The notes beneath the pieces were generated by a model. It made no database searches, was not told the origin of the DNA, and saw only the letters and a program-made list of their open reading frames with translations. Of a stretch of 64,000 bases of DNA, positions 1-64,000 are shown piece after piece. The DNA is from Tepidicella xavieri (GTDB lineage Bacteria; Pseudomonadota; Gammaproteobacteria; Burkholderiales; Burkholderiaceae_C): assembly GCF_004363315.1 (NCBI RefSeq), contig NZ_SNYL01000001.1, forward strand, positions 139,885 through 203,884. Direction: 5' to 3'. Position numbers and translations under genes: made by a program. The first letter of the stretch is position 1; each line of letters starts with the position of its first letter.

Positions 1-1
1 G

Positions 2-55
2 GTGGCGCTGATGATGTGGGGGACGGCCGCCGCGTTGTTCGCCAGCCTGTTCTGA
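2..55 (+). CDS. C-terminal fragment of a small membrane protein, possibly LysE/ArgO-type exporter
   Basis: Only the last 17 codons and a TGA stop (53-55) are inside the window; the 5' part lies off the left edge. The visible tail (VALMMWGTAAALFASLF) is hydrophobic and resembles the final membrane helix of LysE/ArgO amino-acid exporters, which also end shortly after a V-x-x-V-M-W-like helix. A lysine or arginine exporter beside lysine catabolic genes would make sense, but this is inference from a very short fragment. It could be the end of any small integral membrane protein. Confidence 0.35.
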   Translation: MALMMWGTAAALFASLF

Positions 56-100
56 ACGTTTTGTCCATGATTCACCCGACCGATCTCTAGGATTTGCCTC

Positions 101-1786
101 ATGAAAACCCCTGCTGTCACACCTTCCCGCCGCCCGGCCGATGCGCCCATCACCGTGTTTGGCCCGGACTTTCCCTTCGCCTATGACGATTGGCTCACCC
201 ATGCGGCCGGCCTGGGCCAGTTGCCCGCCAGCCGCCACGGCACCGAGGTGGCCATCGTCGGCGCCGGCATGGCCGGGCTGACGGCCGCCTACGAGCTGAT
301 GAAGCTGGGCTTGAAGCCCGTGGTGTACGAGGCCTCGCGCATGGGTGGGCGGCTGCGCTCGCAGCCGTTCGAGGGCGGCAGCGGGGCGATTGCCGAGCTG
401 GGCGGCATGCGCTTTCCGCTGTCGTCCACGGGCTTTTACCACTACGTCCGCACGCTGGGCCTGCAGAGCCGCCCATTCCCCAACCCGCTGACGCCGGCGG
501 CCAACTGCACCGTCATCGACCTGGAGGGCCAGACCCACTGGGCGCGCACGCTGGAGGATCTGTCGCCGCTGTTCCGCGAGGTGGCGCAGGCCTGGAGCGA
601 CGCGCTGGAGGAAGGCGCGGGCTTCACCGAGCTGCAGACGGCCATGCGCCAGCGCGACGTCGAGCGCGTCAAGGCGCTGTGGAATGCGCTGGTGCCGCGC
701 TGGGACGACCGCACGTTTTACGACTTCGTCGCGCAGTCCAGCGCCTTCCAGCGCCTGAGCTTCCACCACCGCGAGGTGTTCGGCCAGGTGGGCTTTGGCA
801 CCGGCGGGTGGGATTCGGATTTTCCGAACTCGATGCTGGAAATCCTGCGCGTGGTGCTGACTGGCTGCGACGAGAACCAGCATCTGATCGTCGGCGGCGT
901 GCAGCAGGTGCCGCTCGGCCTGTGGCACCATGCGCCGCCGCATCTAGTGCACTGGCCGCAGGGCACGACGCTGGCCCGGCTGCACCACGGCGCGCCCAGG
1001 CCCGCGGTCAAGGCCATCCAGCGCGCCGGCAACGGCCAGCTGGAGGTCACCGACGCCTGGGGCGGCACGCGCCGCTTCGATGCGGTGCTGGTCACCTGCC
1101 AGAGCTGGCTGCTGACAACGCAGATCGCGTGCGAGGAGTCGCTGTTCTCGCAGAAGCTGTGGATGGCGCTGGACCGCACGCGCTACATGCAGTCGTCCAA
1201 GACCTTCGTGATGGTCGATCGCCCATTTTGGAACGACCTGCGCGCCAACGGCTGGCCGGTCATGGGCATGACGCTGACCGACCGCCTGACGCGTGGTACC
1301 TACCTGTTCGACAACGGGCCGGATCAGCCCGGGGTGATCTGCCTGTCCTACGCGTGGATGAGCGACGCGCTCAAAATGCTGCCGTACGACAGCGCCAAGC
1401 GCGTGCAGCTGGCGCTGGAGGCGCTGCGCAAGATCTATCCCGGCGTGGACATCGCCAGCCACATCATCGGCGACCCGATCACCATCTCGTGGGAGGCCGA
1501 CCCCTACTTCCTCGGCGCCTTCAAGGGCGCGCTGCCGGGCCACTACCGCTACAACCATCGCATGTACGGCCACTTCATGCAGGACGCGCTGCCCGAGCGC
1601 GAGCGCGGCATCTTCCTGGCCGGCGACGACATCTCCTTCACCCCCGCGTGGGTAGAGGGCGCGGTGCAGACGGCGCTCAATGCCGTCTGGGGCATCGTGC
1701 GCCACCTGGGCGGCACGAGCCACCCCGACAACCCCGGCCCCGGCGACTGGTACCCGCACATCGGCCCGGTGGCGCTGCCGGATTGA
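101..1786 (+). CDS. davB: L-lysine 2-monooxygenase (flavin amine oxidase family)
   Basis: Catalyses oxidative decarboxylation of L-lysine to 5-aminopentanamide (5-aminovaleramide) with O2 and FAD, the first step of the cytosolic 5-aminovalerate pathway. The 561-residue protein has the length of Pseudomonas putida DavB. From memory it matches that enzyme along its whole length, for example FGPDFPFAYDDW near the N-terminus, GQVGFGTGGWDSDFPNSMLE mid-protein and GDDISFTPAWVEGAVQT near the C-terminus. A dinucleotide-binding GAGMAG motif is at residues 54-59. ATG 101 gives the expected N-terminus. The next gene, 16 bases downstream, encodes the amidase of the following step. The wider family includes tryptophan and phenylalanine 2-monooxygenases, so substrate is inferred from overall similarity and the davA neighbour. 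Confidence 0.9.
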   Translation: MKTPAVTPSRRPADAPITVFGPDFPFAYDDWLTHAAGLGQLPASRHGTEVAIVGAGMAGLTAAYELMKLGLKPVVYEASRMGGRLRSQPFEGGSGAIAELGGMRFPLSSTGFYHYVRTLGLQSRPFPNPLTPAANCTVIDLEGQTHWARTLEDLSPLFREVAQAWSDALEEGAGFTELQTAMRQRDVERVKALWNALVPRWDDRTFYDFVAQSSAFQRLSFHHREVFGQVGFGTGGWDSDFPNSMLEILRVVLTGCDENQHLIVGGVQQVPLGLWHHAPPHLVHWPQGTTLARLHHGAPRPAVKAIQRAGNGQLEVTDAWGGTRRFDAVLVTCQSWLLTTQIACEESLFSQKLWMALDRTRYMQSSKTFVMVDRPFWNDLRANGWPVMGMTLTDRLTRGTYLFDNGPDQPGVICLSYAWMSDALKMLPYDSAKRVQLALEALRKIYPGVDIASHIIGDPITISWEADPYFLGAFKGALPGHYRYNHRMYGHFMQDALPERERGIFLAGDDISFTPAWVEGAVQTALNAVWGIVRHLGGTSHPDNPGPGDWYPHIGPVALPD

Positions 1787-1802
1787 ACGATACTTCCAGC
1801 CC

Positions 1803-2528
1803 ATGCGCGTCGCCCTCTGGCAGACCCCGCACCCGGCCGCCGGCGACGTGGCCGCGGCGCTGCGCCGGCTGGAGGACGCCGCCGCGCGCGCGGCGGCGCA
1901 AGGCGCGCAGTGGCTGGTGACGCCCGAGATGGCGCTGACCGGCTACCTGATCGCCCCCGAGCATCTGGCCGCGCTGGCCGAACCCGCCGACGGGCCGCTG
2001 GCGCAGGCGGTGGCCGCCATCGCGCAGCGCCACGGCCTCGGCATCGCCTACGGCTGGCCCGAGCGCCATCCCGACGACGCCAAGCCCTACAACGCCGTGC
2101 AGGCCATCGGGCCCGACGGCCAGCGGCTGGCCGTGCACCGCAAGGTGCACCTGTTCGGCGCGGCGGACCGGGCGCGCTTCACGGCGGGCGAGGCCGTGGC
2201 CGCGCCGTTCGAATGGGGCGGTTGGCGCATTGGCCTGCTGATCTGCTTCGACGTCGAGCAGCCCGCCGCGGTGCGGGCGCTGGCGCGGCAAGGCGCGCAG
2301 CTGATCCTGGCCCCCACCGCCAACATGCTGCCGTACGACGATGCGCCGTGCCTGACGCTGCCGCGCCTGGCCGCCGAGTCGCGCGTGGCCATCGCCTACG
2401 CCAACGCCTGCGGCGCGGAAGGCCACACGCGCTACGGCGGGCTGAGCCGCCTGGTGGGGGCGGATGGGCGGGTGGTGGCTGCGGCGGGCCGCGACGAAGC
2501 GTTGCTGCTGGGGCAGGTGCGCCGCTAA
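1803..2528 (+). CDS. davA: 5-aminopentanamidase (nitrilase superfamily amidase)
   Basis: Predicted to hydrolyse 5-aminopentanamide to 5-aminovalerate and ammonia, the second step after DavB. The 241-residue protein has the carbon-nitrogen hydrolase triad: Glu42 in TPEMALTGY, Lys114 in HRKVHLF and Cys148 in LLICFD. The PTANM(L)PYD stretch also matches DavA of P. putida (about 264 residues), so this copy is slightly shorter at the C-terminus. ATG 1803 is chosen because it gives the canonical MRVALWQ start, 16 bases after davB. davD and davT, which take 5-aminovalerate on to glutarate, are not in the window. The family contains many amidases; the davB partner drives the specific call. Confidence 0.85.
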   Translation: MRVALWQTPHPAAGDVAAALRRLEDAAARAAAQGAQWLVTPEMALTGYLIAPEHLAALAEPADGPLAQAVAAIAQRHGLGIAYGWPERHPDDAKPYNAVQAIGPDGQRLAVHRKVHLFGAADRARFTAGEAVAAPFEWGGWRIGLLICFDVEQPAAVRALARQGAQLILAPTANMLPYDDAPCLTLPRLAAESRVAIAYANACGAEGHTRYGGLSRLVGADGRVVAAAGRDEALLLGQVRR

Positions 2529-2563
2529 AGTTCAGCGCCCACAACACCTGCCGAAAACACCAG

Positions 2564-2580
2564 ACCCCGCAGAGCGGGGT
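2564..2580. terminator. Hairpin between convergent davA and tRNA-Ser
   Basis: A 7-bp perfect stem (ACCCCGC / GCGGGGT) with a 3-base loop lies between the davA stop and the 3' end of the minus-strand tRNA-Ser. It is followed by TTGTG on the plus side and CTGGTGTTTTC on the minus side, so neither flank has a long T run. It is placed to serve as a weak bidirectional terminator. Confidence 0.45.
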
Positions 2581-2622
2581 TTGTGCAGACCGATTGACCC
2601 TATCTCGTTCGAGGCTATGGGG

Positions 2623-2714
2623 TGGCGGAGAGAGAGGGATTCGAACCCTCGATACGGGAATACCCGTATACCGGATTTCGAGTCCGGCGCATTCGACCAC
2701 TCTGCCATCTCTCC
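2623..2714 (-). tRNA. tRNA-Ser, anticodon CGA
   Basis: The reverse complement begins GGAGAGATGGCAGAGTGG and ends TCTCTCCGCCA, giving a 92-base class II tRNA with paired acceptor stem, encoded CCA and a long variable arm typical of serine. The anticodon loop reads CT-CGA-AA between CCGGA and TCCGG, so it decodes UCG. A TAGAAT box (minus strand, 2736-2731) lies 16 bases upstream and could be the -10, although no convincing -35 is visible. Confidence 0.97.
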
Positions 2715-2742
2715 GCGTGTCGAAACTCGCATTCTAGCAGGC

Positions 2743-4041
2743 TCAGCTGGCTTCGCGCAGCGCGCGCAGCGCCGATTCGACGTCGGCGGCCGTCACGCCT
2801 TCGGCCATGGCCGCTTGGCGCTGCAAGTCCGGGCTGGCCGCCCAGCCGTGGGCTTTGAGTGCGGCCACGGCTTGTCCGGCCGCTTGGGGGGATGAGTGAC
2901 CGGCGCTTTGCAGCAGCACCCGGCCCTTGGCATCGGTCAACTTGAAATAGAACAGGCCGTCTGGCTCGCGGTATTGCTTGAAGGTGGGCAGGGCGGCTTT
3001 TTCGGCCTTGCTGGCCGGGGCCTGTGCGGCACGGGCTTGCAGGGGGCGCAGGCCCACCGCGTGGCGCAGTTGCCGGATGAAGGGGCTGGCCACGGCGCGG
3101 GCTTTGGCGGCGCCCGCCTGCAGGATGGCCTCGACCCGTTCGGGGTGCGCCATCAGTTCCTCGTAGGTGGCGCGCATGGGAGTGATTTCGCGGTCGATGC
3201 GCTCGAACAGCACCTCCTTGGCTTCGCCCCAGGCAATGCCTTCGGCGTAGGCCCGGGCCAGCGCCGCCGTCTCCTCCGGGGTGGCGAAGGCTTGGTAGAT
3301 CTGAAACAGCGCAGAGCCCTCGGTGGCCTTGGGCTCCCCCGGGGCTTTGGAGTCGGTGACGATGCCCATGATGAGCTTGCGCAACTGCTCGCGGGGGGCA
3401 AACAACGGGATGACGTTGTCGTAGCTCTTGCTCATTTTGCGGCCATCCAGGCCAGGCAGCGTCGCCACGCTGTCTTCGATCACCGCTTCGGGCAGGGTGA
3501 AGTGCTCGCCATAGAGGTGGTTGAAGCTGCTGGCCATGTCGCGCGCCATTTCGATGTGCTGGACCTGGTCGCGGCCCACGGGCACTTGGTGGGCGTTGAA
3601 CATGAGGATGTCGGCGGCCATCAGGACAGGGTACATAAACAGCCCGGCGCTGACGCCGTCATCGGGCTCGGCCCCGGCGGCGGCGTTTTTGTCGAGCATG
3701 GCCTTGTAGGCATGGGCGCGATTGAGCAGACCTTTGCCGCAGACGCAGGTGAGAAACCAGGTCAGTTCCGGAATTTCGGGCACGTCGGACTGGCGGTAGA
3801 AAGTCACGCGCTGCGGGTCCAGGCCGCAGGCGATCCAGGTGGCGGCGATCTCCAGTGTGGAGCGCTGCAGCCGGGCCGGGTCCTGGGTGGAGATCATGGC
3901 GTGGTAGTCGGCCAGGAACAGAAAGCTGTCCACCTGGGGCTGGCGGCTGGCGCGCACGGTCGGGCGGATGGCGCCGACGTAATTGCCCAGATGGGGGGTG
4001 CCTGAAGGCTTGATGCCGGTGAGGACGCGAACAGGGGTCAT
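2743..4041 (-). CDS. trpS: Tryptophan--tRNA ligase with C-terminal extension
   Basis: Charges tRNA-Trp in the cytoplasm. Class I signatures are present: TPHLGN (HIGH-type) at residues 15-20 and KMSKS at 202-206, with the usual TrpRS core up to about residue 335. The protein is 432 residues, roughly 100 longer than the E. coli enzyme. After a low-complexity linker, residues about 351-400 (from FKQYREPDGLFYFKL) resemble a small DUF1508/YegP-like fold. I believe similar extensions occur in other Burkholderiales TrpRS, but cannot verify this here. It is the last gene of a minus-strand run; the M50 protease gene ends 22 bases upstream of its start. Confidence 0.95.
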   Translation of the reverse strand: MTPVRVLTGIKPSGTPHLGNYVGAIRPTVRASRQPQVDSFLFLADYHAMISTQDPARLQRSTLEIAATWIACGLDPQRVTFYRQSDVPEIPELTWFLTCVCGKGLLNRAHAYKAMLDKNAAAGAEPDDGVSAGLFMYPVLMAADILMFNAHQVPVGRDQVQHIEMARDMASSFNHLYGEHFTLPEAVIEDSVATLPGLDGRKMSKSYDNVIPLFAPREQLRKLIMGIVTDSKAPGEPKATEGSALFQIYQAFATPEETAALARAYAEGIAWGEAKEVLFERIDREITPMRATYEELMAHPERVEAILQAGAAKARAVASPFIRQLRHAVGLRPLQARAAQAPASKAEKAALPTFKQYREPDGLFYFKLTDAKGRVLLQSAGHSSPQAAGQAVAALKAHGWAASPDLQRQAAMAEGVTAADVESALRALREAS

Positions 4042-4063
4042 GGCCTGAAAGAATGGGAGAAGG

Positions 4064-4732
4064 TTAGAACAGCACCCAGCGGATGGGGCTCAGCAGCAGT
4101 TCGATGACGCCGGCCGTGACGTTCATCAGCGGGCGCAGCCAATAGGTGCCCAGGATGCCCGTGAGCACCAGGGCCAGCACGATGAAAAAACCAAAAGGTT
4201 CGATGCGGGAAACCGTCATCGCTTGGCGCAAGGGCAGCAGTCCCACCAGGATGCGGCCGCCATCGAGCGGCGGCAGGGGGAACATGTTCAGCGCGAACAG
4301 CACCAGATTGACCAGCAGCCCGGCCCGTGCCATCTCCAGGAAGAACCGCTCCTGCACGCCAGCGGCCACCAGCAGATAGCCAAACACCACCCACATCACG
4401 GCCATGACCACGTTGGCGCCCGGGCCCGCGAGGGCGACCCAGATCATGTCGCGCTTGGGGTGGCGCAGCTGCCCGAAGTTCACCGGCACCGGCTTGGCAT
4501 AGCCGAACAAAAACGCCCCGCTGGTGGCAAACAGCAGCAGCAGCGGCATGGCGATGGTGCCCAGGGGGTCGATGTGCTTGAGCGGGTTGAGCGTGATGCG
4601 GCCGAGCAGCCAGGCCGTGTTGTCGCCGAAATGGCGCGCGGCATAGCCGTGCGCGGCCTCGTGCACGGTGATGGCGAAGAGGACCGGGATGGCGTAGATC
4701 GCCACGGTCTGCATGATGGAGGCGATGTCCAT
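4064..4732 (-). CDS. Site-2 protease family (M50) membrane metalloprotease
   Basis: A 222-residue multi-pass membrane protein with the M50 zinc protease signatures: HEAAH at residues 24-28 inside the first hydrophobic segment, and NMFPLPPLDGGR at 149-160 carrying the third zinc ligand Asp157. It belongs to the short PDZ-less, YwhC/Rv-type branch rather than RseP, so a role in RseA cleavage is not implied. Its substrate is unknown. It lies between the YciO-like gene (24-base gap) and trpS (22-base gap) on the same strand, an arrangement I recall as common in Burkholderiales. Confidence 0.88.
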   Translation of the reverse strand: MDIASIMQTVAIYAIPVLFAITVHEAAHGYAARHFGDNTAWLLGRITLNPLKHIDPLGTIAMPLLLLFATSGAFLFGYAKPVPVNFGQLRHPKRDMIWVALAGPGANVVMAVMWVVFGYLLVAAGVQERFFLEMARAGLLVNLVLFALNMFPLPPLDGGRILVGLLPLRQAMTVSRIEPFGFFIVLALVLTGILGTYWLRPLMNVTAGVIELLLSPIRWVLF

Positions 4733-4755
4733 GGGCGTATTCTCTCAGGTGGCCT

Positions 4756-5391
4756 TCACAGACCCAGCGCCGCCAGGGGGCCGGCGCCTTCGCGCAGGAC
4801 TTCGGGGCTGCCGCCGGTGGCCATCGGGGTGAGGTCCACCACCGTGGTGGGCGCCAGCGGGCAGGCGCCCGCGTCGATGACGGCGGCCAGTTCGTGCTCG
4901 AAGCGCTCGCGGATCTCGTGCGCATCGTTCATGGGCTCGGATTCGCCCGGCGCAATGAGCGTGGTGGCCAGCAGCGCCGCGCCGTGCCACTCCAGCAGGG
5001 CCTGCAAGGCTTTGTGGTCGGGCACCCGCAGGCCGATGGTTTTGCGCGAGGGGTGGCTCACCCGCCGCGGCACCTCCTTGCTGGCCTCCAGCACGAAGGT
5101 GTAAGGCCCCGGCGTGCCCAGCTTGAGCAGCCGGAACTGGCGGTTGTCCACCCGCGCGTACTGGGCGAGTTCGCTCAGGTCGCGGCACAGCAGGGTCATG
5201 TGGTGCTTGTCGTCCACGCCACGGATGCGGCGCAGCCGGTCGGCGGCGGCCTTGTCGTCCAGGTGGCAGACGAGCGCGTAGCTGGAATCGGTCGGCACGG
5301 CCAGCACGCCGCCCTGGTTGAGCAACTGCACCGCTTGCTTGAGCAGTCGGGCCTGGGGGTTGTCCGGGTGGACTTCAAAGTATTGCGACAT
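4756..5391 (-). CDS. yciO: YciO-like Sua5/YrdC-family protein
   Basis: A 211-residue protein of the L-threonylcarbamoyladenylate synthase fold (Sua5/TsaC/YciO), which in TsaC makes TC-AMP for tRNA t6A37. Internal motifs (MTLLCRDLSELAQYARVDN, FVLEASKEVPRR, RKTIGLRVPDHKALQALLE) match E. coli YciO more closely than TsaC. YciO's physiological role is less clear, so this should not be assumed to be the essential t6A enzyme. ATG 5391 gives the start MSQYFEVHPDNP, matching the family; the open frame extends far upstream only as a shadow of the transporter gene. YciO and YciV-type PHP genes also neighbour each other in E. coli. Confidence 0.85.
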   Translation of the reverse strand: MSQYFEVHPDNPQARLLKQAVQLLNQGGVLAVPTDSSYALVCHLDDKAAADRLRRIRGVDDKHHMTLLCRDLSELAQYARVDNRQFRLLKLGTPGPYTFVLEASKEVPRRVSHPSRKTIGLRVPDHKALQALLEWHGAALLATTLIAPGESEPMNDAHEIRERFEHELAAVIDAGACPLAPTTVVDLTPMATGGSPEVLREGAGPLAALGL

Positions 5392-5420
5392 AGGGCGATT
5401 GTCCCATTCGGCGGGCGGCC

Positions 5421-6305
5421 TCAGTCGCCATCCACCCTGGGGGTGCGCGCGGTCAGCCAGGCCATGGTGGCGCCGCAGACCACGATCATGCCAATGCCCC
5501 CAAACTCCAGCGCCCCCGGCACGTGGTCGAACACCAGCCAGCCCGCGAACACGGCGAAACCCACTTGGGCATAGAGGTAGGGGGCCAAGGTGGCTGCCGG
5601 CGCCCGGGCAAACGCCTGGATCAGCAGAAAATGCCCAATCGTGCCCATGAGGCCGGCCAGACACAGCAGGGCCAGCGTTCGCCCGTCCGGGATGGCTTGC
5701 CAGATCCAGGGCAGTGCCAGGCTGATGAGCAGCGCGCCTGACCAGCCGGTGTAGAAGTGCATGGTCATGGCGTCTTCGGTGCGGGCCATGCGGCTGGTCA
5801 GGATCTGGAACACCGCGTAGAACAGCACCATCACCAGCGGGATCGCCACCGGCCAGCCGATGGCCTGACCCGTCGGCTGGATGACCAGCAAGGCCCCGCC
5901 GAAGCCGCCGAGCACGAGCAGCCAGCGCAGCCCGTTGACGCGCTCCTTCAGGAACACCGCCGCCAGCAGCGTGACCACCAGCGGCGTGAGCATGATGATG
6001 GCCGTGAATTCGCCCAGCGGCATGTAGATCAAGCTGACGAAGCCCAGGACGCTGACCGTCAGCAACAGCCCCCCGCGCACGGCGTGCAGCACCGGGTGCC
6101 GCGTGGTCAGCGAGCGCCAGCCGCGGGTGGGCAGCACCACGCCGGTCATCACCACCGCCTGAAACAGGTAGCGGAACCAGACCACCAGCAGCACCGAAAC
6201 CGTGGCGCTCAATACCTTGACGGTGGTGTCTAGCGCGGCGAAGCAGGCCACGGCCGCAATCAGAAACATCACCCCCAGCAGGGGGCGGGCATGGGTAGGG
6301 GTCAT
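5421..6305 (-). CDS. DMT-superfamily (EamA) transporter
   Basis: A 294-residue integral membrane protein with about ten hydrophobic helices arranged as two EamA repeats (roughly residues 8-140 and 155-285), ending in a short charged tail. The family exports or imports small metabolites across the inner membrane. Nothing in the sequence identifies the substrate. It starts 3 bases after the stop of the PHP phosphatase gene, so the two are probably co-transcribed, with the YciO-like gene 29 bases further on. Confidence 0.88.
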   Translation of the reverse strand: MTPTHARPLLGVMFLIAAVACFAALDTTVKVLSATVSVLLVVWFRYLFQAVVMTGVVLPTRGWRSLTTRHPVLHAVRGGLLLTVSVLGFVSLIYMPLGEFTAIIMLTPLVVTLLAAVFLKERVNGLRWLLVLGGFGGALLVIQPTGQAIGWPVAIPLVMVLFYAVFQILTSRMARTEDAMTMHFYTGWSGALLISLALPWIWQAIPDGRTLALLCLAGLMGTIGHFLLIQAFARAPAATLAPYLYAQVGFAVFAGWLVFDHVPGALEFGGIGMIVVCGATMAWLTARTPRVDGD

Positions 6306-6308
6306 GGG

Positions 6309-7160
6309 TCAGTGGATGCGGTCGGCCAGTAAGTCCCACACGGGGGTGAGCCGGCCTTCCAGATAGGGCAGGGCGCCCAGGTCGCAGTGGCTTTCGTCGG
6401 GGCTGTGGAAGTCGCTGCCGCGGGAAGCGGCCAACCCGAATTCGAGGGCCATGTCGGCATACTTCACATATTCGGCGGCGCTGTGGCTGCCGGTGACGAC
6501 TTCCACCGCCTGGCCGCCGTGGGCTTTGAACTCGGTGAACAGGGCGTATTCCTGGGTGGGGCTGTGGGCGTAGCGCGCGGGATGGGCGATCACCGCCACG
6601 CCGCCCGCTTCACGGATCCAGCGCACCGCATCGCCCAGCTTGGCCCAGCGGTGCGGCACGTAACCGGGCTTGCCTTCGGTGAGGAAGCGGCGAAAGACCT
6701 CGTTCGTGTCTTTACAGACGCCGGTCTCCACCAAGAAGCGCGCGAAATGGGTGCGGGAGATGAGTTCCGGGTTGCCCACGTATTTGAGCGCCCCTTCGTA
6801 GGCGCCGGCGATGCCGGCCTTGGCCAGCTGTTCGGCCATTTCCTGGGCGCGCTCGCCACGTCCGCCCCGCGTGCGCCGCAGGCCCTCCACGAGGACGGGA
6901 TGGTCGGGGTCGAAGCCCAGCCCGACGATGTGCACCGTCACTTCCACGAAAGTGACCGAGATTTCCACGCCCGTGAGGTAGCGCAGCCCTTGCGCCTGGG
7001 CGGCCGCCCGGGCGCGATGCTGGCCGCCGATCTCGTCGTGGTCGGTCAACGCCCACAGCTCCACGCCGTTGGCCTTGGCACGGGCCGCCAGGGCCTCGGG
7101 TTCGAGCGTGCCGTCGGAAACGGTGGAGTGGCAGTGCAGATCGGCGTTGAGGATGGACAT
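6309..7160 (-). CDS. PHP-domain phosphatase, YciV/RnmB-like (3',5'-nucleoside bisphosphate phosphatase / RNase AM)
   Basis: A 283-residue PHP-superfamily metallophosphoesterase. Metal-binding signatures are visible: DLHCHSTVSDG at residues 7-17, LTDHDEIGG at 39-46, GVEISVTF, IAHPARYAHS and a C-terminal GSDFHSPDESHCDLG. The layout matches E. coli YciV (RNase AM), which dephosphorylates pAp and trims 5' ends of rRNA precursors; the activity here is inferred. It is the first gene of the minus-strand group ending in trpS and is divergent from murJ, with an 80-base intergenic region. Confidence 0.88.
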   Translation of the reverse strand: MSILNADLHCHSTVSDGTLEPEALAARAKANGVELWALTDHDEIGGQHRARAAAQAQGLRYLTGVEISVTFVEVTVHIVGLGFDPDHPVLVEGLRRTRGGRGERAQEMAEQLAKAGIAGAYEGALKYVGNPELISRTHFARFLVETGVCKDTNEVFRRFLTEGKPGYVPHRWAKLGDAVRWIREAGGVAVIAHPARYAHSPTQEYALFTEFKAHGGQAVEVVTGSHSAAEYVKYADMALEFGLAASRGSDFHSPDESHCDLGALPYLEGRLTPVWDLLADRIH

Positions 7161-7240
7161 GACCGATCCATTGTAGGGGCAAGGGCCAAGCTCTGCTGAC
7201 GCGCGGGTGTCTGCCCCGGCCCACGGCTACACTTCGTGCC

Positions 7241-8803
7241 GTGTCGCTCTTCAAATCTGCCTCGCTCGTTTCGCTGCTGACGCTGGCCTCCCGCATCACG
7301 GGGCTGGTGCGCGAGTTGCTCATTGCCGCCACCTTCGGGGCCAGCGCGCTTACCGACGCGTTCAACGTCGCCTTCCGCATTCCCAACCTGCTGAGACGGT
7401 TGTTTGCCGAAGGCGCTTTCAGCCAAGCGTTCGTGCCGGTGCTGGCCGCGACCCGCGAGAAGGACGGCGAGGCCGCCACCCGCGAGCTGATCAACCAGGT
7501 GGCCACGGTGCTGGCCTGGGCGCTGACGCTGACCTGCATCCTCGGCGTGCTGGCCGCGCCGGCGTTGGTCTGGGCCATGGCGGCCGGCCTGCAGCAAAAC
7601 CCGCAGGGGTTCGACGCCGCCGTGGTGTTGACGCGCTGGATGTTCCCCTACATCGGTTTCATGTCGCTGGTGGCGCTGGCGGCCGGGGTGCTCAACACCT
7701 GGAGGCGGTTCGCGGTGCCCGCGGCCACGCCGGTGCTGCTGAATGTGGCCATGATCGGCGCAGCGTGGTGGGGCGCGCCTTGGTTTGCCGCTCGGGGTTG
7801 GGAGCCGATCTATGCGCTGGCCGGCGGGGTGATGCTCGGCGGGCTGCTGCAACTGGGCGTGCAATTGCCGGCCTTGGCCCGCCTGGGGCTGTTGCCACGC
7901 ATCGGCCTGACCGGGTCGGCGCTGCGCGCGGCGTGGCGCCATCCGGGCACCCAGCGCATCCTCACCTTGATGCTGCCGGCCCTGCTGGGGGTGAGCGTGG
8001 CGCAGATCTCGCTGCTGATCAACACCCAGATTGCCTCGCACCTGGCCACCGGCAGCGTGAGCTGGCTCACCTACGCCGATCGGCTGATGGAATTCCCCAC
8101 CGCCTTGCTGGGCGTGGCGCTGGGCGTGGTGCTGCTGCCGCAGCTGTCGGCCGCCCGAGCCGCCGACGATGGCCAGCGCTACAGCGATTTGCTGGACTGG
8201 GGGCTGCGGCTGGTGGTGTTGTTGGCCATACCCTGTGCCGTCGCTTTGCTCACTTTTGCTCAGCCGCTGGTGGCGGTGCTCTACCACTACGGCGCCTTCA
8301 CCGCCGCCGACGTGCGCCAGACCTCGCTGGCCCTGATGGGCTATGGCGTCGGCCTGCTGGGGCTGATCGCCGTGAAGGTGCTGGCGCCGGGCTTCTACGC
8401 CCAGCAAGACATCCGCACCCCGGTGAAGATCGCCGTGGCCGTGCTGGTGTTCACCCAATGCATGAACCTGTTGCTGGTGCCCCACCTGGCCCATGCCGGG
8501 CTGGCGCTGGCCATCGGCCTGGGGGCGCTGCTCAATGCCGGCTGGCTGCTGGTGGGCCTCGTGCGGCGTGGCGCGTACCGGCCATCGCCGGGCTGGGCGC
8601 GCTTCGGCCTGCAGGTGTTGGCCGCCAGCGCCTTGCTGGCCGTGTTCCTGTTGTGGAGCAGCGCGCAAGTGGACTGGGTGCATGCCGTCCAGGCCGGCCG
8701 GCGCGTGTTGTCGCTGGCCCTCATCGTGGCCGGCGCGGTGGTGGTGTATTTCGGGGTGTTGATGCTGGCCGGTGTTCAATTGCGCCAGTTTGTGCGAAAG
8801 TAA
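7241..8803 (+). CDS. murJ: Lipid II flippase MurJ
   Basis: Flips the lipid-linked peptidoglycan precursor to the periplasmic side of the inner membrane. The 520-residue protein has about 14 predicted membrane segments and MurJ signatures such as SRITGLVRELL (17-27) and AEGAFSQAFVPV (56-67), with conserved arginines in the central cavity helices. The GTG at 7241 is preferred because MSLFKSASLVSLLTLASRITG is the typical family N-terminus; no strong ribosome-binding site precedes it. The SirB1-type gene follows after 3 bases. Confidence 0.95.
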   Translation: MSLFKSASLVSLLTLASRITGLVRELLIAATFGASALTDAFNVAFRIPNLLRRLFAEGAFSQAFVPVLAATREKDGEAATRELINQVATVLAWALTLTCILGVLAAPALVWAMAAGLQQNPQGFDAAVVLTRWMFPYIGFMSLVALAAGVLNTWRRFAVPAATPVLLNVAMIGAAWWGAPWFAARGWEPIYALAGGVMLGGLLQLGVQLPALARLGLLPRIGLTGSALRAAWRHPGTQRILTLMLPALLGVSVAQISLLINTQIASHLATGSVSWLTYADRLMEFPTALLGVALGVVLLPQLSAARAADDGQRYSDLLDWGLRLVVLLAIPCAVALLTFAQPLVAVLYHYGAFTAADVRQTSLALMGYGVGLLGLIAVKVLAPGFYAQQDIRTPVKIAVAVLVFTQCMNLLLVPHLAHAGLALAIGLGALLNAGWLLVGLVRRGAYRPSPGWARFGLQVLAASALLAVFLLWSSAQVDWVHAVQAGRRVLSLALIVAGAVVVYFGVLMLAGVQLRQFVRK

Positions 8804-8806
8804 GGC

Positions 8807-9658
8807 ATGGCCCTGTCTTTTCAGCCCCCTTCGCCGTTGGAGTACTTTGCCGCCCTGATCCGGGACGACGAGGGGTTTCCGCTGCTCGAAGCCACCGCGG
8901 CGGTGGCCATGGACGAATATCCCGACCTGGACGTGCAGACGGTGCTGGGCGACGTGGACCAGCTGCTGGCCCGGGTGCGCCGTCGTCTGCCGGCCGATGC
9001 CGGTCCGCTGCAGCGCCTGCGGTTGCTCAACCAGTTTTTCTTTCACGAGCTGGGTTTCGGGGGCAACGTCAACCACTACTACGACCCCGACAACAGCTAC
9101 CTGAATGTCGTGCTGCGCACGCGGCGCGGGCTGCCCATCACATTGGGCATTCTGTGGCTGGAATTGGCGCAAGGGCTGGCGCTGCAAGCCCGGGGGGTCA
9201 ATTTCCCGGGGCATTTCATGGTCAAGGTCAATCTGCCCCAGGGGCAGGTGGTGATCGATCCGTTCACCGGCCAGTCCCTGAGCCGCGAGGACCTGTCGGA
9301 GCGGTTGGAGCCGTACAAGCGACGCAACGGGCTGGTGGACGATTTCGACGTGCCCGTCGGTCTGTATCTGCAATCAGCGCCGCCGCGCGACATCCTCGCC
9401 CGGGTGCTGCGCAACCTCAAGGAGATCCACCGCAGCCAGGAAGACTGGCCCCGGCTGATTGCCGTGCTGGATCGGCTGGTGCTGCTGTTGCCGGACGACT
9501 GGAGTGAGCGCCGCGACCGTGGGCTGGCCTGGGCCGAGCACGGCCACCCGGAGCATGCCGTCCCCGATCTGGAGGCCTATCTGGCGCATGCGGAAGACCC
9601 GCTGGACGCCGATGCCATCGGCCAGCGGGTGCGTGAGCTGCGCCGCGAATTGAACTGA
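8807..9658 (+). CDS. SirB1/transglutaminase-like protein with TPR tail
   Basis: A 283-residue cytoplasmic protein. Residues about 35-190 match the SirB1_N (transglutaminase-like) domain: LNQFFFHELGFGGN, NHYYDPDNSYLN, GLPITLGILWLELA and FPGHFMVKV. The C-terminal 90 residues are helical and TPR-like. The enzymatic role of this family is not established; in several bacteria it neighbours prmC or murJ. It starts 3 bases after murJ and is presumably co-translated. It converges with purM. Confidence 0.85.
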   Translation: MALSFQPPSPLEYFAALIRDDEGFPLLEATAAVAMDEYPDLDVQTVLGDVDQLLARVRRRLPADAGPLQRLRLLNQFFFHELGFGGNVNHYYDPDNSYLNVVLRTRRGLPITLGILWLELAQGLALQARGVNFPGHFMVKVNLPQGQVVIDPFTGQSLSREDLSERLEPYKRRNGLVDDFDVPVGLYLQSAPPRDILARVLRNLKEIHRSQEDWPRLIAVLDRLVLLLPDDWSERRDRGLAWAEHGHPEHAVPDLEAYLAHAEDPLDADAIGQRVRELRRELN

Positions 9659-9684
9659 TCCCCCCTGGCGGGGCGCTGGCCCGC

Positions 9685-10731
9685 TCAGGCCACCACCACG
9701 GGGGCCTCTGCGCCGCGTGGGGCGATGGTGCCGATGGCGTAAACCGTTTCGCCCTGGGCCCGCAGCGTGGCGGCCACGGCGTCGGCCTGGGCCGCCCCGG
9801 CGACCACGACCATGCCGATGCCGTTGTTGAAGGTGCGGTTCATTTCGTGGTCGTCGATGCCAGCGGTCTGTTGCAGCCAGGCAAAGAGTTCGGACTGCGG
9901 CCAACTGCCCTTTTTCAGATGCGCTGCCAGGCCCTCGGGCAGCACGCGGGGGATGTTTTCCAGCAGACCGCCGCCGGTGATGTGGGCCAGCGCCTTGATG
10001 CCGCCTTCGTGCGCCGGATGCTGCGCCAGCGCGGCCAGAACGCTTTTGACGTAGAGCCGGGTCGGGGCCATGATGGCCTGTCGAAACGGTTGGCCATCCA
10101 GGGTGGTGGGCCATTGGGCGCCGGCGCGCTCGATGCACTTGCGCACCAGGCTGAAGCCGTTGGAATGCACGCCTGCCGAAGCCAGCCCGAGCACCACGTC
10201 GCCGGCTTGCACGGTCTGCCCGGTCAGGATGCGGCTTTTCTCCACCACGCCCACGCAAAAGCCAGCCAGATCGTATTCACCGGGCGGATACATGCCGGGC
10301 ATCTCGGCCGTTTCGCCGCCGATCAACGCGCAGCCCGACAACTCGCAGCCCTTGGCGATGCCGCCAACCACCGCCGCGGCGGTGTCCACGTCCAGCTTGC
10401 CGCAGGCGAAATAGTCCAGGAAAAACAGCGGCTCGGCCCCTTGCACCAGCACGTCGTTGACGCTCATCGCTACCAGGTCGATGCCCACCGTGTCGTGCAT
10501 GTTCCACTCGAAAGCCAGCTTGAGCTTGGTGCCCACGCCGTCGGTGCCGCTGACCAGCACCGGCTCGCGGTAGCGTTTCGGGATCTCGAACAGCGCGCCA
10601 AACCCGCCGATGCCGGCCAGCACCCCTTCGCGCATGGTTTTCTTGGCCAGTGGCTTGATGCGTTCGACCAGGGCGTCGCCCGCGTCGATGTCCACGCCAG
10701 CGTCTTTGTAGGAGAGGGGTGTCGTTGTCAT
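9685..10731 (-). CDS. purM: Phosphoribosylformylglycinamidine cyclo-ligase (AIR synthetase)
   Basis: Fifth step of de novo purine synthesis, ATP-dependent closure of FGAM to AIR. The 348-residue length is normal. Characteristic PurM motifs are present, including [16 protein letters not shown] near the N-terminus, [23 protein letters not shown] and [17 protein letters not shown]. The gene stands alone, convergent with the SirB1-type gene and divergent from the perM-like gene across 63 bases. Confidence 0.97.
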
Positions 10732-10794
10732 GAGATGGAAGCCCGATAAAATTCCTTGATTTTACGGGCCCGCCATGTCCCTCACGTTTTTGCC

Positions 10795-11910
10795 ATGCCG
10801 CTGACCGCCAACCAAGCCCGCATGCTGGCCTGGCTGGCGCTGGCCGTGGCCGCCTGGTGGCTGATCGATTTGCTGGCCCCGGTGCTCATGCCTTTTGTGG
10901 TGGCCGGGGTCATGGCCTATGCCCTGCACCCGGTGGTCGAGCGCATGCACGCCCGGCGCATCCCGCGCTGGATCGGCGCGGCGCTGGCCATCGCGCTGCT
11001 GATGCTGGTGTTGCTGGCCGTGGTGCTGATGATCGTGCCCGTCGTCACGCGGCAGTGGCCGCTGTTGCGCGACCAGATCCCCCCGCTGCTGGAAAACCTC
11101 AACGCCTGGATGGCGCCCTGGGCCGACCGGCTGGGTATCGACGCGCAGATCGACGTCAATGCCGTGCGCGACGTCTTGCGGCGCATGGTGTCGGGTCACG
11201 AAGGCGAGCTGGCCGAGCGGGTGTTGGCATCGTTGCGCATCGGCGGCAGCGCCGTGATGGCGGTGCTGGGCAACCTGGTGCTCATGCCCATCGTGGCGTA
11301 TTTCCTGTTGCTGGACTGGGACCGTTTCGTCATGCACGCCAAAGCCTTGGTGCCGCCGCGCTGGCAGGAGCCGACCCAGCGTTTTCTGGATGAAACCGAT
11401 CAGGTGCTGGGGCAGTACCTGCGCGGGCAGTTGCTGGTGATGGGCATCCTGGCGGTGTTCTACACGGTGGGGCTGGCCTTGGTGGGGCTTCAGTTGGCCT
11501 TGCCGATCGGGGTGTTCACCGGCTTGGCCGTGTTCGTGCCCTATCTGGGGTTCGGGCTGGGGCTGGTGCTGGGCTTGCTCGCGGCTTTGTTGCAGTTCCA
11601 GACGCTCACGGGCGTGCTGCTGGTGGGGCTGGTGTACCTGATCGGGCAACTGCTGGAGAGCTTTTACCTGACCCCGCGCCTGTTGGGGGAGCGCATCGGC
11701 CTGCACCCCATCGCGGTGATTTTTGCGCTGATGGCTTTTGGCCATGTGTTTGGCTTCGTCGGGGTGTTGATCGCCTTGCCGGCCAGCGCCGTGCTGCTGG
11801 TGGCGGTGCGCCGCATGCAGGCGTTCTACGTGGGCAGTTCGCTTTACACCCACGGCACGCCACAGGTGCTGGTGGCGCCGTCGGAGCCGCCTGAACGGGA
11901 GCCGCGCTGA
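10795..11910 (+). CDS. AI-2E/PerM-family transporter
   Basis: A 371-residue inner-membrane protein with about eight hydrophobic helices and the family's glycine-rich C-terminal segments (GLAVFVPYLGFGLGLVLGLL, ESFYLTPRLLGERIGLHP). The family was named after TqsA (AI-2 export), but many members have other or unknown substrates, and autoinducer transport is not implied. ATG 10795 (MPLTANQARMLAW) is preferred over an in-frame TTG at 10756. Its TGA overlaps the ATG of hda by one base, indicating translational coupling. The perM-hda pairing is common in Beta- and Gammaproteobacteria. Confidence 0.9.
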   Translation: MPLTANQARMLAWLALAVAAWWLIDLLAPVLMPFVVAGVMAYALHPVVERMHARRIPRWIGAALAIALLMLVLLAVVLMIVPVVTRQWPLLRDQIPPLLENLNAWMAPWADRLGIDAQIDVNAVRDVLRRMVSGHEGELAERVLASLRIGGSAVMAVLGNLVLMPIVAYFLLLDWDRFVMHAKALVPPRWQEPTQRFLDETDQVLGQYLRGQLLVMGILAVFYTVGLALVGLQLALPIGVFTGLAVFVPYLGFGLGLVLGLLAALLQFQTLTGVLLVGLVYLIGQLLESFYLTPRLLGERIGLHPIAVIFALMAFGHVFGFVGVLIALPASAVLLVAVRRMQAFYVGSSLYTHGTPQVLVAPSEPPEREPR

Positions 11911-12599
11911 TGGAGCAACTCGTCCTCGACATGGGCCTGGCGCCGCAGCCGTCTCTGGACAACTTCCTCACCGATGGGCCCAGCCCGGCGGTGGAGCACC
12001 TGCGGCTGTGGGTGGGCAACCCGCTGCGCTCGCCCGTCCCCACCCTGCTGTGGGGGGAAAGTGGTGTGGGCAAGACGCACCTCCTGCAGGCGGTGCGGCA
12101 CGCCTTGCAGGCGCAGGGGGGCAGGGTCGGATGGCTCGATGCCAGCGTGACCGCGCCGCCCCCTTTCGACGAGGCCTGGGTGGCCGTGCTGCTCGACGAC
12201 TGCCAGCTTTACACGGCCGCGCAGCAGGCCACGGCCTTCAACTGGTTCGTTCATGCACAATCGCCGGCGCGAGGTTCGCCGCGCTGGGTGCTGGCCGCGG
12301 CCGACCGGCCGCCGGCCGATCTGCCGTTGCGCGAGGATTTGCGCACCCGGCTGGGCTGGGGCCATGTGTTCCCGCTGCCTGCCCTGGCCGAAGCCGACCG
12401 GCGGCGGGTGCTGCGAAAGGCGGCCGACGAGCGTGGGGTGTTTCTGAGCGACGAAGTCCTCGACTTTATCCTCAGCCGCTTCTCGCGCGATTTGGGCAGC
12501 CTCATGGCCTTGCTGGAGCGGCTCGATGGCTACGCCTTGCGCACCCAGCGCGCCATCACCATCCCGCTCATCAAAGCCATGCTCGACGAAGGCACTTGA
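11910..12599 (+). CDS. hda: DnaA regulatory inactivator Hda
   Basis: Promotes hydrolysis of DnaA-bound ATP in complex with the DNA-loaded beta clamp, preventing re-initiation of replication. The 229-residue AAA+ protein has a Walker A GESGVGKT at residues 49-56, a degenerate Walker B around LLDDCQLY and a C-terminal helical lid. The N-terminal QLVLDMGL (residues 3-10) fits the clamp-binding motif expected of Hda. Its ATG shares a base with the stop of the upstream gene. The HAD-IB gene begins 34 bases downstream. Confidence 0.92.
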   Translation: MEQLVLDMGLAPQPSLDNFLTDGPSPAVEHLRLWVGNPLRSPVPTLLWGESGVGKTHLLQAVRHALQAQGGRVGWLDASVTAPPPFDEAWVAVLLDDCQLYTAAQQATAFNWFVHAQSPARGSPRWVLAAADRPPADLPLREDLRTRLGWGHVFPLPALAEADRRRVLRKAADERGVFLSDEVLDFILSRFSRDLGSLMALLERLDGYALRTQRAITIPLIKAMLDEGT

Positions 12600-12633
12600 G
12601 CCCATCGAGACCGATCACGACAACGCCTCCACG

Positions 12634-13308
12634 ATGAAACTGGCCCTTTTCGATCTCGACCACACCCTGTTGCCGCTGGATTCGGACTACGGTTGGGGCG
12701 AGTTCACCATCCGCATCGGCTGGACCGACCCGGTCGAATTCGCGCGCCGCAACGACGAGTTCTTTGCCCAGTACCAGGCGGGTGCGCTGGACGTGCATGC
12801 CTATGTGCGCTTTGCCACCCAGGCTTTTCGCGAACGCGGGCCGCAGGCCGCGGCCGAAGCCCGCGAGCGCTTCATGCGCGAAGTGATCGAGCCGCACCTG
12901 CAGCCAGCGGCGCACGCCCTGGTCGAAGGCCATCGGCAGGCGGGCGACGAAGTCATCATCATCACCGCCACCAACGAATTCGTCACCACGCCCATTGCCA
13001 GGGCTTTCGGCGTGGAGCACCTCATCGCGGTCGAGCTCGCCCGCGACGCGCAGGGCTGGTATACCGGCGACATCGCGGGGGTGCCCTCCTTCCGGGAAGG
13101 CAAGGTGGCGCGGCTCGAACAGTGGCTCCATGCGCGTGGCCTGGATTGGGCCGACGTGCACACCACCTTCTACTCCGACTCCCACAACGACCTGCCCTTG
13201 CTGGAAAAAGCCTCGGTGCCCGTGGCCACCAACCCCGGCCAGCGGCTGCGCGCCATCGCCCGCGAGCGCGGCTGGCGCATACTCGACCTGTTTGCGGAAC
13301 ACGCATGA
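12634..13308 (+). CDS. HAD-IB family phosphatase (SerB/CicA-like)
   Basis: A 224-residue HAD hydrolase. The nucleophile motif FDLDHTLLP places Asp7 and Asp9 at the active site. Motif II is in IIITATNEF, and motif III near FYSDSHNDLPLL, typical of subclass IB enzymes. Substrate is unknown: the family includes phosphoserine phosphatases and CicA-type proteins. ATG 12634 is chosen because it puts the catalytic motif at the N-terminus; the longer frame overlaps hda and adds unrelated residues. The last four bases overlap pcnB (ATGA). Confidence 0.87.
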   Translation: MKLALFDLDHTLLPLDSDYGWGEFTIRIGWTDPVEFARRNDEFFAQYQAGALDVHAYVRFATQAFRERGPQAAAEARERFMREVIEPHLQPAAHALVEGHRQAGDEVIIITATNEFVTTPIARAFGVEHLIAVELARDAQGWYTGDIAGVPSFREGKVARLEQWLHARGLDWADVHTTFYSDSHNDLPLLEKASVPVATNPGQRLRAIARERGWRILDLFAEHA

Positions 13309-14915
13309 TCAAGAAGTTCATCGACAAATTGCTGGGCAAGACCGGCCGAGCCCCGGGGAGCCGTTTCGGCAAACGCGAAGACGTACCCGCCACCGTCCAT
13401 GGCATCGACCCCTCGCTGGTCGATGGCCGGGCGCTGGATGTGGTGCACACCCTCAAACGCGCCGGCTATGAGGCCTACATCGTCGGCGGCGCGGTGCGCG
13501 ACCTGCTGCTGGGCCTGCGTCCCAAAGATTTCGACGTGGCCACCAACGCCACGCCGGAGCAGGTCAAGGCCCTGTTTCGGCGCGCTTTCATCATCGGCCG
13601 GCGCTTTCGCATCGTGCACGTGGTGTTTGGCCGTGGGCGCGAACACGAAGTCATCGAAGTCTCCACCTTCCGCGCCTATCTGGACAACGCCGCCGCCGAG
13701 CAGGTGCAGGGCAACGAGCGCACCGCCAAAGGCGAATTGGCCGGGATGAAGCACGCGGTGGATGCCAGTGGGCGCGTGCTGCGCGACAACGTCTGGGGCC
13801 CGATCGAACAGGATGCCGCCCGGCGCGACTTCACCATCAACGCCATGTACTACGACCCCGAAACCGAGATCGTGGTCGATTTCCATCACGGCATTCGCGA
13901 TGCGAAAAAACGCGTGCTGCGCATGATTGGCGACCCGGCCACCCGCTACCGCGAAGATCCGGTGCGCATCATCCGCGCTGTGCGCTTCGCCGCCAAGCTC
14001 AGTGGGCTGGGCTTCCAACTCGACGCCAAGACCCGCGCCCCGCTGGCCGCGGCCTTGCCACTGTTGATCGACGTGCCGCAAAGCCGCCTGTTCGATGAAA
14101 TGCTCAAACTGTTGCAGACCGGGCACGCCCTGGCCAGCATCGAACAGCTCAAGCTCACCGGCTTGGCCAAGGGCATCTACCCCTTGCTCGATCTGGTGGT
14201 GCAGCGTGCCGACGAGCCTTTCGTCAAGGCCGCCTTGCAAGACACCGATCGTCGCGTGGCCGAAGGCAAGCCGGTGGCGCCCAGCTTCTTGCTGGCCTGC
14301 GTGCTCTGGAGCGATGTGCGCCAGGGGTGGCAGCAGCGCCTGCAGGCCCAGCGCCCCGCATTTCCGGCGCTGCAGGAAGCCATCGATGAGGTGTTCGAAT
14401 CGCGCATTGGCGATGTGTCCGGCCGAGGCAAGCTCGGGGCCGATATGCGCGAAATCTGGACGATGCAGCCGCGGTTCGACAAGCGCGTGGGTCAGGGGCC
14501 GTTCACCTTGGCCGAGCAACCCCGGTTCCGGGCGGGCTTCGACTTCCTGCGTCTGCGCGCCCAAGTCGGCGAAGTCGAGGAAGAGCTGTCGCACTGGTGG
14601 GAGACGTTCAGCACAGCGGGGGAAGCCGTGCGACGCGACATGGTGGAGGCGGTGCGTCTGGAGCAGCAGCGCGCCCGGGCCTCGGGCAAATCCGCTGCCC
14701 GCGGGGGGCGGGCAGGCCAGCGCTCCCAGCCTGAGGCCGTGGAGCCGACCGATCCGCGCTGGCGACCGGTGCCGGCCGAGGAGGCCGAGGCCTCTCCAGC
14801 AGAGGGTGCTCCGGGCGAGGCCGCTGCCCCGGCGAAGAAACGCCGGCGGCGCCGGCGCAAGCCAGCAGGCGGCGCAGGCGCTGGCGGTGAGGGCAACCCG
14901 CCCGCGGCCGCATGA
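13305..14915 (+). CDS. pcnB: Poly(A) polymerase I
   Basis: Adds poly(A) tails that mark RNA for decay. The 536-residue class II nucleotidyltransferase shows GGAVRDLLLGLRPKDFDV at residues 61-78 with the catalytic DFD at 75-77, GRRFRIVHV, the RRDFTINAMYY motif and the RNA-binding YREDPVRIIRAVRFAAKL segment. The last 80 residues are low-complexity, Ala/Pro/Glu-rich and end in a run of Arg/Lys (KKRRRRRRKP), probably an RNA-binding tail. The start is ATG 13305, overlapping the HAD-IB stop. The end overlaps folK by four bases. The pcnB-folK pair is widespread in proteobacteria. Confidence 0.95.
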   Translation: MIKKFIDKLLGKTGRAPGSRFGKREDVPATVHGIDPSLVDGRALDVVHTLKRAGYEAYIVGGAVRDLLLGLRPKDFDVATNATPEQVKALFRRAFIIGRRFRIVHVVFGRGREHEVIEVSTFRAYLDNAAAEQVQGNERTAKGELAGMKHAVDASGRVLRDNVWGPIEQDAARRDFTINAMYYDPETEIVVDFHHGIRDAKKRVLRMIGDPATRYREDPVRIIRAVRFAAKLSGLGFQLDAKTRAPLAAALPLLIDVPQSRLFDEMLKLLQTGHALASIEQLKLTGLAKGIYPLLDLVVQRADEPFVKAALQDTDRRVAEGKPVAPSFLLACVLWSDVRQGWQQRLQAQRPAFPALQEAIDEVFESRIGDVSGRGKLGADMREIWTMQPRFDKRVGQGPFTLAEQPRFRAGFDFLRLRAQVGEVEEELSHWWETFSTAGEAVRRDMVEAVRLEQQRARASGKSAARGGRAGQRSQPEAVEPTDPRWRPVPAEEAEASPAEGAPGEAAAPAKKRRRRRRKPAGGAGAGGEGNPPAAA

Positions 14916-15394
14916 GCCCACGATCGTTGGTTGCGGCCTACGTGGGGCTGGGCGCCAACCTCGGTGACCCACCCGCCACCTTGCGTTGGGCGCTGGACCG
15001 CTTGGCCGCAGAGCCTGGCATCGAGGCGGTGCGCGCTTCCAGCTTTTACCGCAGCGCGCCGGTGCAGGCAGACGGGCCGTGGTACGTCAACGCCGTGGCC
15101 GAACTGCACACCCGCCTGACCGCGCCGCATCTGCTGCAACGGCTGCAAGCCATCGAGGCCGATGCCGGGCGGACGCGACCCTACCGCAACGCCCCGCGCA
15201 CGCTGGATTTGGACCTGCTGCTCTACGGCAGCGCCGCCATCGTGTCCGAGTGGCTCATTGTGCCGCACCCGCGGCTGTGGCAACGGGCTTTCGTGTTACA
15301 TCCCTTGGGGGAGTTGGCCCCGCATCGGGTGCCGCCCACGGCGCTGCAAGCCGTGGCGCAGCAGCCCATCGAGCGCCTGTCCGCCCCGTTCTGA
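14912..15394 (+). CDS. folK: 2-amino-4-hydroxy-6-hydroxymethyldihydropteridine pyrophosphokinase
   Basis: Transfers pyrophosphate from ATP to 6-hydroxymethyl-7,8-dihydropterin in folate synthesis. The 160-residue protein has the N-terminal AYVGLGANLGDP, the SSFYRSAPV segment and the metal-binding RTLDLDLLLYG with Asp99 and Asp101, followed by the PHPRL(W)QRAFVLHPL signature. It overlaps pcnB by ATGA. It converges with pdxH, with only 13 bases between the stops. Confidence 0.96.
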   Translation: MSPRSLVAAYVGLGANLGDPPATLRWALDRLAAEPGIEAVRASSFYRSAPVQADGPWYVNAVAELHTRLTAPHLLQRLQAIEADAGRTRPYRNAPRTLDLDLLLYGSAAIVSEWLIVPHPRLWQRAFVLHPLGELAPHRVPPTALQAVAQQPIERLSAPF

Positions 15395-15407
15395 GCAGGG
15401 GCCGTTT

Positions 15408-16040
15408 TCAGGGCGCCAGCCGCTCGCGCACCCATGCGCCGCCGTCGAGGCGATACTGCAGCCGGTCATGCAGCCGGCTCTTGCGGCCCTGCCAGAATTC
15501 CCAGCGGTCTGGCCGCAGCCGGTAGCCGCCCCAGTGCGGCGGGCGGGGCGGCTGCAGCAAGAACTGCGCCCCATACTTGGCGGCGTTGGCCACCAGCACG
15601 CTGCGGCTCTCGATCACCTGGCTCTGTGGGCTGGCCCAGGCGCCGATGCGGCTGTCCAGGGGGCGGCTGTGGAAATAGGCATCGCTTTCGGCGTCGTCCA
15701 CTTTCTCCACCCGGCCCTCGATGCGCACCACCCGCTCCAGTTCCACCCAGTGAAATTGCAAGGCGGCCCAGGGATTGCCGGCCAACTCGCGGCCTTTGCG
15801 GCTGTGATAGTTGGTGTACCAGACGATGCCGCGCTCGTCATAGCCCTTGATCAACACCACCCGGGTGCTCGGCCGCAAATCGCTGCCGACGGTGGCCAGC
15901 GTCATGGCGTTGGGCTCGGGCAGCTCGCTGCGGAGCGCTTCCTGCAGCCACTGATCGAATTGTTGCAGAGGGTCGGCGTGCGAGGCCTCCTCGCTGAGCT
16001 CGGCTTTTTCGTAGCTTTTGCGCAGATCGGCGATGTTCAT
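15408..16040 (-). CDS. pdxH: Pyridoxamine 5'-phosphate oxidase
   Basis: FMN-dependent oxidation of PNP or PMP to pyridoxal 5'-phosphate, the last step of B6 synthesis. The 210-residue protein carries family motifs [47 protein letters not shown] and [17 protein letters not shown], ending in RLAP. Together with pdxJ at 33.6 kb, two B6 genes lie in the window. It starts 52 bases before the ChaC-like stop on the same strand, so both may share a transcript. Confidence 0.96.
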
Positions 16041-16092
16041 GTCGCAAGTATGGCACGCCGATGCGGACGGGTTGCCTTGGCCGTTTCAGGTT

Positions 16093-16710
16093 TCAGAGCC
16101 CATGGGCATGGCGCAACAGCCGCTCCAGCCCCCGGTCGCGGATGCCCAGGGCATGGAGCTGTTCCAGGGTTTGGCGGGCATACTCCAGCGTGGTGCCATA
16201 GCGGCCGCGGGCGTCCTGAAAAATCTGCCGCAGTTCCTGCGCCGACAGCTCGCCCGTGTAGCTCGGGCTGCGCCGCGACAGAGTGAAAGCGAGCGCGCTG
16301 ACGCTGCCCTCGCCGCTGTGGCAACGCAGCCAGCGCGGGTCGTACACGGGGTTGGGCATTTCGCGGTCCCAGAGCCGGGGCAGCATCTCGGGCACCTCCC
16401 GGGCCGGCACCCGCAGCGCGACGCCGCGGCAACTGCCCCCCGGCAGCAATGCCAGCACCAGCCCAGGGCGCTGCGGCGTGCCCCGGTTGACGCGGCTCCA
16501 CATCTTCAGCGCCCGGTGGTAGCCGTGCACCGAGGCGATGCGGCGCTCGGCCACGGGGAAATCGGTTTTCCAGATCAGCGAGCCATAGGCAAACAGCCAC
16601 AGGTCGGGGCAGCCTTGCCGCTGCCAGTGGGTCAGCGTCTGGTGCAGCAGGGTTTGGGCGCAGCGCGGCGGGTGGCCAGGCATGGGCAGGGGGCAAGCGG
16701 TGGGAGGCAT
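16093..16710 (-). CDS. ChaC-like gamma-glutamylcyclotransferase
   Basis: A 205-residue protein of the ChaC family, which cleaves glutathione to 5-oxoproline and Cys-Gly in the cytosol. The substrate-binding motif YGSLIW is at residues 42-47. Further family signatures are VHGYHRALKMWS, RGTPQRPGLVLAL and YTGELS with the likely catalytic glutamate. The first 30 residues are poorly conserved and the true start could be later. It is upstream of pdxH on the same strand and divergent from the DUF177 gene, 40 bases away. Confidence 0.85.
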   Translation of the reverse strand: MPPTACPLPMPGHPPRCAQTLLHQTLTHWQRQGCPDLWLFAYGSLIWKTDFPVAERRIASVHGYHRALKMWSRVNRGTPQRPGLVLALLPGGSCRGVALRVPAREVPEMLPRLWDREMPNPVYDPRWLRCHSGEGSVSALAFTLSRRSPSYTGELSAQELRQIFQDARGRYGTTLEYARQTLEQLHALGIRDRGLERLLRHAHGL

Positions 16711-16750
16711 TCGAATTTAGAATCACCAAGCATTATTCATACCCGATTTC

Positions 16751-17341
16751 ATGACTTCGAGTTCCCCGGTTTTTTCCGCGCAGGCGCTGGACGTGCGTCG
16801 CCTGGCCCGCGCCCATGGCGTCATGCAGGGAGCCGTTGCGCTGGCCGATCTGCCGCGCTGGCGCGAGGACGCGCCCGAGTGGCCGCAGGCCGATGCGGCG
16901 GCCGCGTTGCAGCTGGACTGGCAGGCCCGCGCCGAGCTGCGCACCCCGCCCGGGGGGGCGGAGCAGGTCTGGCTGCGCCTGACGTTCACCGGACAGGTGC
17001 CTCAAATTTGCCAGCGTTGCCTGTCGGTCTATCTGCAGCCGCTGGCGGTGGACCGCTGGTTCCGTTTCGTGGCCGATGAAGCCACCGCCGAGGCCGAGGA
17101 CGACGACGCCGAGGAGGATCTGCTGGTCTGGACGCCGCGCTTCAACCTGCTGGAACTCGTCGAAGACGAGCTTTTTCTGGCCTTGCCGCTGGTGCCCATG
17201 CACGACGTCTGCCCGCAGGCACTGCCCACCGAAGCCGTGGATGCCGATTTCCATCAGGCCGAGCGCCCCCACCCGTTTGCCGCGCTCGCCGCGCTCAAGG
17301 GGCGGGCCGGCCGCCCAGGGCCGGGACAGGAGGATGCGTGA
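16751..17341 (+). CDS. YceD/DUF177 family protein
   Basis: A 196-residue acidic protein of the YceD (DUF177) family, linked in E. coli and plants to 23S rRNA accumulation; its molecular role is still unclear. The conserved QICQRCL motif supplies Cys87 and Cys90. The strongly acidic stretch after residue 110 is typical. It precedes rpmF, as in most proteobacteria, but the rpmF promoter starts right behind its stop codon, so rpmF can be expressed independently. Confidence 0.88.
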   Translation: MTSSSPVFSAQALDVRRLARAHGVMQGAVALADLPRWREDAPEWPQADAAAALQLDWQARAELRTPPGGAEQVWLRLTFTGQVPQICQRCLSVYLQPLAVDRWFRFVADEATAEAEDDDAEEDLLVWTPRFNLLELVEDELFLALPLVPMHDVCPQALPTEAVDADFHQAERPHPFAALAALKGRAGRPGPGQEDA

Positions 17342-17346
17342 GCTGC

Positions 17347-17376
17347 TTGATCGAAACCGGTGTGACTGGTTATAAT
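17347..17376 (+). promoter_or_regulatory. Sigma-70 promoter of rpmF and the fatty-acid operon
   Basis: TTGATC (17347-17352), an 18-base spacer and a consensus TATAAT (17371-17376) form the best sigma-70 promoter I can see in the window. Transcription would start near 17383, leaving a leader of about 105 bases before the rpmF ATG. The position just after the DUF177 stop fits the known separate promoter for L32 and the fab genes. Confidence 0.75.
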
Positions 17377-17488
17377 GCAGAGTTTCGCGCTGGCCTGAAG
17401 AGTCAAGTTTTGGCTGGTGCAGTTGACTGTCGTCTGTTTTTTCTTGTTCCAGGCCGAGAGGCCCCAGCCTTTTTCACAGGAGCCGACC

Positions 17489-17671
17489 ATGGCTGTCCAG
17501 CAAAACAAAAAGTCTCCTTCCAAGCGCGGCATGCACCGTTCGCACAACGCCCTGACTGCGCCCGGCATCGCCGTGGAGCCCACCACCGGGGAAGTGCATC
17601 TGCGCCATCACATCAGCCCCAACGGCTTCTACCGTGGCCGTCAGGTGCTGAAGAACAAATCCGAGGCCTGA
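17489..17671 (+). CDS. rpmF: 50S ribosomal protein L32
   Basis: A 60-residue L32 protein: [20 protein letters not shown] at the N-terminus and [16 protein letters not shown] near the end. It lacks the zinc-binding CXXC pairs of zinc-type L32, as usual for proteobacteria. An AGGAG sequence 7 bases before ATG 17489 supports the start. A hairpin follows the stop, before plsX. Confidence 0.98.
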
Positions 17672-17713
17672 TTCCAGGTGCCGCGGGCGTCCTGTCGGGC
17701 GCCGTTGGCCATG

Positions 17714-17740
17714 AAGGCCCGCATGCCGCATGCGGGCCTT
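17714..17740 (+). terminator. Strong hairpin between rpmF and plsX
   Basis: AAGGCCCGCATG and CATGCGGGCCTT form a perfect 12-bp stem with a 3-base loop (CCG), followed by TTGCGTCTGT. The short T tract suggests a partial terminator that would keep L32 mRNA more abundant than downstream fab transcripts. A second small inverted repeat (GCCGGC-gcgg-GCCGGC, 17754-17769) follows. Confidence 0.6.
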
Positions 17741-17798
17741 TTGCGTCTGTAGGGCCGGCGCGGGCCGGCTCGCTGTGCAACCGTCTGAAAGACTGTTC

Positions 17799-18851
17799 AT
17801 GATCACCATTGCGGTGGATTGCATGGGGGGCGACCACGGGCCTGGCGTCACCCTGCCAGCTTGCGCGGCCTTCCTGGCCTCCCACCCCGATGCCCGGCTC
17901 TTGCTCGTTGGTCGGCCCGAGGTGCTGCAACCGTTGCCGGCCGGCTTGGATCCGGCCCGTTGTACCGTGGTGCCGGCCACCGAAGTGGTGGCCATGGACG
18001 ACCCGGTGGAGGTCGCGCTGCGCCGCAAGAAGGATTCGTCCATGCGGGTGGCCATCACCCAAGTGAAAGACGGGGTGGCTCAGGCCGCCGTGTCGGCGGG
18101 CAACACCGGGGCCCTCATGGCCATCGCCCGCTACGTCCTCAAGACGCTCGACGGCATCGATCGCCCTGCCATCGCCACGCAGATGCCCAACGCCAAAGGC
18201 CAGGCCACCACCGTGCTCGACCTGGGGGCCAACGTGGATTGCACCGCCGAGCATCTGCTGCAGTTCGCGGTCATGGGCTCGGCGCTGGTGGCCGCCAGCG
18301 GCCGGCAGTCGCCCACCGTGGGGCTGCTCAACATTGGCGAAGAAGTCATCAAGGGCAACGATGTCATCAAGCAGGCCGGGGCGCTGCTGCGTCAGGCCGC
18401 CGAGCGCGGCGACCTGAATTTTCACGGCAATGTCGAGGGCAACGACCTGTTCAAGGGCACGACGGACATCGTCGTCTGCGACGGTTTCGTGGGCAACGTG
18501 GCGCTCAAGGCCAGCGAGGGGCTGGCCAGCATGATCGGCGGCTTCATCCGTGAGGAGTTCTCGCGCAACCTCTTCACCCGTCTGGCGGCCGTGGTGGCCT
18601 GGCCGGTATTGCGTTCGTTCAAGCGCCGGGTGGACCACCGCCGGTATAACGGGGCGGCGTTGCTGGGTTTGCGCGGGCTGGTGTTCAAGAGCCATGGCTC
18701 GGCCGATGCCTTCGCGTTCGAGCAGGCCCTCGTGCGGGCGTATGATGCGGCCCGTAACCAGTTGCTGGAACGGGTGCGTGCTCGCATCGCCCGGGCGGCG
18801 CCTTTGATGGCCCCTGCCGATGCCGTGGCCCAGCCAGCGCCGAATCCTTGA
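17799..18851 (+). CDS. plsX: Phosphate acyltransferase PlsX
   Basis: Converts acyl-ACP to acyl-phosphate for PlsY-dependent phospholipid synthesis, at the inner face of the membrane. The 350-residue protein starts at ATG 17799 with the family signature [49 protein letters not shown] and the C-terminal [11 protein letters not shown] are also typical. It is the first of five consecutive lipid-synthesis genes, 127 bases after rpmF. Confidence 0.96.
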
Positions 18852-18887
18852 ACGCCGCGGCCGCGCGGCATTCAGCACACGCATTTC

Positions 18888-19907
18888 ATGAAACGCTATT
18901 CCCGCATCACCGGCACCGGCAGCTATCTGCCGCCACGGCGCCTGAGCAATCACGACATGGTGGCCCTGCTGGCCGCCCGTGGCATCGAAACCAGCGACGA
19001 GTGGATCGTCGAGCGCACCGGCATTCGCGCCCGTCACTATGCGGATGACGGGGTCAACGCCAGCGACTTGGCGCTGGCGGCCTGCCAACAGGCTTTGCAA
19101 GCCGCGGGGCGGCAGGTGGGCGACATCGACCTCATCATCGTCGCGACCTCGACCCCGGACATGGTGTTTCCGTCCACAGCGGCCATTTTGCAGCACAAGC
19201 TCACCGAGGCCGCGCTGGCGCAGGGGCAGCCAGGCGCAGCCGGTGGGGCGGCCTTTGACGTGCAGGCCGTCTGCAGCGGCTTTATCTACGCCCTGACCGT
19301 GGCCGACGCCATGATCCGCGCGGGGGCCGCGCAGCGGGCCTTGGTGGTGGGGGCCGAAGTGTTTTCCCGCTTGCTGGATTTCAACGACCGCACCACCTGC
19401 GTCCTGTTCGGCGACGGGGCCGGGGCCGTCGTTCTGGAAGCCGTGGAGCACGACGGTCAGGGCCCGGGCGTGCTGGCCAGCGACATCCACGCCGACGGGC
19501 GTCACAGCGGCATCTTGTGTGTGCCCGGCACCGTCAGTGGCGGGCAGGTGCTGGGCGACCCGCTGCTGAAGATGGACGGCCAGGCCGTGTTCAAGCTGGC
19601 CGTCGGCTTGCTGGAAGACGCCGCCCGCGCTGCACTGGCCAAGGCGGGCAAGCAAGACGCCGACATCGATTGGCTGATCCCGCACCAGGCCAACATCCGC
19701 ATCATGCAGAGCACGGCCCGCAAGCTCAAACTGCCCATGGACAAGGTGGTGGTGACCGTGCACGAGCACGGCAACACCTCGGCCGCGTCCATCCCCCTGG
19801 CGCTGGACCATGCCGTGCGTCAGGGGCAGGTCCGGCCCGGTCAACTGCTCATGCTCGAAGGCGTGGGTGGCGGCTTCACCTGGGGGGCCGTGTTGCTGCG
19901 TTTCTAA
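18888..19907 (+). CDS. fabH: 3-oxoacyl-ACP synthase III
   Basis: Initiates type II fatty-acid synthesis by condensing acetyl-CoA with malonyl-ACP. The 339-residue thiolase-fold enzyme has Cys129 in QAVCSGF, His266 in IPHQANIRI and Asn296 in [12 protein letters not shown], the complete Cys-His-Asn triad. It is 36 bases downstream of plsX. No strong ribosome-binding site is visible before ATG 18888, but the N-terminus [19 protein letters not shown] matches the family. Confidence 0.96.
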
Positions 19908-19946
19908 AAGGGCGCCAGCCGCCCTTGCATCGAGGAGAGAACAAGC

Positions 19947-20894
19947 ATGACTTTCGCATTCGTGTTTCCGGGCCAGGGCTCGCAAGCCGTGGGGATGCTG
20001 GACGCCTGGGGCGACCATCCGGCCGTCGTCGAGACGCTGCAGGAGGCTTCCGACGCCTTGGGCGAGGACGTGGGGCGGCTCATTCATGAGGGCCCCAAGG
20101 AAGCGCTGGCCCTGACCACCAACACCCAGCCGGTGATGCTGGTGGCTGGCGTGGCGGCATGGCGGGTCTGGCGTGCCGAAGGCGGGGCCTTGCCCGCCGT
20201 CGTGGCCGGGCATTCGTTGGGCGAGTACTCGGCCCTGGTGGCGGCGGGCGTGCTCACGCTGGCACAGGCGGCTCCGCTGGTGCGTTTCCGTGCCCAGGCC
20301 ATGCAGGAGGCCGTGCCCGTGGGCACCGGCGCCATGGCGGCCATTCTGGGCATGCCGGCCGAGCAGGTGCGCCACGGCTGCGCCGAGGTGCAGGCGGGTT
20401 TTGGCGCAGGCAGTGGCGAGGTGGTCGAGGCCGTGAATTTCAACGATCCGGTGCAGACCGTCATCGCCGGCACCAAGGCGGCGGTGGACAAGGCTTGCGA
20501 AGTGCTCAAGGCCAGCGGCGCCAAGCGTGCGCTGCCGCTGCCCGTCTCTGCGCCGTTTCACTCCAGCCTCATGAAGCCGGCGGCCGAACGCCTGAAAGAG
20601 CGGCTCGCGGCCACCCCCTTGGCCGCGCCACAGATTCCGGTGCTCAACAACATCGACGTGGCGGTGCAAACCGACCCCGACTCCATCCGCGACGCCTTGT
20701 ATCGGCAATCCTTCGGGCCGGTGCGTTGGGTCGAATGCGTGCAGGCCATCAAAGCCCGCGGCGTGGCCACCGTGGTCGAGTGCGGGCCCGGCAAAGTGCT
20801 GGCGGGCATGGTCAAACGCATCGATCCGGAACTGGCCAGCGCCGCGCTGTACGATCCGGCCACGCTCGCCGAAGTCCGTGCCCTGCTGGCCTGA
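19947..20894 (+). CDS. fabD: Malonyl-CoA:ACP transacylase
   Basis: Transfers malonyl from CoA to ACP. The 315-residue protein begins FAFVFPGQGSQAVGML and has the catalytic Ser90 in GHSLGEYSA and His205 in SAPFHSSLM. A GAGGAGA sequence lies shortly before ATG 19947. It follows fabH by 39 bases and precedes fabG. Confidence 0.97.
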   Translation: MTFAFVFPGQGSQAVGMLDAWGDHPAVVETLQEASDALGEDVGRLIHEGPKEALALTTNTQPVMLVAGVAAWRVWRAEGGALPAVVAGHSLGEYSALVAAGVLTLAQAAPLVRFRAQAMQEAVPVGTGAMAAILGMPAEQVRHGCAEVQAGFGAGSGEVVEAVNFNDPVQTVIAGTKAAVDKACEVLKASGAKRALPLPVSAPFHSSLMKPAAERLKERLAATPLAAPQIPVLNNIDVAVQTDPDSIRDALYRQSFGPVRWVECVQAIKARGVATVVECGPGKVLAGMVKRIDPELASAALYDPATLAEVRALLA

Positions 20895-20934
20895 TTGGCC
20901 GCTCGGCATTCACCGCAGCAACCAAGGAGTCAAC

Positions 20935-21684
20935 GTGTCTGAAATCACCTTCGCGGGGCAAGTGGCCCTGGTCACCGGCGCATCGCGTGGCATTGGCGCG
21001 GCCATCGCGCTCGAACTCGCCCGTCGTGGGCTGAAGGTCATCGGCACGGCCACCACCGAAGAAGGGGCGGCCAAAATCACCCAGGCCCTCTCGGCCCACG
21101 AGGGGTGCCGCGGCGCCAAGCTCGACGTCAACCATCTCGCCGAGGCCGAAGCCCTGATCGATGCCATCGTCAAAGAGCACGGGGCGCTGCATGTGCTGGT
21201 CAACAACGCGGGCATCACCCGCGACATGCTGGCCATGCGCCTCAAAGACGAGGACTGGGACGCCGTGCTCGACACCAACCTCAAGGCCGTCTTCCGCATG
21301 AGCCGTGCCGTCATCAAACCCATGATGAAGCAACGTTACGGCCGCATCATCAGCATCACCAGCGTGGTGGGGGCGTCTGGCAACCCGGGCCAAGCCAACT
21401 ACGCCGCGGCCAAGGCCGGGGTGGCCGGCATGACCCGCGCCCTGGCGCGGGAACTGGGCAGCCGAAATATCACCGTCAACTGCGTGGCCCCCGGTTTCAT
21501 CGAGACCGACATGACCGCGGCCTTGCCCGAAGCGCAGCAGCAAGCCTTGCTGAGCCAGATTCCGCTGGGCCATCTGGGCAAGCCCGCCGACGTGGCCCAC
21601 GCCGTGGCCTATCTGGCCAGTCCGCAGGCCGCTTACGTGACGGGGCAGGAACTGCACGTCAACGGCGGCATGTTCATGGCCTGA
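20935..21684 (+). CDS. fabG: 3-oxoacyl-ACP reductase
   Basis: NADPH-dependent reduction of 3-oxoacyl-ACP. The 249-residue short-chain dehydrogenase has the cofactor motif TGASRGIG, NNAGITRD, and the Ser-Tyr-Lys catalytic set in ITSVVGASG...NYAAAKAG. The start is the GTG at 20935, preceded by an AAGGAG ribosome-binding site about 7 bases away; the longer open frame begins inside fabD. Confidence 0.97.
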   Translation: MSEITFAGQVALVTGASRGIGAAIALELARRGLKVIGTATTEEGAAKITQALSAHEGCRGAKLDVNHLAEAEALIDAIVKEHGALHVLVNNAGITRDMLAMRLKDEDWDAVLDTNLKAVFRMSRAVIKPMMKQRYGRIISITSVVGASGNPGQANYAAAKAGVAGMTRALARELGSRNITVNCVAPGFIETDMTAALPEAQQQALLSQIPLGHLGKPADVAHAVAYLASPQAAYVTGQELHVNGGMFMA

Positions 21685-21687
21685 TAA

Positions 21688-22011
<324 letters not shown>

Positions 22012-22018
22012 TTTGCCG

Positions 22019-23263
22019 ATGAGCCGCCGCCGTGTCGTCGTGACCGGTCTGGGCTGCATTTCCCCCGTGGGCAACACGGTGGATCAAGCCTGGGCCAATC
22101 TGATCGCCGGGCAATCCGGCATCGACCTCATCACCAAGTTCGACGCTTCCAACTTCGCCTGCAAGATCGCCGGTGAAGTCAAGGGCTTCGACCTGGAGTC
22201 CTACATCAGCGCCAAAGAGGCGCGGACGATGGACACCTTCATCCACTACGGCATCGCCGCCGCCGTGCAGGCGGTGCAGGACGCCGGCCTGCCCACGGGC
22301 GAGGCGCTGGGTGAGGAAGAGGCGTGCCGCATCGCCTGCATCATCGGTTCCGGCATCGGCGGTCTGCCCTTGATCGAAGAAACCCACGCCGAACTGCTTC
22401 ATCGCGGCCCACGCCGCATCTCGCCGTTCTTCGTGCCGGCCTCGATCATCAACATGATTTCCGGGCACGTGTCCATGCGTTTCGGCTTCAAGGGGCCAAA
22501 CCTCGCCGTGGTCACGGCCTGCACCACGGGGTTGCATTGCATCGGTGAGGCGGCCCGCAAGATCGAATACGGCGACGCCGACGTGGTGATCGCCGGCGGC
22601 GCCGAGTCCACCGTCTCCCCCTTGGGCATCGGTGGTTTTGCCGCCATGCGCGCCCTGTCCACCCGCAACGACGACCCGAAAACCGCCTCCCGCCCGTGGG
22701 ACAAGGACCGCGACGGCTTCGTGCTGGGCGAGGGCGCCGGCGTGATGGTGCTGGAAGAGTACGAGCGCGCCAAGGCCCGCGGTGCCAAGATTTATGCCGA
22801 ACTGGCCGGTTACGGCATGAGCGCCGACGCCGGGCACATGACCGCGCCCAACATGGATGGCCCGCGCCGCGCCATGCTCAACGCTCTGCGCAATGCCGGC
22901 CTCAATGCCGACGAGGTGAACTACCTCAATGCCCACGGGACCTCCACCCCGCTGGGCGACATCAACGAATCGAATGCGATCAAAGCCGCGCTCGGCGACC
23001 ATGCCAAACACATCGTGGTCAGCTCCACCAAGTCCATGACCGGCCACTTGCTCGGTGGGGCAGGGGGCATCGAGAGCGTGTTCACCGTGCTGGCCGTGCA
23101 CCATCAGCAGTGCCCTCCGACCATCAACATCTTCAACCAGGATCCCGAATGCGACCTGGACTACTGCGCCAACGTGGCGCGTGACATGAAGATCGACGTG
23201 GCGCTGAAGAACAACTTCGGCTTCGGTGGCACCAACGGTACGCTGGTGTTCAAGCGCGTCTGA
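22019..23263 (+). CDS. fabF: 3-oxoacyl-ACP synthase II
   Basis: Elongating condensing enzyme. The 414-residue protein starts at ATG 22019 with [19 protein letters not shown]. It has Cys168 in [10 protein letters not shown], the first His in [11 protein letters not shown] and the second in [13 protein letters not shown], followed by the C-terminal [14 protein letters not shown]. It lies 7 bases after acpP, a spacing that suggests coupled translation. Confidence 0.97.
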
Positions 23264-23286
23264 GCGGGGCGCCCCTGGCCAACGGC

Positions 23287-23742
23287 ATGAAGGGGCCGCC
23301 CGATCTGAGCTATCCCTGTGGCGCTGCCCACCACGAGGCGCTGGGCTTCTGGCTGTTGGCGCTGCTGTGGGCCAGTGGGCTGACCGTGTGGGCCTTGACC
23401 ACGCAAACGAGCGATTTGCCCGGGGCCTGGTGGTTCTCGGCGGTGGCCGGGGTGGCCTGCATGGGCTGGGGGCTCTGGCGCGTGCCACATCGGTGCCCAG
23501 GCACGTTGATCTGGGCCAATGACGCCCGTGGTCGTGGGCGCTGGGTGCTGAGCCGGCAGGATGGCGCTGCCCGGCCACAGCACCTGGAGCGGTTGCAGGT
23601 CGTGCTCGACATGCAGTCCAGCCTGCTGTTGCGGGCGACCGCCCCCGATGGGACGCCGCATTGGATCTGGCTCCACCGCCGCGATGCCCCGCCGCATTGG
23701 CATGCCTTGCGGCGGACCGTCTTCAGCCAAGCCACCCCTTGA
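23287..23742 (+). CDS. Small membrane protein between fabF and rpoE, unknown function
   Basis: A 151-residue protein I cannot assign firmly. Two hydrophobic segments (about residues 19-36 and 45-62) are followed by a cytoplasmic-looking region that is Arg/Trp/His-rich (ANDARGRGRWVLSR, HWIWLHRRDAPPHWHALRR). The two-helix hairpin followed by a small soluble domain recalls YgfX/CptA-type proteins, but I cannot confirm that by eye. It starts 23 bases after fabF and stops 60 bases before rpoE, in the same direction. A 14-bp perfect palindrome (GGCGCCCGGGCGCC, 23744-23757) follows its stop. Coding is supported by uninterrupted frame, base composition like its neighbours and operon-like spacing. Confidence 0.65.
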   Translation: MKGPPDLSYPCGAAHHEALGFWLLALLWASGLTVWALTTQTSDLPGAWWFSAVAGVACMGWGLWRVPHRCPGTLIWANDARGRGRWVLSRQDGAARPQHLERLQVVLDMQSSLLLRATAPDGTPHWIWLHRRDAPPHWHALRRTVFSQATP

Positions 23743-23802
23743 TGGCGCCCGGGCGCCGCCTGGCGTCTTGTTGATCGGTTATATTTGCCGGCCAGATTCC
23801 GC

Positions 23803-24435
23803 ATGTCCGACCCGAACGCCACCCCTCCCGATGCCGACTTTTTGCTGGTGCAGCGCACCCTGGCAGGGGATCAGCGCGCCTTCGAGATGTTGGTCGTCAA
23901 ATACCAGCGGCGGGTAGAGCGGCTGGTGGGGCGCATGGTCAGGGATGCCGACTTGGTGCAGGACATTGCCCAGGAAACCTTCATCCGCGCCTACCGCGCC
24001 CTGGGCCAGTTCCGCGGCGAGGCCCAGTTCTACACCTGGCTGTACCGCATCGCGGTCAATACCGCCAAAAAGCAGCTCATGGAACTCAAGCGCGACCCGG
24101 TCGTGCTGATGAGTTCGCTCAAGTCGTCGGAAGACGATGAAACTTCTGCCGTCGAGCACGAACTAAACGCTCAGGTGGCCGACGCCGAGACGCCCGAAGC
24201 GGTGCTGGCGAGCAAGGAAATCGCCGAAGCCGTCAACGCCGCCATGGAGGCCCTGCCCAAGGAATTGGGGCAGGCCATCACCTTGCGCGAAATCGAGGGG
24301 CTGAGTTATGAGGAGATCGCGCAGGCGCTGGATTGCCCCATCGGCACCGTTCGCTCGCGGATTTTCCGGGCTCGGGAGGCCATTTCGGCGCGGATCAAGC
24401 CGTTGCTGGAGCGGCAGACCGGCAAGCGCTGGTGA
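23803..24435 (+). CDS. rpoE: RNA polymerase sigma-E factor (RpoE/AlgU type)
   Basis: Extracytoplasmic-function sigma factor for the envelope stress regulon. The 210-residue protein has region 2 (DQRAFEMLVVKYQRRVERLV, DLVQDIAQETFIRAYRAL, FYTWLYRIAVNTAKK) and region 4 (LPKELGQAITLREIEGLSYEEIAQAL, CPIGTVRSRIFRAREAI). ATG 23803 is preferred over TTG 23785. It is followed by its likely anti-sigma factor, rseB and mucD, the standard order. A TATATT lies at 23780-23785 with no good -35. I could not find a sigma-E type promoter in the 60-base gap. Confidence 0.95.
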   Translation: MSDPNATPPDADFLLVQRTLAGDQRAFEMLVVKYQRRVERLVGRMVRDADLVQDIAQETFIRAYRALGQFRGEAQFYTWLYRIAVNTAKKQLMELKRDPVVLMSSLKSSEDDETSAVEHELNAQVADAETPEAVLASKEIAEAVNAAMEALPKELGQAITLREIEGLSYEEIAQALDCPIGTVRSRIFRAREAISARIKPLLERQTGKRW

Positions 24436-24462
24436 AGTCGGCCCCAGGTTTTTTGGAAGTGT

Positions 24463-25140
24463 ATGACCATGCAGACATCGCACACCCCCCCAGCCCCGGC
24501 AACGCCGCAGGGCTTGAACCGTCTGTCCGAGGTGGACGACGGGGTGTCACTGCCTGAGCAACTGTCGGCCTTGTTCGATGGTGAGTGCTCGGTCTTGCAG
24601 ACGCAGGCCCTGACGGTGGCCTATGCCGAATCGGCCGAACTGCGGCAGACCTGGGCGAGCTATCACTGCATCGGCCATGCGCTGCGCGCCGAGAGAGAGG
24701 CGCCGGCGAACCCGGCGTTCGTGGCCGGCGTGATGGCCCGTATCGCGCACGAAGGGGTGCGGCCCGCGCCGGCTCAGCCGCTGGGGCAGGCGACGGCAGG
24801 TGGCGCTGGCGTGATTGCGCCGGCCACGGCAGACGAAGCGGCCAACGACGCGGTGTTCCGCTGGAAGATGGTGGCCGGCTTGGCCTCTTTGGTGGCCGTG
24901 GCGGCCGTGGCTTGGCAGATGGTGGCTGCGCCGTCGAGCGCGGCCGGTCCGCAGTTGGCCCAAGCGCCGGCTGCCGTGCAGGCGCCTTTGCAGGCGGTGG
25001 TCACGCCGCAAGGGGTGATGCTGCGCGATCCCCAGCTCGAAGAGCTCCTGGCTGCCCATCGCCAGTTCGGCGGCATGTCGGCCTTGCAGATGCCGGCCGG
25101 TTTCCTGCGCAACGCCACCTACGAAGCGCCCCAGCGCTGA
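24463..25140 (+). CDS. rseA: Sigma-E anti-sigma factor RseA
   Basis: A 225-residue single-pass inner-membrane protein. The cytoplasmic N-terminal domain (about residues 28-95, starting SLPEQLSALFDGE) matches RseA_N and would hold sigma-E inactive. One membrane helix spans about residues 135-153, and the rest is periplasmic. Regulated proteolysis in this pathway classically uses DegS and RseP, neither of which is recognisable in this window; the mucD gene two positions downstream encodes a related protease. It is 27 bases after rpoE. Confidence 0.9.
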   Translation: MTMQTSHTPPAPATPQGLNRLSEVDDGVSLPEQLSALFDGECSVLQTQALTVAYAESAELRQTWASYHCIGHALRAEREAPANPAFVAGVMARIAHEGVRPAPAQPLGQATAGGAGVIAPATADEAANDAVFRWKMVAGLASLVAVAAVAWQMVAAPSSAAGPQLAQAPAAVQAPLQAVVTPQGVMLRDPQLEELLAAHRQFGGMSALQMPAGFLRNATYEAPQR

Positions 25141-25152
25141 AGCGTCAGGCCC

Positions 25153-26175
25153 ATGAGCAAGCGTACCGAACGTCTGGGTTGGGTGTGGGGGCTGGGGTTG
25201 GCTGGGCTGCTGGCGGCCGCGCCCGCGCATGCCCAGGTGCCGGCGGCCAAGGAAGCCGGCGCCGTGGTGGCAGCGGTCACCGAAATGAGCATTCGCGATT
25301 GGCTCGAACGCTTGCACGAGGCGTCGCGCCGTCGCGCATACATCGGGACCTTCGTGGTGTCCAGCGGTTCGGAGATGGCCGTCTCCAAAATCTGGCATGT
25401 CAGCGACGGGGTGCAGCAGATGGAGCGGATCGAGACGCTCACCGGCGCCCCTCGCACCACCCTGCGCCGCGACGACGAGGTGCTGACCTTCGTGCCGGAT
25501 CAGAAGCTGGTGCTCAAGGAGCGTCGAGAGGCGCTGCGTCTGTTCCCGGACCTGCTGCGCGCGCCGGGCCAGAAAATCGAATCGTTTTACAGCGCCCGCG
25601 CATTGGGCATTGAGCGGGTAGCGGGTTTCGATGCCATGGTGGTGGACTTCATCCCGCGCGATCACCTCAGGCACGGCTATCGCATCTGGTCGGAAAAAAA
25701 CACCGGGCTGGTGGTGAAGATGCAGACCCGCAATGCCGAAGGCCGGGTGCTGGAACAGGTGGCCTTCACCGAGTTGCAACTCGATGCGCCGGTGCGCATG
25801 GATGTGCTGGCGCGGCAGATGGAAAACACCGCGGGCTACCGGGTGATCCAGCCCGAATGGCGCAAGACCACGCCCGAGGCCCAGGGCTGGCGGCTCAAGA
25901 CCGAGGTGCCCGGCTTTCAGTCCATGAGCTGCCACACCCGTGCCGAGCCTTCAGCGCCCAGCACCGTGCAATGGGTGTTTTCCGACGGGCTGGCTTCGGT
26001 GTCGCTGTTTCTGGAAACCTTTGATCCGAGGCGACACACCAAAGAGGCAACCGCTGCCGACGGCGCCACCCACTCCGTGTCCAAACGGGTGGGAGACCAC
26101 TGGGTGACAGCGCTGGGCGAAGTGCCGGCCGAAACGCTGGGGCTGTTCATCCAGGCGCTCGAGCGCACGCGCTGA
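25153..26175 (+). CDS. rseB: Sigma-E regulatory protein RseB/MucB
   Basis: A 340-residue periplasmic protein that binds RseA and protects it from cleavage until mislocalised lipoprotein or LPS signals arrive. A Sec signal peptide ends near residues 26-28 (PAHA-Q). The body has the MucB/RseB domains: IRDWLERLHEASRRRAYIGTF, YSARALGIERVAGFDAMVV and a C-terminal domain ending in WVTALGEVP. It starts 12 bases after rseA. Confidence 0.93.
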   Translation: MSKRTERLGWVWGLGLAGLLAAAPAHAQVPAAKEAGAVVAAVTEMSIRDWLERLHEASRRRAYIGTFVVSSGSEMAVSKIWHVSDGVQQMERIETLTGAPRTTLRRDDEVLTFVPDQKLVLKERREALRLFPDLLRAPGQKIESFYSARALGIERVAGFDAMVVDFIPRDHLRHGYRIWSEKNTGLVVKMQTRNAEGRVLEQVAFTELQLDAPVRMDVLARQMENTAGYRVIQPEWRKTTPEAQGWRLKTEVPGFQSMSCHTRAEPSAPSTVQWVFSDGLASVSLFLETFDPRRHTKEATAADGATHSVSKRVGDHWVTALGEVPAETLGLFIQALERTR

Positions 26176-26239
26176 GCCTTGAATGGCGTGTCATGGCCGC
26201 CATCTGGCAGCGGATGGCTCTGACTGATTGGGAGAGGAT

Positions 26240-27778
26240 ATGTCTTCAACGCCTGTGAAACAGCCAATTCGACGCTATGCGGTGGCCGGCGTGGCCGCGC
26301 TGGGCCTGGTGGCCGTGCTGTGGTCGGTGAACCACGGCGTCGTGGGGGCACAGCCCGCCGCGGTGGCCAACCCGGTCGCGCCGGTGACGCCTTTGCAGCC
26401 AGCGCCGGTGGAGGTGCGTGGCCTGCCCGATTTCACCGTCCTCGTCGATGCCGTCGGGCCGGCCGTGGTCAATATCCGCACCATCGAGCGGGTGCGCCGT
26501 GGGGCGGCGCCCACCACCCCCGACGAGCAGATGCTGGAATTCTTCCGCCGCTTCGGCATCCCGGTGCCGCCTGGCATGACGCCGCGCACACCCCAGCCGC
26601 GGCAGGAGCGCGGGCCCGAGATCGAGCGTCCGCGCGGTGTGGGCTCGGGCTTCATTTTGAGCGCCGACGGCTTCATCATGACCAATGCGCACGTGGTCGA
26701 TGGCGCCGACCAGGTGGTCGTTACCCTGGCCGACAAGCGCGAGTTCACCGCCCGGGTGGTCGGTTCCGACCGGCGCACCGACGTGGCCGTGGTCAAGATC
26801 GAAGCCGAAGGGCTGCCGGCCGTTCGCATTGGCGATGTCAACCGGCTGCGGGTGGGCGAGTGGGTCATGGCCATTGGCTCGCCCTTCGGGCTGGAGAACA
26901 CCGTGACGGCCGGCATCGTCAGCGCCAAGCAGCGCGACACCGGCGACTACCTGCCTTTCATCCAGACCGACGTGGCCATCAACCCGGGCAATTCGGGCGG
27001 CCCGCTGATCAACATGCGCGGCGAAGTGGTCGGGATCAATTCCCAGATTTACAGCCGTTCCGGCGGCTTCATGGGCATTTCCTTTGCCATCCCCATCGAC
27101 GAAGCGGTGCGCGTGGCCGATCAGCTCCGCGCCACCGGCCGGGTGACGCGCGGACGCATCGGGGTGGCCATCGATGCGGTCAACCGTGAACTGGCCGAGT
27201 CGCTGGGTCTGCCCAGGGCCGAAGGGGCCTTGATTCGGGGCGTGGAAAACAACTCGCCAGCGGCCCAGGCCGGTATCGAGCCGGGCGACGTGATCCTCAG
27301 CTTCGATGGCAAGCCGGTCGAAAAGTCCTCGGACCTGCCGCGCATCGTCGGCAACACCGCGCCGGGGGCCAAAGCCCAGGTTCGGGTGTGGCGCCGTGGG
27401 GCCGAGCGCACCCTGACCGTGACCGTGGGGGCTTTCGAGGATGAGCAGGTGGCCCGTGCCGGCAACGCTCCCCAGGCGCCCCAGGCCACGCAGGCGGCCG
27501 ACACGTTGGGCTTGACCGTGCGCGAGCTCACGGCCGCCGAGAAGCGCGAGCTCCAGGTGGAGGGCGGCGTGCTCATCGTCAATGCGGACGGGCCGGCAGC
27601 GCGGGCCGGGCTGCGGGAAGACGATGTGGTCGTCGGCGTGGGCAATCGGCAGGTCCGCAGCATGGCCGATTTCCAGGCGGCCGTCGCGGCGCTGCCCAAG
27701 GACCGCCCGATCAACGTGCTGATTCGTCGGGGTGACTGGGCGCAATACGCCCTGATCCGGCCCGAGCCGCCGCGCTGA
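26240..27778 (+). CDS. mucD: DegP/MucD-family periplasmic serine protease
   Basis: A 512-residue HtrA protease and chaperone acting on misfolded envelope proteins. An N-terminal hydrophobic signal (about residues 13-36) precedes the trypsin-like domain with His151 (TNAHVVDGA), Asp181 (RRTDVAVVK) and Ser252 (PGNSGGPL). Two PDZ domains follow, about residues 305-395 and 410-505. ATG 26240 is chosen because a GGGAGAGG ribosome-binding sequence sits just before it; TTG 26228 is unlikely. As the fourth gene after rpoE it matches the algU-mucABD order. Confidence 0.95.
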   Translation: MSSTPVKQPIRRYAVAGVAALGLVAVLWSVNHGVVGAQPAAVANPVAPVTPLQPAPVEVRGLPDFTVLVDAVGPAVVNIRTIERVRRGAAPTTPDEQMLEFFRRFGIPVPPGMTPRTPQPRQERGPEIERPRGVGSGFILSADGFIMTNAHVVDGADQVVVTLADKREFTARVVGSDRRTDVAVVKIEAEGLPAVRIGDVNRLRVGEWVMAIGSPFGLENTVTAGIVSAKQRDTGDYLPFIQTDVAINPGNSGGPLINMRGEVVGINSQIYSRSGGFMGISFAIPIDEAVRVADQLRATGRVTRGRIGVAIDAVNRELAESLGLPRAEGALIRGVENNSPAAQAGIEPGDVILSFDGKPVEKSSDLPRIVGNTAPGAKAQVRVWRRGAERTLTVTVGAFEDEQVARAGNAPQAPQATQAADTLGLTVRELTAAEKRELQVEGGVLIVNADGPAARAGLREDDVVVGVGNRQVRSMADFQAAVAALPKDRPINVLIRRGDWAQYALIRPEPPR

Positions 27779-27844
27779 GGCGCGCGTCGAACAGGCCGAG
27801 CCCTTACAATGAAGGGTTGACCGCTGGCGCTGCCGTCGCTGGCC

Positions 27845-27881
27845 ACGGGCGCGTCCCCGTCGACGCGCCCGTTTCGTTTTT
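27845..27881 (+). terminator. Terminator-like hairpin immediately upstream of lepA
   Basis: ACGGGCGCGTC (27845-27855) and GACGCGCCCGT (27862-27872) form a perfect 11-bp GC-rich stem with a 6-base loop, followed by TTCGTTTTT. This is an intrinsic-terminator shape. Only 12 bases separate the T tract from the lepA ATG at 27894, which leaves no room for a promoter downstream of it. Confidence 0.75.
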
Positions 27882-27893
27882 GAGTTCTCAGCG

Positions 27894-29705
27894 ATGAATC
27901 ACATCCGCAACTTTTCCATCATTGCCCACATCGACCACGGCAAATCCACCCTGGCCGACCGTCTGATCTCGCGCTGTGGGGGCTTGAGCGACCGTGAGAT
28001 GAGCGAGCAGGTGCTCGACTCCATGGACCTGGAGAAGGAGCGGGGCATCACCATCAAAGCGCAGACGGCGGCCCTGCAGTACACCGCCCGCGACGGCAAG
28101 ACCTACAACCTCAACCTGATCGATACCCCGGGGCATGTGGACTTTTCCTATGAAGTCAGCCGCAGCCTGAGCGCCTGCGAAGGGGCCTTGCTGGTGGTCG
28201 ATGCCAGCCAGGGCGTGGAGGCCCAGACCGTGGCCAACTGCTACACCGCGCTCGACCTGGGCGTGGAGGTGTTGCCGGTACTCAACAAGATGGACCTGCC
28301 GCAGGCCGACCCCGATCGCGCCAAGCAGGAAATCGAGGACGTCATCGGCATCGACGCCACCGAAGCCATTCCCTGCTCGGCCAAGACCGGCATGGGCATC
28401 GATGACATTCTGGAGCTGGTGGTGGCCAAGGTACCGCCGCCGCGCGGCAACCCCGATGGGCCGTTGCGGGCCATGATCATCGACAGCTGGTTCGACAACT
28501 ACGTCGGCGTGGTGATGCTGGTGCGGGTGGTGGACGGCCGCCTCAACAAGGGCGATCGCATCAAGCTCATGGCCACCGATGCCCAATACCAGGCCGAGAA
28601 ACTGGGTGTGTTCACGCCGCGCAACGAGCCGCGTGACTGCCTCAACGCCGGCGAAGTGGGCTACGTGATCGCCGGCATCAAAGAGCTCAAGGCCGCCAAG
28701 GTGGGCGATACGCTGACCGCGGTCAGGACCAGTAGCGGCGCCCACCTGCCCAGCGCGGCCGAGCCGCTGCCCGGCTTCAAGGAAGTCAAGCCCCAAGTTT
28801 TCGCCGGGCTTTATCCCACCGAGGCCAGCGAGTACGACCAACTGCGCGATGCGCTCGAAAAACTCCAGCTCAACGACGCCGCCCTGCATTTCGAGCCCGA
28901 AGTCTCACAGGCGCTGGGCTTTGGTTTTCGCTGCGGCTTCCTGGGCCTGCTGCACATGGAAATCGTGCAGGAGCGGCTGGAGCGCGAGTTCGACCAAGAC
29001 CTCATCACCACCGCGCCCAGCGTGGTCTATGAAGTGGTCAAGGGCGACGGCGAAGTGGTCATGGTGGAAAACCCCTCCAAAATGCCGGAGCAGGGGCGCA
29101 TCCAGGAAATCCGCGAGCCCATCGTCACCGTCCATCTGTACATGCCGCAAGAATACGTCGGTCCGGTGATGACGCTGTGCAACCAAAAGCGCGGCGTGCA
29201 GCTCAACATGGCCTACCACGGCAAGCAGGTCATGCTCACCTACGACCTGCCGCTGGGCGAGATCGTGCTGGACTTCTTCGACAAGCTCAAGTCCGTCAGC
29301 CGCGGCTATGCCTCGATGGACTACGAATTCAAGGAGTACCGTCCGTCCGACGTGGTCAAGGTCGATATCCTTCTCAACGGCGATCGGGTCGATGCCTTGT
29401 CCATCATCGTGCACCGCAGCCAGGCGCAGTTCCGCGCCCGCGCCGTGGTGGCCAAGATGCGTGAAATCATCAGCCGCCAGCAGTTCGACGTGGCCATCCA
29501 GGCCGCCATCGGGGCCAACATCATTGCCCGCGAGACGGTCAAGGCGCTGCGCAAGAACGTGCTGGCCAAGTGCTACGGCGGCGACATCACCCGCAAGCGC
29601 AAGCTGCTGGAAAAGCAAAAGGCGGGCAAGAAGCGCATGAAGCAGATAGGCACCGTGGAAGTGCCGCAAGAAGCGTTTCTGGCCATCCTGCAAGTGGAGG
29701 AATGA
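27894..29705 (+). CDS. lepA: Elongation factor 4 (back-translocating GTPase LepA)
   Basis: A 603-residue ribosome-associated translational GTPase. The P-loop AHIDHGKST is at residues 11-19, followed by switch regions ([23 protein letters not shown]) and NKMDLP. The LepA-specific C-terminal region ends in [20 protein letters not shown]. It overlaps lepB by four bases (ATGA), the classic lepA-lepB operon. The start lacks a clear ribosome-binding site and lies just behind a terminator-like hairpin. Confidence 0.97.
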
Positions 29706-30685
29706 TGAACGAACAGAACATGAGCGCGATCACGGGCGTGGTGCTGGCGGCCTTCGTCGGCTACGGCTTGGCCTGGTACCTCGGGGCCATCGAGGGCAAC
29801 TTCGCCTTGTTGCTGCTGCTGGCCGTGGTGGTGACCGGCGCTTACTGGGTGGCCGAGAAGGTGTATTTCCAGCCCCAGCGCCGGGCCGCCGCCGAGCGGC
29901 TGGTGGCCGAACACACCCAGCGCCAGGCCGAGCTCGCCCGCATGGGCGTGCAGGCCGATGCGGTAGACATCGAAGCGGCGCGCCAGAAACTGCTCATGCA
30001 GCCCTGGTGGCTGGACTGGACCGCCGGGTTGTTTCCCGTCATCCTCGTCGTGTTCGTGCTGCGATCTTTTCTGTTCGAGCCGTTCAAAATTCCCTCGGGC
30101 TCCATGATCCCCACCTTGCACGTGGGCGACCTGATCCTGGTCAACAAATTCCACTACGGCGTGCGCCTGCCGGTGGTCAACACCAAGATTCTGGCCAACC
30201 ACGAGCCGCAGCGCGGCGATGTGATGGTGTTTCGCTATCCGCCGCAGCCCAGTCTGGACTACATCAAGCGCGTCGTTGGCGTGCCGGGCGACGAGGTGGC
30301 CTATCTGAACAAGCAACTGTTCATCAACGGCGAGCCCGTGGCCAAGGAGCCGCTGCCCGAGTTCTACGACAGCGGCAGCATGCGCTACGCCCAGCAGTTC
30401 GCCGAAACCCTGGGCGGGCGCCACTATCGCACGCTCAATGACCCGGATCGTCCGGCCTTCATCCCGGGGACCGTGGACTTTCCCCACAAAGACCAATGTC
30501 GCTACAGCGTCGAAGGGGTGGTGTGCACCGTGCCGGCGGGGCACTATTTCCTGATGGGGGACAACCGCGACAACTCGCTCGACTCCCGCTTCTGGGGCTT
30601 TGTGCCGGAAGCCAATATCGTGGGCAAGGCCTTTTTCGTGTGGATGAATTTCGGCGATTTGAGCCGGATCGGCCGTTTTGAATGA
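29702..30685 (+). CDS. lepB: Signal peptidase I
   Basis: Cleaves signal peptides of exported proteins on the periplasmic face. The 327-residue protein has N-terminal membrane helices (about residues 9-28 and 35-51) and a third near 107-122, then the catalytic domain with Ser134 in IPSGSMIPT and Lys189 in [11 protein letters not shown]. The [14 protein letters not shown] signature is near the C-terminus. Two in-frame ATGs (29702 and 29705) are possible; the first overlaps the lepA stop. Confidence 0.96.
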
Positions 30686-30751
30686 CAAAAATGCCGAAAG
30701 GCTCCGCACTTTGATTAAGATGTGCGCATTCTTCGACATTGGAGCGACGGC

Positions 30752-31096
30752 ATGAGGCACCAGCAACGCGGAATCACGTTCATCGGCATTGTTTTGATCG
30801 GTATCGTGGTGGCGGTGGTCGGTGTGGTGGCGGCCCAGGTGGCGCCTACGTATCTGGAGTACCAGTCCATCATGCGTGCCGCCCAGCGTGCGGCCGATTC
30901 CGGGGGGACCGTCGCCGAGATCCGCGCCGCTTTCGATCGCTCCAAGGCGGCCGATTATTTCGACGCCATCAGCGGCCGGGATCTGGAAATCACCAAGGTC
31001 AATGAGCGGGTGGTGGTGGAGTTCGCTTACGAGCGCGAAATCCATCTCGTGGGGCCCGCCTATCTGGTGATGAAATACCAAGGGCGTACCCGTTGA
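30752..31096 (+). CDS. DUF4845 protein with pilin-like N-terminus
   Basis: A 114-residue protein of the DUF4845 family, regularly found between lepB and rnc in betaproteobacteria; function unknown. The N-terminus [13 protein letters not shown] followed by a long hydrophobic stretch (residues 8-30) resembles a class III (prepilin) leader, with a possible cleavage after Gly7. The glutamate normally at +5 is replaced by glycine. A GGAG sequence is located 8 bases before ATG 30752. It overlaps rnc by four bases. Confidence 0.85.
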
Positions 31097-31797
31097 CCGG
31101 AGCCGTGTCCGCGTTGCCCCCGGATTTGCTGGCGCTGCAGACGCGCATCGGCCATCGCTTCGCGCAGCCGGCGCTGCTGCTGCGTGCCCTGACGCACCGC
31201 AGCCACTCGGCCGATCATTACGAACGGCTGGAGTTTCTGGGTGACTCGGTGCTCGGTCTGGCCATCTCCACCCTGTTGTACGAGCGGCTGAGCCGCCAAA
31301 GCGAAGGGGACCTTTCCCGCATCCGGGCCAACCTCGTCAAGCAAGACACCCTCCATGAACTTGCCCAGCGGCTGGACTTGCCGCGCCTGCTGCGCCTGGG
31401 CGAGGGGGAGGTGCGTTCTGGCGGCCGGCAGCGGCCATCCATTTTGGCCGATGCCCTGGAGGCGTTGATTGGCGCCGTGTACCTCGATGCCGGTTTTGAG
31501 GCGGCCCACGCCGTGGTGCGCCGCCTCTACGCCGAGGTGGACCTCAGCCCCGGCCAAAGCGCCCAGGGCAAGGACGCCAAGACCGCCTTGCAGGAGTGGC
31601 TGCAGGGGCGCAAAATGAAGCTTCCCACCTACCATGTGGTGGCCACGCACGGCCAGGCGCACCGCCAGACCTTCGAGGTGTTGTGCGAAGTGACCGAATG
31701 GGGCTGCACCGCTCGCGGGCAGGGGCCTTCGCGTCGGGCGGCCGAGCAGGTGGCCGCAGCTGCCATGCTCGATCTGTTGAAACAACGAACCGGATGA
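31093..31797 (+). CDS. rnc: Ribonuclease III
   Basis: Double-strand-specific endoribonuclease for rRNA and mRNA processing. The 234-residue protein has the catalytic signature [12 protein letters not shown] (residues 44-55) and a C-terminal double-stranded RNA-binding domain (about 160-232, including [14 protein letters not shown]). The start is probably TTG 31093, overlapping the upstream stop as TTGA; GTG 31105 is an alternative giving a protein four residues shorter. It overlaps era by four bases. Confidence 0.96.
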
Positions 31798-32798
31798 ACC
31801 CACCTCCCCCTCCTTCGCCCGCACAGGACGACCTCGAAGCCATGCTGGCCCGGGCGCTGCGCAAGCCCGTCCCCGATACCGAGCCCGCCGGCGCGTCCAT
31901 GCCCGAGCCCGCGGCGGGGCCGAAACGCTGCGGTTTCGTGGCCATCGTGGGCAAGCCCAACGTGGGCAAGTCCACCCTGCTCAATGCCCTGGTGGGGCAG
32001 AAGATCAGCATCACTTCGCGCAAGGCACAGACCACGCGCCACCGCATCACCGGCGTGCGCACGGTCGGGGCCACGCAGTTCGTGTTCGTGGACACGCCGG
32101 GTTTCCAGACCCGGCACGGCAATGCCCTGAACCGTTCCCTCAACAAGGCGGTGCTGGGAGCCGTCTCGGACGTGGATGTGATCGTCTTCGTGGTGGAGGC
32201 CGGGCATTTCAACCTGGCCGATGCCAAGGTGCTGGCCTTGCTGCCGGCGGGCATTCCGGTGATTCTGGTGGCCAACAAACTGGACATGGTGCACCGGCGC
32301 GGCGAACTCGCCCCCTGGCTGCGCAGCATGCAAGAGCGGCACCCGTTTGCGGAATACGTGCCGATGTCGGCCAAAAATGCCAAGGATATCCAGCGCTTCT
32401 ACGCCATTGTCGAAAAATACCTGCCCGAGCAGGATTGGATGTACGACCCCGATGAGCTGACCGACCGCAGCGAACGCTTCATGGCTGCCGAAATGGTGCG
32501 TGAAAAGCTGTTCCGCCTCACGGGGGACGAACTGCCTTACACCTCCACGGTGGTCATCGACCGCTTCGAAGAAGAGGGCAAGCTGCGCCGCATTGCGGCC
32601 ACGATCGTGGTCGAGCGTGAAAGCCACAAAGGCATGGTCATCGGCGAGAAGGGCGAAAAGCTCAAGCGCATTGGCACCGAAGCCCGCCAGGAACTGGAAA
32701 AGCTCTGGGATGGCAAGGTGTTTCTGGAGCTTTGGGTGAAGGTGCGCTCGGGCTGGGCGGATGATGAAGCCCGCGTGCGCTCGTTCGGTTACGAGTGA
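31794..32798 (+). CDS. era: GTPase Era
   Basis: Binds 16S rRNA near the 3' end during 30S maturation. The 334-residue protein has G1 GKPNVGKS at residues 53-60, G3 DTPGF, G4 NKLD and a C-terminal KH domain ([18 protein letters not shown]). An extra N-terminal segment of about 40 Pro/Ala-rich residues precedes the GTPase domain. The ATG at 31794 overlaps the rnc stop, supporting this longer start. rnc-era coupling is standard. Confidence 0.97.
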
Positions 32799-32814
32799 GC
32801 AGGAACAGCCCCGT

Positions 32815-33582
32815 ATGGCCAAGGCGTCGGCGCGGCAGCCGCGTGTGCACGACGAGCCCGCTTTTGTCCTGCACCGGCACGATTGGAGCGAGTCCAGCCT
32901 GATTTTGGAGGTGTTCAGCCGGCACCATGGCCGGGTGGCGCTCGTGGCCAAGGGGGTCAAGCGGCCGACCTCGCAATTTCGCGCCGTGCTGCTGCCGTTG
33001 CAGCCCTTGCGGCTCGGCTGGGGCGGGGATGCCGAAGTCCGCACCCTCAAGTCGGCGGCATGGCAAGGTGGGCAACTGATGCCCCAGGGCGATGCCTTGC
33101 TGGCCGGGTACTACCTCAACGAACTGGTGCTCAAACTGCTGGCCCGCGACGATCCGCATCCGGTCTTGTTCGACCATTACAGCCTGGCTGTGGCGGCGCT
33201 GGCCCAAGGCATGGCTCAGGCCGTGGTGCTGCGGGCGTTTGAGCTGTTGCTGTTGCGTGCTGCCGGGTTCTTGCCCGCGCTGGACCAGGAGGGAGGCACG
33301 CTGGCCCCCCTGCGGCCCGGGGGGGGCTATCGGTTGTGGCCAGAGCAGGGGCTTCATGCGCTCACGGGCGGGCATCCGGCCGCTTGCGATGGCGCCTTCT
33401 GGGCCGCGCTGGAGGCGGGCTTACAGTCGGCGCAACCGTTTCTGGCCCTGTGCCAGGTGGTGCAAGGCGATCGCACCGGGGCGCTGCGGCGGCAGTTGCG
33501 CGATGTGCTGCACTACCATAGCGGGGTGCGCGTGTTTCAGACGCGCCAATTGCTGGCCGATGTGCAGCGCCTTGCCGGGTGA
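32815..33582 (+). CDS. recO: DNA repair protein RecO
   Basis: Assists RecF-pathway loading of RecA with RecR. The 255-residue protein has the N-terminal OB-fold signature (PAFVLHRHDWSESSLILEVFS, GRVALVAKGVKRPTSQFR) and the helical C-terminal domain (YYLNELVLKLLARDDPHPVLF). It lacks zinc-finger cysteines. ATG 32815 follows an AGGAACAG stretch; upstream in-frame ATGs at 32761/32764 would lie inside era and are less likely. Confidence 0.93.
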   Translation: MAKASARQPRVHDEPAFVLHRHDWSESSLILEVFSRHHGRVALVAKGVKRPTSQFRAVLLPLQPLRLGWGGDAEVRTLKSAAWQGGQLMPQGDALLAGYYLNELVLKLLARDDPHPVLFDHYSLAVAALAQGMAQAVVLRAFELLLLRAAGFLPALDQEGGTLAPLRPGGGYRLWPEQGLHALTGGHPAACDGAFWAALEAGLQSAQPFLALCQVVQGDRTGALRRQLRDVLHYHSGVRVFQTRQLLADVQRLAG

Positions 33583-33619
33583 TGCCGCCGACCGGTTTGC
33601 CTGCTGGAGCAGTTTCCTC

Positions 33620-34405
33620 ATGAGCCCCATCGGTTCCGTCCACACGGCGCTGTCCGTCAATGTCAACAAGGTCGCGCTGGTGCGCAATACCCGTCATCTG
33701 GGCATTCCCAGCGTCACCCGGGCTGCCGAGCTCTGTCTGCAGGCGGGCGCGCACGGCATCACCGTGCATCCACGGCCTGACGAGCGCCATATCCGCTGGC
33801 ACGACGTGTTCGATCTGGCCGAATTGCTGCGGCAGTGGCCCGGGCGCGAATTCAACATCGAGGGCAACCCATTCCACAACCTGCTGGAGGTGGCGCGCGA
33901 GGTCAAGGCCCGTGGCTTGCCGCTGCATCAGCTCACGTTCGTGCCCGACAGCGTGGACCAGTTCACCAGCGATCATGGCTGGCGCTTCCCTGAGGACGCC
34001 TCCCGGTTGAAGCCGGTCATCGCGCAGGCCCGGGCGCTGGGCGTGCGCATCAGCCTGTTCATGGACGCCGAGGCCGACGCGATGGCGGCAGCCAGCGCCG
34101 TGGGGGCCGACCGGGTCGAACTCTACACCGAACCCTATGCCGCGGCCTATGCCCAAGGCCCGGCCGCCGCCGAGGTGCAATGGCGCCGTTTTGCCGCCGC
34201 TGCCCAGGCCGCGCTCGATGCGGGCTTGGGCGTCAACGCCGGGCACGACCTCAACCGCGACAACCTCACGCCGTTTTTGCGCCGGGTGCCGGGGGTCAGC
34301 GAAGTCTCGATTGGCCACGCCCTGATTGCCGATGCGCTGGAACTGGGCTATACCGCCACCGTGCGAGCCTATCTGGACGCCATCGGGGCGGCCCAGCAGG
34401 GGTGA
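33620..34405 (+). CDS. pdxJ: Pyridoxine 5'-phosphate synthase
   Basis: Condenses 1-deoxyxylulose 5-phosphate with 3-amino-2-oxopropyl phosphate to give PNP, the substrate for PdxH. The 261-residue TIM-barrel protein has [49 protein letters not shown] and the C-terminal [12 protein letters not shown] with [13 protein letters not shown]. It lies between recO and acpS, the common recO-pdxJ-acpS order. Confidence 0.96.
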
Positions 34406-34416
34406 AGGCCGCAGGC

Positions 34417-34827
34417 ATGATCTACGGCATCGGCAACGACATTTGCGACGTGCGCCGCATCCAGGCCAGCGTGCAGCGGCATGGCGAGCGGTTCGCCGCC
34501 CGGGTGCTGGGGCCGCAAGAGTTGACGGTCTGGCGTCAGCGCAGCCAGCGCTGGCCGCAGCGCGGCATCCGCTATCTGGCCACCCGGTTTTCGGCCAAAG
34601 AGGCGTTCAGCAAAGCCATTGGCCTGGGCATGCGCACGCCCATGACCTGGCGCGACTGTGAAATCCTCAACCATCCCAGCGGGCAGCCCTATCTGCGGCT
34701 GCACGGCGCCCTGAAGGCGTGGTTCGAGTCCCGTCGCTTGCGCGCCCACGTCAGCGTCAGTGACGAATCCGATTACGCCACCAGTTTCGTGGTGGTCGAG
34801 CAACAAACCGTCCTTACTGCCTCATGA
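34417..34827 (+). CDS. acpS: Holo-[acyl-carrier-protein] synthase
   Basis: Transfers 4'-phosphopantetheine from CoA to the AcpP serine. The 136-residue protein has the magnesium site Asp8 in [10 protein letters not shown] and Glu62 in [16 protein letters not shown] 34417 is preferred; GTG 34402 is possible but adds residues not typical of the family. It starts 11 bases after pdxJ and overlaps nagZ by four bases. Confidence 0.95.
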
Positions 34828-35909
34828 TGCCCCATGCCCCTCTCATCATCGACGTGGCAGGCACCCGCCTGACCAAAGCCGACAAACGCCGCCTGGCCCA
34901 CCCGCTGGTGGGCGGCGTGATCCTGTTTGCCCGCAACTGGCAAGATCGCGAGCAACTGAGCCGGCTGTGCCGTCAGATCAAGAAAATCCGGCCCGACGCG
35001 CTGATTGCCGTGGACCACGAAGGCGGGCGGGTGCAGCGGTTTCGCACCGATGGCTTTACCCATCTGCCGCCCATGCGCGCCTTGGGGCAGATGTGGTTCG
35101 ATCCCCATGCCCGCGATGCAGCGGCTGCGGCGCTAGCGGCTTGCAATGCCGCCACGGCCACGGGCTATGTGCTGGGCGCCGAATTGCGGGCCTGCGGCGT
35201 GGATTTGAGCTTCACGCCCGTGCTCGATCTGGACCATGGCCGCAGCGCGGTGATTGGCGACCGCGCGTTTGCCCGGGATGCGCGGGTGGTCACGCTCCTG
35301 GCCCAGGCGCTGATGCACGGCCTGCTGCAAAGCGGGATGCGCCACTGTGGCAAGCATTTTCCGGGGCACGGCTACGTGCAGGCCGACTCGCACGTGGACA
35401 TCCCGGTGGACGAGCGTTCGCTCGATGACATCCTCGCCGACGACGCCGCCCCCTATGGCTGGCTCAATGCCAGCTTGAGCAGCGTGATGCCGGCCCACGT
35501 GATTTATCCCCAGGTGGACCGCCGGCCAGCGGGGTTTTCGAGCCGCTGGTTGGAGGACATCCTCCGCGGCCGGCTCGGCTTCACCGGGGCGATTTTCAGC
35601 GATGACCTCAGCATGGCGGGCGCGCGCCAGATCGATGGACGCGAAATCGGCTACACCGAGGCCGCCATCGCCGCGCTGCAGGCCGGCTGTGACATGGTGT
35701 TGCTGTGCAACCAATCGGTGGAGGATGACGGCAGCCCGATCGACGACCTGATCGATGGTTTGAGCCAGGCGGTCATCGAAGGCCGCTGGCAGCCGCGGGG
35801 GGCCAGTGAGCAGCGTCGCCTGGCCTTGCTGCCCCAGGGCCCGGCTTTGCCTTGGGACGAACTCATGGTGGACGAACGCTACATGCACGCGCTGAGCTTG
35901 CTGCCGTGA
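34824..35909 (+). CDS. nagZ: Beta-N-acetylhexosaminidase (peptidoglycan recycling)
   Basis: Removes GlcNAc from cytoplasmic GlcNAc-anhydroMur-peptides. The 361-residue glycosidase family 3 enzyme has the [11 protein letters not shown] segment (63-73), the catalytic-loop motif KHFPGHG (177-183, His182) and [10 protein letters not shown] carrying the nucleophile aspartate. The ATG at 34824 overlaps the acpS stop. It is the last gene of the 19-kb plus-strand series and converges with the LON-domain gene. Confidence 0.96.
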
Positions 35910-35976
35910 ATTGCGCAGCGCCCTTCTGGTCGCGCATGGCGTCCCCCAAGAGGGTGAGACGCTGGGGCGCCCGGCT

Positions 35977-36615
35977 TCAGTGGGCAATGCCCAGCTGCTC
36001 CAGCGCATCACCCACCAGTTCCAGCCGCAGCAGCGGGCTGTCCAGGGTCAAGAGCTGTTGTTTGGTCGAGTTGGGCAAAGGCAGGAGCTCCGCCCAGCGG
36101 TTGGCCAGCCAGCCGGCATCCTGCCACTGGGGCGAGGTGGGGTCTGCGGGTGCCGGTAGCATGCCGGGATGTTCGGTCTGCAGTCGTGTGTAGAGCTGGT
36201 GCAACGCCTGGGCCATGCCCGCCAGTTCGGCGGGCACGGGCACCGGCACGTCGGCTGGCAGCAGGCCGATGCGGGCCGTCCACAGGCCATGCCGCTGTTT
36301 TTCACGCTGCTCGATGCGAAACCGCTGCGTGCCTTCGCAGACCACCACCAGCAGGCCCGGGCGGACCGTTTGGAGATCGACGATACGGGCCAGGGTGCCG
36401 ATGGTCTCGAAAGACTCTTGCAGAAACCCTTCGCCAGCGGCGCGGTCGCGCTGCTGCACCTCATGCCCCTGGGTCAGGCAGACCACGCCGAACGGCGCGC
36501 CTTCCCGGTGGCAGCGACGGATCATGTCGAGGTAGCGAACCTCGAAGATCTGCAGGGGCAGATAGCCGCCCGGGAACAAGACGGTGCCCAGCGGAAACAG
36601 GGGCATCATGTCCAC
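35977..36615 (-). CDS. LON substrate-binding domain protein
   Basis: A 212-residue protein consisting of the N-terminal (PUA-like) domain of Lon protease without ATPase or protease parts: MMPLFPLGTVLFPGGYLPLQIFEVRYL at its start is the family signature. Such stand-alone proteins are common in bacteria and their role is not settled. It follows accD on the same strand after 31 bases. Confidence 0.88.
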   Translation of the reverse strand: MDMMPLFPLGTVLFPGGYLPLQIFEVRYLDMIRRCHREGAPFGVVCLTQGHEVQQRDRAAGEGFLQESFETIGTLARIVDLQTVRPGLLVVVCEGTQRFRIEQREKQRHGLWTARIGLLPADVPVPVPAELAGMAQALHQLYTRLQTEHPGMLPAPADPTSPQWQDAGWLANRWAELLPLPNSTKQQLLTLDSPLLRLELVGDALEQLGIAH

Positions 36616-36646
36616 GGCGCCCGCCTTCGGTGCAGCGCCGCCCGGC

Positions 36647-37519
36647 TCAGGCCACGGCGTCGGCGCTTTGCCGCTGCAGCATGGCCAACACGTTGGCCAC
36701 GGTCGAACGCAACTCGCGGCGATCGCAAATGAAGTCCACCGCCCCCTTGGTTTGCAGGAACTCGGCGCGCTGGAAACCCTCGGGCAGCTTGACGCGCACG
36801 GTGTTTTCGATCACGCGCGGGCCGGCAAAGCCAATCAAGGCCTTGGGCTCGGCAATCACCACGTCGCCCATGAACGCAAAGCCTGCGCTGACGCCGCCCA
36901 TGGTCGGGTCGGTCAGCACGCTGATGTAGGGCAGCCCACGCTTGGCCAGGCGGGTCAGCGCCGCATTGGTCTTGGCCATCTGCATGAGGCTGAGCAAGCC
37001 TTCCTGCATGCGGGCGCCGCCGGTGGCGGTGAAGCAGATGAACGGGACTTTTTGCTCGATCGCCGTTTCCACGCCACGCACGAAGCGCTCACCCACCACC
37101 GAACCCATGGAGCCCCCCATGAAGTCGAACTCGAAGCACGCGGCCACCAGTTCGATGCTCATCACCGAGCCGCCCATCACGATGAGGGCATCGGTCTCGC
37201 CGGTGGCTTCCAGGGCTTCCTTGAGGCGTTCGGGGTATTTGCGGCTGTCTTTGAATTTCAGCGCGTCCACAGGAATGACTTCCTGCCCGATTTCGTAGCG
37301 GCCTTCGGCGTCCAGAAAGGCGTCGAGCCGCGCACGCGCACCGATGCGGTGGTGATGCGCGCAGTGCGGGCAGACGTTCTGGTTTTTCTCCAGATCGTTT
37401 TTGTAGAGCACGGCCTCGCAACTCGGGCACTTGATCCACAGGCCTTCCGGGATGCTGCGGCGCTCGGCCGGATCGGTGCGGGAAATCTTGGGCGGCAACA
37501 GCTTTTCAAGCCAAGACAT
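36647..37519 (-). CDS. accD: Acetyl-CoA carboxylase carboxyltransferase beta subunit
   Basis: With AccA transfers CO2 from carboxybiotin to acetyl-CoA. The 290-residue protein has the four-cysteine zinc ribbon (Cys31, Cys34, Cys50, Cys53) and the carboxyltransferase core ([31 protein letters not shown]). An AAGGAG ribosome-binding site lies 7 bases from its ATG. A GATAAT box (minus, 37554-37549) 30 bases upstream could be the -10, with TTGCCC 19 bases further as a poorly spaced -35. In many Burkholderiales accD follows trpBA and precedes folC; neither is adjacent here. Confidence 0.97.
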
Positions 37520-37687
37520 GGGTTCTCCTTGCGAACGGACTGGGAGGGATTATCCCGCAGTCGGGGCAGGGTGGGGCAAGCGGGTGGAGCCTTCGGCATG
37601 AGGCCCTGGCTGGCGGGCGTGCGTGCGGCCACCCTGCAGCCATCCCGCGCTTCAGAATGGCAAACGTTCAACATGAGAACGTTCATA
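37520..37687. other. Gene-free region between accD and the tRNA-Asn hairpin
   Basis: No supported coding sequence. It contains the accD ribosome-binding site and candidate -10, and two direct copies of AACGTTCA (37663-37670 and 37678-37685), exactly 15 bases apart. The 8-base units begin with the palindrome AACGTT. They may be a binding site or chance; nothing else stands out. Confidence 0.4.
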
Positions 37688-37721
37688 ATGACTCAGCCCG
37701 CGCAAAGGCGGGCTGAGTCAT
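37688..37721 (-). terminator. 14-bp inverted repeat downstream of tRNA-Asn
   Basis: ATGACTCAGCCCGC and GCGGGCTGAGTCAT form a perfect 14-bp stem with a 6-base loop, 7 bases past the 3' end of the minus-strand tRNA. The following minus-strand sequence (TATGAACG) has no long T tract, so termination may be inefficient. The position makes a tRNA terminator the simplest reading. Confidence 0.65.
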
Positions 37722-37728
37722 GGATTGT

Positions 37729-37804
37729 TGGCTCCCCAACCTGGGCTCGAACCAGGGACCTACGGATTAACAGTCCGGCGCTCTACCGACTGAGCTATTG
37801 GGGA
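37729..37804 (-). tRNA. tRNA-Asn, anticodon GTT
   Basis: The reverse complement starts TCCCCAATAGCTCAG and ends TTGGGGAGCCA, a 76-base cloverleaf with encoded CCA. The anticodon loop CT-GTT-AA between CCGGA and TCCGT reads GUU, asparagine. TTCGAGCCCAG gives the T-arm. Confidence 0.97.
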
Positions 37805-37816
37805 ACTGAAGCTGAA

Positions 37817-37825
37817 ATTATAGCA
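37817..37825 (-). promoter_or_regulatory. Extended -10 promoter of tRNA-Asn
   Basis: On the minus strand TGCTATAAT is a perfect extended -10 (TGnTATAAT) 12 bases before the mature tRNA 5' end. No TTG-type -35 is visible, as expected for extended -10 promoters. It lies about 50 bases beyond the hemL stop. Confidence 0.7.
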
Positions 37826-37874
37826 CGGCAGATCGTCGCGGCTTCCTCGAACTGGTCACCGGGGATGGCGCCCG

Positions 37875-39182
37875 TCATGACGTTCGTCGCAGCTCGGCCA
37901 GCACCTCGCGGGCGGCCGCCACGGTGGCGGCGATGTCGTCTTCGCTGTGGGCGGCGCTGACGAAGCCGGCTTCGTACAGTGCCGGCGCGAAGTAGATGCC
38001 ACGCGCCAGCATGCCGTGGAAGAAGCGGTTGAAGCGCTGCGCGTCCGTGCGCATGACGCTGGCGTAGTTTTGCGGCAGTTCCTCCATCAAGAAGAAGCCA
38101 AACATGCCGCCCTGGCTGTCGCCGCACAGCGCAACGCCGGCCTCTTGCGCTGCCTGGGTCAGGCCCTGAATCAGACTTTGGGTGCGTTGCGACAGGGCTT
38201 CGAAGAAGCCGGGTTTCTGGATTTCGCGCAAGGTGGCCAGGCCGCAAGCCGTGGCCACCGGGTTGCCACTGAGCGTGCCGGCCTGATACACCGCGCCCAA
38301 TGGGGCGAGTTGCTCCATGACGGCCCGCTTGGCACCGAACGCGGCCAGCGGCATGCCGCCACCGATGACCTTGCCCAGCACGGTGATGTCGGGCTCGAAG
38401 CCCGGGATGGCCTGGGCATACAGGCTCTGGGCACCGCCCAAAGCGACGCGGAAGCCGGTCATGACCTCATCAAAGGCCAGCAGGGCGCCGTGCTGGCTGC
38501 ACAGTTCGCGGCAGCGCCGAATGAAAGGCACGCTGGCGCGCACGAAATTCATGTTGCCGGCGATGGGCTCGATCATCAGGCAAGCAATATCGGCGCCGTG
38601 CTCGGCGAACGCGGCTTCGAGCTGCTGCAGGTTGTTGTATTCCAGCACCAGGGTGTGTTGCACCACTTCGGGCGGCACGCCGGCGCTGGTCGGGTTGCCG
38701 AACGTGGCCAAGCCAGAGCCGGCTTTGACCAGCAGCGCATCGGCATGTCCGTGGTAGCAGCCTTCGAACTTGATGATTTTTTTGCGTCCCGTGGCGCCAC
38801 GCGCCAGCCGGATGGCGCTCATGCCGGCCTCGGTGCCGGAGCTCACCAGACGCACCATCTCGATGCTGGGCACCAGGCGGATGATCTCCTCGGCCAATTC
38901 GACTTCGCGTTCCGTGGGCGCGCCAAAGCTGAAGCCGTCGCGGGCGGCTTGCTGCACCGCCTCCAGCACGGCCGGGTGGCCATGCCCCAAGATCATCGGG
39001 CCCCAGGAGCCGATGTAGTCGATGTAGCGCTGGCCGTTGGCGTCCCAGAAGTAGGCGCCTTGGGCACGTTGGACGAAGCGCGGCGTGCCGCCCACGGCTC
39101 TGAATGCCCGCACCGGGGAGTTGACGCCCCCGGGGATGAATTGTTTGGCACGGTCGAAAAGCTCTTGGTTGCGGTCTGTCAT
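37875..39182 (-). CDS. hemL: Glutamate-1-semialdehyde 2,1-aminomutase
   Basis: Converts glutamate-1-semialdehyde to 5-aminolevulinate, the C5 route to heme. The 435-residue PLP enzyme begins [20 protein letters not shown], and has [13 protein letters not shown], the [10 protein letters not shown] motif and the PLP lysine Lys271 in [18 protein letters not shown] 39182 is chosen for the family N-terminus; an upstream extension of the frame is Arg/Pro-rich and non-conserved. The ThiD-like kinase lies 46 bases upstream on the same strand. Confidence 0.97.
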
Positions 39183-39228
39183 GATGCAAAAAAACGATGG
39201 AAGGCAGTGAGGCGATGGGCCTGGGGGC

Positions 39229-40155
39229 TCAATGCGGCGTCTGGCCGCCGGGGAAACGTTCGAGTTCGTGGGCCGGTGCCTCGGCGGCTTCGCCCGACGG
39301 CTCCTCGCCATCTTCATGGGCCCAGAACAGGCGGTCGGGCACGGCGTGGCCCATGCCGGGCTGGAAGCCCGCGTCCAGGCATTGGTCGAGGTAGGTGAGC
39401 GCTTCGGCGCAAGCGCCTTGCAGATCGCTGTCGTTGGCCAGCAGGGCGCACAGGGCGGCAGAGAGGGTGTCGCCAGCGCCGGTGAAGGTGGCTTCGAACC
39501 GCTCGTAGCGGGCGGTGGCCAGCACGGTTTCGGGCGAGGCGAGGTGACTTTCCAGAAACTGGTCGGGGGCGTTGAAGCCGGTCACCAGGGTGTAGGGCGT
39601 GCCGAATTCGGCGGCGGCCTTGGCCAGATCGCGTGGTCCAGGGGGGCGGTCGTCCGCCCAGTCTGGCAACAGCCAGCGGCACAGGGTATTGTGGTTGCCC
39701 ACCAGCACGCTCACCTGAGGCAGCAGCAGTTCGGCGAAGGCGTCCAGATAGTTTTCGCGCTCCACCTCGTCCCACCAGGCCAGTTCGGGCATGTAGCCGA
39801 TCACGGGCACGTCGGCATAGTCACTCAGCAACTCTGCAATCGTGCTGAGGTTTTCGGTGCTGCCGGCAAAGCCCACCTTGATCGCTTTGACGCTGGTGTC
39901 TTCGAGCACGCAACGGGCCTGCTCCTCCACCGCTTCCTCATCGAGCGCGATGTGGTGGTGAATGCTGCGGGTGTCGCGCACGTAGGTGCCGGTGACCACG
40001 GGCAGCACATGGCAGGACGCGCTGGCCATGGCCGTGAGGTCGGCGGCCAGCCCGCCAGCGCCGCTGGGGTCGTTGGCGTTGAAGCTCATCACGCAGGGCA
40101 GGGAGGCTTCGACGGGCACGGGAGCGGGCGACGGCGTGTCGGAGGAAAAGGTCAT
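39229..40155 (-). CDS. thiD: ThiD-like (HMP/phosphomethylpyrimidine) kinase with GAGD motif
   Basis: A 308-residue ribokinase-fold protein of the ThiD family, which phosphorylates HMP and HMP-P for thiamine synthesis. The N-terminal [13 protein letters not shown] (28-40) matches ThiD. The anion-hole motif, however, is [11 protein letters not shown] (224-234) with Asp229 where characterised ThiD proteins have Cys in a GTGC motif; Asp is usual in ribokinase and PdxY-type enzymes. The central [12 protein letters not shown] replaces the usual TPN-E segment. A tail of about 30 acidic residues follows. ThiD is the best family name, but the substrate is less certain than usual. It is divergent from rubredoxin. 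Confidence 0.8.
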
Positions 40156-40177
40156 GCGCGGGACGGGCCGTGTTGCC

Positions 40178-40205
40178 TATATACAATGGGCCCATTCTAA
40201 GACAA
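40178..40205 (-). promoter_or_regulatory. Promoter of the thiD-like gene with a palindromic spacer
   Basis: On the minus strand TTGTCT (40205-40200), a 16-base spacer and TATATA (40183-40178) form a plausible sigma-70 promoter, with a start near 40171, about 16 bases before the ATG. The spacer contains a perfect 12-bp palindrome, AATGGGCCCATT (40185-40196). On the plus strand TTGCCT (40173-40178) with TCTAAG (40196-40201) at 17 bases could be a weak overlapping promoter for rubredoxin. Confidence 0.55.
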
Positions 40206-40218
40206 GCGTTGTTCGACC

Positions 40219-40392
40219 ATGAGTGCAAGCAAAACCTGGATGTGCCTGATCTGCGGCTGGATCTACGACGAAGAGGCGGGGGCGCCAGACCACGGGATCG
40301 CGCCGGGCACCCGCTGGGAGGACGTGCCCTTGAACTGGACGTGCCCGGAATGCGGGGCACGCAAGGAAGATTTTGAGATGGTGCAGATCTGA
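40219..40392 (+). CDS. Rubredoxin
   Basis: A 57-residue electron carrier with one Fe(Cys)4 centre. Cysteines are in MCLICGWIYD and WTCPECGA, the two CxxCG loops of rubredoxins; GTRWEDVPLNW is the conserved middle. It is too short for a long-ORF search but unambiguous. It is followed after 5 bases by pilG. Alkane hydroxylase partners are absent here; the rubredoxin-pilG neighbourhood recurs in betaproteobacteria and its meaning is unknown. Confidence 0.95.
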   Translation: MSASKTWMCLICGWIYDEEAGAPDHGIAPGTRWEDVPLNWTCPECGARKEDFEMVQI

Positions 40393-40397
40393 CGCAT

Positions 40398-40796
40398 ATG
40401 GCAACCCAGGGCGCCTCCCTGAGAAAAATCCTGGTGGTTGATGACAGTCAAACGGTCAGGCGCAGCGCCGAGATGTTTCTCCGCCAGGAAGGCCACGAGG
40501 TGCTGCTGGCGGAAGACGGCTTCGAGGCTTTGGCCAGAATCCATGACTTTGGTCCGGATTTGGTTTTTTGCGACATCCTCATGCCCCGCCTGGACGGGTA
40601 TCAGACTTGCGCCATCATCAAACAGAATGCCCGCTTTTCATCCACCCCGGTGGTGATGCTGTCCTCCAAAGACGGCGTGTTCGACAAGGCCCGAGGCCGC
40701 ATGGTGGGAGCGCAGCATTATTTGACCAAACCTTTTACCAAAGAAGAGTTGCTGCTGGCCATCAGGCAGTTTGCGGCAGAGCCCCGCGGAGGTTGA
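40398..40796 (+). CDS. pilG: PilG-like response regulator
   Basis: A 132-residue single receiver domain, CheY-like. The acidic pocket is in ILVVDDSQTVRR (Asp15, Asp16), the phosphoacceptor is Asp59 in FCDILMPRLDG and the conserved lysine is Lys111 in LTKPFTKEE. In Pseudomonas aeruginosa PilG is phosphorylated by ChpA and promotes pilus extension and cAMP synthesis. PilG rather than PilH is assigned by gene order and sequence (first of the pair, QTVRRSAEMFL). Confidence 0.9.
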   Translation: MATQGASLRKILVVDDSQTVRRSAEMFLRQEGHEVLLAEDGFEALARIHDFGPDLVFCDILMPRLDGYQTCAIIKQNARFSSTPVVMLSSKDGVFDKARGRMVGAQHYLTKPFTKEELLLAIRQFAAEPRGG

Positions 40797-40797
40797 G

Positions 40798-41163
40798 ATG
40801 CCCATCAAGAAAATACTGATCGTTGACGATTCCAAAACGGAACGCATGGCCTTGGCCCAAATATTGAGCAAGGGGGGCTATGCCGTCTCGGCGGCCGAAG
40901 GCCCGGATGAGGCGCTTGCCCGTCTGGCGCAAGACAAACCCGATCTCATCCTGATGGATGTGGTCATGCCCGGCGGCAATGGTTTTCAGTTGACTCGTAC
41001 CATTTCCCGCAATCCCGATTACGCGGACATTCCTATCATCATCTGCACCAGCAAAGGGCAGGAAACCGATCGCGTCTGGGGCATGCGGCAAGGTGCCCGA
41101 GATTACATCGTCAAACCGATCAATGGCGATGACCTGATTGCCAGAATACAGGCTTTGGGTTGA
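40798..41163 (+). CDS. pilH: PilH-like response regulator
   Basis: A 121-residue single-domain receiver starting one base after the pilG stop. It has Asp10/Asp11 in ILIVDDSKTER, phosphoacceptor Asp54 in LMDVVMPGGNGF and Lys107 in IVKPINGDD. In P. aeruginosa PilH opposes or drains phosphate from PilG and favours pilus retraction. The GAGATG context (GGAGGTTGAG) gives a good ribosome-binding site overlapping pilG's end. Confidence 0.9.
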   Translation: MPIKKILIVDDSKTERMALAQILSKGGYAVSAAEGPDEALARLAQDKPDLILMDVVMPGGNGFQLTRTISRNPDYADIPIIICTSKGQETDRVWGMRQGARDYIVKPINGDDLIARIQALG

Positions 41164-41189
41164 CGGCATAACGAATCAGAGGGGGAGGC

Positions 41190-41726
41190 ATGGCCAACCG
41201 CCAATCGCTCGCGGAATTGCAGGAACGCCTGACCAGGCGTTTGAAAGAGGCGGAGACGGAGGCGGTCTCCCATGCGTGGTTGGCGGTGGAGGCAGGAATC
41301 GGGCGGTATTTGCTGCCTCTGGCGCAGTCGGGCGAGATTCATGCGTGGTCAGGCGTGTTCCCGGTTCCCCACACCAAGCCTTGGTATGCGGGCTTGGCCA
41401 ATCTGCGCGGGGACTTGCAGGGGGTGATTGACTGGGCGGTTTTCGTCGAAGGGCCGGCCCCAGGTGTGCTCCCGGCTGCCGATCGTGTGACGTCCGAGTC
41501 GCGGCTGGTGTGTTTGAGTCCAGCGCTGGGAGTGAACGCCGCATTGCTGGTCGATCGACTGATGGGCTTGCGGCAGCCCGGAGACTTTTCCAGTGCCGAG
41601 CCGGTTGCCGATCCTCAACAGGCCTTCATCCGGCAAAGGCTCAAGGACGGCAATGGGCAATGGTGGTCCGAGTTGGACTTGCAGATGCTTTGCGCAGACG
41701 CGCAGTTTCTCGACGTGGTGGCTTGA
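41190..41726 (+). CDS. pilI: PilI-like CheW adaptor
   Basis: A 178-residue CheW-domain protein (about residues 25-165: GIGRYLLPLAQSGEIHAWSGV, VPHTKPWYAGLANLRGDLQGVID) that would couple the PilJ receptor to the ChpA kinase. An AGAGGGGGAGG ribosome-binding site precedes ATG 41190. It lies between pilH and pilJ, the normal position. Confidence 0.9.
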   Translation: MANRQSLAELQERLTRRLKEAETEAVSHAWLAVEAGIGRYLLPLAQSGEIHAWSGVFPVPHTKPWYAGLANLRGDLQGVIDWAVFVEGPAPGVLPAADRVTSESRLVCLSPALGVNAALLVDRLMGLRQPGDFSSAEPVADPQQAFIRQRLKDGNGQWWSELDLQMLCADAQFLDVVA

Positions 41727-41748
41727 ATAGATACTTGAAGGGGATGAC

Positions 41749-43992
41749 ATGGCTTGGCAGGCGCGCTTTTTGACATTCTTCAATCGATCCAAGGACAAAG
41801 AACTGGCCGCCGCGCAAGAGACGCCCTCCACCTCTGTGCTGCAAGACAGTGTGTATCGTGGGTTCGATGAAGACCTGTCGAAGCGGGGGCATGCCACCGA
41901 ACCCCTGGCAGATGCCGATTCGCGGCATATCGTCGCGCTGCCATTGCTCGGGGCCAGGCCGGTGGAGCAGCATCGCAAGACGCTGTCCGCTTTGCTGGCC
42001 ATCGCGGTGCTGCTGGCCGTGGGGCTGACGGTATGGGTGGTGGTTCAGGCACAGCGGACGTCGGCGCAGGTGGCGGCTGTGGGCCAGGCGTTGCTGGAAT
42101 CGCAGCGTTTGGCCAACAGTGCCTCGCAGGCTGTCTCCGGTCGAGTCCCGGCTTTTTCCGTCGTCAGAGACAGTGCTGACTCGCTGCTGGGCAATCTGCG
42201 TGGTCTCAAAGAAGGCAGTGCGCCGTTGGGCTTGGCGCCGCTGTCGCGAGGCATGATGCCGTTGTTGGAGCAGCCATTGCTGCAGGCCGAGGAGGTGCAC
42301 CGGAATGCCGGCATCATTTTGGTGCAGGAGCAATTCCTGACGAATTTCGGCTCGGCATTGCGCGCCATCGGCGATCAGTCATCAGATTTGCTGGAGTTGA
42401 CCGAAACGATCGCCGCTTTGAAGTTGGCCAACAACGCCCCGTCCACGGAACTGGCGGCCATTGGACGGCTCGTGATGCTGACCCAGCGCATTGCCCGTTC
42501 AGCCAGTGAACTGCTGACACCCGAAGGCATCAGCCCTCAGGCGGCATTCAGTCTGGGCAATGATTTCAATACCTTTCAGGAAATTGCCCAGGGCTTGCTG
42601 GCGGGCAGTGACATGATGCAATTGAAGGCCGCAACCGATCCAGATGAGCGGATTGCTTTGGACCAGTTGGTGCTGCGGTTGTCGCAATTGAAAAATCAGG
42701 TGAATCCGGTTCTGGGGGGGTTGCAAGCCCTGGTTCAAGCCAATAATGCACAGGGCGTCATCGAGGCGGCCAGTGAAGATTTGCGAACTTCCTTGGCGCC
42801 CTTGCAAGAGGCGCTGTCCAGCACAGCGGGGCTGGACGTTCTGGAGTTTGCGGTACTGATGGTATTGGTGCTGCTGGTGGTGGTTTTGATTGCCGCGCTG
42901 GTTTATCTGCGGCTTCAGGACAGCCGCCAGCGGCAGCAACAGGCGGAGCAGCAGCGTCAACTGGCCCAGTCTCAAGAACAGGAGGCCAAGCGAATCAACG
43001 ATGCCAACCAGGCTGCCATTCTGCGGTTGATGAACGAGCTGCAAGCGGTGGCAGAGGGTGACTTGACCCAGCAAGCCACCGTGACGGAGGACATCACGGG
43101 GGCGATCGCCGACTCCATCAACTACACGGTCGAAGAGTTGCGCTCCTTGGTGGGGCAGGTGCAGGCGATCACGAACCGGGTCAGCCTGACCACCTCCACG
43201 GTGGAAAACACCTCCACCGATCTGTTGGAAGTGTCGGCGCAGCAGCTGCGCGCGATTCAGAGCACGGGTCAGTCGGTGCTCGACATGGCGCGCCGCATCA
43301 ATCAGGTGTCTGAGCGTGCGCAAGTCTCTGCCGAGGCGGCGCGGGCTTCGCGGCAAGCAGCGGAATCGGGGATGAAGGCGGTGCAAGACACGATCGGGGG
43401 CATGAACACCATCCGTGAGCAGATTCAGGTGACCGCCAAACGCATCAAGCGGCTGGGTGAATCCTCCCAGGAGATTGGCGAAATCACGGAGCTGATTTCG
43501 GACATTACCGAGCAAACCAACGTGTTGGCCATGAATGCGGCCATCCAGGCGGCTTCGGCCGGTGAGGCTGGTCGCGGGTTTTCTGTCGTGGCCCAGGAGG
43601 TGCAGCGCCTGGCCGAACGCTCGGCGGAGGCGACGCGGCAGATTGCGGCCCTGGTGCGCACCATTCAGGCCGATACCCAAGATGCCGTGCTGTCCATGGA
43701 GCGCTCGACCCGCGAGGTGGTCGAAGGCGCTCGTTTGTCTGACAACGCGGGAGCGGCGCTGACCGAGATCGACCGCCTGTCTCTGGAAGTGACGCGGCTG
43801 ATCGAACAGATCGCGCAGGCCGCGACGCACGAGGCCGAACTGGCCTCTCAAACGGCCAACGACATTCAGCGCATCTTCACCCTGACCGAGCAAACGGGCG
43901 AGGGCACCCGCTCGACGGTGAATCAGGTGCGGGAACTGGCTCGTGTGGCCGAAGAGCTGCGCCGATCGGTGTCTCGCTTCAAGATCGCTTGA
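41749..43992 (+). CDS. pilJ: PilJ-like methyl-accepting chemotaxis protein
   Basis: A 747-residue inner-membrane chemoreceptor. A cytoplasmic N-terminal part of about 75 residues precedes TM1 (about 80-100). A periplasmic type IV pili-methyl-accepting domain follows, then TM2 (about 366-390), a HAMP-like region and the long signalling coiled coil. The hyperconserved tip DITEQTNVLAMNAAIQAASA begins at residue 585. In P. aeruginosa PilJ senses retracted PilA. The pilK and chpB adaptation genes are not adjacent here. Confidence 0.93.
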   Translation: MAWQARFLTFFNRSKDKELAAAQETPSTSVLQDSVYRGFDEDLSKRGHATEPLADADSRHIVALPLLGARPVEQHRKTLSALLAIAVLLAVGLTVWVVVQAQRTSAQVAAVGQALLESQRLANSASQAVSGRVPAFSVVRDSADSLLGNLRGLKEGSAPLGLAPLSRGMMPLLEQPLLQAEEVHRNAGIILVQEQFLTNFGSALRAIGDQSSDLLELTETIAALKLANNAPSTELAAIGRLVMLTQRIARSASELLTPEGISPQAAFSLGNDFNTFQEIAQGLLAGSDMMQLKAATDPDERIALDQLVLRLSQLKNQVNPVLGGLQALVQANNAQGVIEAASEDLRTSLAPLQEALSSTAGLDVLEFAVLMVLVLLVVVLIAALVYLRLQDSRQRQQQAEQQRQLAQSQEQEAKRINDANQAAILRLMNELQAVAEGDLTQQATVTEDITGAIADSINYTVEELRSLVGQVQAITNRVSLTTSTVENTSTDLLEVSAQQLRAIQSTGQSVLDMARRINQVSERAQVSAEAARASRQAAESGMKAVQDTIGGMNTIREQIQVTAKRIKRLGESSQEIGEITELISDITEQTNVLAMNAAIQAASAGEAGRGFSVVAQEVQRLAERSAEATRQIAALVRTIQADTQDAVLSMERSTREVVEGARLSDNAGAALTEIDRLSLEVTRLIEQIAQAATHEAELASQTANDIQRIFTLTEQTGEGTRSTVNQVRELARVAEELRRSVSRFKIA

Positions 43993-44002
43993 GGATAAAG
44001 GC

Positions 44003-47000
44003 GTGAAAGCTCCTCCTGTGCGCGATTTGGGGCCGCTGTCGTGGGTGTTCGACGAAGTCGAACAATCCCTGACCGAAACGGTTCGAGCCGTTGCCCGGTA
44101 TGTGGAGGCGTGTATCGTGGCACGCCACACCGACATGTCCGAGCCCGATGGCACGGAGCTGAGGTGGGTGGGGCAGCAGCTGCATCAGGCTGCGGGCGTG
44201 CTGGACATGGTGGAGCTGCCTGCCGCTGCTCGCACGCTCAGAGCATTGGAGGCGGCTGTGCAGCGGTTCTTGCAAAAACCGGCTGCTGTGACGGAGGATG
44301 CCCCAGGCGTGGTGCGTCGTGGCACGCATGCGCTCATCGATTATCTCGAAAGGCTGCTGCGTGGCCGCACGGTCAAAGCGCTAGATCTGTACGCCACGTA
44401 TCGTCAGTGGCAGCAATTGGCTGGTGCGGCGCGTGCACACCCGGCCGACTTGTGGGCAGAACCGCATGCCGATGTGATGTTGCCCCCGGGGCCGGTGTAT
44501 GAGCCGGGGCCTGTGATTCGGGCGCATCTGGACGGGCTGGTGTTGCGCGTTGTCAAGTCGCTCGATCTCCAGGCCGCCCTCGCTTTGGCGCGGCTGTGTG
44601 CGGGATTGGGTCGCCATGCAGAAGCCGCCGAGGTACGCCGCTTCTGGGCTGTGGCTGCGGCGTATTTCGAGGCGGTGGCATCCGGCCGCTTGCCTGACGA
44701 TCCGCTCGTCAAGCGGGCCGCTTCCACCGTGCTGCTGCGGTATTCCCAACTCCAGCACGGTGACGTGCAGGGTCTGGACACGCACATTCACGACTTGCTG
44801 TTCTGGACGACTCAGGTCCGGCCTGATGCCCAGGAGACTGCGCAGCATTGCTTGCAGGCCGTATGGCAGGCCCATGGATGGAACGATGTTCTGGCTTGGG
44901 ATGCCGCTCATTCAGACCTGGGGAGCTATGACCCCACGGTCTTGCGTTCCCTCAAGGCGGCATTGTCTTCGATTCAGCAGTCTTGGGCCGCCTTTACCGA
45001 AGCGGACGGGGTGTCGGTCGAGCGGCTGGAAGGCATTTTGCAACCTTTGGTGGACGGCTTGCGCGCGTTGATGCCGGCCTGGCCTGTGGTGGCGCAGCTG
45101 GGCGACGCCTGGGCGGCAGTCGCGCAGGTTTGCCGACGGCATGGCCACATTCCCCAGGGGCTGGCGCTGGAAGCGTCAAATTGCTTGCTGCTCTTGGGCG
45201 CCGAACTGGAGGACTTCGACGTTCAGGACGAGTCGGCCGTGGCGCGTTGGTCCACGCTGAACCAGCGCCTGAATCAGGCATTGGCAGGCGAGGCGGTGGC
45301 TGAGCCGCAGGACTGGATGACCGAGCGTTACCGCCGCATTGGGCAGCAGGCCACGGTGGCCCAGGTCGTGGCGCAATGGCAAGCCGAATTGCATGCGGTC
45401 GAAGAAGTGCTCGATGCCTGTTACCGTGGGCAAACCCCGGTGTCTGCCTCCGTCATCCAGGAACTGAACCGCCGGCTCGAAGGCATGGGCGGGATCGCGA
45501 CCTTGCTGGATTTGCCTGCGGCCCGGCAAACGGTGGATGCCGTGCGCGGTGCCCTGGCCAAGCTGCGGCCCGATGAAGGGGAGGATGCGGCTGCGCAGCT
45601 GCAATCCGTTGCCCAACAGCTCAGCACCAATATCACGGCCCTGGGTTGGATGTTGGACACGTTTGTCCGTCAGCCGGATTTGGCCAGGGCTTCCTTTGTG
45701 TTTGACGAGACCCGTGCTTGCTTGCAGGGTCTGGCAGCCGAGTCAGCCGCCGCGGATACGCCTGAAACATGGGCGTCGGATGCTTCTGCCGCCAGCGCGG
45801 TGATTCCGCTGCCGGATGCCGAGCCGGTGGAGATGGTTGCCGAGGCGCTGGTGGAGGCGCCAGAAGATGAGGAGCAAGGTCTGCTAGACATCTTCTTGGG
45901 TGAAGCCCGCAGCGTGTTCGAAGGGGTCTCGCCCACCCTGGACATCCTGCGCCAACAGCCCGATCGACTGGCCGATTTGACGGCCGTGCGCCGCGCTTTT
46001 CATACCCTCAAGGGCAGCGCGCGCATGGTGGGCCTGTCGGATTTGGGCGAGGCCGCGTGGGCCATGGAGCAGTTGCTCAACGCCTGGCTTGCCGAACAGA
46101 AGGCGGCCAGCGCGGAATTGCTGGATTTGTGTCAGGATGCCCTGACCTATCTCCAAGATTGGGTGGAGGAACTGGCCACGCACAAGCCCGAAGTGGCGCA
46201 GCGTCGCGCCGATCGCATCGCAGCCTGCGCACATGCCTTGCGGCTCGAAGGGCGCTATGAGCCCTTGGCGCCGTTTGAGACTTCTCGCGAGCCTGCCGAA
46301 TCTCAGCTTCCCGTCTTGGATGAAGTGGTCTTGACGCCGAGTGCAGACGACGGTGCCGAAATTCCGGTGCTTGACGAAGAAATCAAGTGCATCGGGCCTC
46401 TCAAAATCGGTGCGGCGCTGTACAACGTCTTCATCAACGAAGCGGAAGAGTGGTCGCGCCGTTTGTGCGAAGGGTTGAGTGAATGGCGCAGCGGTTCAGC
46501 CCGAGGGCGGCCGCCGGTGGGATTGTCGGCCTGGGCCCATTCGCTGGCGGGAGGGGCTGCGACCGTCGGTTACGAAGGCTTGTCGCAACTGGCGCGAGCG
46601 CTCGAGCACGCGCTGGATCGGTTGAGCGCCCCTGAAACAGCGGCTCCGCCAGACCCGCAAGCCGATCTGCTGGTGCGCGCGGGTGACGAAATCCGTGAGC
46701 TGCTTCACCAATTTGCGGCCGGCTTTCTGCGCGCCCCCAATCCCGATGTGGTGTCTGCATTGGAGGGGGTGCCAGGCCAGACGCCCCAGCCCGCCGAACC
46801 GCAGGCCGACGCCAGGGAAGCGCCCCAGGACCAAGCGCCTGCCGCTGCACAGCCTTTGCCCTCAGGTCGGGTGGGTGTCGATGCCGATTTGATCGCCGTT
46901 TTCGTGGAGGAGGCGCAAGACTTGCTGCCCCGGGTCTCGGCGGCGCTGCGGCAGTGGGCCGACGCGCCGCACGATGCCTTGGCGCGGGCCGAGGTGTTGC

Positions 47001-49171
47001 GCAATTTGCACACCCTCAAGGGCAGCGCCCGTTTGTGCGGCGAAATGGCCCTGGGTGACCGCTTTCACGGTTTGGAAAGCGATGTGCTGGCATTGCCAGA
47101 AGCCCCCAATCCCGAAGACATTGCCGCGCTGCTGCACACGTTCGACGGGATCGTTGCCGATCTGGAAGCTTTGCGCCAAGGCCCCGCCCCGCTGGCGGCC
47201 CCGGTGTTGGCGGCGCCGCATGCGCGTCCGTCGGGGGGGTCGGGGGCCGAGGTGCTGCCGCCGGTGGCCAAGCCGCTGCCGGCCGATGGGGGCATGCGTG
47301 CGCTGGCCTCTGTCCGGGTGCGGCCCCAGCTGCTCGATCAGCTGATGTCGCAGACAGGCGACTTGATGATTGCCCGTTCGCGCCTGGAGAACGATGTGCG
47401 CGCCTTGCGCCAGTCGTTCAAGGACATGAGCGGCAACATCGAGCGCTTGCGGGCGCAGTTGCGCGACCTGGAAATCCAGACCGAGTTGCAAATGCAGTCC
47501 CGCATCGCGCAAAACCGCGAAGCCGACTCCCGGTTCGATCCGCTGGAGTTTGACCGTTACACCCGGGTGCAGGAACTCACTCGCCTGCTGGCCGAGGCCG
47601 TCAATGACGTGGCGACGGTGCAGCTGGGCTTGAGCCGTTCGGTTGAATCGGCCGAGAACAATCTGGCTGCGCAAACCCACATCACCCGGGAGCTGCAGCG
47701 CAACCTGCTGCGCACCCGCCTGGTCGCGTTCAGTACCATCGAGGAACGCCTGCACCGTGTGGTGCGCCAAGCCGCCGATGCTGCCGGGAAGCTGGCAGAG
47801 CTGACCATCGCGCAGCAAGACATCGAGGTCGATCGGGCGGTGCTCGAAAAACTGGTTCCGGTGCTGGAGCACCTGCTGCGCAATGCCGTGGTGCACGGCA
47901 TCGAGGCTCCGGCGCAGCGCGTGCAGGCGGGCAAGCCAGAGGTGGGGCAGATCCGTCTGGCGCTGTCGGTGCAGGGCAATGATCTGTCGCTGTCGTTGTC
48001 AGACGACGGGGCCGGGTTGAACGTCGAACGGCTACAGGCCAAGGCAGTGGCCGCGGGCCTGCATCCTGCCGGCGTGCCTTTGTCGCCCGAGGATGCCGTG
48101 CGCTTGATTTTCGCCTCGGGTATTTCCACCGCGTCCGAAGTCACTGAAGTGGCTGGCCGGGGCATCGGCCTGGATGTGGTGCGCACCGAAGTGATGGGGC
48201 TTGGGGGGCGCATCGAGTGCAAACCACCGGCCGAAGGCGCCGGCACCGAATTCCGCTTGGTCGTGCCATTGAGCACGGCGGTCACGCAGGTCGTGATGCT
48301 GCGCGTGGGCGATTGGGTGTTTGGCGTGCCTTCGCCTTGGGTCGATCGCATTCGCCGGGTCAAGCTGCCCGAATTGGCGCCGGCCTATCAGAGCTGCCAA
48401 TGGACCGAGGGCTCGACCAACATCCCGTTTTACTGGGCTGGCGCGCTGCTGGCCCATTCGGCGCAGAGCGCGGACATGTCCAACCCCGAGGCCAAGTATG
48501 CATCGGTCGTCGTGTTCTGGGTGGCCGGGCAGCAGGTGGCTTGGCATGTGGACGAAGTGCTGGGCAACCAGGAGGTCGTGGTCAAGCCCATGGGGCCGCA
48601 GCTGTCCAGACTGCCGGGCCTGACCGGCGTGACCGTGCTGGCCTCCGGGGCCGTGGCGCTGATTTACAACCCGGCCACCTTGTCGGAAACATACGGTCAC
48701 GAAGCGTGGGCCTGGATGCGTTCACCCCGTGCGGCGCGTGACCACCCCTACGCCTCCGCATCGCCAGGCGATGCGGAGGCGACGACCCAGACCCCGTTGA
48801 TCTTGGTGGTGGATGACTCCATCACGGTTCGGCGGGTGACGCAGCGCCTGCTCAAGCGCGAGGGATACCGCGTGGCCTTGGCCGCGGATGGTCAGCAAGC
48901 GCTGGAGCGTATTGCCGAGGAAATGCCCTTGGTGGTGTTGTGCGACATCGAAATGCCCCGCATGGACGGCTTCGAGCTGGTGCAACACCTGCGCAACCAG
49001 CCGCAGACTGCCTCGTTGCCGGTGGTGATGATCACCTCGCGCTTGGCTGAGAAGCACTGGGAGCACGCCAAGAGCTTGGGGGTCAACCACTATCTGGGCA
49101 AGCCCTATGTCGAGGAGGAGTTGCTGAAAATCATCGAGGGACATGTGCGCTTGGCCACCTATCGGGCCTGA
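44003..49171 (+). CDS. chpA: ChpA-like hybrid histidine kinase with multiple HPt domains
   Basis: A 1722-residue CheA-type kinase that should phosphorylate PilG and PilH. Reading along it: an HPt-like module with His61 (LHQAAGVLDMVEL); a degenerate one near 490-530 (LNRRLEGMGGIATLL, no His); canonical HPt with His667 (HTLKGSARM); a variant with His846 (HSLAGGA); canonical HPt with His1003 (HTLKGSARL). Then come a dimerisation region, an ATPase domain with N box NAVVHGIE (1294-1301) and DDGAG (1334-1338), a CheW-like domain (about 1425-1570) and a C-terminal receiver (Asp1604/1605, phosphoacceptor Asp1648, Lys1700). GTG 44003 behind GAGGATAAAG is the start; the open frame extends into pilJ. 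P. aeruginosa ChpA is longer, with more HPt modules. Confidence 0.93.
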   Translation: MKAPPVRDLGPLSWVFDEVEQSLTETVRAVARYVEACIVARHTDMSEPDGTELRWVGQQLHQAAGVLDMVELPAAARTLRALEAAVQRFLQKPAAVTEDAPGVVRRGTHALIDYLERLLRGRTVKALDLYATYRQWQQLAGAARAHPADLWAEPHADVMLPPGPVYEPGPVIRAHLDGLVLRVVKSLDLQAALALARLCAGLGRHAEAAEVRRFWAVAAAYFEAVASGRLPDDPLVKRAASTVLLRYSQLQHGDVQGLDTHIHDLLFWTTQVRPDAQETAQHCLQAVWQAHGWNDVLAWDAAHSDLGSYDPTVLRSLKAALSSIQQSWAAFTEADGVSVERLEGILQPLVDGLRALMPAWPVVAQLGDAWAAVAQVCRRHGHIPQGLALEASNCLLLLGAELEDFDVQDESAVARWSTLNQRLNQALAGEAVAEPQDWMTERYRRIGQQATVAQVVAQWQAELHAVEEVLDACYRGQTPVSASVIQELNRRLEGMGGIATLLDLPAARQTVDAVRGALAKLRPDEGEDAAAQLQSVAQQLSTNITALGWMLDTFVRQPDLARASFVFDETRACLQGLAAESAAADTPETWASDASAASAVIPLPDAEPVEMVAEALVEAPEDEEQGLLDIFLGEARSVFEGVSPTLDILRQQPDRLADLTAVRRAFHTLKGSARMVGLSDLGEAAWAMEQLLNAWLAEQKAASAELLDLCQDALTYLQDWVEELATHKPEVAQRRADRIAACAHALRLEGRYEPLAPFETSREPAESQLPVLDEVVLTPSADDGAEIPVLDEEIKCIGPLKIGAALYNVFINEAEEWSRRLCEGLSEWRSGSARGRPPVGLSAWAHSLAGGAATVGYEGLSQLARALEHALDRLSAPETAAPPDPQADLLVRAGDEIRELLHQFAAGFLRAPNPDVVSALEGVPGQTPQPAEPQADAREAPQDQAPAAAQPLPSGRVGVDADLIAVFVEEAQDLLPRVSAALRQWADAPHDALARAEVLRNLHTLKGSARLCGEMALGDRFHGLESDVLALPEAPNPEDIAALLHTFDGIVADLEALRQGPAPLAAPVLAAPHARPSGGSGAEVLPPVAKPLPADGGMRALASVRVRPQLLDQLMSQTGDLMIARSRLENDVRALRQSFKDMSGNIERLRAQLRDLEIQTELQMQSRIAQNREADSRFDPLEFDRYTRVQELTRLLAEAVNDVATVQLGLSRSVESAENNLAAQTHITRELQRNLLRTRLVAFSTIEERLHRVVRQAADAAGKLAELTIAQQDIEVDRAVLEKLVPVLEHLLRNAVVHGIEAPAQRVQAGKPEVGQIRLALSVQGNDLSLSLSDDGAGLNVERLQAKAVAAGLHPAGVPLSPEDAVRLIFASGISTASEVTEVAGRGIGLDVVRTEVMGLGGRIECKPPAEGAGTEFRLVVPLSTAVTQVVMLRVGDWVFGVPSPWVDRIRRVKLPELAPAYQSCQWTEGSTNIPFYWAGALLAHSAQSADMSNPEAKYASVVVFWVAGQQVAWHVDEVLGNQEVVVKPMGPQLSRLPGLTGVTVLASGAVALIYNPATLSETYGHEAWAWMRSPRAARDHPYASASPGDAEATTQTPLILVVDDSITVRRVTQRLLKREGYRVALAADGQQALERIAEEMPLVVLCDIEMPRMDGFELVQHLRNQPQTASLPVVMITSRLAEKHWEHAKSLGVNHYLGKPYVEEELLKIIEGHVRLATYRA

Positions 49172-49325
49172 TCAGAAACCCGCGTATGTCCAGCGAAGTC
49201 TTAGGGAGGATGCGGATGGCATGCCCACCACAGGGCCGATACAAACGCCTGAAAACACATGGGACTGATGTGGCACCCGCAGGGAGCGTCGGTCGTGAAT
49301 GGAAATTTCGGTACGCGAGGTGAAT

Positions 49326-50537
49326 ATGAAGAAATATCGATGGGTGCGTGCTTGGCTGACGGCGATGTGGCTGCTGTGGATCGGGTGGCCCATGCTGGGC
49401 GCGGCTGCTCAACCTGCTGCACCACTGAAGATTGGCGTCATCGGCCCATTTTCGGGCCCGTCTTCCGACTTTGGCGTGCCCATGCTCCAGGGTGTTCAGC
49501 TGGCGGTGGAGGAGATCAACGCCGTGGGCGGTTACTTGGGGCGCCCCATCGAACTGGTCGTCAAAGACGATGAAGGCAACAACGATGTGGGTTATGAGCG
49601 CTCCAAAGAGCTGGTGAATGCCGGGGTGATTGCCACGATCGGTTTTTGCAACACCGGTGTGGCCATGCGTTCGCGCGAGGTGTTTCAACAAGCCAGATTG
49701 CCTCTCATCGTCCCTTGTTCGACAGGTACGCCGTTGACCGCCGTGGCCTCGCCCGCCGAGAGTTACCTGTTCCGCATTTCGCCTCGGGACGCGATTCAGG
49801 CCCCGTTCGTGGTGGAATATCTGGTCCGGCGCGACTGGACCCGGGTGGCCATTTTTGCCGATACGACCGGCTACGGCGAGGCCGGACTCAAGGATGTGGA
49901 GGCGGCATTGTCGGCGCGCGGCTTGAGGCCGGCATATGTGGCCCGCTTCCCTTTGGGCGTGAAGGATTTGCGCGAAGAACTGAGCAAGGCGCGTGCGGCG
50001 GGCGCTGATGTGATTTTCAGCTATACCGTGGGTCCAGAAAATGCCGTCATCGCGTTGGGGCGCCGGGAGTTGGGCTGGAATGTGTCGCAGGTCGGGGGCT
50101 GGCCTTTGTCGTTTCCGTTTTTCATCGAGGGGGCCAAGGCTGCCGCGGAAGGGGCGTTGATGGCGCAGACCTTCATCGCGGAACCGAGCAATGTGCGCAG
50201 AACGGCTTTCTTGGCTGCTTACAGCCGCAAGTTCAATGGCCCGCCGCGCGTGCCGATGGCTGCGGCCCAAGCCTATGACGCGACCTATTTGCTGATGTAC
50301 GCCTTGTTCTCGATCCGGGATGGGCAGTTCCCCGGGCCGGTGGTCAAGCGGGCGCTGGAGAACATTCCGCGGGTGTACTTCGGGGTGGTGGGCACGTTTG
50401 ACCGCCCTTGGACGGAAACGGAGAAAGACGCCATCACGCCTAACATGCTGATTTTGGGCAAGGTCGTCAATGGGCGTGTGACGTTTGCCTACCCCGAGGA
50501 TGCCAAGCGCAATTTGATCGTCCAGCGCAACCGGTGA
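49326..50537 (+). CDS. Orphan periplasmic binding protein (branched-chain amino acid/amide type)
   Basis: A 403-residue protein with a Sec signal peptide (KKYRWVRAWLTAMWLLWIGW, cleavage near AAA-Q29) and the Peripla_BP_6 fold: LKIGVIGPFSGPSSDFG, GVQLAVEEINAVGGYLGRPIELV, CSTGTPLTAVASP and FAYPEDAKRNLIV near the end. Such proteins usually deliver ligands to ABC importers, but no permease or ATPase gene is adjacent. ATG 49326 follows a CGAGGTGA ribosome-binding site and puts the signal peptide at the start; ATG 49299 would add nine residues. It lies 154 bases behind chpA in the same direction, so a sensory role is conceivable but unproven. I see no promoter or terminator in that gap. Confidence 0.88.
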   Translation: MKKYRWVRAWLTAMWLLWIGWPMLGAAAQPAAPLKIGVIGPFSGPSSDFGVPMLQGVQLAVEEINAVGGYLGRPIELVVKDDEGNNDVGYERSKELVNAGVIATIGFCNTGVAMRSREVFQQARLPLIVPCSTGTPLTAVASPAESYLFRISPRDAIQAPFVVEYLVRRDWTRVAIFADTTGYGEAGLKDVEAALSARGLRPAYVARFPLGVKDLREELSKARAAGADVIFSYTVGPENAVIALGRRELGWNVSQVGGWPLSFPFFIEGAKAAAEGALMAQTFIAEPSNVRRTAFLAAYSRKFNGPPRVPMAAAQAYDATYLLMYALFSIRDGQFPGPVVKRALENIPRVYFGVVGTFDRPWTETEKDAITPNMLILGKVVNGRVTFAYPEDAKRNLIVQRNR

Positions 50538-50555
50538 CCTGCCGATACCCTAGCG

Positions 50556-52052
50556 TCATTGGCTGGGCTTGACGACGGCATAGCGCTGCAGCGTGCGCTG
50601 CCGCGCGGCGGCATGGTCCACGATGGGCTGGGGGTAGTTCTGGCCGAGGGTCACGCCGGCGGCTTGCAGGTCGGCGGGCTGGGCCAGCCAGGGCGCGTGC
50701 AAGGCCGGGGTGGGCAAAGCGGCCAATTGCGGCAGGTAGCGGCGGATGAATTTGCCTTGCGGATCGAATTTTTCGCTCTGGCTGACGGGGTTGAAAATGC
50801 GGAAATAGGGCTGGGCGTCGCAGCCGGTGGAGGCGGCCCATTGCCAGCCGCCGTTGTTGGCCGCCAGGTCGAAGTCGATCAGGTGGTCGGCGAAGTACTG
50901 CTCGCCCCAGCGCCAGTCCAAGCCCAGGTCTTTGGTCAGGAAGCTGGCCACCACCATGCGCAGGCGGTTGTGCATGTAGCCCGTCTGGTTGATTTGCTGC
51001 ATGGCGGCGTCCACCAGTGGGTAGCCGGTGCGCCCTTCGCGCCAGGCGGTGAACAGGGCGTCGGCGTGCGCGCCGTGTTCCCAGCGGATGGCGTCGTACT
51101 CGGGCTTGAAGGCGCGCTGCGCCACGTGGGGGAAGTTGGCGAGGATCTGGTGATAGAAGTCGCGCCAGATCAACTCGTTGAGCCAGCTGCTGGCGCCGGC
51201 CATGCCTTGCAGGTGCATGGCGTAGGCGGCGCTGGCCAGCGCACGGATGCTGATGGTGCCGAAGCGCAGATGCACGCTCAGGTAGCTGGGGCCTTTGACG
51301 GCCGGGTAGTCGCGGGCCTGGTGGTAATGCTCGATGCGGCTGAAAAAGTCCTCCCACAAGGCCTGGGCCCCGCGGCTGCCGGTGCGGATTTTGAGCGCGC
51401 GCAGGTTGGTGGGGGCAAAGCCCAGCTGCTCTAGCGCAGGCACCCCGGGGCTGACCTGTGCGGGGCAGGGGGCCAAGGCGTCGGCGTAGCGTTGCACCGG
51501 GTAGGCTTTGAGGTGAAAGGGCGTCACCGCTTTGAGCCAGGCGTTTTTGTAGGGCGTGAAAACGGTGTAGGGCCGGCCGTTGCCGGTCAGCAACTCCTGC
51601 CGTTCGAAGATCACGTGGTCTTTGTAGGTCTGCAGCAGCACGCCGTCGTGGGCCAAGGTGCCCAACACTTGCGCATCGCGCGTTTTGGCGGCGGGCTCGT
51701 CGTCGTGGTTGGCAAACACGGCTTGCACGCCCAACTGGCTGGCCAGGCGCGGGATCTCCGCCAGGGCGCTGCCGTGGCGCACGATGAGGCCCACGCCTTC
51801 GGTGCCGGTGGATCGGCCCAGGGCGCGCAACTGCTCGTCCAGGTCGATCAGGCTGTCGTGGATGAATTCCACCCGCCGGTCTGCCCGCAGCCCACGCTCC
51901 AGCAGGGGGCGCAGGATGTCGGTGTCGAACACGAACACGCACCAGACCTTGCGGCAGCGTTTGAGGGCGTGGTAGAGCGCTGCATTGTCCTCGGTGCGCA
52001 AGTCGCGGCGAAACCACATCAGGCCGGCGTCGTAGGTGGCGGTGGGAGGCAT
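50556..52052 (-). CDS. phrB: Deoxyribodipyrimidine photolyase
   Basis: Light-driven repair of cyclobutane pyrimidine dimers using FAD. The 498-residue protein has the antenna-binding N-terminal domain (GLMWFRRDLRTEDNAALYHA) and the helical FAD domain (HLRFGTISIRAL, LIWRDFYHQIL, DAAMQQINQTGYMHNRLRM, DFDLAANNGGWQWAAS, NPVSQSEKFDP). These match class I CPD photolyases such as E. coli PhrB (472 residues). ATG 52052 is chosen because it lies just before the conserved WFRRDLR; a longer frame to 52127 adds unrelated residues. It is divergent from the SemiSWEET gene. Confidence 0.95.
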   Translation of the reverse strand: MPPTATYDAGLMWFRRDLRTEDNAALYHALKRCRKVWCVFVFDTDILRPLLERGLRADRRVEFIHDSLIDLDEQLRALGRSTGTEGVGLIVRHGSALAEIPRLASQLGVQAVFANHDDEPAAKTRDAQVLGTLAHDGVLLQTYKDHVIFERQELLTGNGRPYTVFTPYKNAWLKAVTPFHLKAYPVQRYADALAPCPAQVSPGVPALEQLGFAPTNLRALKIRTGSRGAQALWEDFFSRIEHYHQARDYPAVKGPSYLSVHLRFGTISIRALASAAYAMHLQGMAGASSWLNELIWRDFYHQILANFPHVAQRAFKPEYDAIRWEHGAHADALFTAWREGRTGYPLVDAAMQQINQTGYMHNRLRMVVASFLTKDLGLDWRWGEQYFADHLIDFDLAANNGGWQWAASTGCDAQPYFRIFNPVSQSEKFDPQGKFIRRYLPQLAALPTPALHAPWLAQPADLQAAGVTLGQNYPQPIVDHAAARQRTLQRYAVVKPSQ

Positions 52053-52138
52053 AGGGCAGGTCGGGTGTTGTGCTGTGCAGACATAACGATAGCGCCACAA
52101 CGAGGCGTTTGGCCGGACGCCAGCCATAATCGTGCCCC

Positions 52139-52408
52139 ATGTCGCCCCACGCCATCGAACTCATCGGCGCTTTGGCCGCCGTGCTCACCACCATCAGCTT
52201 CGTGCCGCAGGCCTGGAAGACGTGGCGCACGCGCGACGTCAGCGGCATTTCGCTGATCATGTACGCGGTGTTCACGGTGGGGGTGGGGCTGTGGCTGGTC
52301 TATGGGTGGCTGTTGGGGGCTTGGCCCATCATCGTGGCCAACGCCGTGACCTTCACGCTGGCGCTGCTCATTCTGGGCATGCGTATTCGTTACGGGCGTG
52401 CCGCCTGA
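52139..52408 (+). CDS. SemiSWEET-family sugar transporter
   Basis: An 89-residue protein with three membrane helices forming one PQ-loop repeat (PQAWKTWRTRDVSGISLIMY at residues 24-43). SemiSWEETs dimerise to make a small uniporter for sugars. The substrate is not deducible. It is preceded by 86 bases shared with the photolyase gene, and followed by a 6-bp hairpin (CCTGCT/AGCAGG, 52411-52429). Confidence 0.88.
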   Translation: MSPHAIELIGALAAVLTTISFVPQAWKTWRTRDVSGISLIMYAVFTVGVGLWLVYGWLLGAWPIIVANAVTFTLALLILGMRIRYGRAA

Positions 52409-52454
52409 GTCCTGCTTGCTGTGAGCAGGGGCGGGGCCCCACTAAAATCGGGGC

Positions 52455-53165
52455 ATGAGTTCGGATGCCCCCACCACCAACCTGTCGCACCATTTCCTGA
52501 TCGCCATGCCGGGGCTCAATGACGAGCTCTTTGGCCGCAGCGTGGTGTATCTGTGCGAGCACACCCCGCGGGGGGCGCTGGGGCTGATCATCAACAAGCC
52601 CACGGGCATCACGGTGGGGGATTTGTTCGAGAAGGTGGATCTGCCGCTGAACCGGCCCGAGCTCGCACGGCAGCCGGTGTTTCAGGGCGGCCCTTTGCAG
52701 ACCGAGCGCGGTTTCGTCCTCCATGAGGCCATGGGCGATGCGCAGCCCGTGGGTGAAGATGTCACGCCTCCCGCGGTGGCCCAGGCCATGCGTCAGGGGA
52801 TGGTGTCCGAGCAGGAGGAAAGCACGGAGCCCGATTCTGCTGAGCCAGCCGCCGCGGAGCCGCCGCGCCCGACGGCCTATGCCTCCACCTTGCGCATGCC
52901 CGACGGGCTGGAGATGACGACGTCGCGCGACGTGCTCGAAGCTCTGTCTTCCGGGGCTGGGCCGCGCAAGGTGTTGGTCACCTTGGGCTACTCGTCTTGG
53001 GGGGAGGGGCAGTTGGAGTCGGAAATTTCAGAGAACAGCTGGCTGACCGTGCCGGCCGATCTGGCATTGATTTTCGACACCCCGGTGGAGCAGCGCTACG
53101 AAAAAGCCATGGCCCTGCTGGGCTTGCAGCCCTGGATGCTTTCACCCGGGGCGGGGCACGCATGA
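52455..53165 (+). CDS. yqgE: YqgE/AlgH family protein
   Basis: A 236-residue UPF0301 protein: LSHHFLIAMPGLNDELFGRSVVYL, HTPRGALGLIINKPT, VFQGGPLQTERGFVLH and a C-terminal LGYSSWGEGQLESEI...WLTVPAD signature. A Glu/Ala/Pro-rich insert of about 30 residues (about 118-145) is unlike the E. coli protein. Function is unresolved; AlgH affects alginate in Pseudomonas. A TAAAAT box at 52443-52448 ends 6 bases before the ATG. It overlaps ruvX by four bases. Confidence 0.92.
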   Translation: MSSDAPTTNLSHHFLIAMPGLNDELFGRSVVYLCEHTPRGALGLIINKPTGITVGDLFEKVDLPLNRPELARQPVFQGGPLQTERGFVLHEAMGDAQPVGEDVTPPAVAQAMRQGMVSEQEESTEPDSAEPAAAEPPRPTAYASTLRMPDGLEMTTSRDVLEALSSGAGPRKVLVTLGYSSWGEGQLESEISENSWLTVPADLALIFDTPVEQRYEKAMALLGLQPWMLSPGAGHA

Positions 53166-53572
53166 GCACGCCCGAGCGGGTGCCGCCGCAATACCAGACC
53201 TTTCTGGCTTTCGATTTTGGGGTGCGCCGGACCGGCGTGGCCAGCGGCAACCGCCTGACGCGCACCGCCACCCCGCAGGCAACCATCGTGGCCGAGGGCG
53301 ATGCCCGCTTCGCGCAGATCGCCGCCCGGATTCGCGAATGGCAGCCCGATGCGCTGGTGGTGGGCATTCCCACCCACCCCGATGGGGCGGCGCACGACAA
53401 TACCGCCCGCGCCCAGCGGTTTGCCCGCCAGCTTCGCGGCCGTTTCAACAAAACCGTGTATGAAGTCGATGAGCGCTACAGCACCACGGAGGCCCACAGC
53501 CTGGGCGCGAAGGATGCCGATGCCGCTTCGGCCTGCATCATCCTGGAACAGTTTTTGAGGAGTCTGCCTTGA
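53162..53572 (+). CDS. ruvX: Putative pre-16S rRNA nuclease YqgF (RuvX)
   Basis: A 136-residue RNase H-fold protein involved in 16S rRNA 5'-end maturation. The first catalytic aspartate is Asp18 in [11 protein letters not shown]; the central VGIPTHPDG and the DERYSTTEA segment with the acidic residue are also present. ATG 53162 overlaps the yqgE stop as ATGA. It overlaps pyrR (TTGA). Confidence 0.94.
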
Positions 53573-54081
53573 GCCAATTGCAACTCGACGCCGAAGCCCT
53601 GTACGCCGAACTGCTGCGCGGCGTGCGGGCGTTGTTGGCCACCACCCCGGCGCGGCTGGTGGGCGTGCCCCGTGGCGGGGCCTGGCTGGCCGAGCGCTTG
53701 CAGCGCGACCTGGGGCTGGAGGGCGAGGTGGGCGTCATTTCTTCGGCGATGCACCGCGACGACTTCGCCCAGCGCGGCTTGAGCGCCAGCGCCGAGCAGA
53801 CACGGCTGCCTTTCGAGGTCAATGGGGCGCATGTGCTGCTGATCGACGATGTGCTCTACACCGGGCGCACGCTGCGCGCCGTGATCAACGAATTGTTCGA
53901 TTACGGCCGACCCGCCAGCGTGCGGTTGGCCGTGCTGGTGGACCGAGGCGGACGCGAGCTGCCGGTGGCCGCCGATTTTGCTGCCACCCGGTTGCCGTTG
54001 CCGCCCCACCAGCGTTTCGAGCTGGCCCGAGACGAAGCCGGCACCTTCAGCTTCGACGTCGAAACCCGAGTCCAGGACTGA
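53569..54081 (+). CDS. pyrR: PyrR bifunctional regulator/uracil phosphoribosyltransferase
   Basis: A 170-residue phosphoribosyltransferase with the PRPP loop [12 protein letters not shown] at residues 90-101 and [14 protein letters not shown]. In Firmicutes PyrR binds pyr mRNA; in proteobacteria RNA regulation is usually not established and UPRTase activity is the safer assignment. The TTG start at 53569 overlaps the ruvX stop and follows GAGGAG. pyrB begins 5 bases after its stop. Confidence 0.92.
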
Positions 54082-54086
54082 CCACC

Positions 54087-55043
54087 ATGGCCCGCAACCC
54101 TCAACTGAATGCCAACGGCGAGCTGATCCACCTGCTGTCTACGGAGGGGCTGCCCAAAGCCATCCTCACCCATATTCTGGACACGGCCGACAATTTCGTC
54201 AGCGTGAGCGACCGAGAGGTGAAAAAGGTGCCGCTGCTGCGCGGCAAGAGCGTGTTCAACCTGTTTTTCGAGAACAGCACCCGCACCCGCACCACGTTCG
54301 ACATCGCGGCCACCCGGCTGAGCGCCGATGTGTACACGCTGGACATCGCGCGCAGTTCCACCGCCAAAGGCGAAAGCCTGCTCGACACCATCGCCAACCT
54401 CAGCGCGATGGCAGCCGACATCTTCGTCGTGCGCCACAGCGAGTCGGGCGCGCCATACCTGATCGCCCAGCACGTGGCGCCGCACGTGCATGTCATCAAC
54501 GCTGGCGACGGGCGGCATGCCCACCCCACCCAGGGCTTGCTGGACATGTACACCATCCGGCACTACAAGAAGGACTTCACCAACCTGTCGGTGGCCATCG
54601 TGGGCGACGTGCTGCATTCGCGCGTGGCCCGCTCCGACATCCACGCGCTCACCACCCTGGGCTGCCCGGACGTGCGCGTGGTGGGGCCGCGCACGCTGGT
54701 GCCCAGCGACCTGTCGCACATGGGCGTGCGCGTGTGCCACACGCTGGAAGAGGGCATCAAGGACTGCGACGTGGTCATCACCTTGCGGCTGCAGAACGAA
54801 CGCATGAGCGGGGCGCTGCTGCCATCGAGCCAGGAGTATTTCAAGAGCTTTGGCGTGACGCCCGAGCGGCTGCGTTGGGCCAAGCCCGATGCCATCGTCA
54901 TGCATCCGGGGCCGGTCAACCGGGGGGTGGAGATCGAGTCCGCCGTCGTCGATGGACGCCAGAGCGTGGTGCTGCCGCAGGTGACCTTCGGCATTGCGGT
55001 GCGCATGGCGGTCATGAGCATCGTGGCCGGCAACGTGGCCTAA
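54087..55043 (+). CDS. pyrB: Aspartate carbamoyltransferase catalytic subunit
   Basis: Condenses carbamoyl phosphate with aspartate in pyrimidine synthesis. The 318-residue protein has the carbamoyl-phosphate loop STRTRT at residues 64-69, [23 protein letters not shown] and [14 protein letters not shown]. There is no pyrI; instead a dihydroorotase-like gene follows after 16 bases, as in the class A ATCases of Pseudomonas. Confidence 0.97.
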
Positions 55044-55059
55044 GCACAGGAGCAGCGAC

Positions 55060-56385
55060 ATGAAGATTCTGATCCAGGGCGGCCGCCTGATCGATCCGGC
55101 CAGCCAGACCGATACCGTGGCCGACATCGCGATTGCCGCAGGCCGCATCATCGGCATCGGCAAGCTGCCGGCCGACTTTCACCCCAACCGGGTGATCGAT
55201 GCGCAAGGCTGCGTGGTGCTGCCCGGCTTGGTGGACCTGTGCATGCGCCTGCGCGAGCCGGGGCAAGAACACGCCGGCATGCTGGAAAGCGAGATGGCCG
55301 CTGCCGTGGCCGGTGGCGTGACCAGCCTCGTCTGCCCGCCCGATACCGACCCGGTGCTCGACGAACCTGGCCTGGTGGACATGCTCAAGGCCCGTGCCGA
55401 GAAGCTGCATCAGGCCCGGGTGTTCCCCCTCGGGGCGCTGACGCGCGGCCTGCAGGGCGAGGTGCTGACCGAGATGGTCGAGCTGACCGAGGCGGGTTGT
55501 GTCGGGTTCGGTCAGGCCGACGTGCCCATCGTCAATACCCAGGTGTTGCTGCGCACTTTGCAGTACGCGGCCACTTTCGGCTACGGCGTCTGGCTGCGGC
55601 CGCAGGATTTCTGGCTCGGCAAAGGGGTGGTGGCCAGCGGCCCTCTGGCCACCCGCATGGGCTTGAGTGGCGTGCCCGCCGCGGCCGAGGTGATTGCCCT
55701 GCACACCCTGTTTGAGCTGCTGCGTGGGGTGCACCGCTGCGGCACGCCGGCCGGGCAGGGCGTGCACCTGCACCTGTGCCGTCTCAGCACCGCGGCCGGG
55801 GTGGACCTGGTGCGCCAGGCCAAAGCCGAGGGCTTGCCCGTAAGCTGTGACGTCAGCGTCCACCATCTGCACCTGACCGATAACGACATCGGCTACTACG
55901 ACACCCGCTTGCGCCTGCAGCCGCCCGTGCGTCAGCAGCGCGACCGCGATGCGCTGCGCGCGGGCTTGGCCGACGGCACCATCGACGCCTTGGTCAGCGA
56001 TCACGCGCCAGTGGGCGCCGACGCCAAGACCCTGCCGTTTGCCGAGGCCGAGCCCGGTGCCACTGCGGTCGAATTGCTGTTGGGGCTGGCCTGGAAATGG
56101 GCCGAGCAAGACGGCGTGCCGCTGAGCCGCGCCGTGGCCGTGCTCACCCAGGGGCCGGCGGCCGTGCTGGGCCGCAGCTTGGGCACCTTGCAGGCCAGCG
56201 TGGGCCGCTTGGTCGAAGGGGGGGTCGCCGATTTGTGCGTGGTGGACCCGCAGCGTCACTGGCGGGTGGGCCCGCAGAGCTTGCGCAGCCAGGGCAAGCT
56301 CACGCCTTTCGAGGGGCATGAGCTGCCGGTGTCGGTGTGCGTCACCCTGGTCAACGGCCAGATTGCCTACGACGCCACCCGATGA
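55060..56385 (+). CDS. pyrC': Dihydroorotase-like protein (PyrC'), probably non-catalytic
   Basis: A 441-residue amidohydrolase-fold protein of the dihydroorotase family. The metal-binding D-x-H-x-H motif after VVLPGLV reads DLCMRLREPG (59-68): the two histidines are Cys61 and Arg63. SVHHLHLTDN and SDHAPVG further on partly keep the remaining sites. This fits the inactive PyrC' that assembles with PyrB into a dodecameric ATCase in Pseudomonas putida, so it is probably structural and an active dihydroorotase should exist elsewhere. Its stop overlaps the acyltransferase start by four bases. An AGGAGCAG sequence precedes the ATG. Confidence 0.92.
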   Translation: MKILIQGGRLIDPASQTDTVADIAIAAGRIIGIGKLPADFHPNRVIDAQGCVVLPGLVDLCMRLREPGQEHAGMLESEMAAAVAGGVTSLVCPPDTDPVLDEPGLVDMLKARAEKLHQARVFPLGALTRGLQGEVLTEMVELTEAGCVGFGQADVPIVNTQVLLRTLQYAATFGYGVWLRPQDFWLGKGVVASGPLATRMGLSGVPAAAEVIALHTLFELLRGVHRCGTPAGQGVHLHLCRLSTAAGVDLVRQAKAEGLPVSCDVSVHHLHLTDNDIGYYDTRLRLQPPVRQQRDRDALRAGLADGTIDALVSDHAPVGADAKTLPFAEAEPGATAVELLLGLAWKWAEQDGVPLSRAVAVLTQGPAAVLGRSLGTLQASVGRLVEGGVADLCVVDPQRHWRVGPQSLRSQGKLTPFEGHELPVSVCVTLVNGQIAYDATR

Positions 56386-57152
56386 GGGCTTTGCGTGCCA
56401 GCGCACGCCTGTTGCGCCTGACGCTGCATCTGCTGCGCGGGCTGTACACGCTGCGCGCCCGGTTTCCCGGCCTGGACGAGGCCGGCCGTCGGCGGGCCAT
56501 CCAGCAGTGGTCCCGGCAGGCCTTACACATTCTTGGGGTGCATTTGCAAGTGCTGGGCGAGCCGCCTGCCGCCGGGCCAGTGCTGGTCGTCTGCAACCAT
56601 CTGTCCTGGCTAGACATTTTCGTGCTCAATGCGGCACGGCCTTGCCGCTTCGTCTCCAAGGCCGATGTGCGGCGCTGGCCGGTGATCGGCCGCTTGGTGG
56701 TGGGTTCGGGCACCTTGTTCATCGAGCGCGAGAAGCGCCGCGATGCCTTGCGCGTGGTGCACCAGATGGCCGAGCATTTGCGAGCCGGCGAGGTGCTGGC
56801 CGTGTTCCCCGAAGGCACCACGGGCGATGGCCAGGGCGTGCTGCCCTTTCACGCCAACCTGTTGCAGGCGGCGGTGGCCACCGATGCGCCCATCTGGCCG
56901 GCGGGGGTGGCCTACCTGCATGGCGACGGTCAAGCCCTCCTGGGGCAGGCCCGTCACCATGAGGCCCCGGGCTTCGCGGGCGACACCGCTTTGGTGACCT
57001 CGTTGTGGCGCACGGCCTGCGCCACCGATTTGCAAGCCACCGTCCACTGGGGCGAGCCCGACACCGCCCAAGGGCGTGACCGTCGCACCTGGGCCGAAGC
57101 CCTGCGCGTGGAAGTGGCGCGACTGGCCGATCAGCCCTTGCTGACCGGCTGA
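56382..57152 (+). CDS. PlsC-like 1-acylglycerol-3-phosphate acyltransferase
   Basis: A 256-residue lysophospholipid acyltransferase. The catalytic HX4D is His73-Asp78 in CNHLSWLDIF, and FPEGTTGDGQGVLPF is the phosphate-binding motif III. An N-terminal hydrophobic stretch would attach it to the inner membrane. The acceptor could be lysophosphatidic acid or another lysolipid such as ornithine-lipid precursors; sequence does not decide. ATG 56382 overlaps the pyrC' stop. Confidence 0.88.
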   Translation: MRALRASARLLRLTLHLLRGLYTLRARFPGLDEAGRRRAIQQWSRQALHILGVHLQVLGEPPAAGPVLVVCNHLSWLDIFVLNAARPCRFVSKADVRRWPVIGRLVVGSGTLFIEREKRRDALRVVHQMAEHLRAGEVLAVFPEGTTGDGQGVLPFHANLLQAAVATDAPIWPAGVAYLHGDGQALLGQARHHEAPGFAGDTALVTSLWRTACATDLQATVHWGEPDTAQGRDRRTWAEALRVEVARLADQPLLTG

Positions 57153-57226
57153 GCCGTGCAGCCCCACCTGATTTTCCCGACAATTCGTGTGTTGATCGAT
57201 CGTTCGATGGTCTGGAGGTACACATC

Positions 57227-57832
57227 TTGCCCTTGTCCACACCCGCCCCGCGCCGCCCCATGCACACCCGTCGCGTCGAGTACCGGGGCTATCTTCGCGA
57301 CGATGGCCTGTGGGACATCGAAGGGGAATTGCACGACAGCAAGCCCCACGCTTTCGAAATTCAAGGGGAAGGCCGCTGGGAGGCGGGTCAGCCGGTGCAT
57401 CACATGCGCATTCGCGTCACGCTCGATGCCAGTATGGTGGTGCGCGCCATCGAAGCGGTGATGGAGAGCTTTCCGCACGCCCCTTGCCCGCAGGCGCTGG
57501 CGCCGATGCAGCGCATGGTGGGCACGCGCATGGGGGCGGGCTGGCGCAAAGCGATCGAGCAGCACCTGGGCGGCATCCAGGGCTGCACCCATTTGCGGGA
57601 GCTGCTCTACAACATGGCCACCGCGGCCTTTCAGACCATGGCCGAAGTCTCTTTCGCGCCGCCGGCCGATGGCCGCCCGCCTGCGCACCTGGGCAAATGC
57701 CTGGCGTGGGATTTCGACAGCCCGGTCACCGAAAAGGTCTATCCCATGTTTTTCCGCTGGCGCCCCGAGGCCGCGGGCTCCCCGCGCCGCCCCTGGGAGC
57801 AGGCGGCTGATGCGGCCCGCCCGCTGCCTTGA
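57227..57832 (+). CDS. DUF2889 family protein
   Basis: A 201-residue cytoplasmic protein of the DUF2889 family, function unknown: RVEYRGYLRDDGLWDIEGEL, HHMRIRVTLDASMVV, GGIQGCTHLRELL and KVYPMFFRWRP are its recognisable parts. The TTG at 57227 is supported by GGAGG at 57214-57218; ATG 57258 is the alternative. It follows the acyltransferase by 74 bases and converges tightly (7 bases) with the M20 hydrolase gene. Confidence 0.85.
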   Translation: MPLSTPAPRRPMHTRRVEYRGYLRDDGLWDIEGELHDSKPHAFEIQGEGRWEAGQPVHHMRIRVTLDASMVVRAIEAVMESFPHAPCPQALAPMQRMVGTRMGAGWRKAIEQHLGGIQGCTHLRELLYNMATAAFQTMAEVSFAPPADGRPPAHLGKCLAWDFDSPVTEKVYPMFFRWRPEAAGSPRRPWEQAADAARPLP

Positions 57833-57839
57833 AGCCGGC

Positions 57840-59090
57840 TCAGGCCAGCAAGTCGTGTAGCGTGCGGGCCAGGACCTGGGTGGCTCGACGCAGGTCTTCC
57901 AACACGATGTGCTCATCGGCCCGTTTGGCGTTGGACTCGCGCACGGTGCGTGGGCCTGCGCCGTAGATCACACCGGGAATGCCGCGTGCCACGTACAGCC
58001 GCACGTCGGTGTAAAGCGGTGTGCCCACCGCGGGGATGGGCTCGCCGAACACCGCTTCGCCGTGCTTTTGAATCGCCTCCACCAGCGGCCGGTTGCCGGG
58101 CAGCGGTTGCATGGCGTGGGCCAGCAACAGGCGCTTGATGTCCACCTGCAACTGCTGGCCGCCCCGCGGCGGGTGGAAGGTGGCGGCCGCTTCGGCCAGC
58201 GTCTGGCGCAGCGCGGCTTCCACCTGGGCCGGGTCTTCTTCGGGGATCATGCGCCGGTCCACCTTGAACACCACCTTGCCGGGCACCACGTTGGTGTTGG
58301 TGCCGCCCTGGATCCATCCGATGTTGAGGTAGGGGTGGGTGATGCCTTCGACCGACGAGCGCACGCGCAGGTACTCGGCGTTGAGCCGGTACAACGCGTT
58401 CATCAGGTGTACGGCGCCCTGCAGGGCGTCGGTGCCGCTGTCGGGGATGGCGGCATGGGCCATGTCGCCGTGGACGGTGACTTCCAGCTGTAGGCAGCCG
58501 TTGTGGGCGGTGACGACCTGGTAGCTGAAGCCCGCGGCGATCATCAGGTCGGGCTTCGTGAGGCCATGCGCCAGCAGCCAGCCGGGGCCGAGTTCACCGC
58601 CGAATTCTTCGTCGTAGGTGAAGTGCAGTTCGATGCAGCCCTTGGCCGGGCGGGCGACCGCTTCCAGGGCCCTGACGGCATGGGTGAAGGTGGCGAAGTC
58701 GCTCTTGCTGACGGCCGTGGCGCGGCCGTACATCTTGCCGTCCACCACCTCGCCGCCATAGGGGTCATGCGTCCAGCCTTCGCCAGGGGGCACCACATCA
58801 CCATGGGAGTTGAGGGCGATGGTGGGGCCGCCGTCGCCATAGCGCCGACGCACGATCAGGTTGGTGATGCTCTGCAGGCCGGCGGCTTGCACCTCGGCCG
58901 CTGGCACGGGGTGGGCCTCGACTGCCCAGCCCCAGCCGCGCAGCAGTTCGGCGGTGCGCTCGGCGTGCGGGGCGTTGTGGCCGGGCGGGGTGTCGGTGGG
59001 CACGCGCACCAGCTGCTGCAGAAAGGCCACTTCGTCGTCGAAGTGCTGGTTCACCCATTGGTCCAGGGCGGTGTAGGTGGAAAGGCTCAT
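57840..59090 (-). CDS. M20-family metallohydrolase of unknown substrate
   Basis: A 416-residue M20 (ArgE/DapE/ACY1) hydrolase. Zinc ligands appear in NSHGDVV (His96, Asp98) and YDEEFGGELG (Glu161/Glu162). The usual GRGxxDMKG segment is YGRATAVSKSDF here, so the bridging aspartate sits differently or is absent. I recall an AVSKSDF subgroup within M20, but cannot check it. It follows the uraD-allantoate amidohydrolase gene by 31 bases on the same strand, suggesting a role in ureide or N-carbamoyl/acyl amino-acid breakdown. No substrate can be read from sequence. Confidence 0.82.
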   Translation of the reverse strand: MSLSTYTALDQWVNQHFDDEVAFLQQLVRVPTDTPPGHNAPHAERTAELLRGWGWAVEAHPVPAAEVQAAGLQSITNLIVRRRYGDGGPTIALNSHGDVVPPGEGWTHDPYGGEVVDGKMYGRATAVSKSDFATFTHAVRALEAVARPAKGCIELHFTYDEEFGGELGPGWLLAHGLTKPDLMIAAGFSYQVVTAHNGCLQLEVTVHGDMAHAAIPDSGTDALQGAVHLMNALYRLNAEYLRVRSSVEGITHPYLNIGWIQGGTNTNVVPGKVVFKVDRRMIPEEDPAQVEAALRQTLAEAAATFHPPRGGQQLQVDIKRLLLAHAMQPLPGNRPLVEAIQKHGEAVFGEPIPAVGTPLYTDVRLYVARGIPGVIYGAGPRTVRESNAKRADEHIVLEDLRRATQVLARTLHDLLA

Positions 59091-59121
59091 GCGGGTTTTC
59101 AGAAGGCAGAGGGGGAGAAGT

Positions 59122-60900
59122 TCAGCACTCGCTGGCCACTTGTTGCAGCAGGTGCTGGAAGGCGCGCACGGCCAGTTCCATGTCGTCGCTGGTGGTGGAT
59201 TCGAGCGGGTTGTGGCTGATGCCGCCGTTTTGTCCGCGCACGAACAGCATGGCCTGGGGCAGGAGGGTGTTCAGTTTCATGGCGTCGTGGCCGGCGCCGC
59301 TGGGCAGCCGGAAGATGGGCAGGCCCAAGGCCTGCACGGCACGCTCCCAGCGCGCCTGCCAGGCGGGGTCGCTGGGCGCGGCGCTGGCGCGCATGGTTTC
59401 TTCCAGGGTGAAGCGCACGCCGCGCCGCTGGGCAATGGCCTGCATTTCGGCGCGCACGTCGGCCAGCAGCGCGTCGCGCTGGGCGTCAGACGGGGCGCGC
59501 AGGTCCAGCGTGAAGGCGCAGCGGCCCGGCACGACGTTGACAGAGCCGTGGGGCACCTGCAACTGGCCCACCGTGCCCACCGAATCGCCGTCGCGGCGGG
59601 CCCGTTGCTCCACGAAGAGCATCAACTCCGCCACGGCGCAGGCGGCGTCGGCGCGGCGGTCCATGGGCGTGGTGCCGGCATGGCTCGCGGTGCCCACCGC
59701 CTCGCCCATCAGCCGCACGCTGCCATTGATGGAGGTAACGACCCCCAGTGGCAGGTTCATCTCGTTGAGCACTGGGCCTTGCTCGATGTGGACTTCCACA
59801 AAGCCCAAGTAATGGGCCGGGTCGCGTTTCAGCGCGGCAATGGCCTCCAGCGTGCCCGGCAGGCCGGCCGTCTGCATGGCCTGGCGCATCGTCACGCCGT
59901 CGGCGTCGGTCTGGTCCAGCCAGGCGGAGTCAAAGCTGCCCACCAGGGCCCCGGAAGCCAGGAAGGTGGCCTTGTAGCGCTGGCCTTCCTCTTCGGCAAA
60001 AGCAACGATTTCGATGCCAAACGGCAGGCGCTGGCCGGCCTGGTGCAGCTCGCGCACGCCCGCCAGGGGCACGTAGATGCCCAGGCGGCCGTCGTATTTG
60101 CCGCCGTTGCGCACGGTGTCGTAGTGGCTGCCGGTGAGCAGGCAGGGGGCGCCGGGGGTGGCTGCGTGGTAGCGGCCCACCACGTTGCCCACGGCGTCGA
60201 TGTGCACCTCGTCACAGCCGACTTCGCGCATGGTCTGGGCGATGTGGGCGGCGCAGGCGCGATGGGCCTCGGTCAGGTAGGTCACGGTCAGCTCGCCGCG
60301 CTCGGCGTAGCTCGGTTCGCTGTATTGCGCCAGGTGTTCCTGCCAGTCCCACACCAGGTTGCCCAGCGTGGGTTCGGCGCCGAATTTGTCGTTGAGCCGG
60401 ATTTCCACGATGCGATGGATGTGGCGCAGGCATTCCTGGAATTCGGCATCGGGGTGGCTGTGCAGGCGGCGCTCGAAGGCCTCGATGATCTGGGTCCGAC
60501 TCAACCCGGTGCCGCGTGGCCCACGCACCGCCAGGATGAAGGGCCAGCCGAACTTGGCGTTGTAGTCGGCGTTGAGCCGCTGGATGCGGGCGAATTCCTC
60601 TGGCGTGCAGTGGGTCAGCCCGGCGGTGCGCTGTTCGTGGGTGGATTCGGCGGTCAGCGCCTGGGCGACCATGGCCTTGCCCGCCAGTTCGGGGTGGGCG
60701 CGGATGAGGGCCAGTTGGGCCTCGCGTCCGGCGGCCTCCAGCACGCGCACCATGGCCAGCTTGAGTGCGGCCAGGCTGGCAAAGGGGCGTTGGGTCAGTG
60801 CTTGCTCGGCGATCCAGGGGGAGTGCTCGTACAGGCCGTCGAGCATGCGCGCGGCCTCTGGCGCGGGCGCGGCGTTGAGTTGGTCCAGGGTGTAGGGCAT
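59122..60900 (-). CDS. uraD-allC: OHCU decarboxylase-allantoate amidohydrolase fusion
   Basis: A 592-residue two-domain enzyme. Residues about 7-167 are UraD, decarboxylating OHCU to S-allantoin, with catalytic His69 in RAHPELAGK and ADYNAKFGWPFILAVRG (111-127). Residues about 195-592 are a Zn-dependent M20 allantoate amidohydrolase: TGSHYDTV with His259/Asp261, GGKYDGRLG with Asp270, FAEEEGQR, HIEQGPVLN, GTASHAGTTPMDRR and SGAGHDAM. The two steps are separated by allantoinase, encoded next (puuE, 11 bases upstream). ATG 60900 starts MPYTLDQLNAA, a typical UraD N-terminus; the upstream frame is a shadow. Confidence 0.93.
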   Translation of the reverse strand: MPYTLDQLNAAPAPEAARMLDGLYEHSPWIAEQALTQRPFASLAALKLAMVRVLEAAGREAQLALIRAHPELAGKAMVAQALTAESTHEQRTAGLTHCTPEEFARIQRLNADYNAKFGWPFILAVRGPRGTGLSRTQIIEAFERRLHSHPDAEFQECLRHIHRIVEIRLNDKFGAEPTLGNLVWDWQEHLAQYSEPSYAERGELTVTYLTEAHRACAAHIAQTMREVGCDEVHIDAVGNVVGRYHAATPGAPCLLTGSHYDTVRNGGKYDGRLGIYVPLAGVRELHQAGQRLPFGIEIVAFAEEEGQRYKATFLASGALVGSFDSAWLDQTDADGVTMRQAMQTAGLPGTLEAIAALKRDPAHYLGFVEVHIEQGPVLNEMNLPLGVVTSINGSVRLMGEAVGTASHAGTTPMDRRADAACAVAELMLFVEQRARRDGDSVGTVGQLQVPHGSVNVVPGRCAFTLDLRAPSDAQRDALLADVRAEMQAIAQRRGVRFTLEETMRASAAPSDPAWQARWERAVQALGLPIFRLPSGAGHDAMKLNTLLPQAMLFVRGQNGGISHNPLESTTSDDMELAVRAFQHLLQQVASEC

Positions 60901-60911
60901 GGCGCGGTCTT

Positions 60912-61883
60912 TCAGGCCGGGCAGGGGTGGGTGGCGCGCCAGTGGCGGGCGATGTCGATGCGGCGGGCGATCCACACGCCTTCGTGGCGCTGGATGTGGT
61001 CCAGGAAGCGTTGCAGGGCGGTGATGCGGCCAGGCCGCCCCAGCAGGCGGCAGTGCATGCCGATGCTCATCATTTTCGGGCGGTCCAGTCCAGCGGGATC
61101 GCCCTCGGCGTACAGCACGTCGAACGTGTCTCGCATGTACTGGAAAAATGGGTCGGCATGCGAATAGCCCTGTGGCAGCGCGAAGCGCATGTCGTTGCAG
61201 TCCAGCGTGTAGGGCACGATGAGCTGGTGCACGTCGGTGCCGTCGGTCCGGCGCACCTTCATCCAGAAGGGCAAGTCGTCGCCGTAGTAGTCGCTGTCGT
61301 AGTCGAAGTGGCCGAAGTCGGCCACCAGGCGGCGGGTGTTGGGGCTGTCGCGCCCGGTGTACCAGCCGGCGCCGTGCAGCCGGCGCGGGCCGTCGAGCCG
61401 TTCGCCGGTCAGGTCGGCGATGATTTGCATGGCCTGTGCCATGTGCTCGCGCTCCAGCTCTTCCGGCAGGTTCTGGTAGTGAATCCACTTCAGGCCGTGG
61501 CAGGCGATCTCATGGCCCCCTTCGACGAACGCCGCCGTCACGTCGGGCGAACGCTGCAGCGCGGTGGACACGCCGAACACGGTCAGCGGCAGGCCGCGCC
61601 GCTCGAATTCGCGCAGCAGCCGCCACACGCCCTGGCGCGAGCCGTATTCGTAGATGCCTTCCATGCTGATGTGCCGGGCCGGGAAGGCGGCTGGGTTGAA
61701 CATTTCGCTGAGGAAGGTTTCGCTGGCCGCGTCGCCGTGCAGCACGCAGTTTTCGCCGCCTTCTTCGTAGTTGAGCACGAATTGCACGGCGATGCGGGCG
61801 CCGCCGGGCCAGCGGGCGTGCGGCGGGTTGCGGCCATAGCCGGCCAGGTCGCGCGGGTAGGGGGCGGTGCTGTCGTAAATCAT
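60912..61883 (-). CDS. puuE: Allantoinase PuuE (polysaccharide-deacetylase type)
   Basis: Hydrolyses allantoin to allantoate, between the two activities of the neighbouring fusion. The 323-residue NodB-fold protein has YPRDLAGYGRNPPHARWPGG, NYEEGGENCVLHGD, HGLKWIHYQNL and the C-terminal MSIGMHCRLLGRPGRI, matching Pseudomonas PuuE rather than metal-dependent AllB. It overlaps the GntR gene by four bases. Confidence 0.95.
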   Translation of the reverse strand: MIYDSTAPYPRDLAGYGRNPPHARWPGGARIAVQFVLNYEEGGENCVLHGDAASETFLSEMFNPAAFPARHISMEGIYEYGSRQGVWRLLREFERRGLPLTVFGVSTALQRSPDVTAAFVEGGHEIACHGLKWIHYQNLPEELEREHMAQAMQIIADLTGERLDGPRRLHGAGWYTGRDSPNTRRLVADFGHFDYDSDYYGDDLPFWMKVRRTDGTDVHQLIVPYTLDCNDMRFALPQGYSHADPFFQYMRDTFDVLYAEGDPAGLDRPKMMSIGMHCRLLGRPGRITALQRFLDHIQRHEGVWIARRIDIARHWRATHPCPA

Positions 61884-62551
61884 GGGGCGGAGAGCGCCAT
61901 CGAGATGTCGCTGGTGGGCAGTTGGCGGTCGAAGGTGAGATTGGCCATGACGTTGCGCAGATGCTCGTCCATGAGTCGGGCGGCCAGTTCTTCGTCCTTC
62001 GCGGCCAGGGCTTTGACGATGTGGGCGTGCTCGTCGTTGGAATGCTCGGCCGCGTGCGTGCTCTGGTACATGAGCGTGATCAGGGCACAGCGCGAGATCA
62101 GGTCGCGCAGCAGCTCGGCCAGTACCTGGTTGCCCATGAGTTCGGCCATGCGCACGTGGAAGTCACCCAGCAGCTCGGTGCGGCCCGGCACGTCGTTGCT
62201 GTCTACCGCCTTGCGCTCCTCGGCCACATGGGCGCGCAGGGCGCGGATCTTGGCTGGGGTGGCTTGTCGCGCGAAAGCGCGAGTCATCTCCATTTCGAGC
62301 ATGCGCCGCACCTCGAACACCTGCTGCGCTTCCTGCACCGACGGCGTGGCCACGAAAGCGCCCCGCGAGGGCTCCATCTTGATGAGCCGGTGCTGCGAGA
62401 GCTGGAACAGCGCCTGCCGCACCAGCGTGCGCGAGACGCCAAAATGGTCAGCGAGCTTTTGCTCCGCGAGCTTGGTGCCGGGGTTGAGCCGATGCTCCAC
62501 AATGGCACGGGTCAACGACTCGACGATGTGCGCGGTGCTCGAAGATTCCAT
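61880..62551 (-). CDS. GntR/FCD-family regulator of the ureide locus
   Basis: A 223-residue regulator with an N-terminal winged HTH (EQKLADHFGVSRTLVRQAL, about residues 32-50) and a C-terminal FCD ligand-binding domain (VRRMLEMEMTRAFA, DFHVRMAELMGN, EHAHIVKALAAKD). It lies between the divergent catabolic arms and is translationally coupled to puuE, so it probably controls both. A 16-bp palindrome at 62577-62592, 25 bases upstream of its start, is the likely operator. The effector would plausibly be a purine or ureide; this is inference. Confidence 0.9.
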   Translation of the reverse strand: MESSSTAHIVESLTRAIVEHRLNPGTKLAEQKLADHFGVSRTLVRQALFQLSQHRLIKMEPSRGAFVATPSVQEAQQVFEVRRMLEMEMTRAFARQATPAKIRALRAHVAEERKAVDSNDVPGRTELLGDFHVRMAELMGNQVLAELLRDLISRCALITLMYQSTHAAEHSNDEHAHIVKALAAKDEELAARLMDEHLRNVMANLTFDRQLPTSDISMALSAP

Positions 62552-62576
62552 GGGCGCATGATATCCAGAAAAACAA

Positions 62577-62592
62577 AAAGTGTATACACTTT
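62577..62592. promoter_or_regulatory. Perfect 16-bp palindrome, probable GntR operator (site 1)
   Basis: AAAGTGTATACACTTT is a perfect palindrome in the divergent region between the GntR gene and hiuH. On the minus strand its TGTATA sits 17 bases before a GATATC, so it may overlap the -35 of the regulator's promoter, and TATACA on the plus strand could be part of hiuH's. Compact symmetric sites with GT/AC arms are typical of GntR/FCD regulators. Confidence 0.7.
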
Positions 62593-62647
62593 CAGTCGAC
62601 CACGCCGTGCCTGGCATGGTCGGATCGTTCCACCACGGGAGTTTTTC

Positions 62648-63001
62648 ATGGGCTTGAGCACACATGTTCTGGACACGATGCATGGCTGTCCGGCCGCCGG
62701 CATGCAGGTGGCGCTGTACAGCACGGATGGTGGGCAGGCCACGCTGCTCAGGCGCCTGACCCTCGATGCCGACGGCCGCAATCCCGACGGACCGCTGCTC
62801 GACCACGCTGCGCTGCGGGTGGGCACCTATCGGCTGGTGTTCGACGTCAAGGCGTATTTCGCCGCGCGTGGCGTGGCCTTGCCGGAGCCGGCCTTTCTCG
62901 ACCAGGTGACGCTGGACTTCGGCGTGGCCGATGCCTCCGCGCACTATCACGTGCCGTTGTTGGTCAGTCCCTGGAGTTACTCGACCTACCGTGGCAGTTG
63001 A
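62648..63001 (+). CDS. hiuH: 5-hydroxyisourate hydrolase (transthyretin-like)
   Basis: Opens 5-hydroxyisourate to OHCU, the substrate of the UraD domain nearby. The 117-residue protein has the family N-terminus LSTHVLDTMHGCPA and the diagnostic C-terminal YRGS. His residues in HVLD, YHVPLL and the final tetrapeptide form the active site. ATG 62648 begins the conserved sequence. Its end overlaps the start of xdhC by 11 bases. Confidence 0.96.
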   Translation: MGLSTHVLDTMHGCPAAGMQVALYSTDGGQATLLRRLTLDADGRNPDGPLLDHAALRVGTYRLVFDVKAYFAARGVALPEPAFLDQVTLDFGVADASAHYHVPLLVSPWSYSTYRGS

Positions 63002-63833
63002 GCCGCAGCCCTTGGTCGGTGGCGATTTGCCTGCCGTGCTCCACCGGCTGGAGGCCGGGGAGACGGCGGTGCTGGTGGCCGTGGCGCAGACCCAGGGCTC
63101 GGCGCCGCGCGAGCGTGGCGCCTGGATGGCCGTGTTCGCCCACGACGCCTGGGGCACGATCGGCGGCGGCCAGCTCGAATGGCAGGCGATGGCCGTGGCG
63201 CGCCGCCTGCTGGCCGATCCGTGCGCTGCCATGACCGAATGGCGGTGCCCGGTGGGGCCGAGCCTGGGCCAATGCTGTGGCGGTGTGGTGCACCTGCGGG
63301 CGTGGCGGGTCGGCGCCGCCGACGTGTCGTCGCTGCGTGCCCTGTGGCAGCCGGCGCTTTTGCCGCTGGCCTTGTTTGGCGGAGGGCACGTTGGTCGCGC
63401 CTTGGTGCGGGCGCTGGTGCCGTTGCCGTTTGCCGTGCGCTGGATCGACAGCCGCGATGGCATATTTCCGGCCGATGTGCCGCCACAGGTCCAGGTGGAG
63501 CATTCCGAGCCGGTGCAGCGCGCCGTCGCCGACTTGCCCCCCGGCAGTCGCGTATTGGTGATGAGCTTCAGCCATGCTGAAGATCTGGACATCGTGGCCG
63601 CTTGTCTGGAGCGCTGCCGGCGCCAGGACGATCTGCCCTTCATCGGTCTGATCGGCTCGCGCACCAAATGGGCGGCCTTTCGGCACCGTCTGGAGGCGCG
63701 AGGCTTTGGCCCAGCCGAGCTGGACCGCGTCACCTGCCCCATCGGGCTGCCGGGCATCCGGGGCAAGGAGCCTGCCGTGATCGCGGCCAGTGTGGTGGCG
63801 CAATTGTTGCTTGATGTCTCAGGCACGCGGTGA
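62991..63833 (+). CDS. xdhC: Xanthine dehydrogenase accessory protein XdhC
   Basis: Binds molybdenum cofactor, promotes its sulfuration and inserts it into xanthine dehydrogenase. The 280-residue protein has the N-terminal XdhC domain (VAQTQGSAPRERGAWMAV, GTIGGGQLEWQAM, LGQCCGGVVHL with the conserved cysteines) and a Rossmann-like C-terminal half (LALFGGGHVGRALV, FIGLIGSRTKWAAFRHRL, PIGLPGIRGKEPAVIAASV). The start is the GTG at 62991, inside the last codons of hiuH. The xdhA and xdhB genes are not in the window. Confidence 0.92.
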   Translation: MAVEPQPLVGGDLPAVLHRLEAGETAVLVAVAQTQGSAPRERGAWMAVFAHDAWGTIGGGQLEWQAMAVARRLLADPCAAMTEWRCPVGPSLGQCCGGVVHLRAWRVGAADVSSLRALWQPALLPLALFGGGHVGRALVRALVPLPFAVRWIDSRDGIFPADVPPQVQVEHSEPVQRAVADLPPGSRVLVMSFSHAEDLDIVAACLERCRRQDDLPFIGLIGSRTKWAAFRHRLEARGFGPAELDRVTCPIGLPGIRGKEPAVIAASVVAQLLLDVSGTR

Positions 63834-63860
63834 GAGGCGGTGGCTGGTGCAGTCCACCGA

Positions 63861-63874
63861 AACTGTATACACTT
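63861..63874. promoter_or_regulatory. Second copy of the palindromic operator (site 2)
   Basis: AACTGTATACACTT differs from the corresponding 14 bases of site 1 (62578-62591) at one position. It lies 27 bases after the xdhC stop and about 117 bases before an ATG at 63992, so it probably controls the next transcription unit to the right. Confidence 0.6.
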
Positions 63875-63991
63875 CGTGCTCCGTGGTCGCCGCGGCGCCT
63901 GTGTGTGACGCGACCGTTCGGGGTTCACAGCGCCCGCAGTGGTGAACCCGTGCTTCACAAGCCGGTGCGTCCGGCGTTTTGGCAAGCCACC

Positions 63992-64000
63992 ATGGAAACG
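63992..64000 (+). CDS. Possible start of the next gene (three codons visible)
   Basis: ATG GAA ACG at the right edge could start a plus-strand gene controlled by operator site 2. Only Met-Glu-Thr is visible, so neither the frame nor the product can be confirmed. The 158 bases between the xdhC stop and this ATG hold operator site 2 and a small inverted repeat (GTTCAC at about 63922, GTGAAC at about 63941), with no other coding signal. Confidence 0.2.

Follow-up and report, generated by a model that had tools for sequence, protein, structure and literature searches.

The window analysed here, a 64,000-nucleotide stretch of a Tepidicella xavieri contig, holds a gene for a ThiD-family protein, P0001, lying between hemL and a divergent rubredoxin gene. 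The features of the locus are:

39229..40155, (−) strand: ThiD-family protein P0001, 308 aa, with an ATG start and no internal stop (ORF and translation)
39469..39480, (−) strand: GAGD, residues 226–229, placing Asp229 at the position of the ThiD cysteine
39976..39978, (−) strand: Arg60 codon, located by alignment with ThiD sequences
39685..39702, (−) strand: VGNHNT, residues 152–157, at the TPNxxE position by alignment
39319..39360, (−) strand: 14-residue C-terminal motif, residues 266–279, in a stretch of low AlphaFold2 confidence
39183..39228, no strand: intergenic gap of 46 bases from the P0001 gene to hemL
37875..39182, (−) strand: hemL, glutamate-1-semialdehyde aminotransferase, named from its own sequence, with a start chosen by us (ORF 37875–39317)
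40219..40392, (+) strand: rubredoxin, 57 aa, divergent, upstream of the P0001 gene (PF00301, 80.9 bits)

Beyond the rubredoxin gene, positions 40398–49171 of the window, read by eye, encode response regulators, a CheW-like gene, a methyl-accepting-type protein and a 1742-aa CheA/Hpt hybrid, and resemble a twitching pil-chp chemosensory cluster.

P0001 matches the PF08543 (Phos_pyr_kin) model at 114 bits, above its cut-off of 27, yet reaches only 78.5 bits against the ThiD equivalog TIGR00097 (cut-off 204.95), for which the other ThiD of the genome scores 310.4. Together with the exchanged active-site residue, these scores support the view of the initial annotation that the protein is ThiD-like without being an ordinary ThiD. 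The active-site cysteine of ThiD (motif GTGC or GSGC), present in 31/31 canonical ThiD rows and in 88/88 orthologues that are the sole ThiD of their genome, is Asp229 here, the last residue of GAGD (226–229), just as that annotation had read it. Its remark on an altered TPNxxE segment also stands, residues 152–157 being VGNHNT within the stretch LVGNHNTL. A third change had gone unmentioned: P0001 carries Arg60 where ThiD has an HMP-binding Gln/Glu. This position is Gln in 88/88 sole-ThiD orthologues and 31/31 canonical ThiD rows (the genome's own ThiD counted twice; two canonical ThiDs, like locus L252, align over short stretches) and Glu in Salmonella ThiD, in which we take Glu44 (position 44) to be HMP-binding and Cys213 to be catalytic.

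The Asp of a GxGD motif is the catalytic base in PdxK/PdxY and ribokinase, and NxxE is a motif of the PfkB-type mechanism. None of the PdxK/PdxY models exceeds its cut-off with P0001 (NF009077, 34.3 versus 385 bits; NF005491, 24.9 versus 231; NF006034, 12.1 versus 342). TIGR00687 and NF004398 give no match to the protein at E 0.1, and PF00294 (PfkB/ribokinase) gives none at E 0.01, nor any at the 39229–40155 locus when the genome itself is searched.

An AlphaFold2 model of P0001, calculated from 42 family sequences, has a mean pLDDT of 84.6 and the ThiD/PdxK fold, with a best VIA Z of 30.7, to 8g1h and 1ub0. The pLDDT falls below 50 over residues 266–297, a region that includes the conserved tail motif (266–279) common to P0001 and the Cys-bearing orthologues of the order-wide sample described below, and mostly absent from canonical ThiD. 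By sequence, the closest natural match in the PDB is A. baumannii 4yl5/4ywr. Among relatives from named species, that of Tepidicella baoligensis is nearest (87% over residues 18–308), and a 900-base core of its gene is identical in the same-genus genome G255. Plasmid relatives (89 records) all lie below 60% identity, and the 15 of the 89 listed are annotated as ThiD or HMP kinase. The titles, abstracts and passages that we searched in the open literature, which took in few subscription papers, hold nothing on the P0001 gene, on thiD-thiE-hemL or on a Cys-less ThiD.

The initial annotation had proposed a search for another thiD, and one is present: PF08543 has two matches in the whole genome, the P0001 gene and a canonical GTGC ThiD. 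P0001 is not the genome's ThiD, and the circumstance raised against the annotation's own reading, that this might be the only ThiD of the genome, does not hold. The canonical gene adjoins a PF01266 oxidoreductase (read by us as ThiO-like), ThiG and ThiE on another contig, C6; over 18 kb around these thiD, ThiO-like, thiG and thiE genes (L293), no TPP riboswitch reaches the gathering threshold. For ThiD, ThiE and ThiC, the earlier statement that no other thiamine gene is close fits the assembly, with ThiD and ThiE on contig C6, ThiC on C4 and the window on C1.

Conservation was followed through 150 genomes of the window's family, in which, by thresholds of our own, a carrier has a P0001 match at E < 1e-70 and another ThiD is a P0002 match at E < 1e-20. 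The gene is carried by 137 of the 150, leaving 13 without it. Alignment of 147 family homologues (140 distinct sequences, some genomes appearing twice, for example as L004 and L145) shows an acidic residue 229 in all 147 (135 Asp, 12 Glu), with Arg60 in 146 and GxG in 146, so Asp229 and Arg60 are not products of chance or sequencing error. Conversely, the Glu of NxxE occurs in 0/147, its place being taken by Thr (129), Ser (11), Ala (4), Val (2) or Asn (1), and Asn154 is found in 132/147. The family has acquired further near-invariant residues—N26, F96, W127, G153 and F224—which, by alignment, presumably lie at the pocket. The setting is equally constant: hemL lies less than 300 bases downstream in 141/143 family loci (a gap of at least 300 bases is seen in 0/143), rubredoxin is present in 141/143, and the tail residues G267, G269, P273, R275 and W278 are found in 143/143.

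Thiamine genes do not follow this pattern. Among the 137 carriers, 80 have ThiD, ThiC and ThiE, 8 have ThiD and ThiE, 1 has ThiD only, and 2 have ThiC only (G251 and G253, 65% and 76% complete). None of ThiD, ThiC and ThiE was detected in the other 46, 42 of which we read as at least 90% complete; this count does not score TMP-TENI matches in the weak range of E 1e-5 to 1e-3 as ThiE, although one such match, in a member of the 46 (G196), exceeds the cut-off when taken together with its neighbours. For about one-third of carriers, P0001 can hardly serve HMP-P synthesis, and a role in HMP or thiamine metabolism, HMP having been named by the initial annotation, is not supported. As a separate observation, several family genomes, among them G211 (C10:116424–117206), G215 (C130) and G182 (C24), hold a look-alike of a ThiD–ThiE fusion, a single frame of about 650–780 aa near thiC and apparently a second type of replacement ThiD in the family.

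A wider sample of 150 genomes from the order yielded 115 homologues whose locus was read (matches of at least 98 bits). The cysteine is kept in 94 of them, and 94/94 of these have Gln at position 60. Of these 94 Cys-bearing orthologues, 89 have ThiE in the locus, 84 have hemL and 79 have rubredoxin (we treat a rubredoxin scored 'down, opp' as an artefact of overlapping stop-to-stop ORFs), and 75 are separated from hemL by 300 bases or more. ThiE is thus at 89/94 Cys-bearing loci, 3/21 Cys-lost loci and 0/143 loci of the window's family. Four further genomes stand outside the counts of 115 and 94, namely G003, G018 and G109 (lower scores) and G122 (a contig-end fragment); each has GSGC with ThiE and hemL alongside, as the sole ThiD match of its genome. 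The ThiDs of the first three (L324, L325 and L326), which lie by rubredoxin, ThiE and HemL and score low against P0001, have a different tail, GQ.LIP[DN]R and not GMG..PDR.FW. Some genomes of the order, such as G016, G029 and G031, have a canonical-type ThiD only and no P0001 homologue.

Outside the order, the 27 best-scoring homologues from 274 genomes of the class, a set skewed to close relatives, comprise 27 with Cys, 25 with ThiE, 23 with hemL and 11 with rubredoxin at the locus; GMG of the tail is present in 23/27 and missing in 4/27. A cysteine with thiE and hemL as neighbours is therefore probably the ancestral state, and the simplest reading makes the window gene the native thiD of an old thiD-thiE-hemL cluster that no longer contains thiE.

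Loss of the cysteine coincides with the presence of a second ThiD. It is lost in 21/115 homologues of the order sample, and 21/21 of those genomes have another ThiD; it is kept in 88/88 genomes without another ThiD, while 6 keep it despite having one. Genome G043 is classed among those without another ThiD, as its two P0001 matches belong, in frame, to a single intact ORF and the top P0002 match in this genome (6.7e-28) falls within the range of native homologues. Fisher's test on Cys loss against another ThiD gives p 5.6e-18, a value that ignores kinship and does not count as independent evidence. Parsimony requires at least 6 changes of Cys state on the tree, a number made uncertain by the mutual attraction of fast rows and long branches. 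Restricting the comparison to supported branches leaves 6 independent pairs, about 3 in the predicted direction and 0 opposite (median p 0.25, not significant).

The replacements are diverse: Asp in families f1, f51 and f32 (the last with a changed motif), Thr in f22, f5 and f8, Ala in f5 and f14, Ser in f30 and Asn or Gly in f8, with rewritten motifs at the site in f4 and f51. Genome G119 (L242, f32) combines Arg60 and Asp229 as in the window's family with the motif GITD, which could reflect convergence or shared origin. Four f8 genomes (G007, G056, G101 and G141) have a ThiD a few kb from thiC that scores between the canonical and native types; the one in G101 reads GSGC plus TPN and has ThiE adjoining.

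Substitution patterns indicate that the altered copies are maintained. The pN/pS of the window gene against its closest relatives is 0.18–0.38, and that of hemL in the same pairs 0.18–0.23 (8 pairs, 7 distinct genomes). In the other Cys-lost families, pairs from f22, f5, f14 and f4 give 0.11, 0.15, 0.12 and 0.40, respectively, and two Cys-bearing pairs give 0.03 and 0.08, synonymous sites being near saturation in several of the pairs. Purifying selection on the Cys-lost copies is clear, and weaker than on Cys-bearing copies. The aligned part is free of stops in 80/80 named loci, and one family match, in G220, contains a TGA.

What is being kept was examined at 79 positions invariant in the Cys-bearing orthologues, scored in the 21 Cys-lost sequences. 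Active-site positions, a set picked by us on the basis of ThiD structures, retain the ancestral residue in 141/294 cells, a proportion biased downwards by the inclusion of position 229 itself, against 142/168 in the C-terminal tail and 988/1197 elsewhere. Averaged by family, active-site retention is 0.49 (permutation p 5e-5); tail retention, at 0.84, is not above that of the other invariant positions (p 0.22). Families f5, f22 and f14 hold 93–95% of the rest of the protein and 61–67% of the active site. Residues R81, L84, E85, D86, D112, Y113 and P117 and the G267-M268-G269 triplet occur in 21/21 Cys-lost sequences, and GMG is absent at the locus from the Cys-bearing G003, G018 and G109. Across the Cys-lost lineages the site thus appears to decay while the body stays, which is the pattern of an enzyme no longer needing its chemistry. 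For the window's family, the fixed Asp/Glu229, Arg60 and the new near-invariant residues suggest more than decay: the protein may bind a new ligand, have its old pocket filled by a salt bridge, or have become a new kinase.

The neighbouring genes proved of little help. We considered rubredoxin as a partner of the C-terminal motif and rejected it, as G267, G269, P273 and R275 are present in 94/94 Cys-bearing orthologues although 7 homologue carriers of the order sample have no rubredoxin match (G020, G025, G035, G062, G080, G115 and G145). We also set aside hemL as a clue to function, its adjacency being older than the change and hemL being missing from 10/21 Cys-lost loci (flanks of about 1.5 kb); with rubredoxin present in 19/21, gene order is a weak guide to what the protein does.

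Taken together, P0001 is very probably a displaced thiD with a putative function outside thiamine synthesis. Granted this, we would choose, with moderate confidence, a mainly non-catalytic role among the options; the two parts combined, a displaced thiD kept for a putative second function that is mainly non-catalytic, make the reading we favour by a little over even chances. The starting point would be a native thiD in the old thiD-thiE-hemL locus, which in most of the order also has a divergent rubredoxin. HMP/HMP-P phosphorylation would then have passed to another ThiD elsewhere in the genome, here the one beside the ThiO-like gene, thiG and thiE, after which the old locus would have lost thiE, and the old thiD its catalytic Cys, its HMP-binding Gln and TPNxxE; the order of these events is our reconstruction. 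Purifying selection on the protein even in genomes without detectable thiamine synthesis makes a second, non-thiamine function probable. Such a function may already have been present in the Cys-bearing ancestor and may for the most part involve no phosphoryl transfer, relying on the conserved body (R81, L84-E85-D86, D112-Y113 and P117) and the GMG tail, perhaps by binding a protein partner. In the window's family, Arg60 and Asp/Glu229 would let the old substrate pocket hold a different ligand, or would close it by a salt bridge. The function is not indispensable everywhere, as the gene is missing from some genomes of the order and from 13/150 of the family.

Extended beyond this gene, the ThiD of the proteobacterial thiD-thiE-hemL cluster might be a moonlighting protein, its site dismantled repeatedly, with differing replacement residues, after takeover by another ThiD and the protein often kept, nearly fixed, thiamine independent and with a rebuilt pocket in the window's family. 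We hold this broader proposal tentatively, at just short of an even chance.

The presence of an acid at 229 in 147/147 family homologues also fits a working kinase base, and a neofunctionalized small-molecule kinase, with Asp/Glu229 as a PfkB/PdxK-like catalytic base and Arg60 binding a new, probably anionic substrate, would account for the near-fixation of Arg60 and GxG, for the new near-invariant residues N26, F96, W127, G153 and F224, and for a long family stem (1.42 changes per column) followed by conservation. With so many new invariant residues in the family, a non-catalytic role may apply to the remaining Cys-lost lineages but not here. A kinase of this type sits poorly with the complete loss of the NxxE Glu (Asn154 persisting in 132/147), and elsewhere among the Cys-lost lineages the protein persists with Thr, Ala, Ser, Asn or Gly at 229; on this evidence we regard it as unlikely, though a serious contender. 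Another rival, a pyridoxal/pyridoxine kinase for vitamin B6 salvage that serves the PLP enzyme HemL next door among others, draws support from the genome of the window, in which we detected no PdxK/PdxY: its only PF08543 matches are P0001 and ThiD, and its only TIGR00687 match is ThiD. Among the 46 genomes lacking detected thiamine genes, 44 show no TIGR00687 match that exceeds the cut-off. The fold is close to that of the pyridoxal kinases of B. subtilis and S. aureus, and the title of an A. baumannii ThiD structure entry names a pyridoxal phosphate-type ligand. Against this, no B6-kinase model reaches its cut-off, the neighbouring position of hemL dates back to the older locus, and the gene is absent from 2/15 family genomes with a TIGR00687 match over the cut-off and 11/135 without, which gives no sign of substitution by PdxK/PdxY; we consider a B6 kinase improbable. 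A replacement of the gene by PdxK/PdxY had been tried as a candidate in its own right and was dropped, no pattern emerging across the family genomes. One PdxK-type match, G256:C119:3986–4813, has three internal stops and is likely a pseudogene; its genome keeps the GAGD protein.

The two remaining alternatives are both very hard to credit. A backup HMP/HMP-P kinase with Asp doing the work of Cys would explain the shared fold and Pfam family, but Gln60, Cys229 and TPNxxE are all gone, the TIGR00097 score lies far below the cut-off, and the gene is kept in the 46 genomes without detected ThiC, ThiE or other ThiD. A decaying pseudogene on its way out could explain the vanished active-site residues, the 13 family genomes without the gene and selection weaker than on Cys-bearing pairs; set against it are the stop-free aligned parts (the TGA of G220 being the one exception in the family), a pN/pS overlapping that of hemL, retention in 137 of 150 family genomes and the invariant tail residues.

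Several consequences follow. Reading the Pfam match as ThiD would credit genomes like the 46 with a vitamin B1 step that is probably absent. If a second function is real, a vitamin enzyme widespread in the class has an additional job that genetics can expose: in a strain with its own ThiD, deletion of the Cys-less gene should give a phenotype unmixed with B1. The repeated losses also offer a natural series (Cys, Thr/Ala/Ser, Asp/Glu) of an enzyme turning into something else.

Among known systems, P0001 shares with ThiD (TIGR00097; 1jxh/1jxi, 1ub0) the fold (VIA Z 28.1–30.7), PF08543 membership and an ancestral gene position; unlike ThiD, it lacks the catalytic Cys, the HMP-binding Gln/Glu and TPNxxE, falls below the TIGR00097 cut-off and belongs to a family that is also present in genomes with no thiamine pathway detected. 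Fold and descent mark it as a ThiD; its defining residues, its model score and its genomic context do not. The GSGC-type ThiD of thiD-thiE-hemL (94 loci in the order sample, 27 outside, where rubredoxin lies beside only 11/27) is its positional orthologue and has the same tail, GMG..P[DN]R, but keeps Cys and mostly thiE, both of which the P0001 locus has lost. The ThiD-like pyridoxal kinases of B. subtilis (2i5b) and S. aureus (4c5j-n) resemble it in fold (Z 28.8–30.3) and as ThiD folds with a changed substrate; presumably these enzymes keep the Cys, the substrate having changed and not the catalytic residue. PdxK/PdxY and ribokinase share an Asp that ends the GxG motif and, for the PdxK/PdxY entries listed, a fold similarity of Z about 24–28, although no model of these families reaches its cut-off with P0001, whose Asp229 looks like a later replacement of Cys inside a ThiD lineage. 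In our judgement no characterized protein can be named that P0001 clearly works like.
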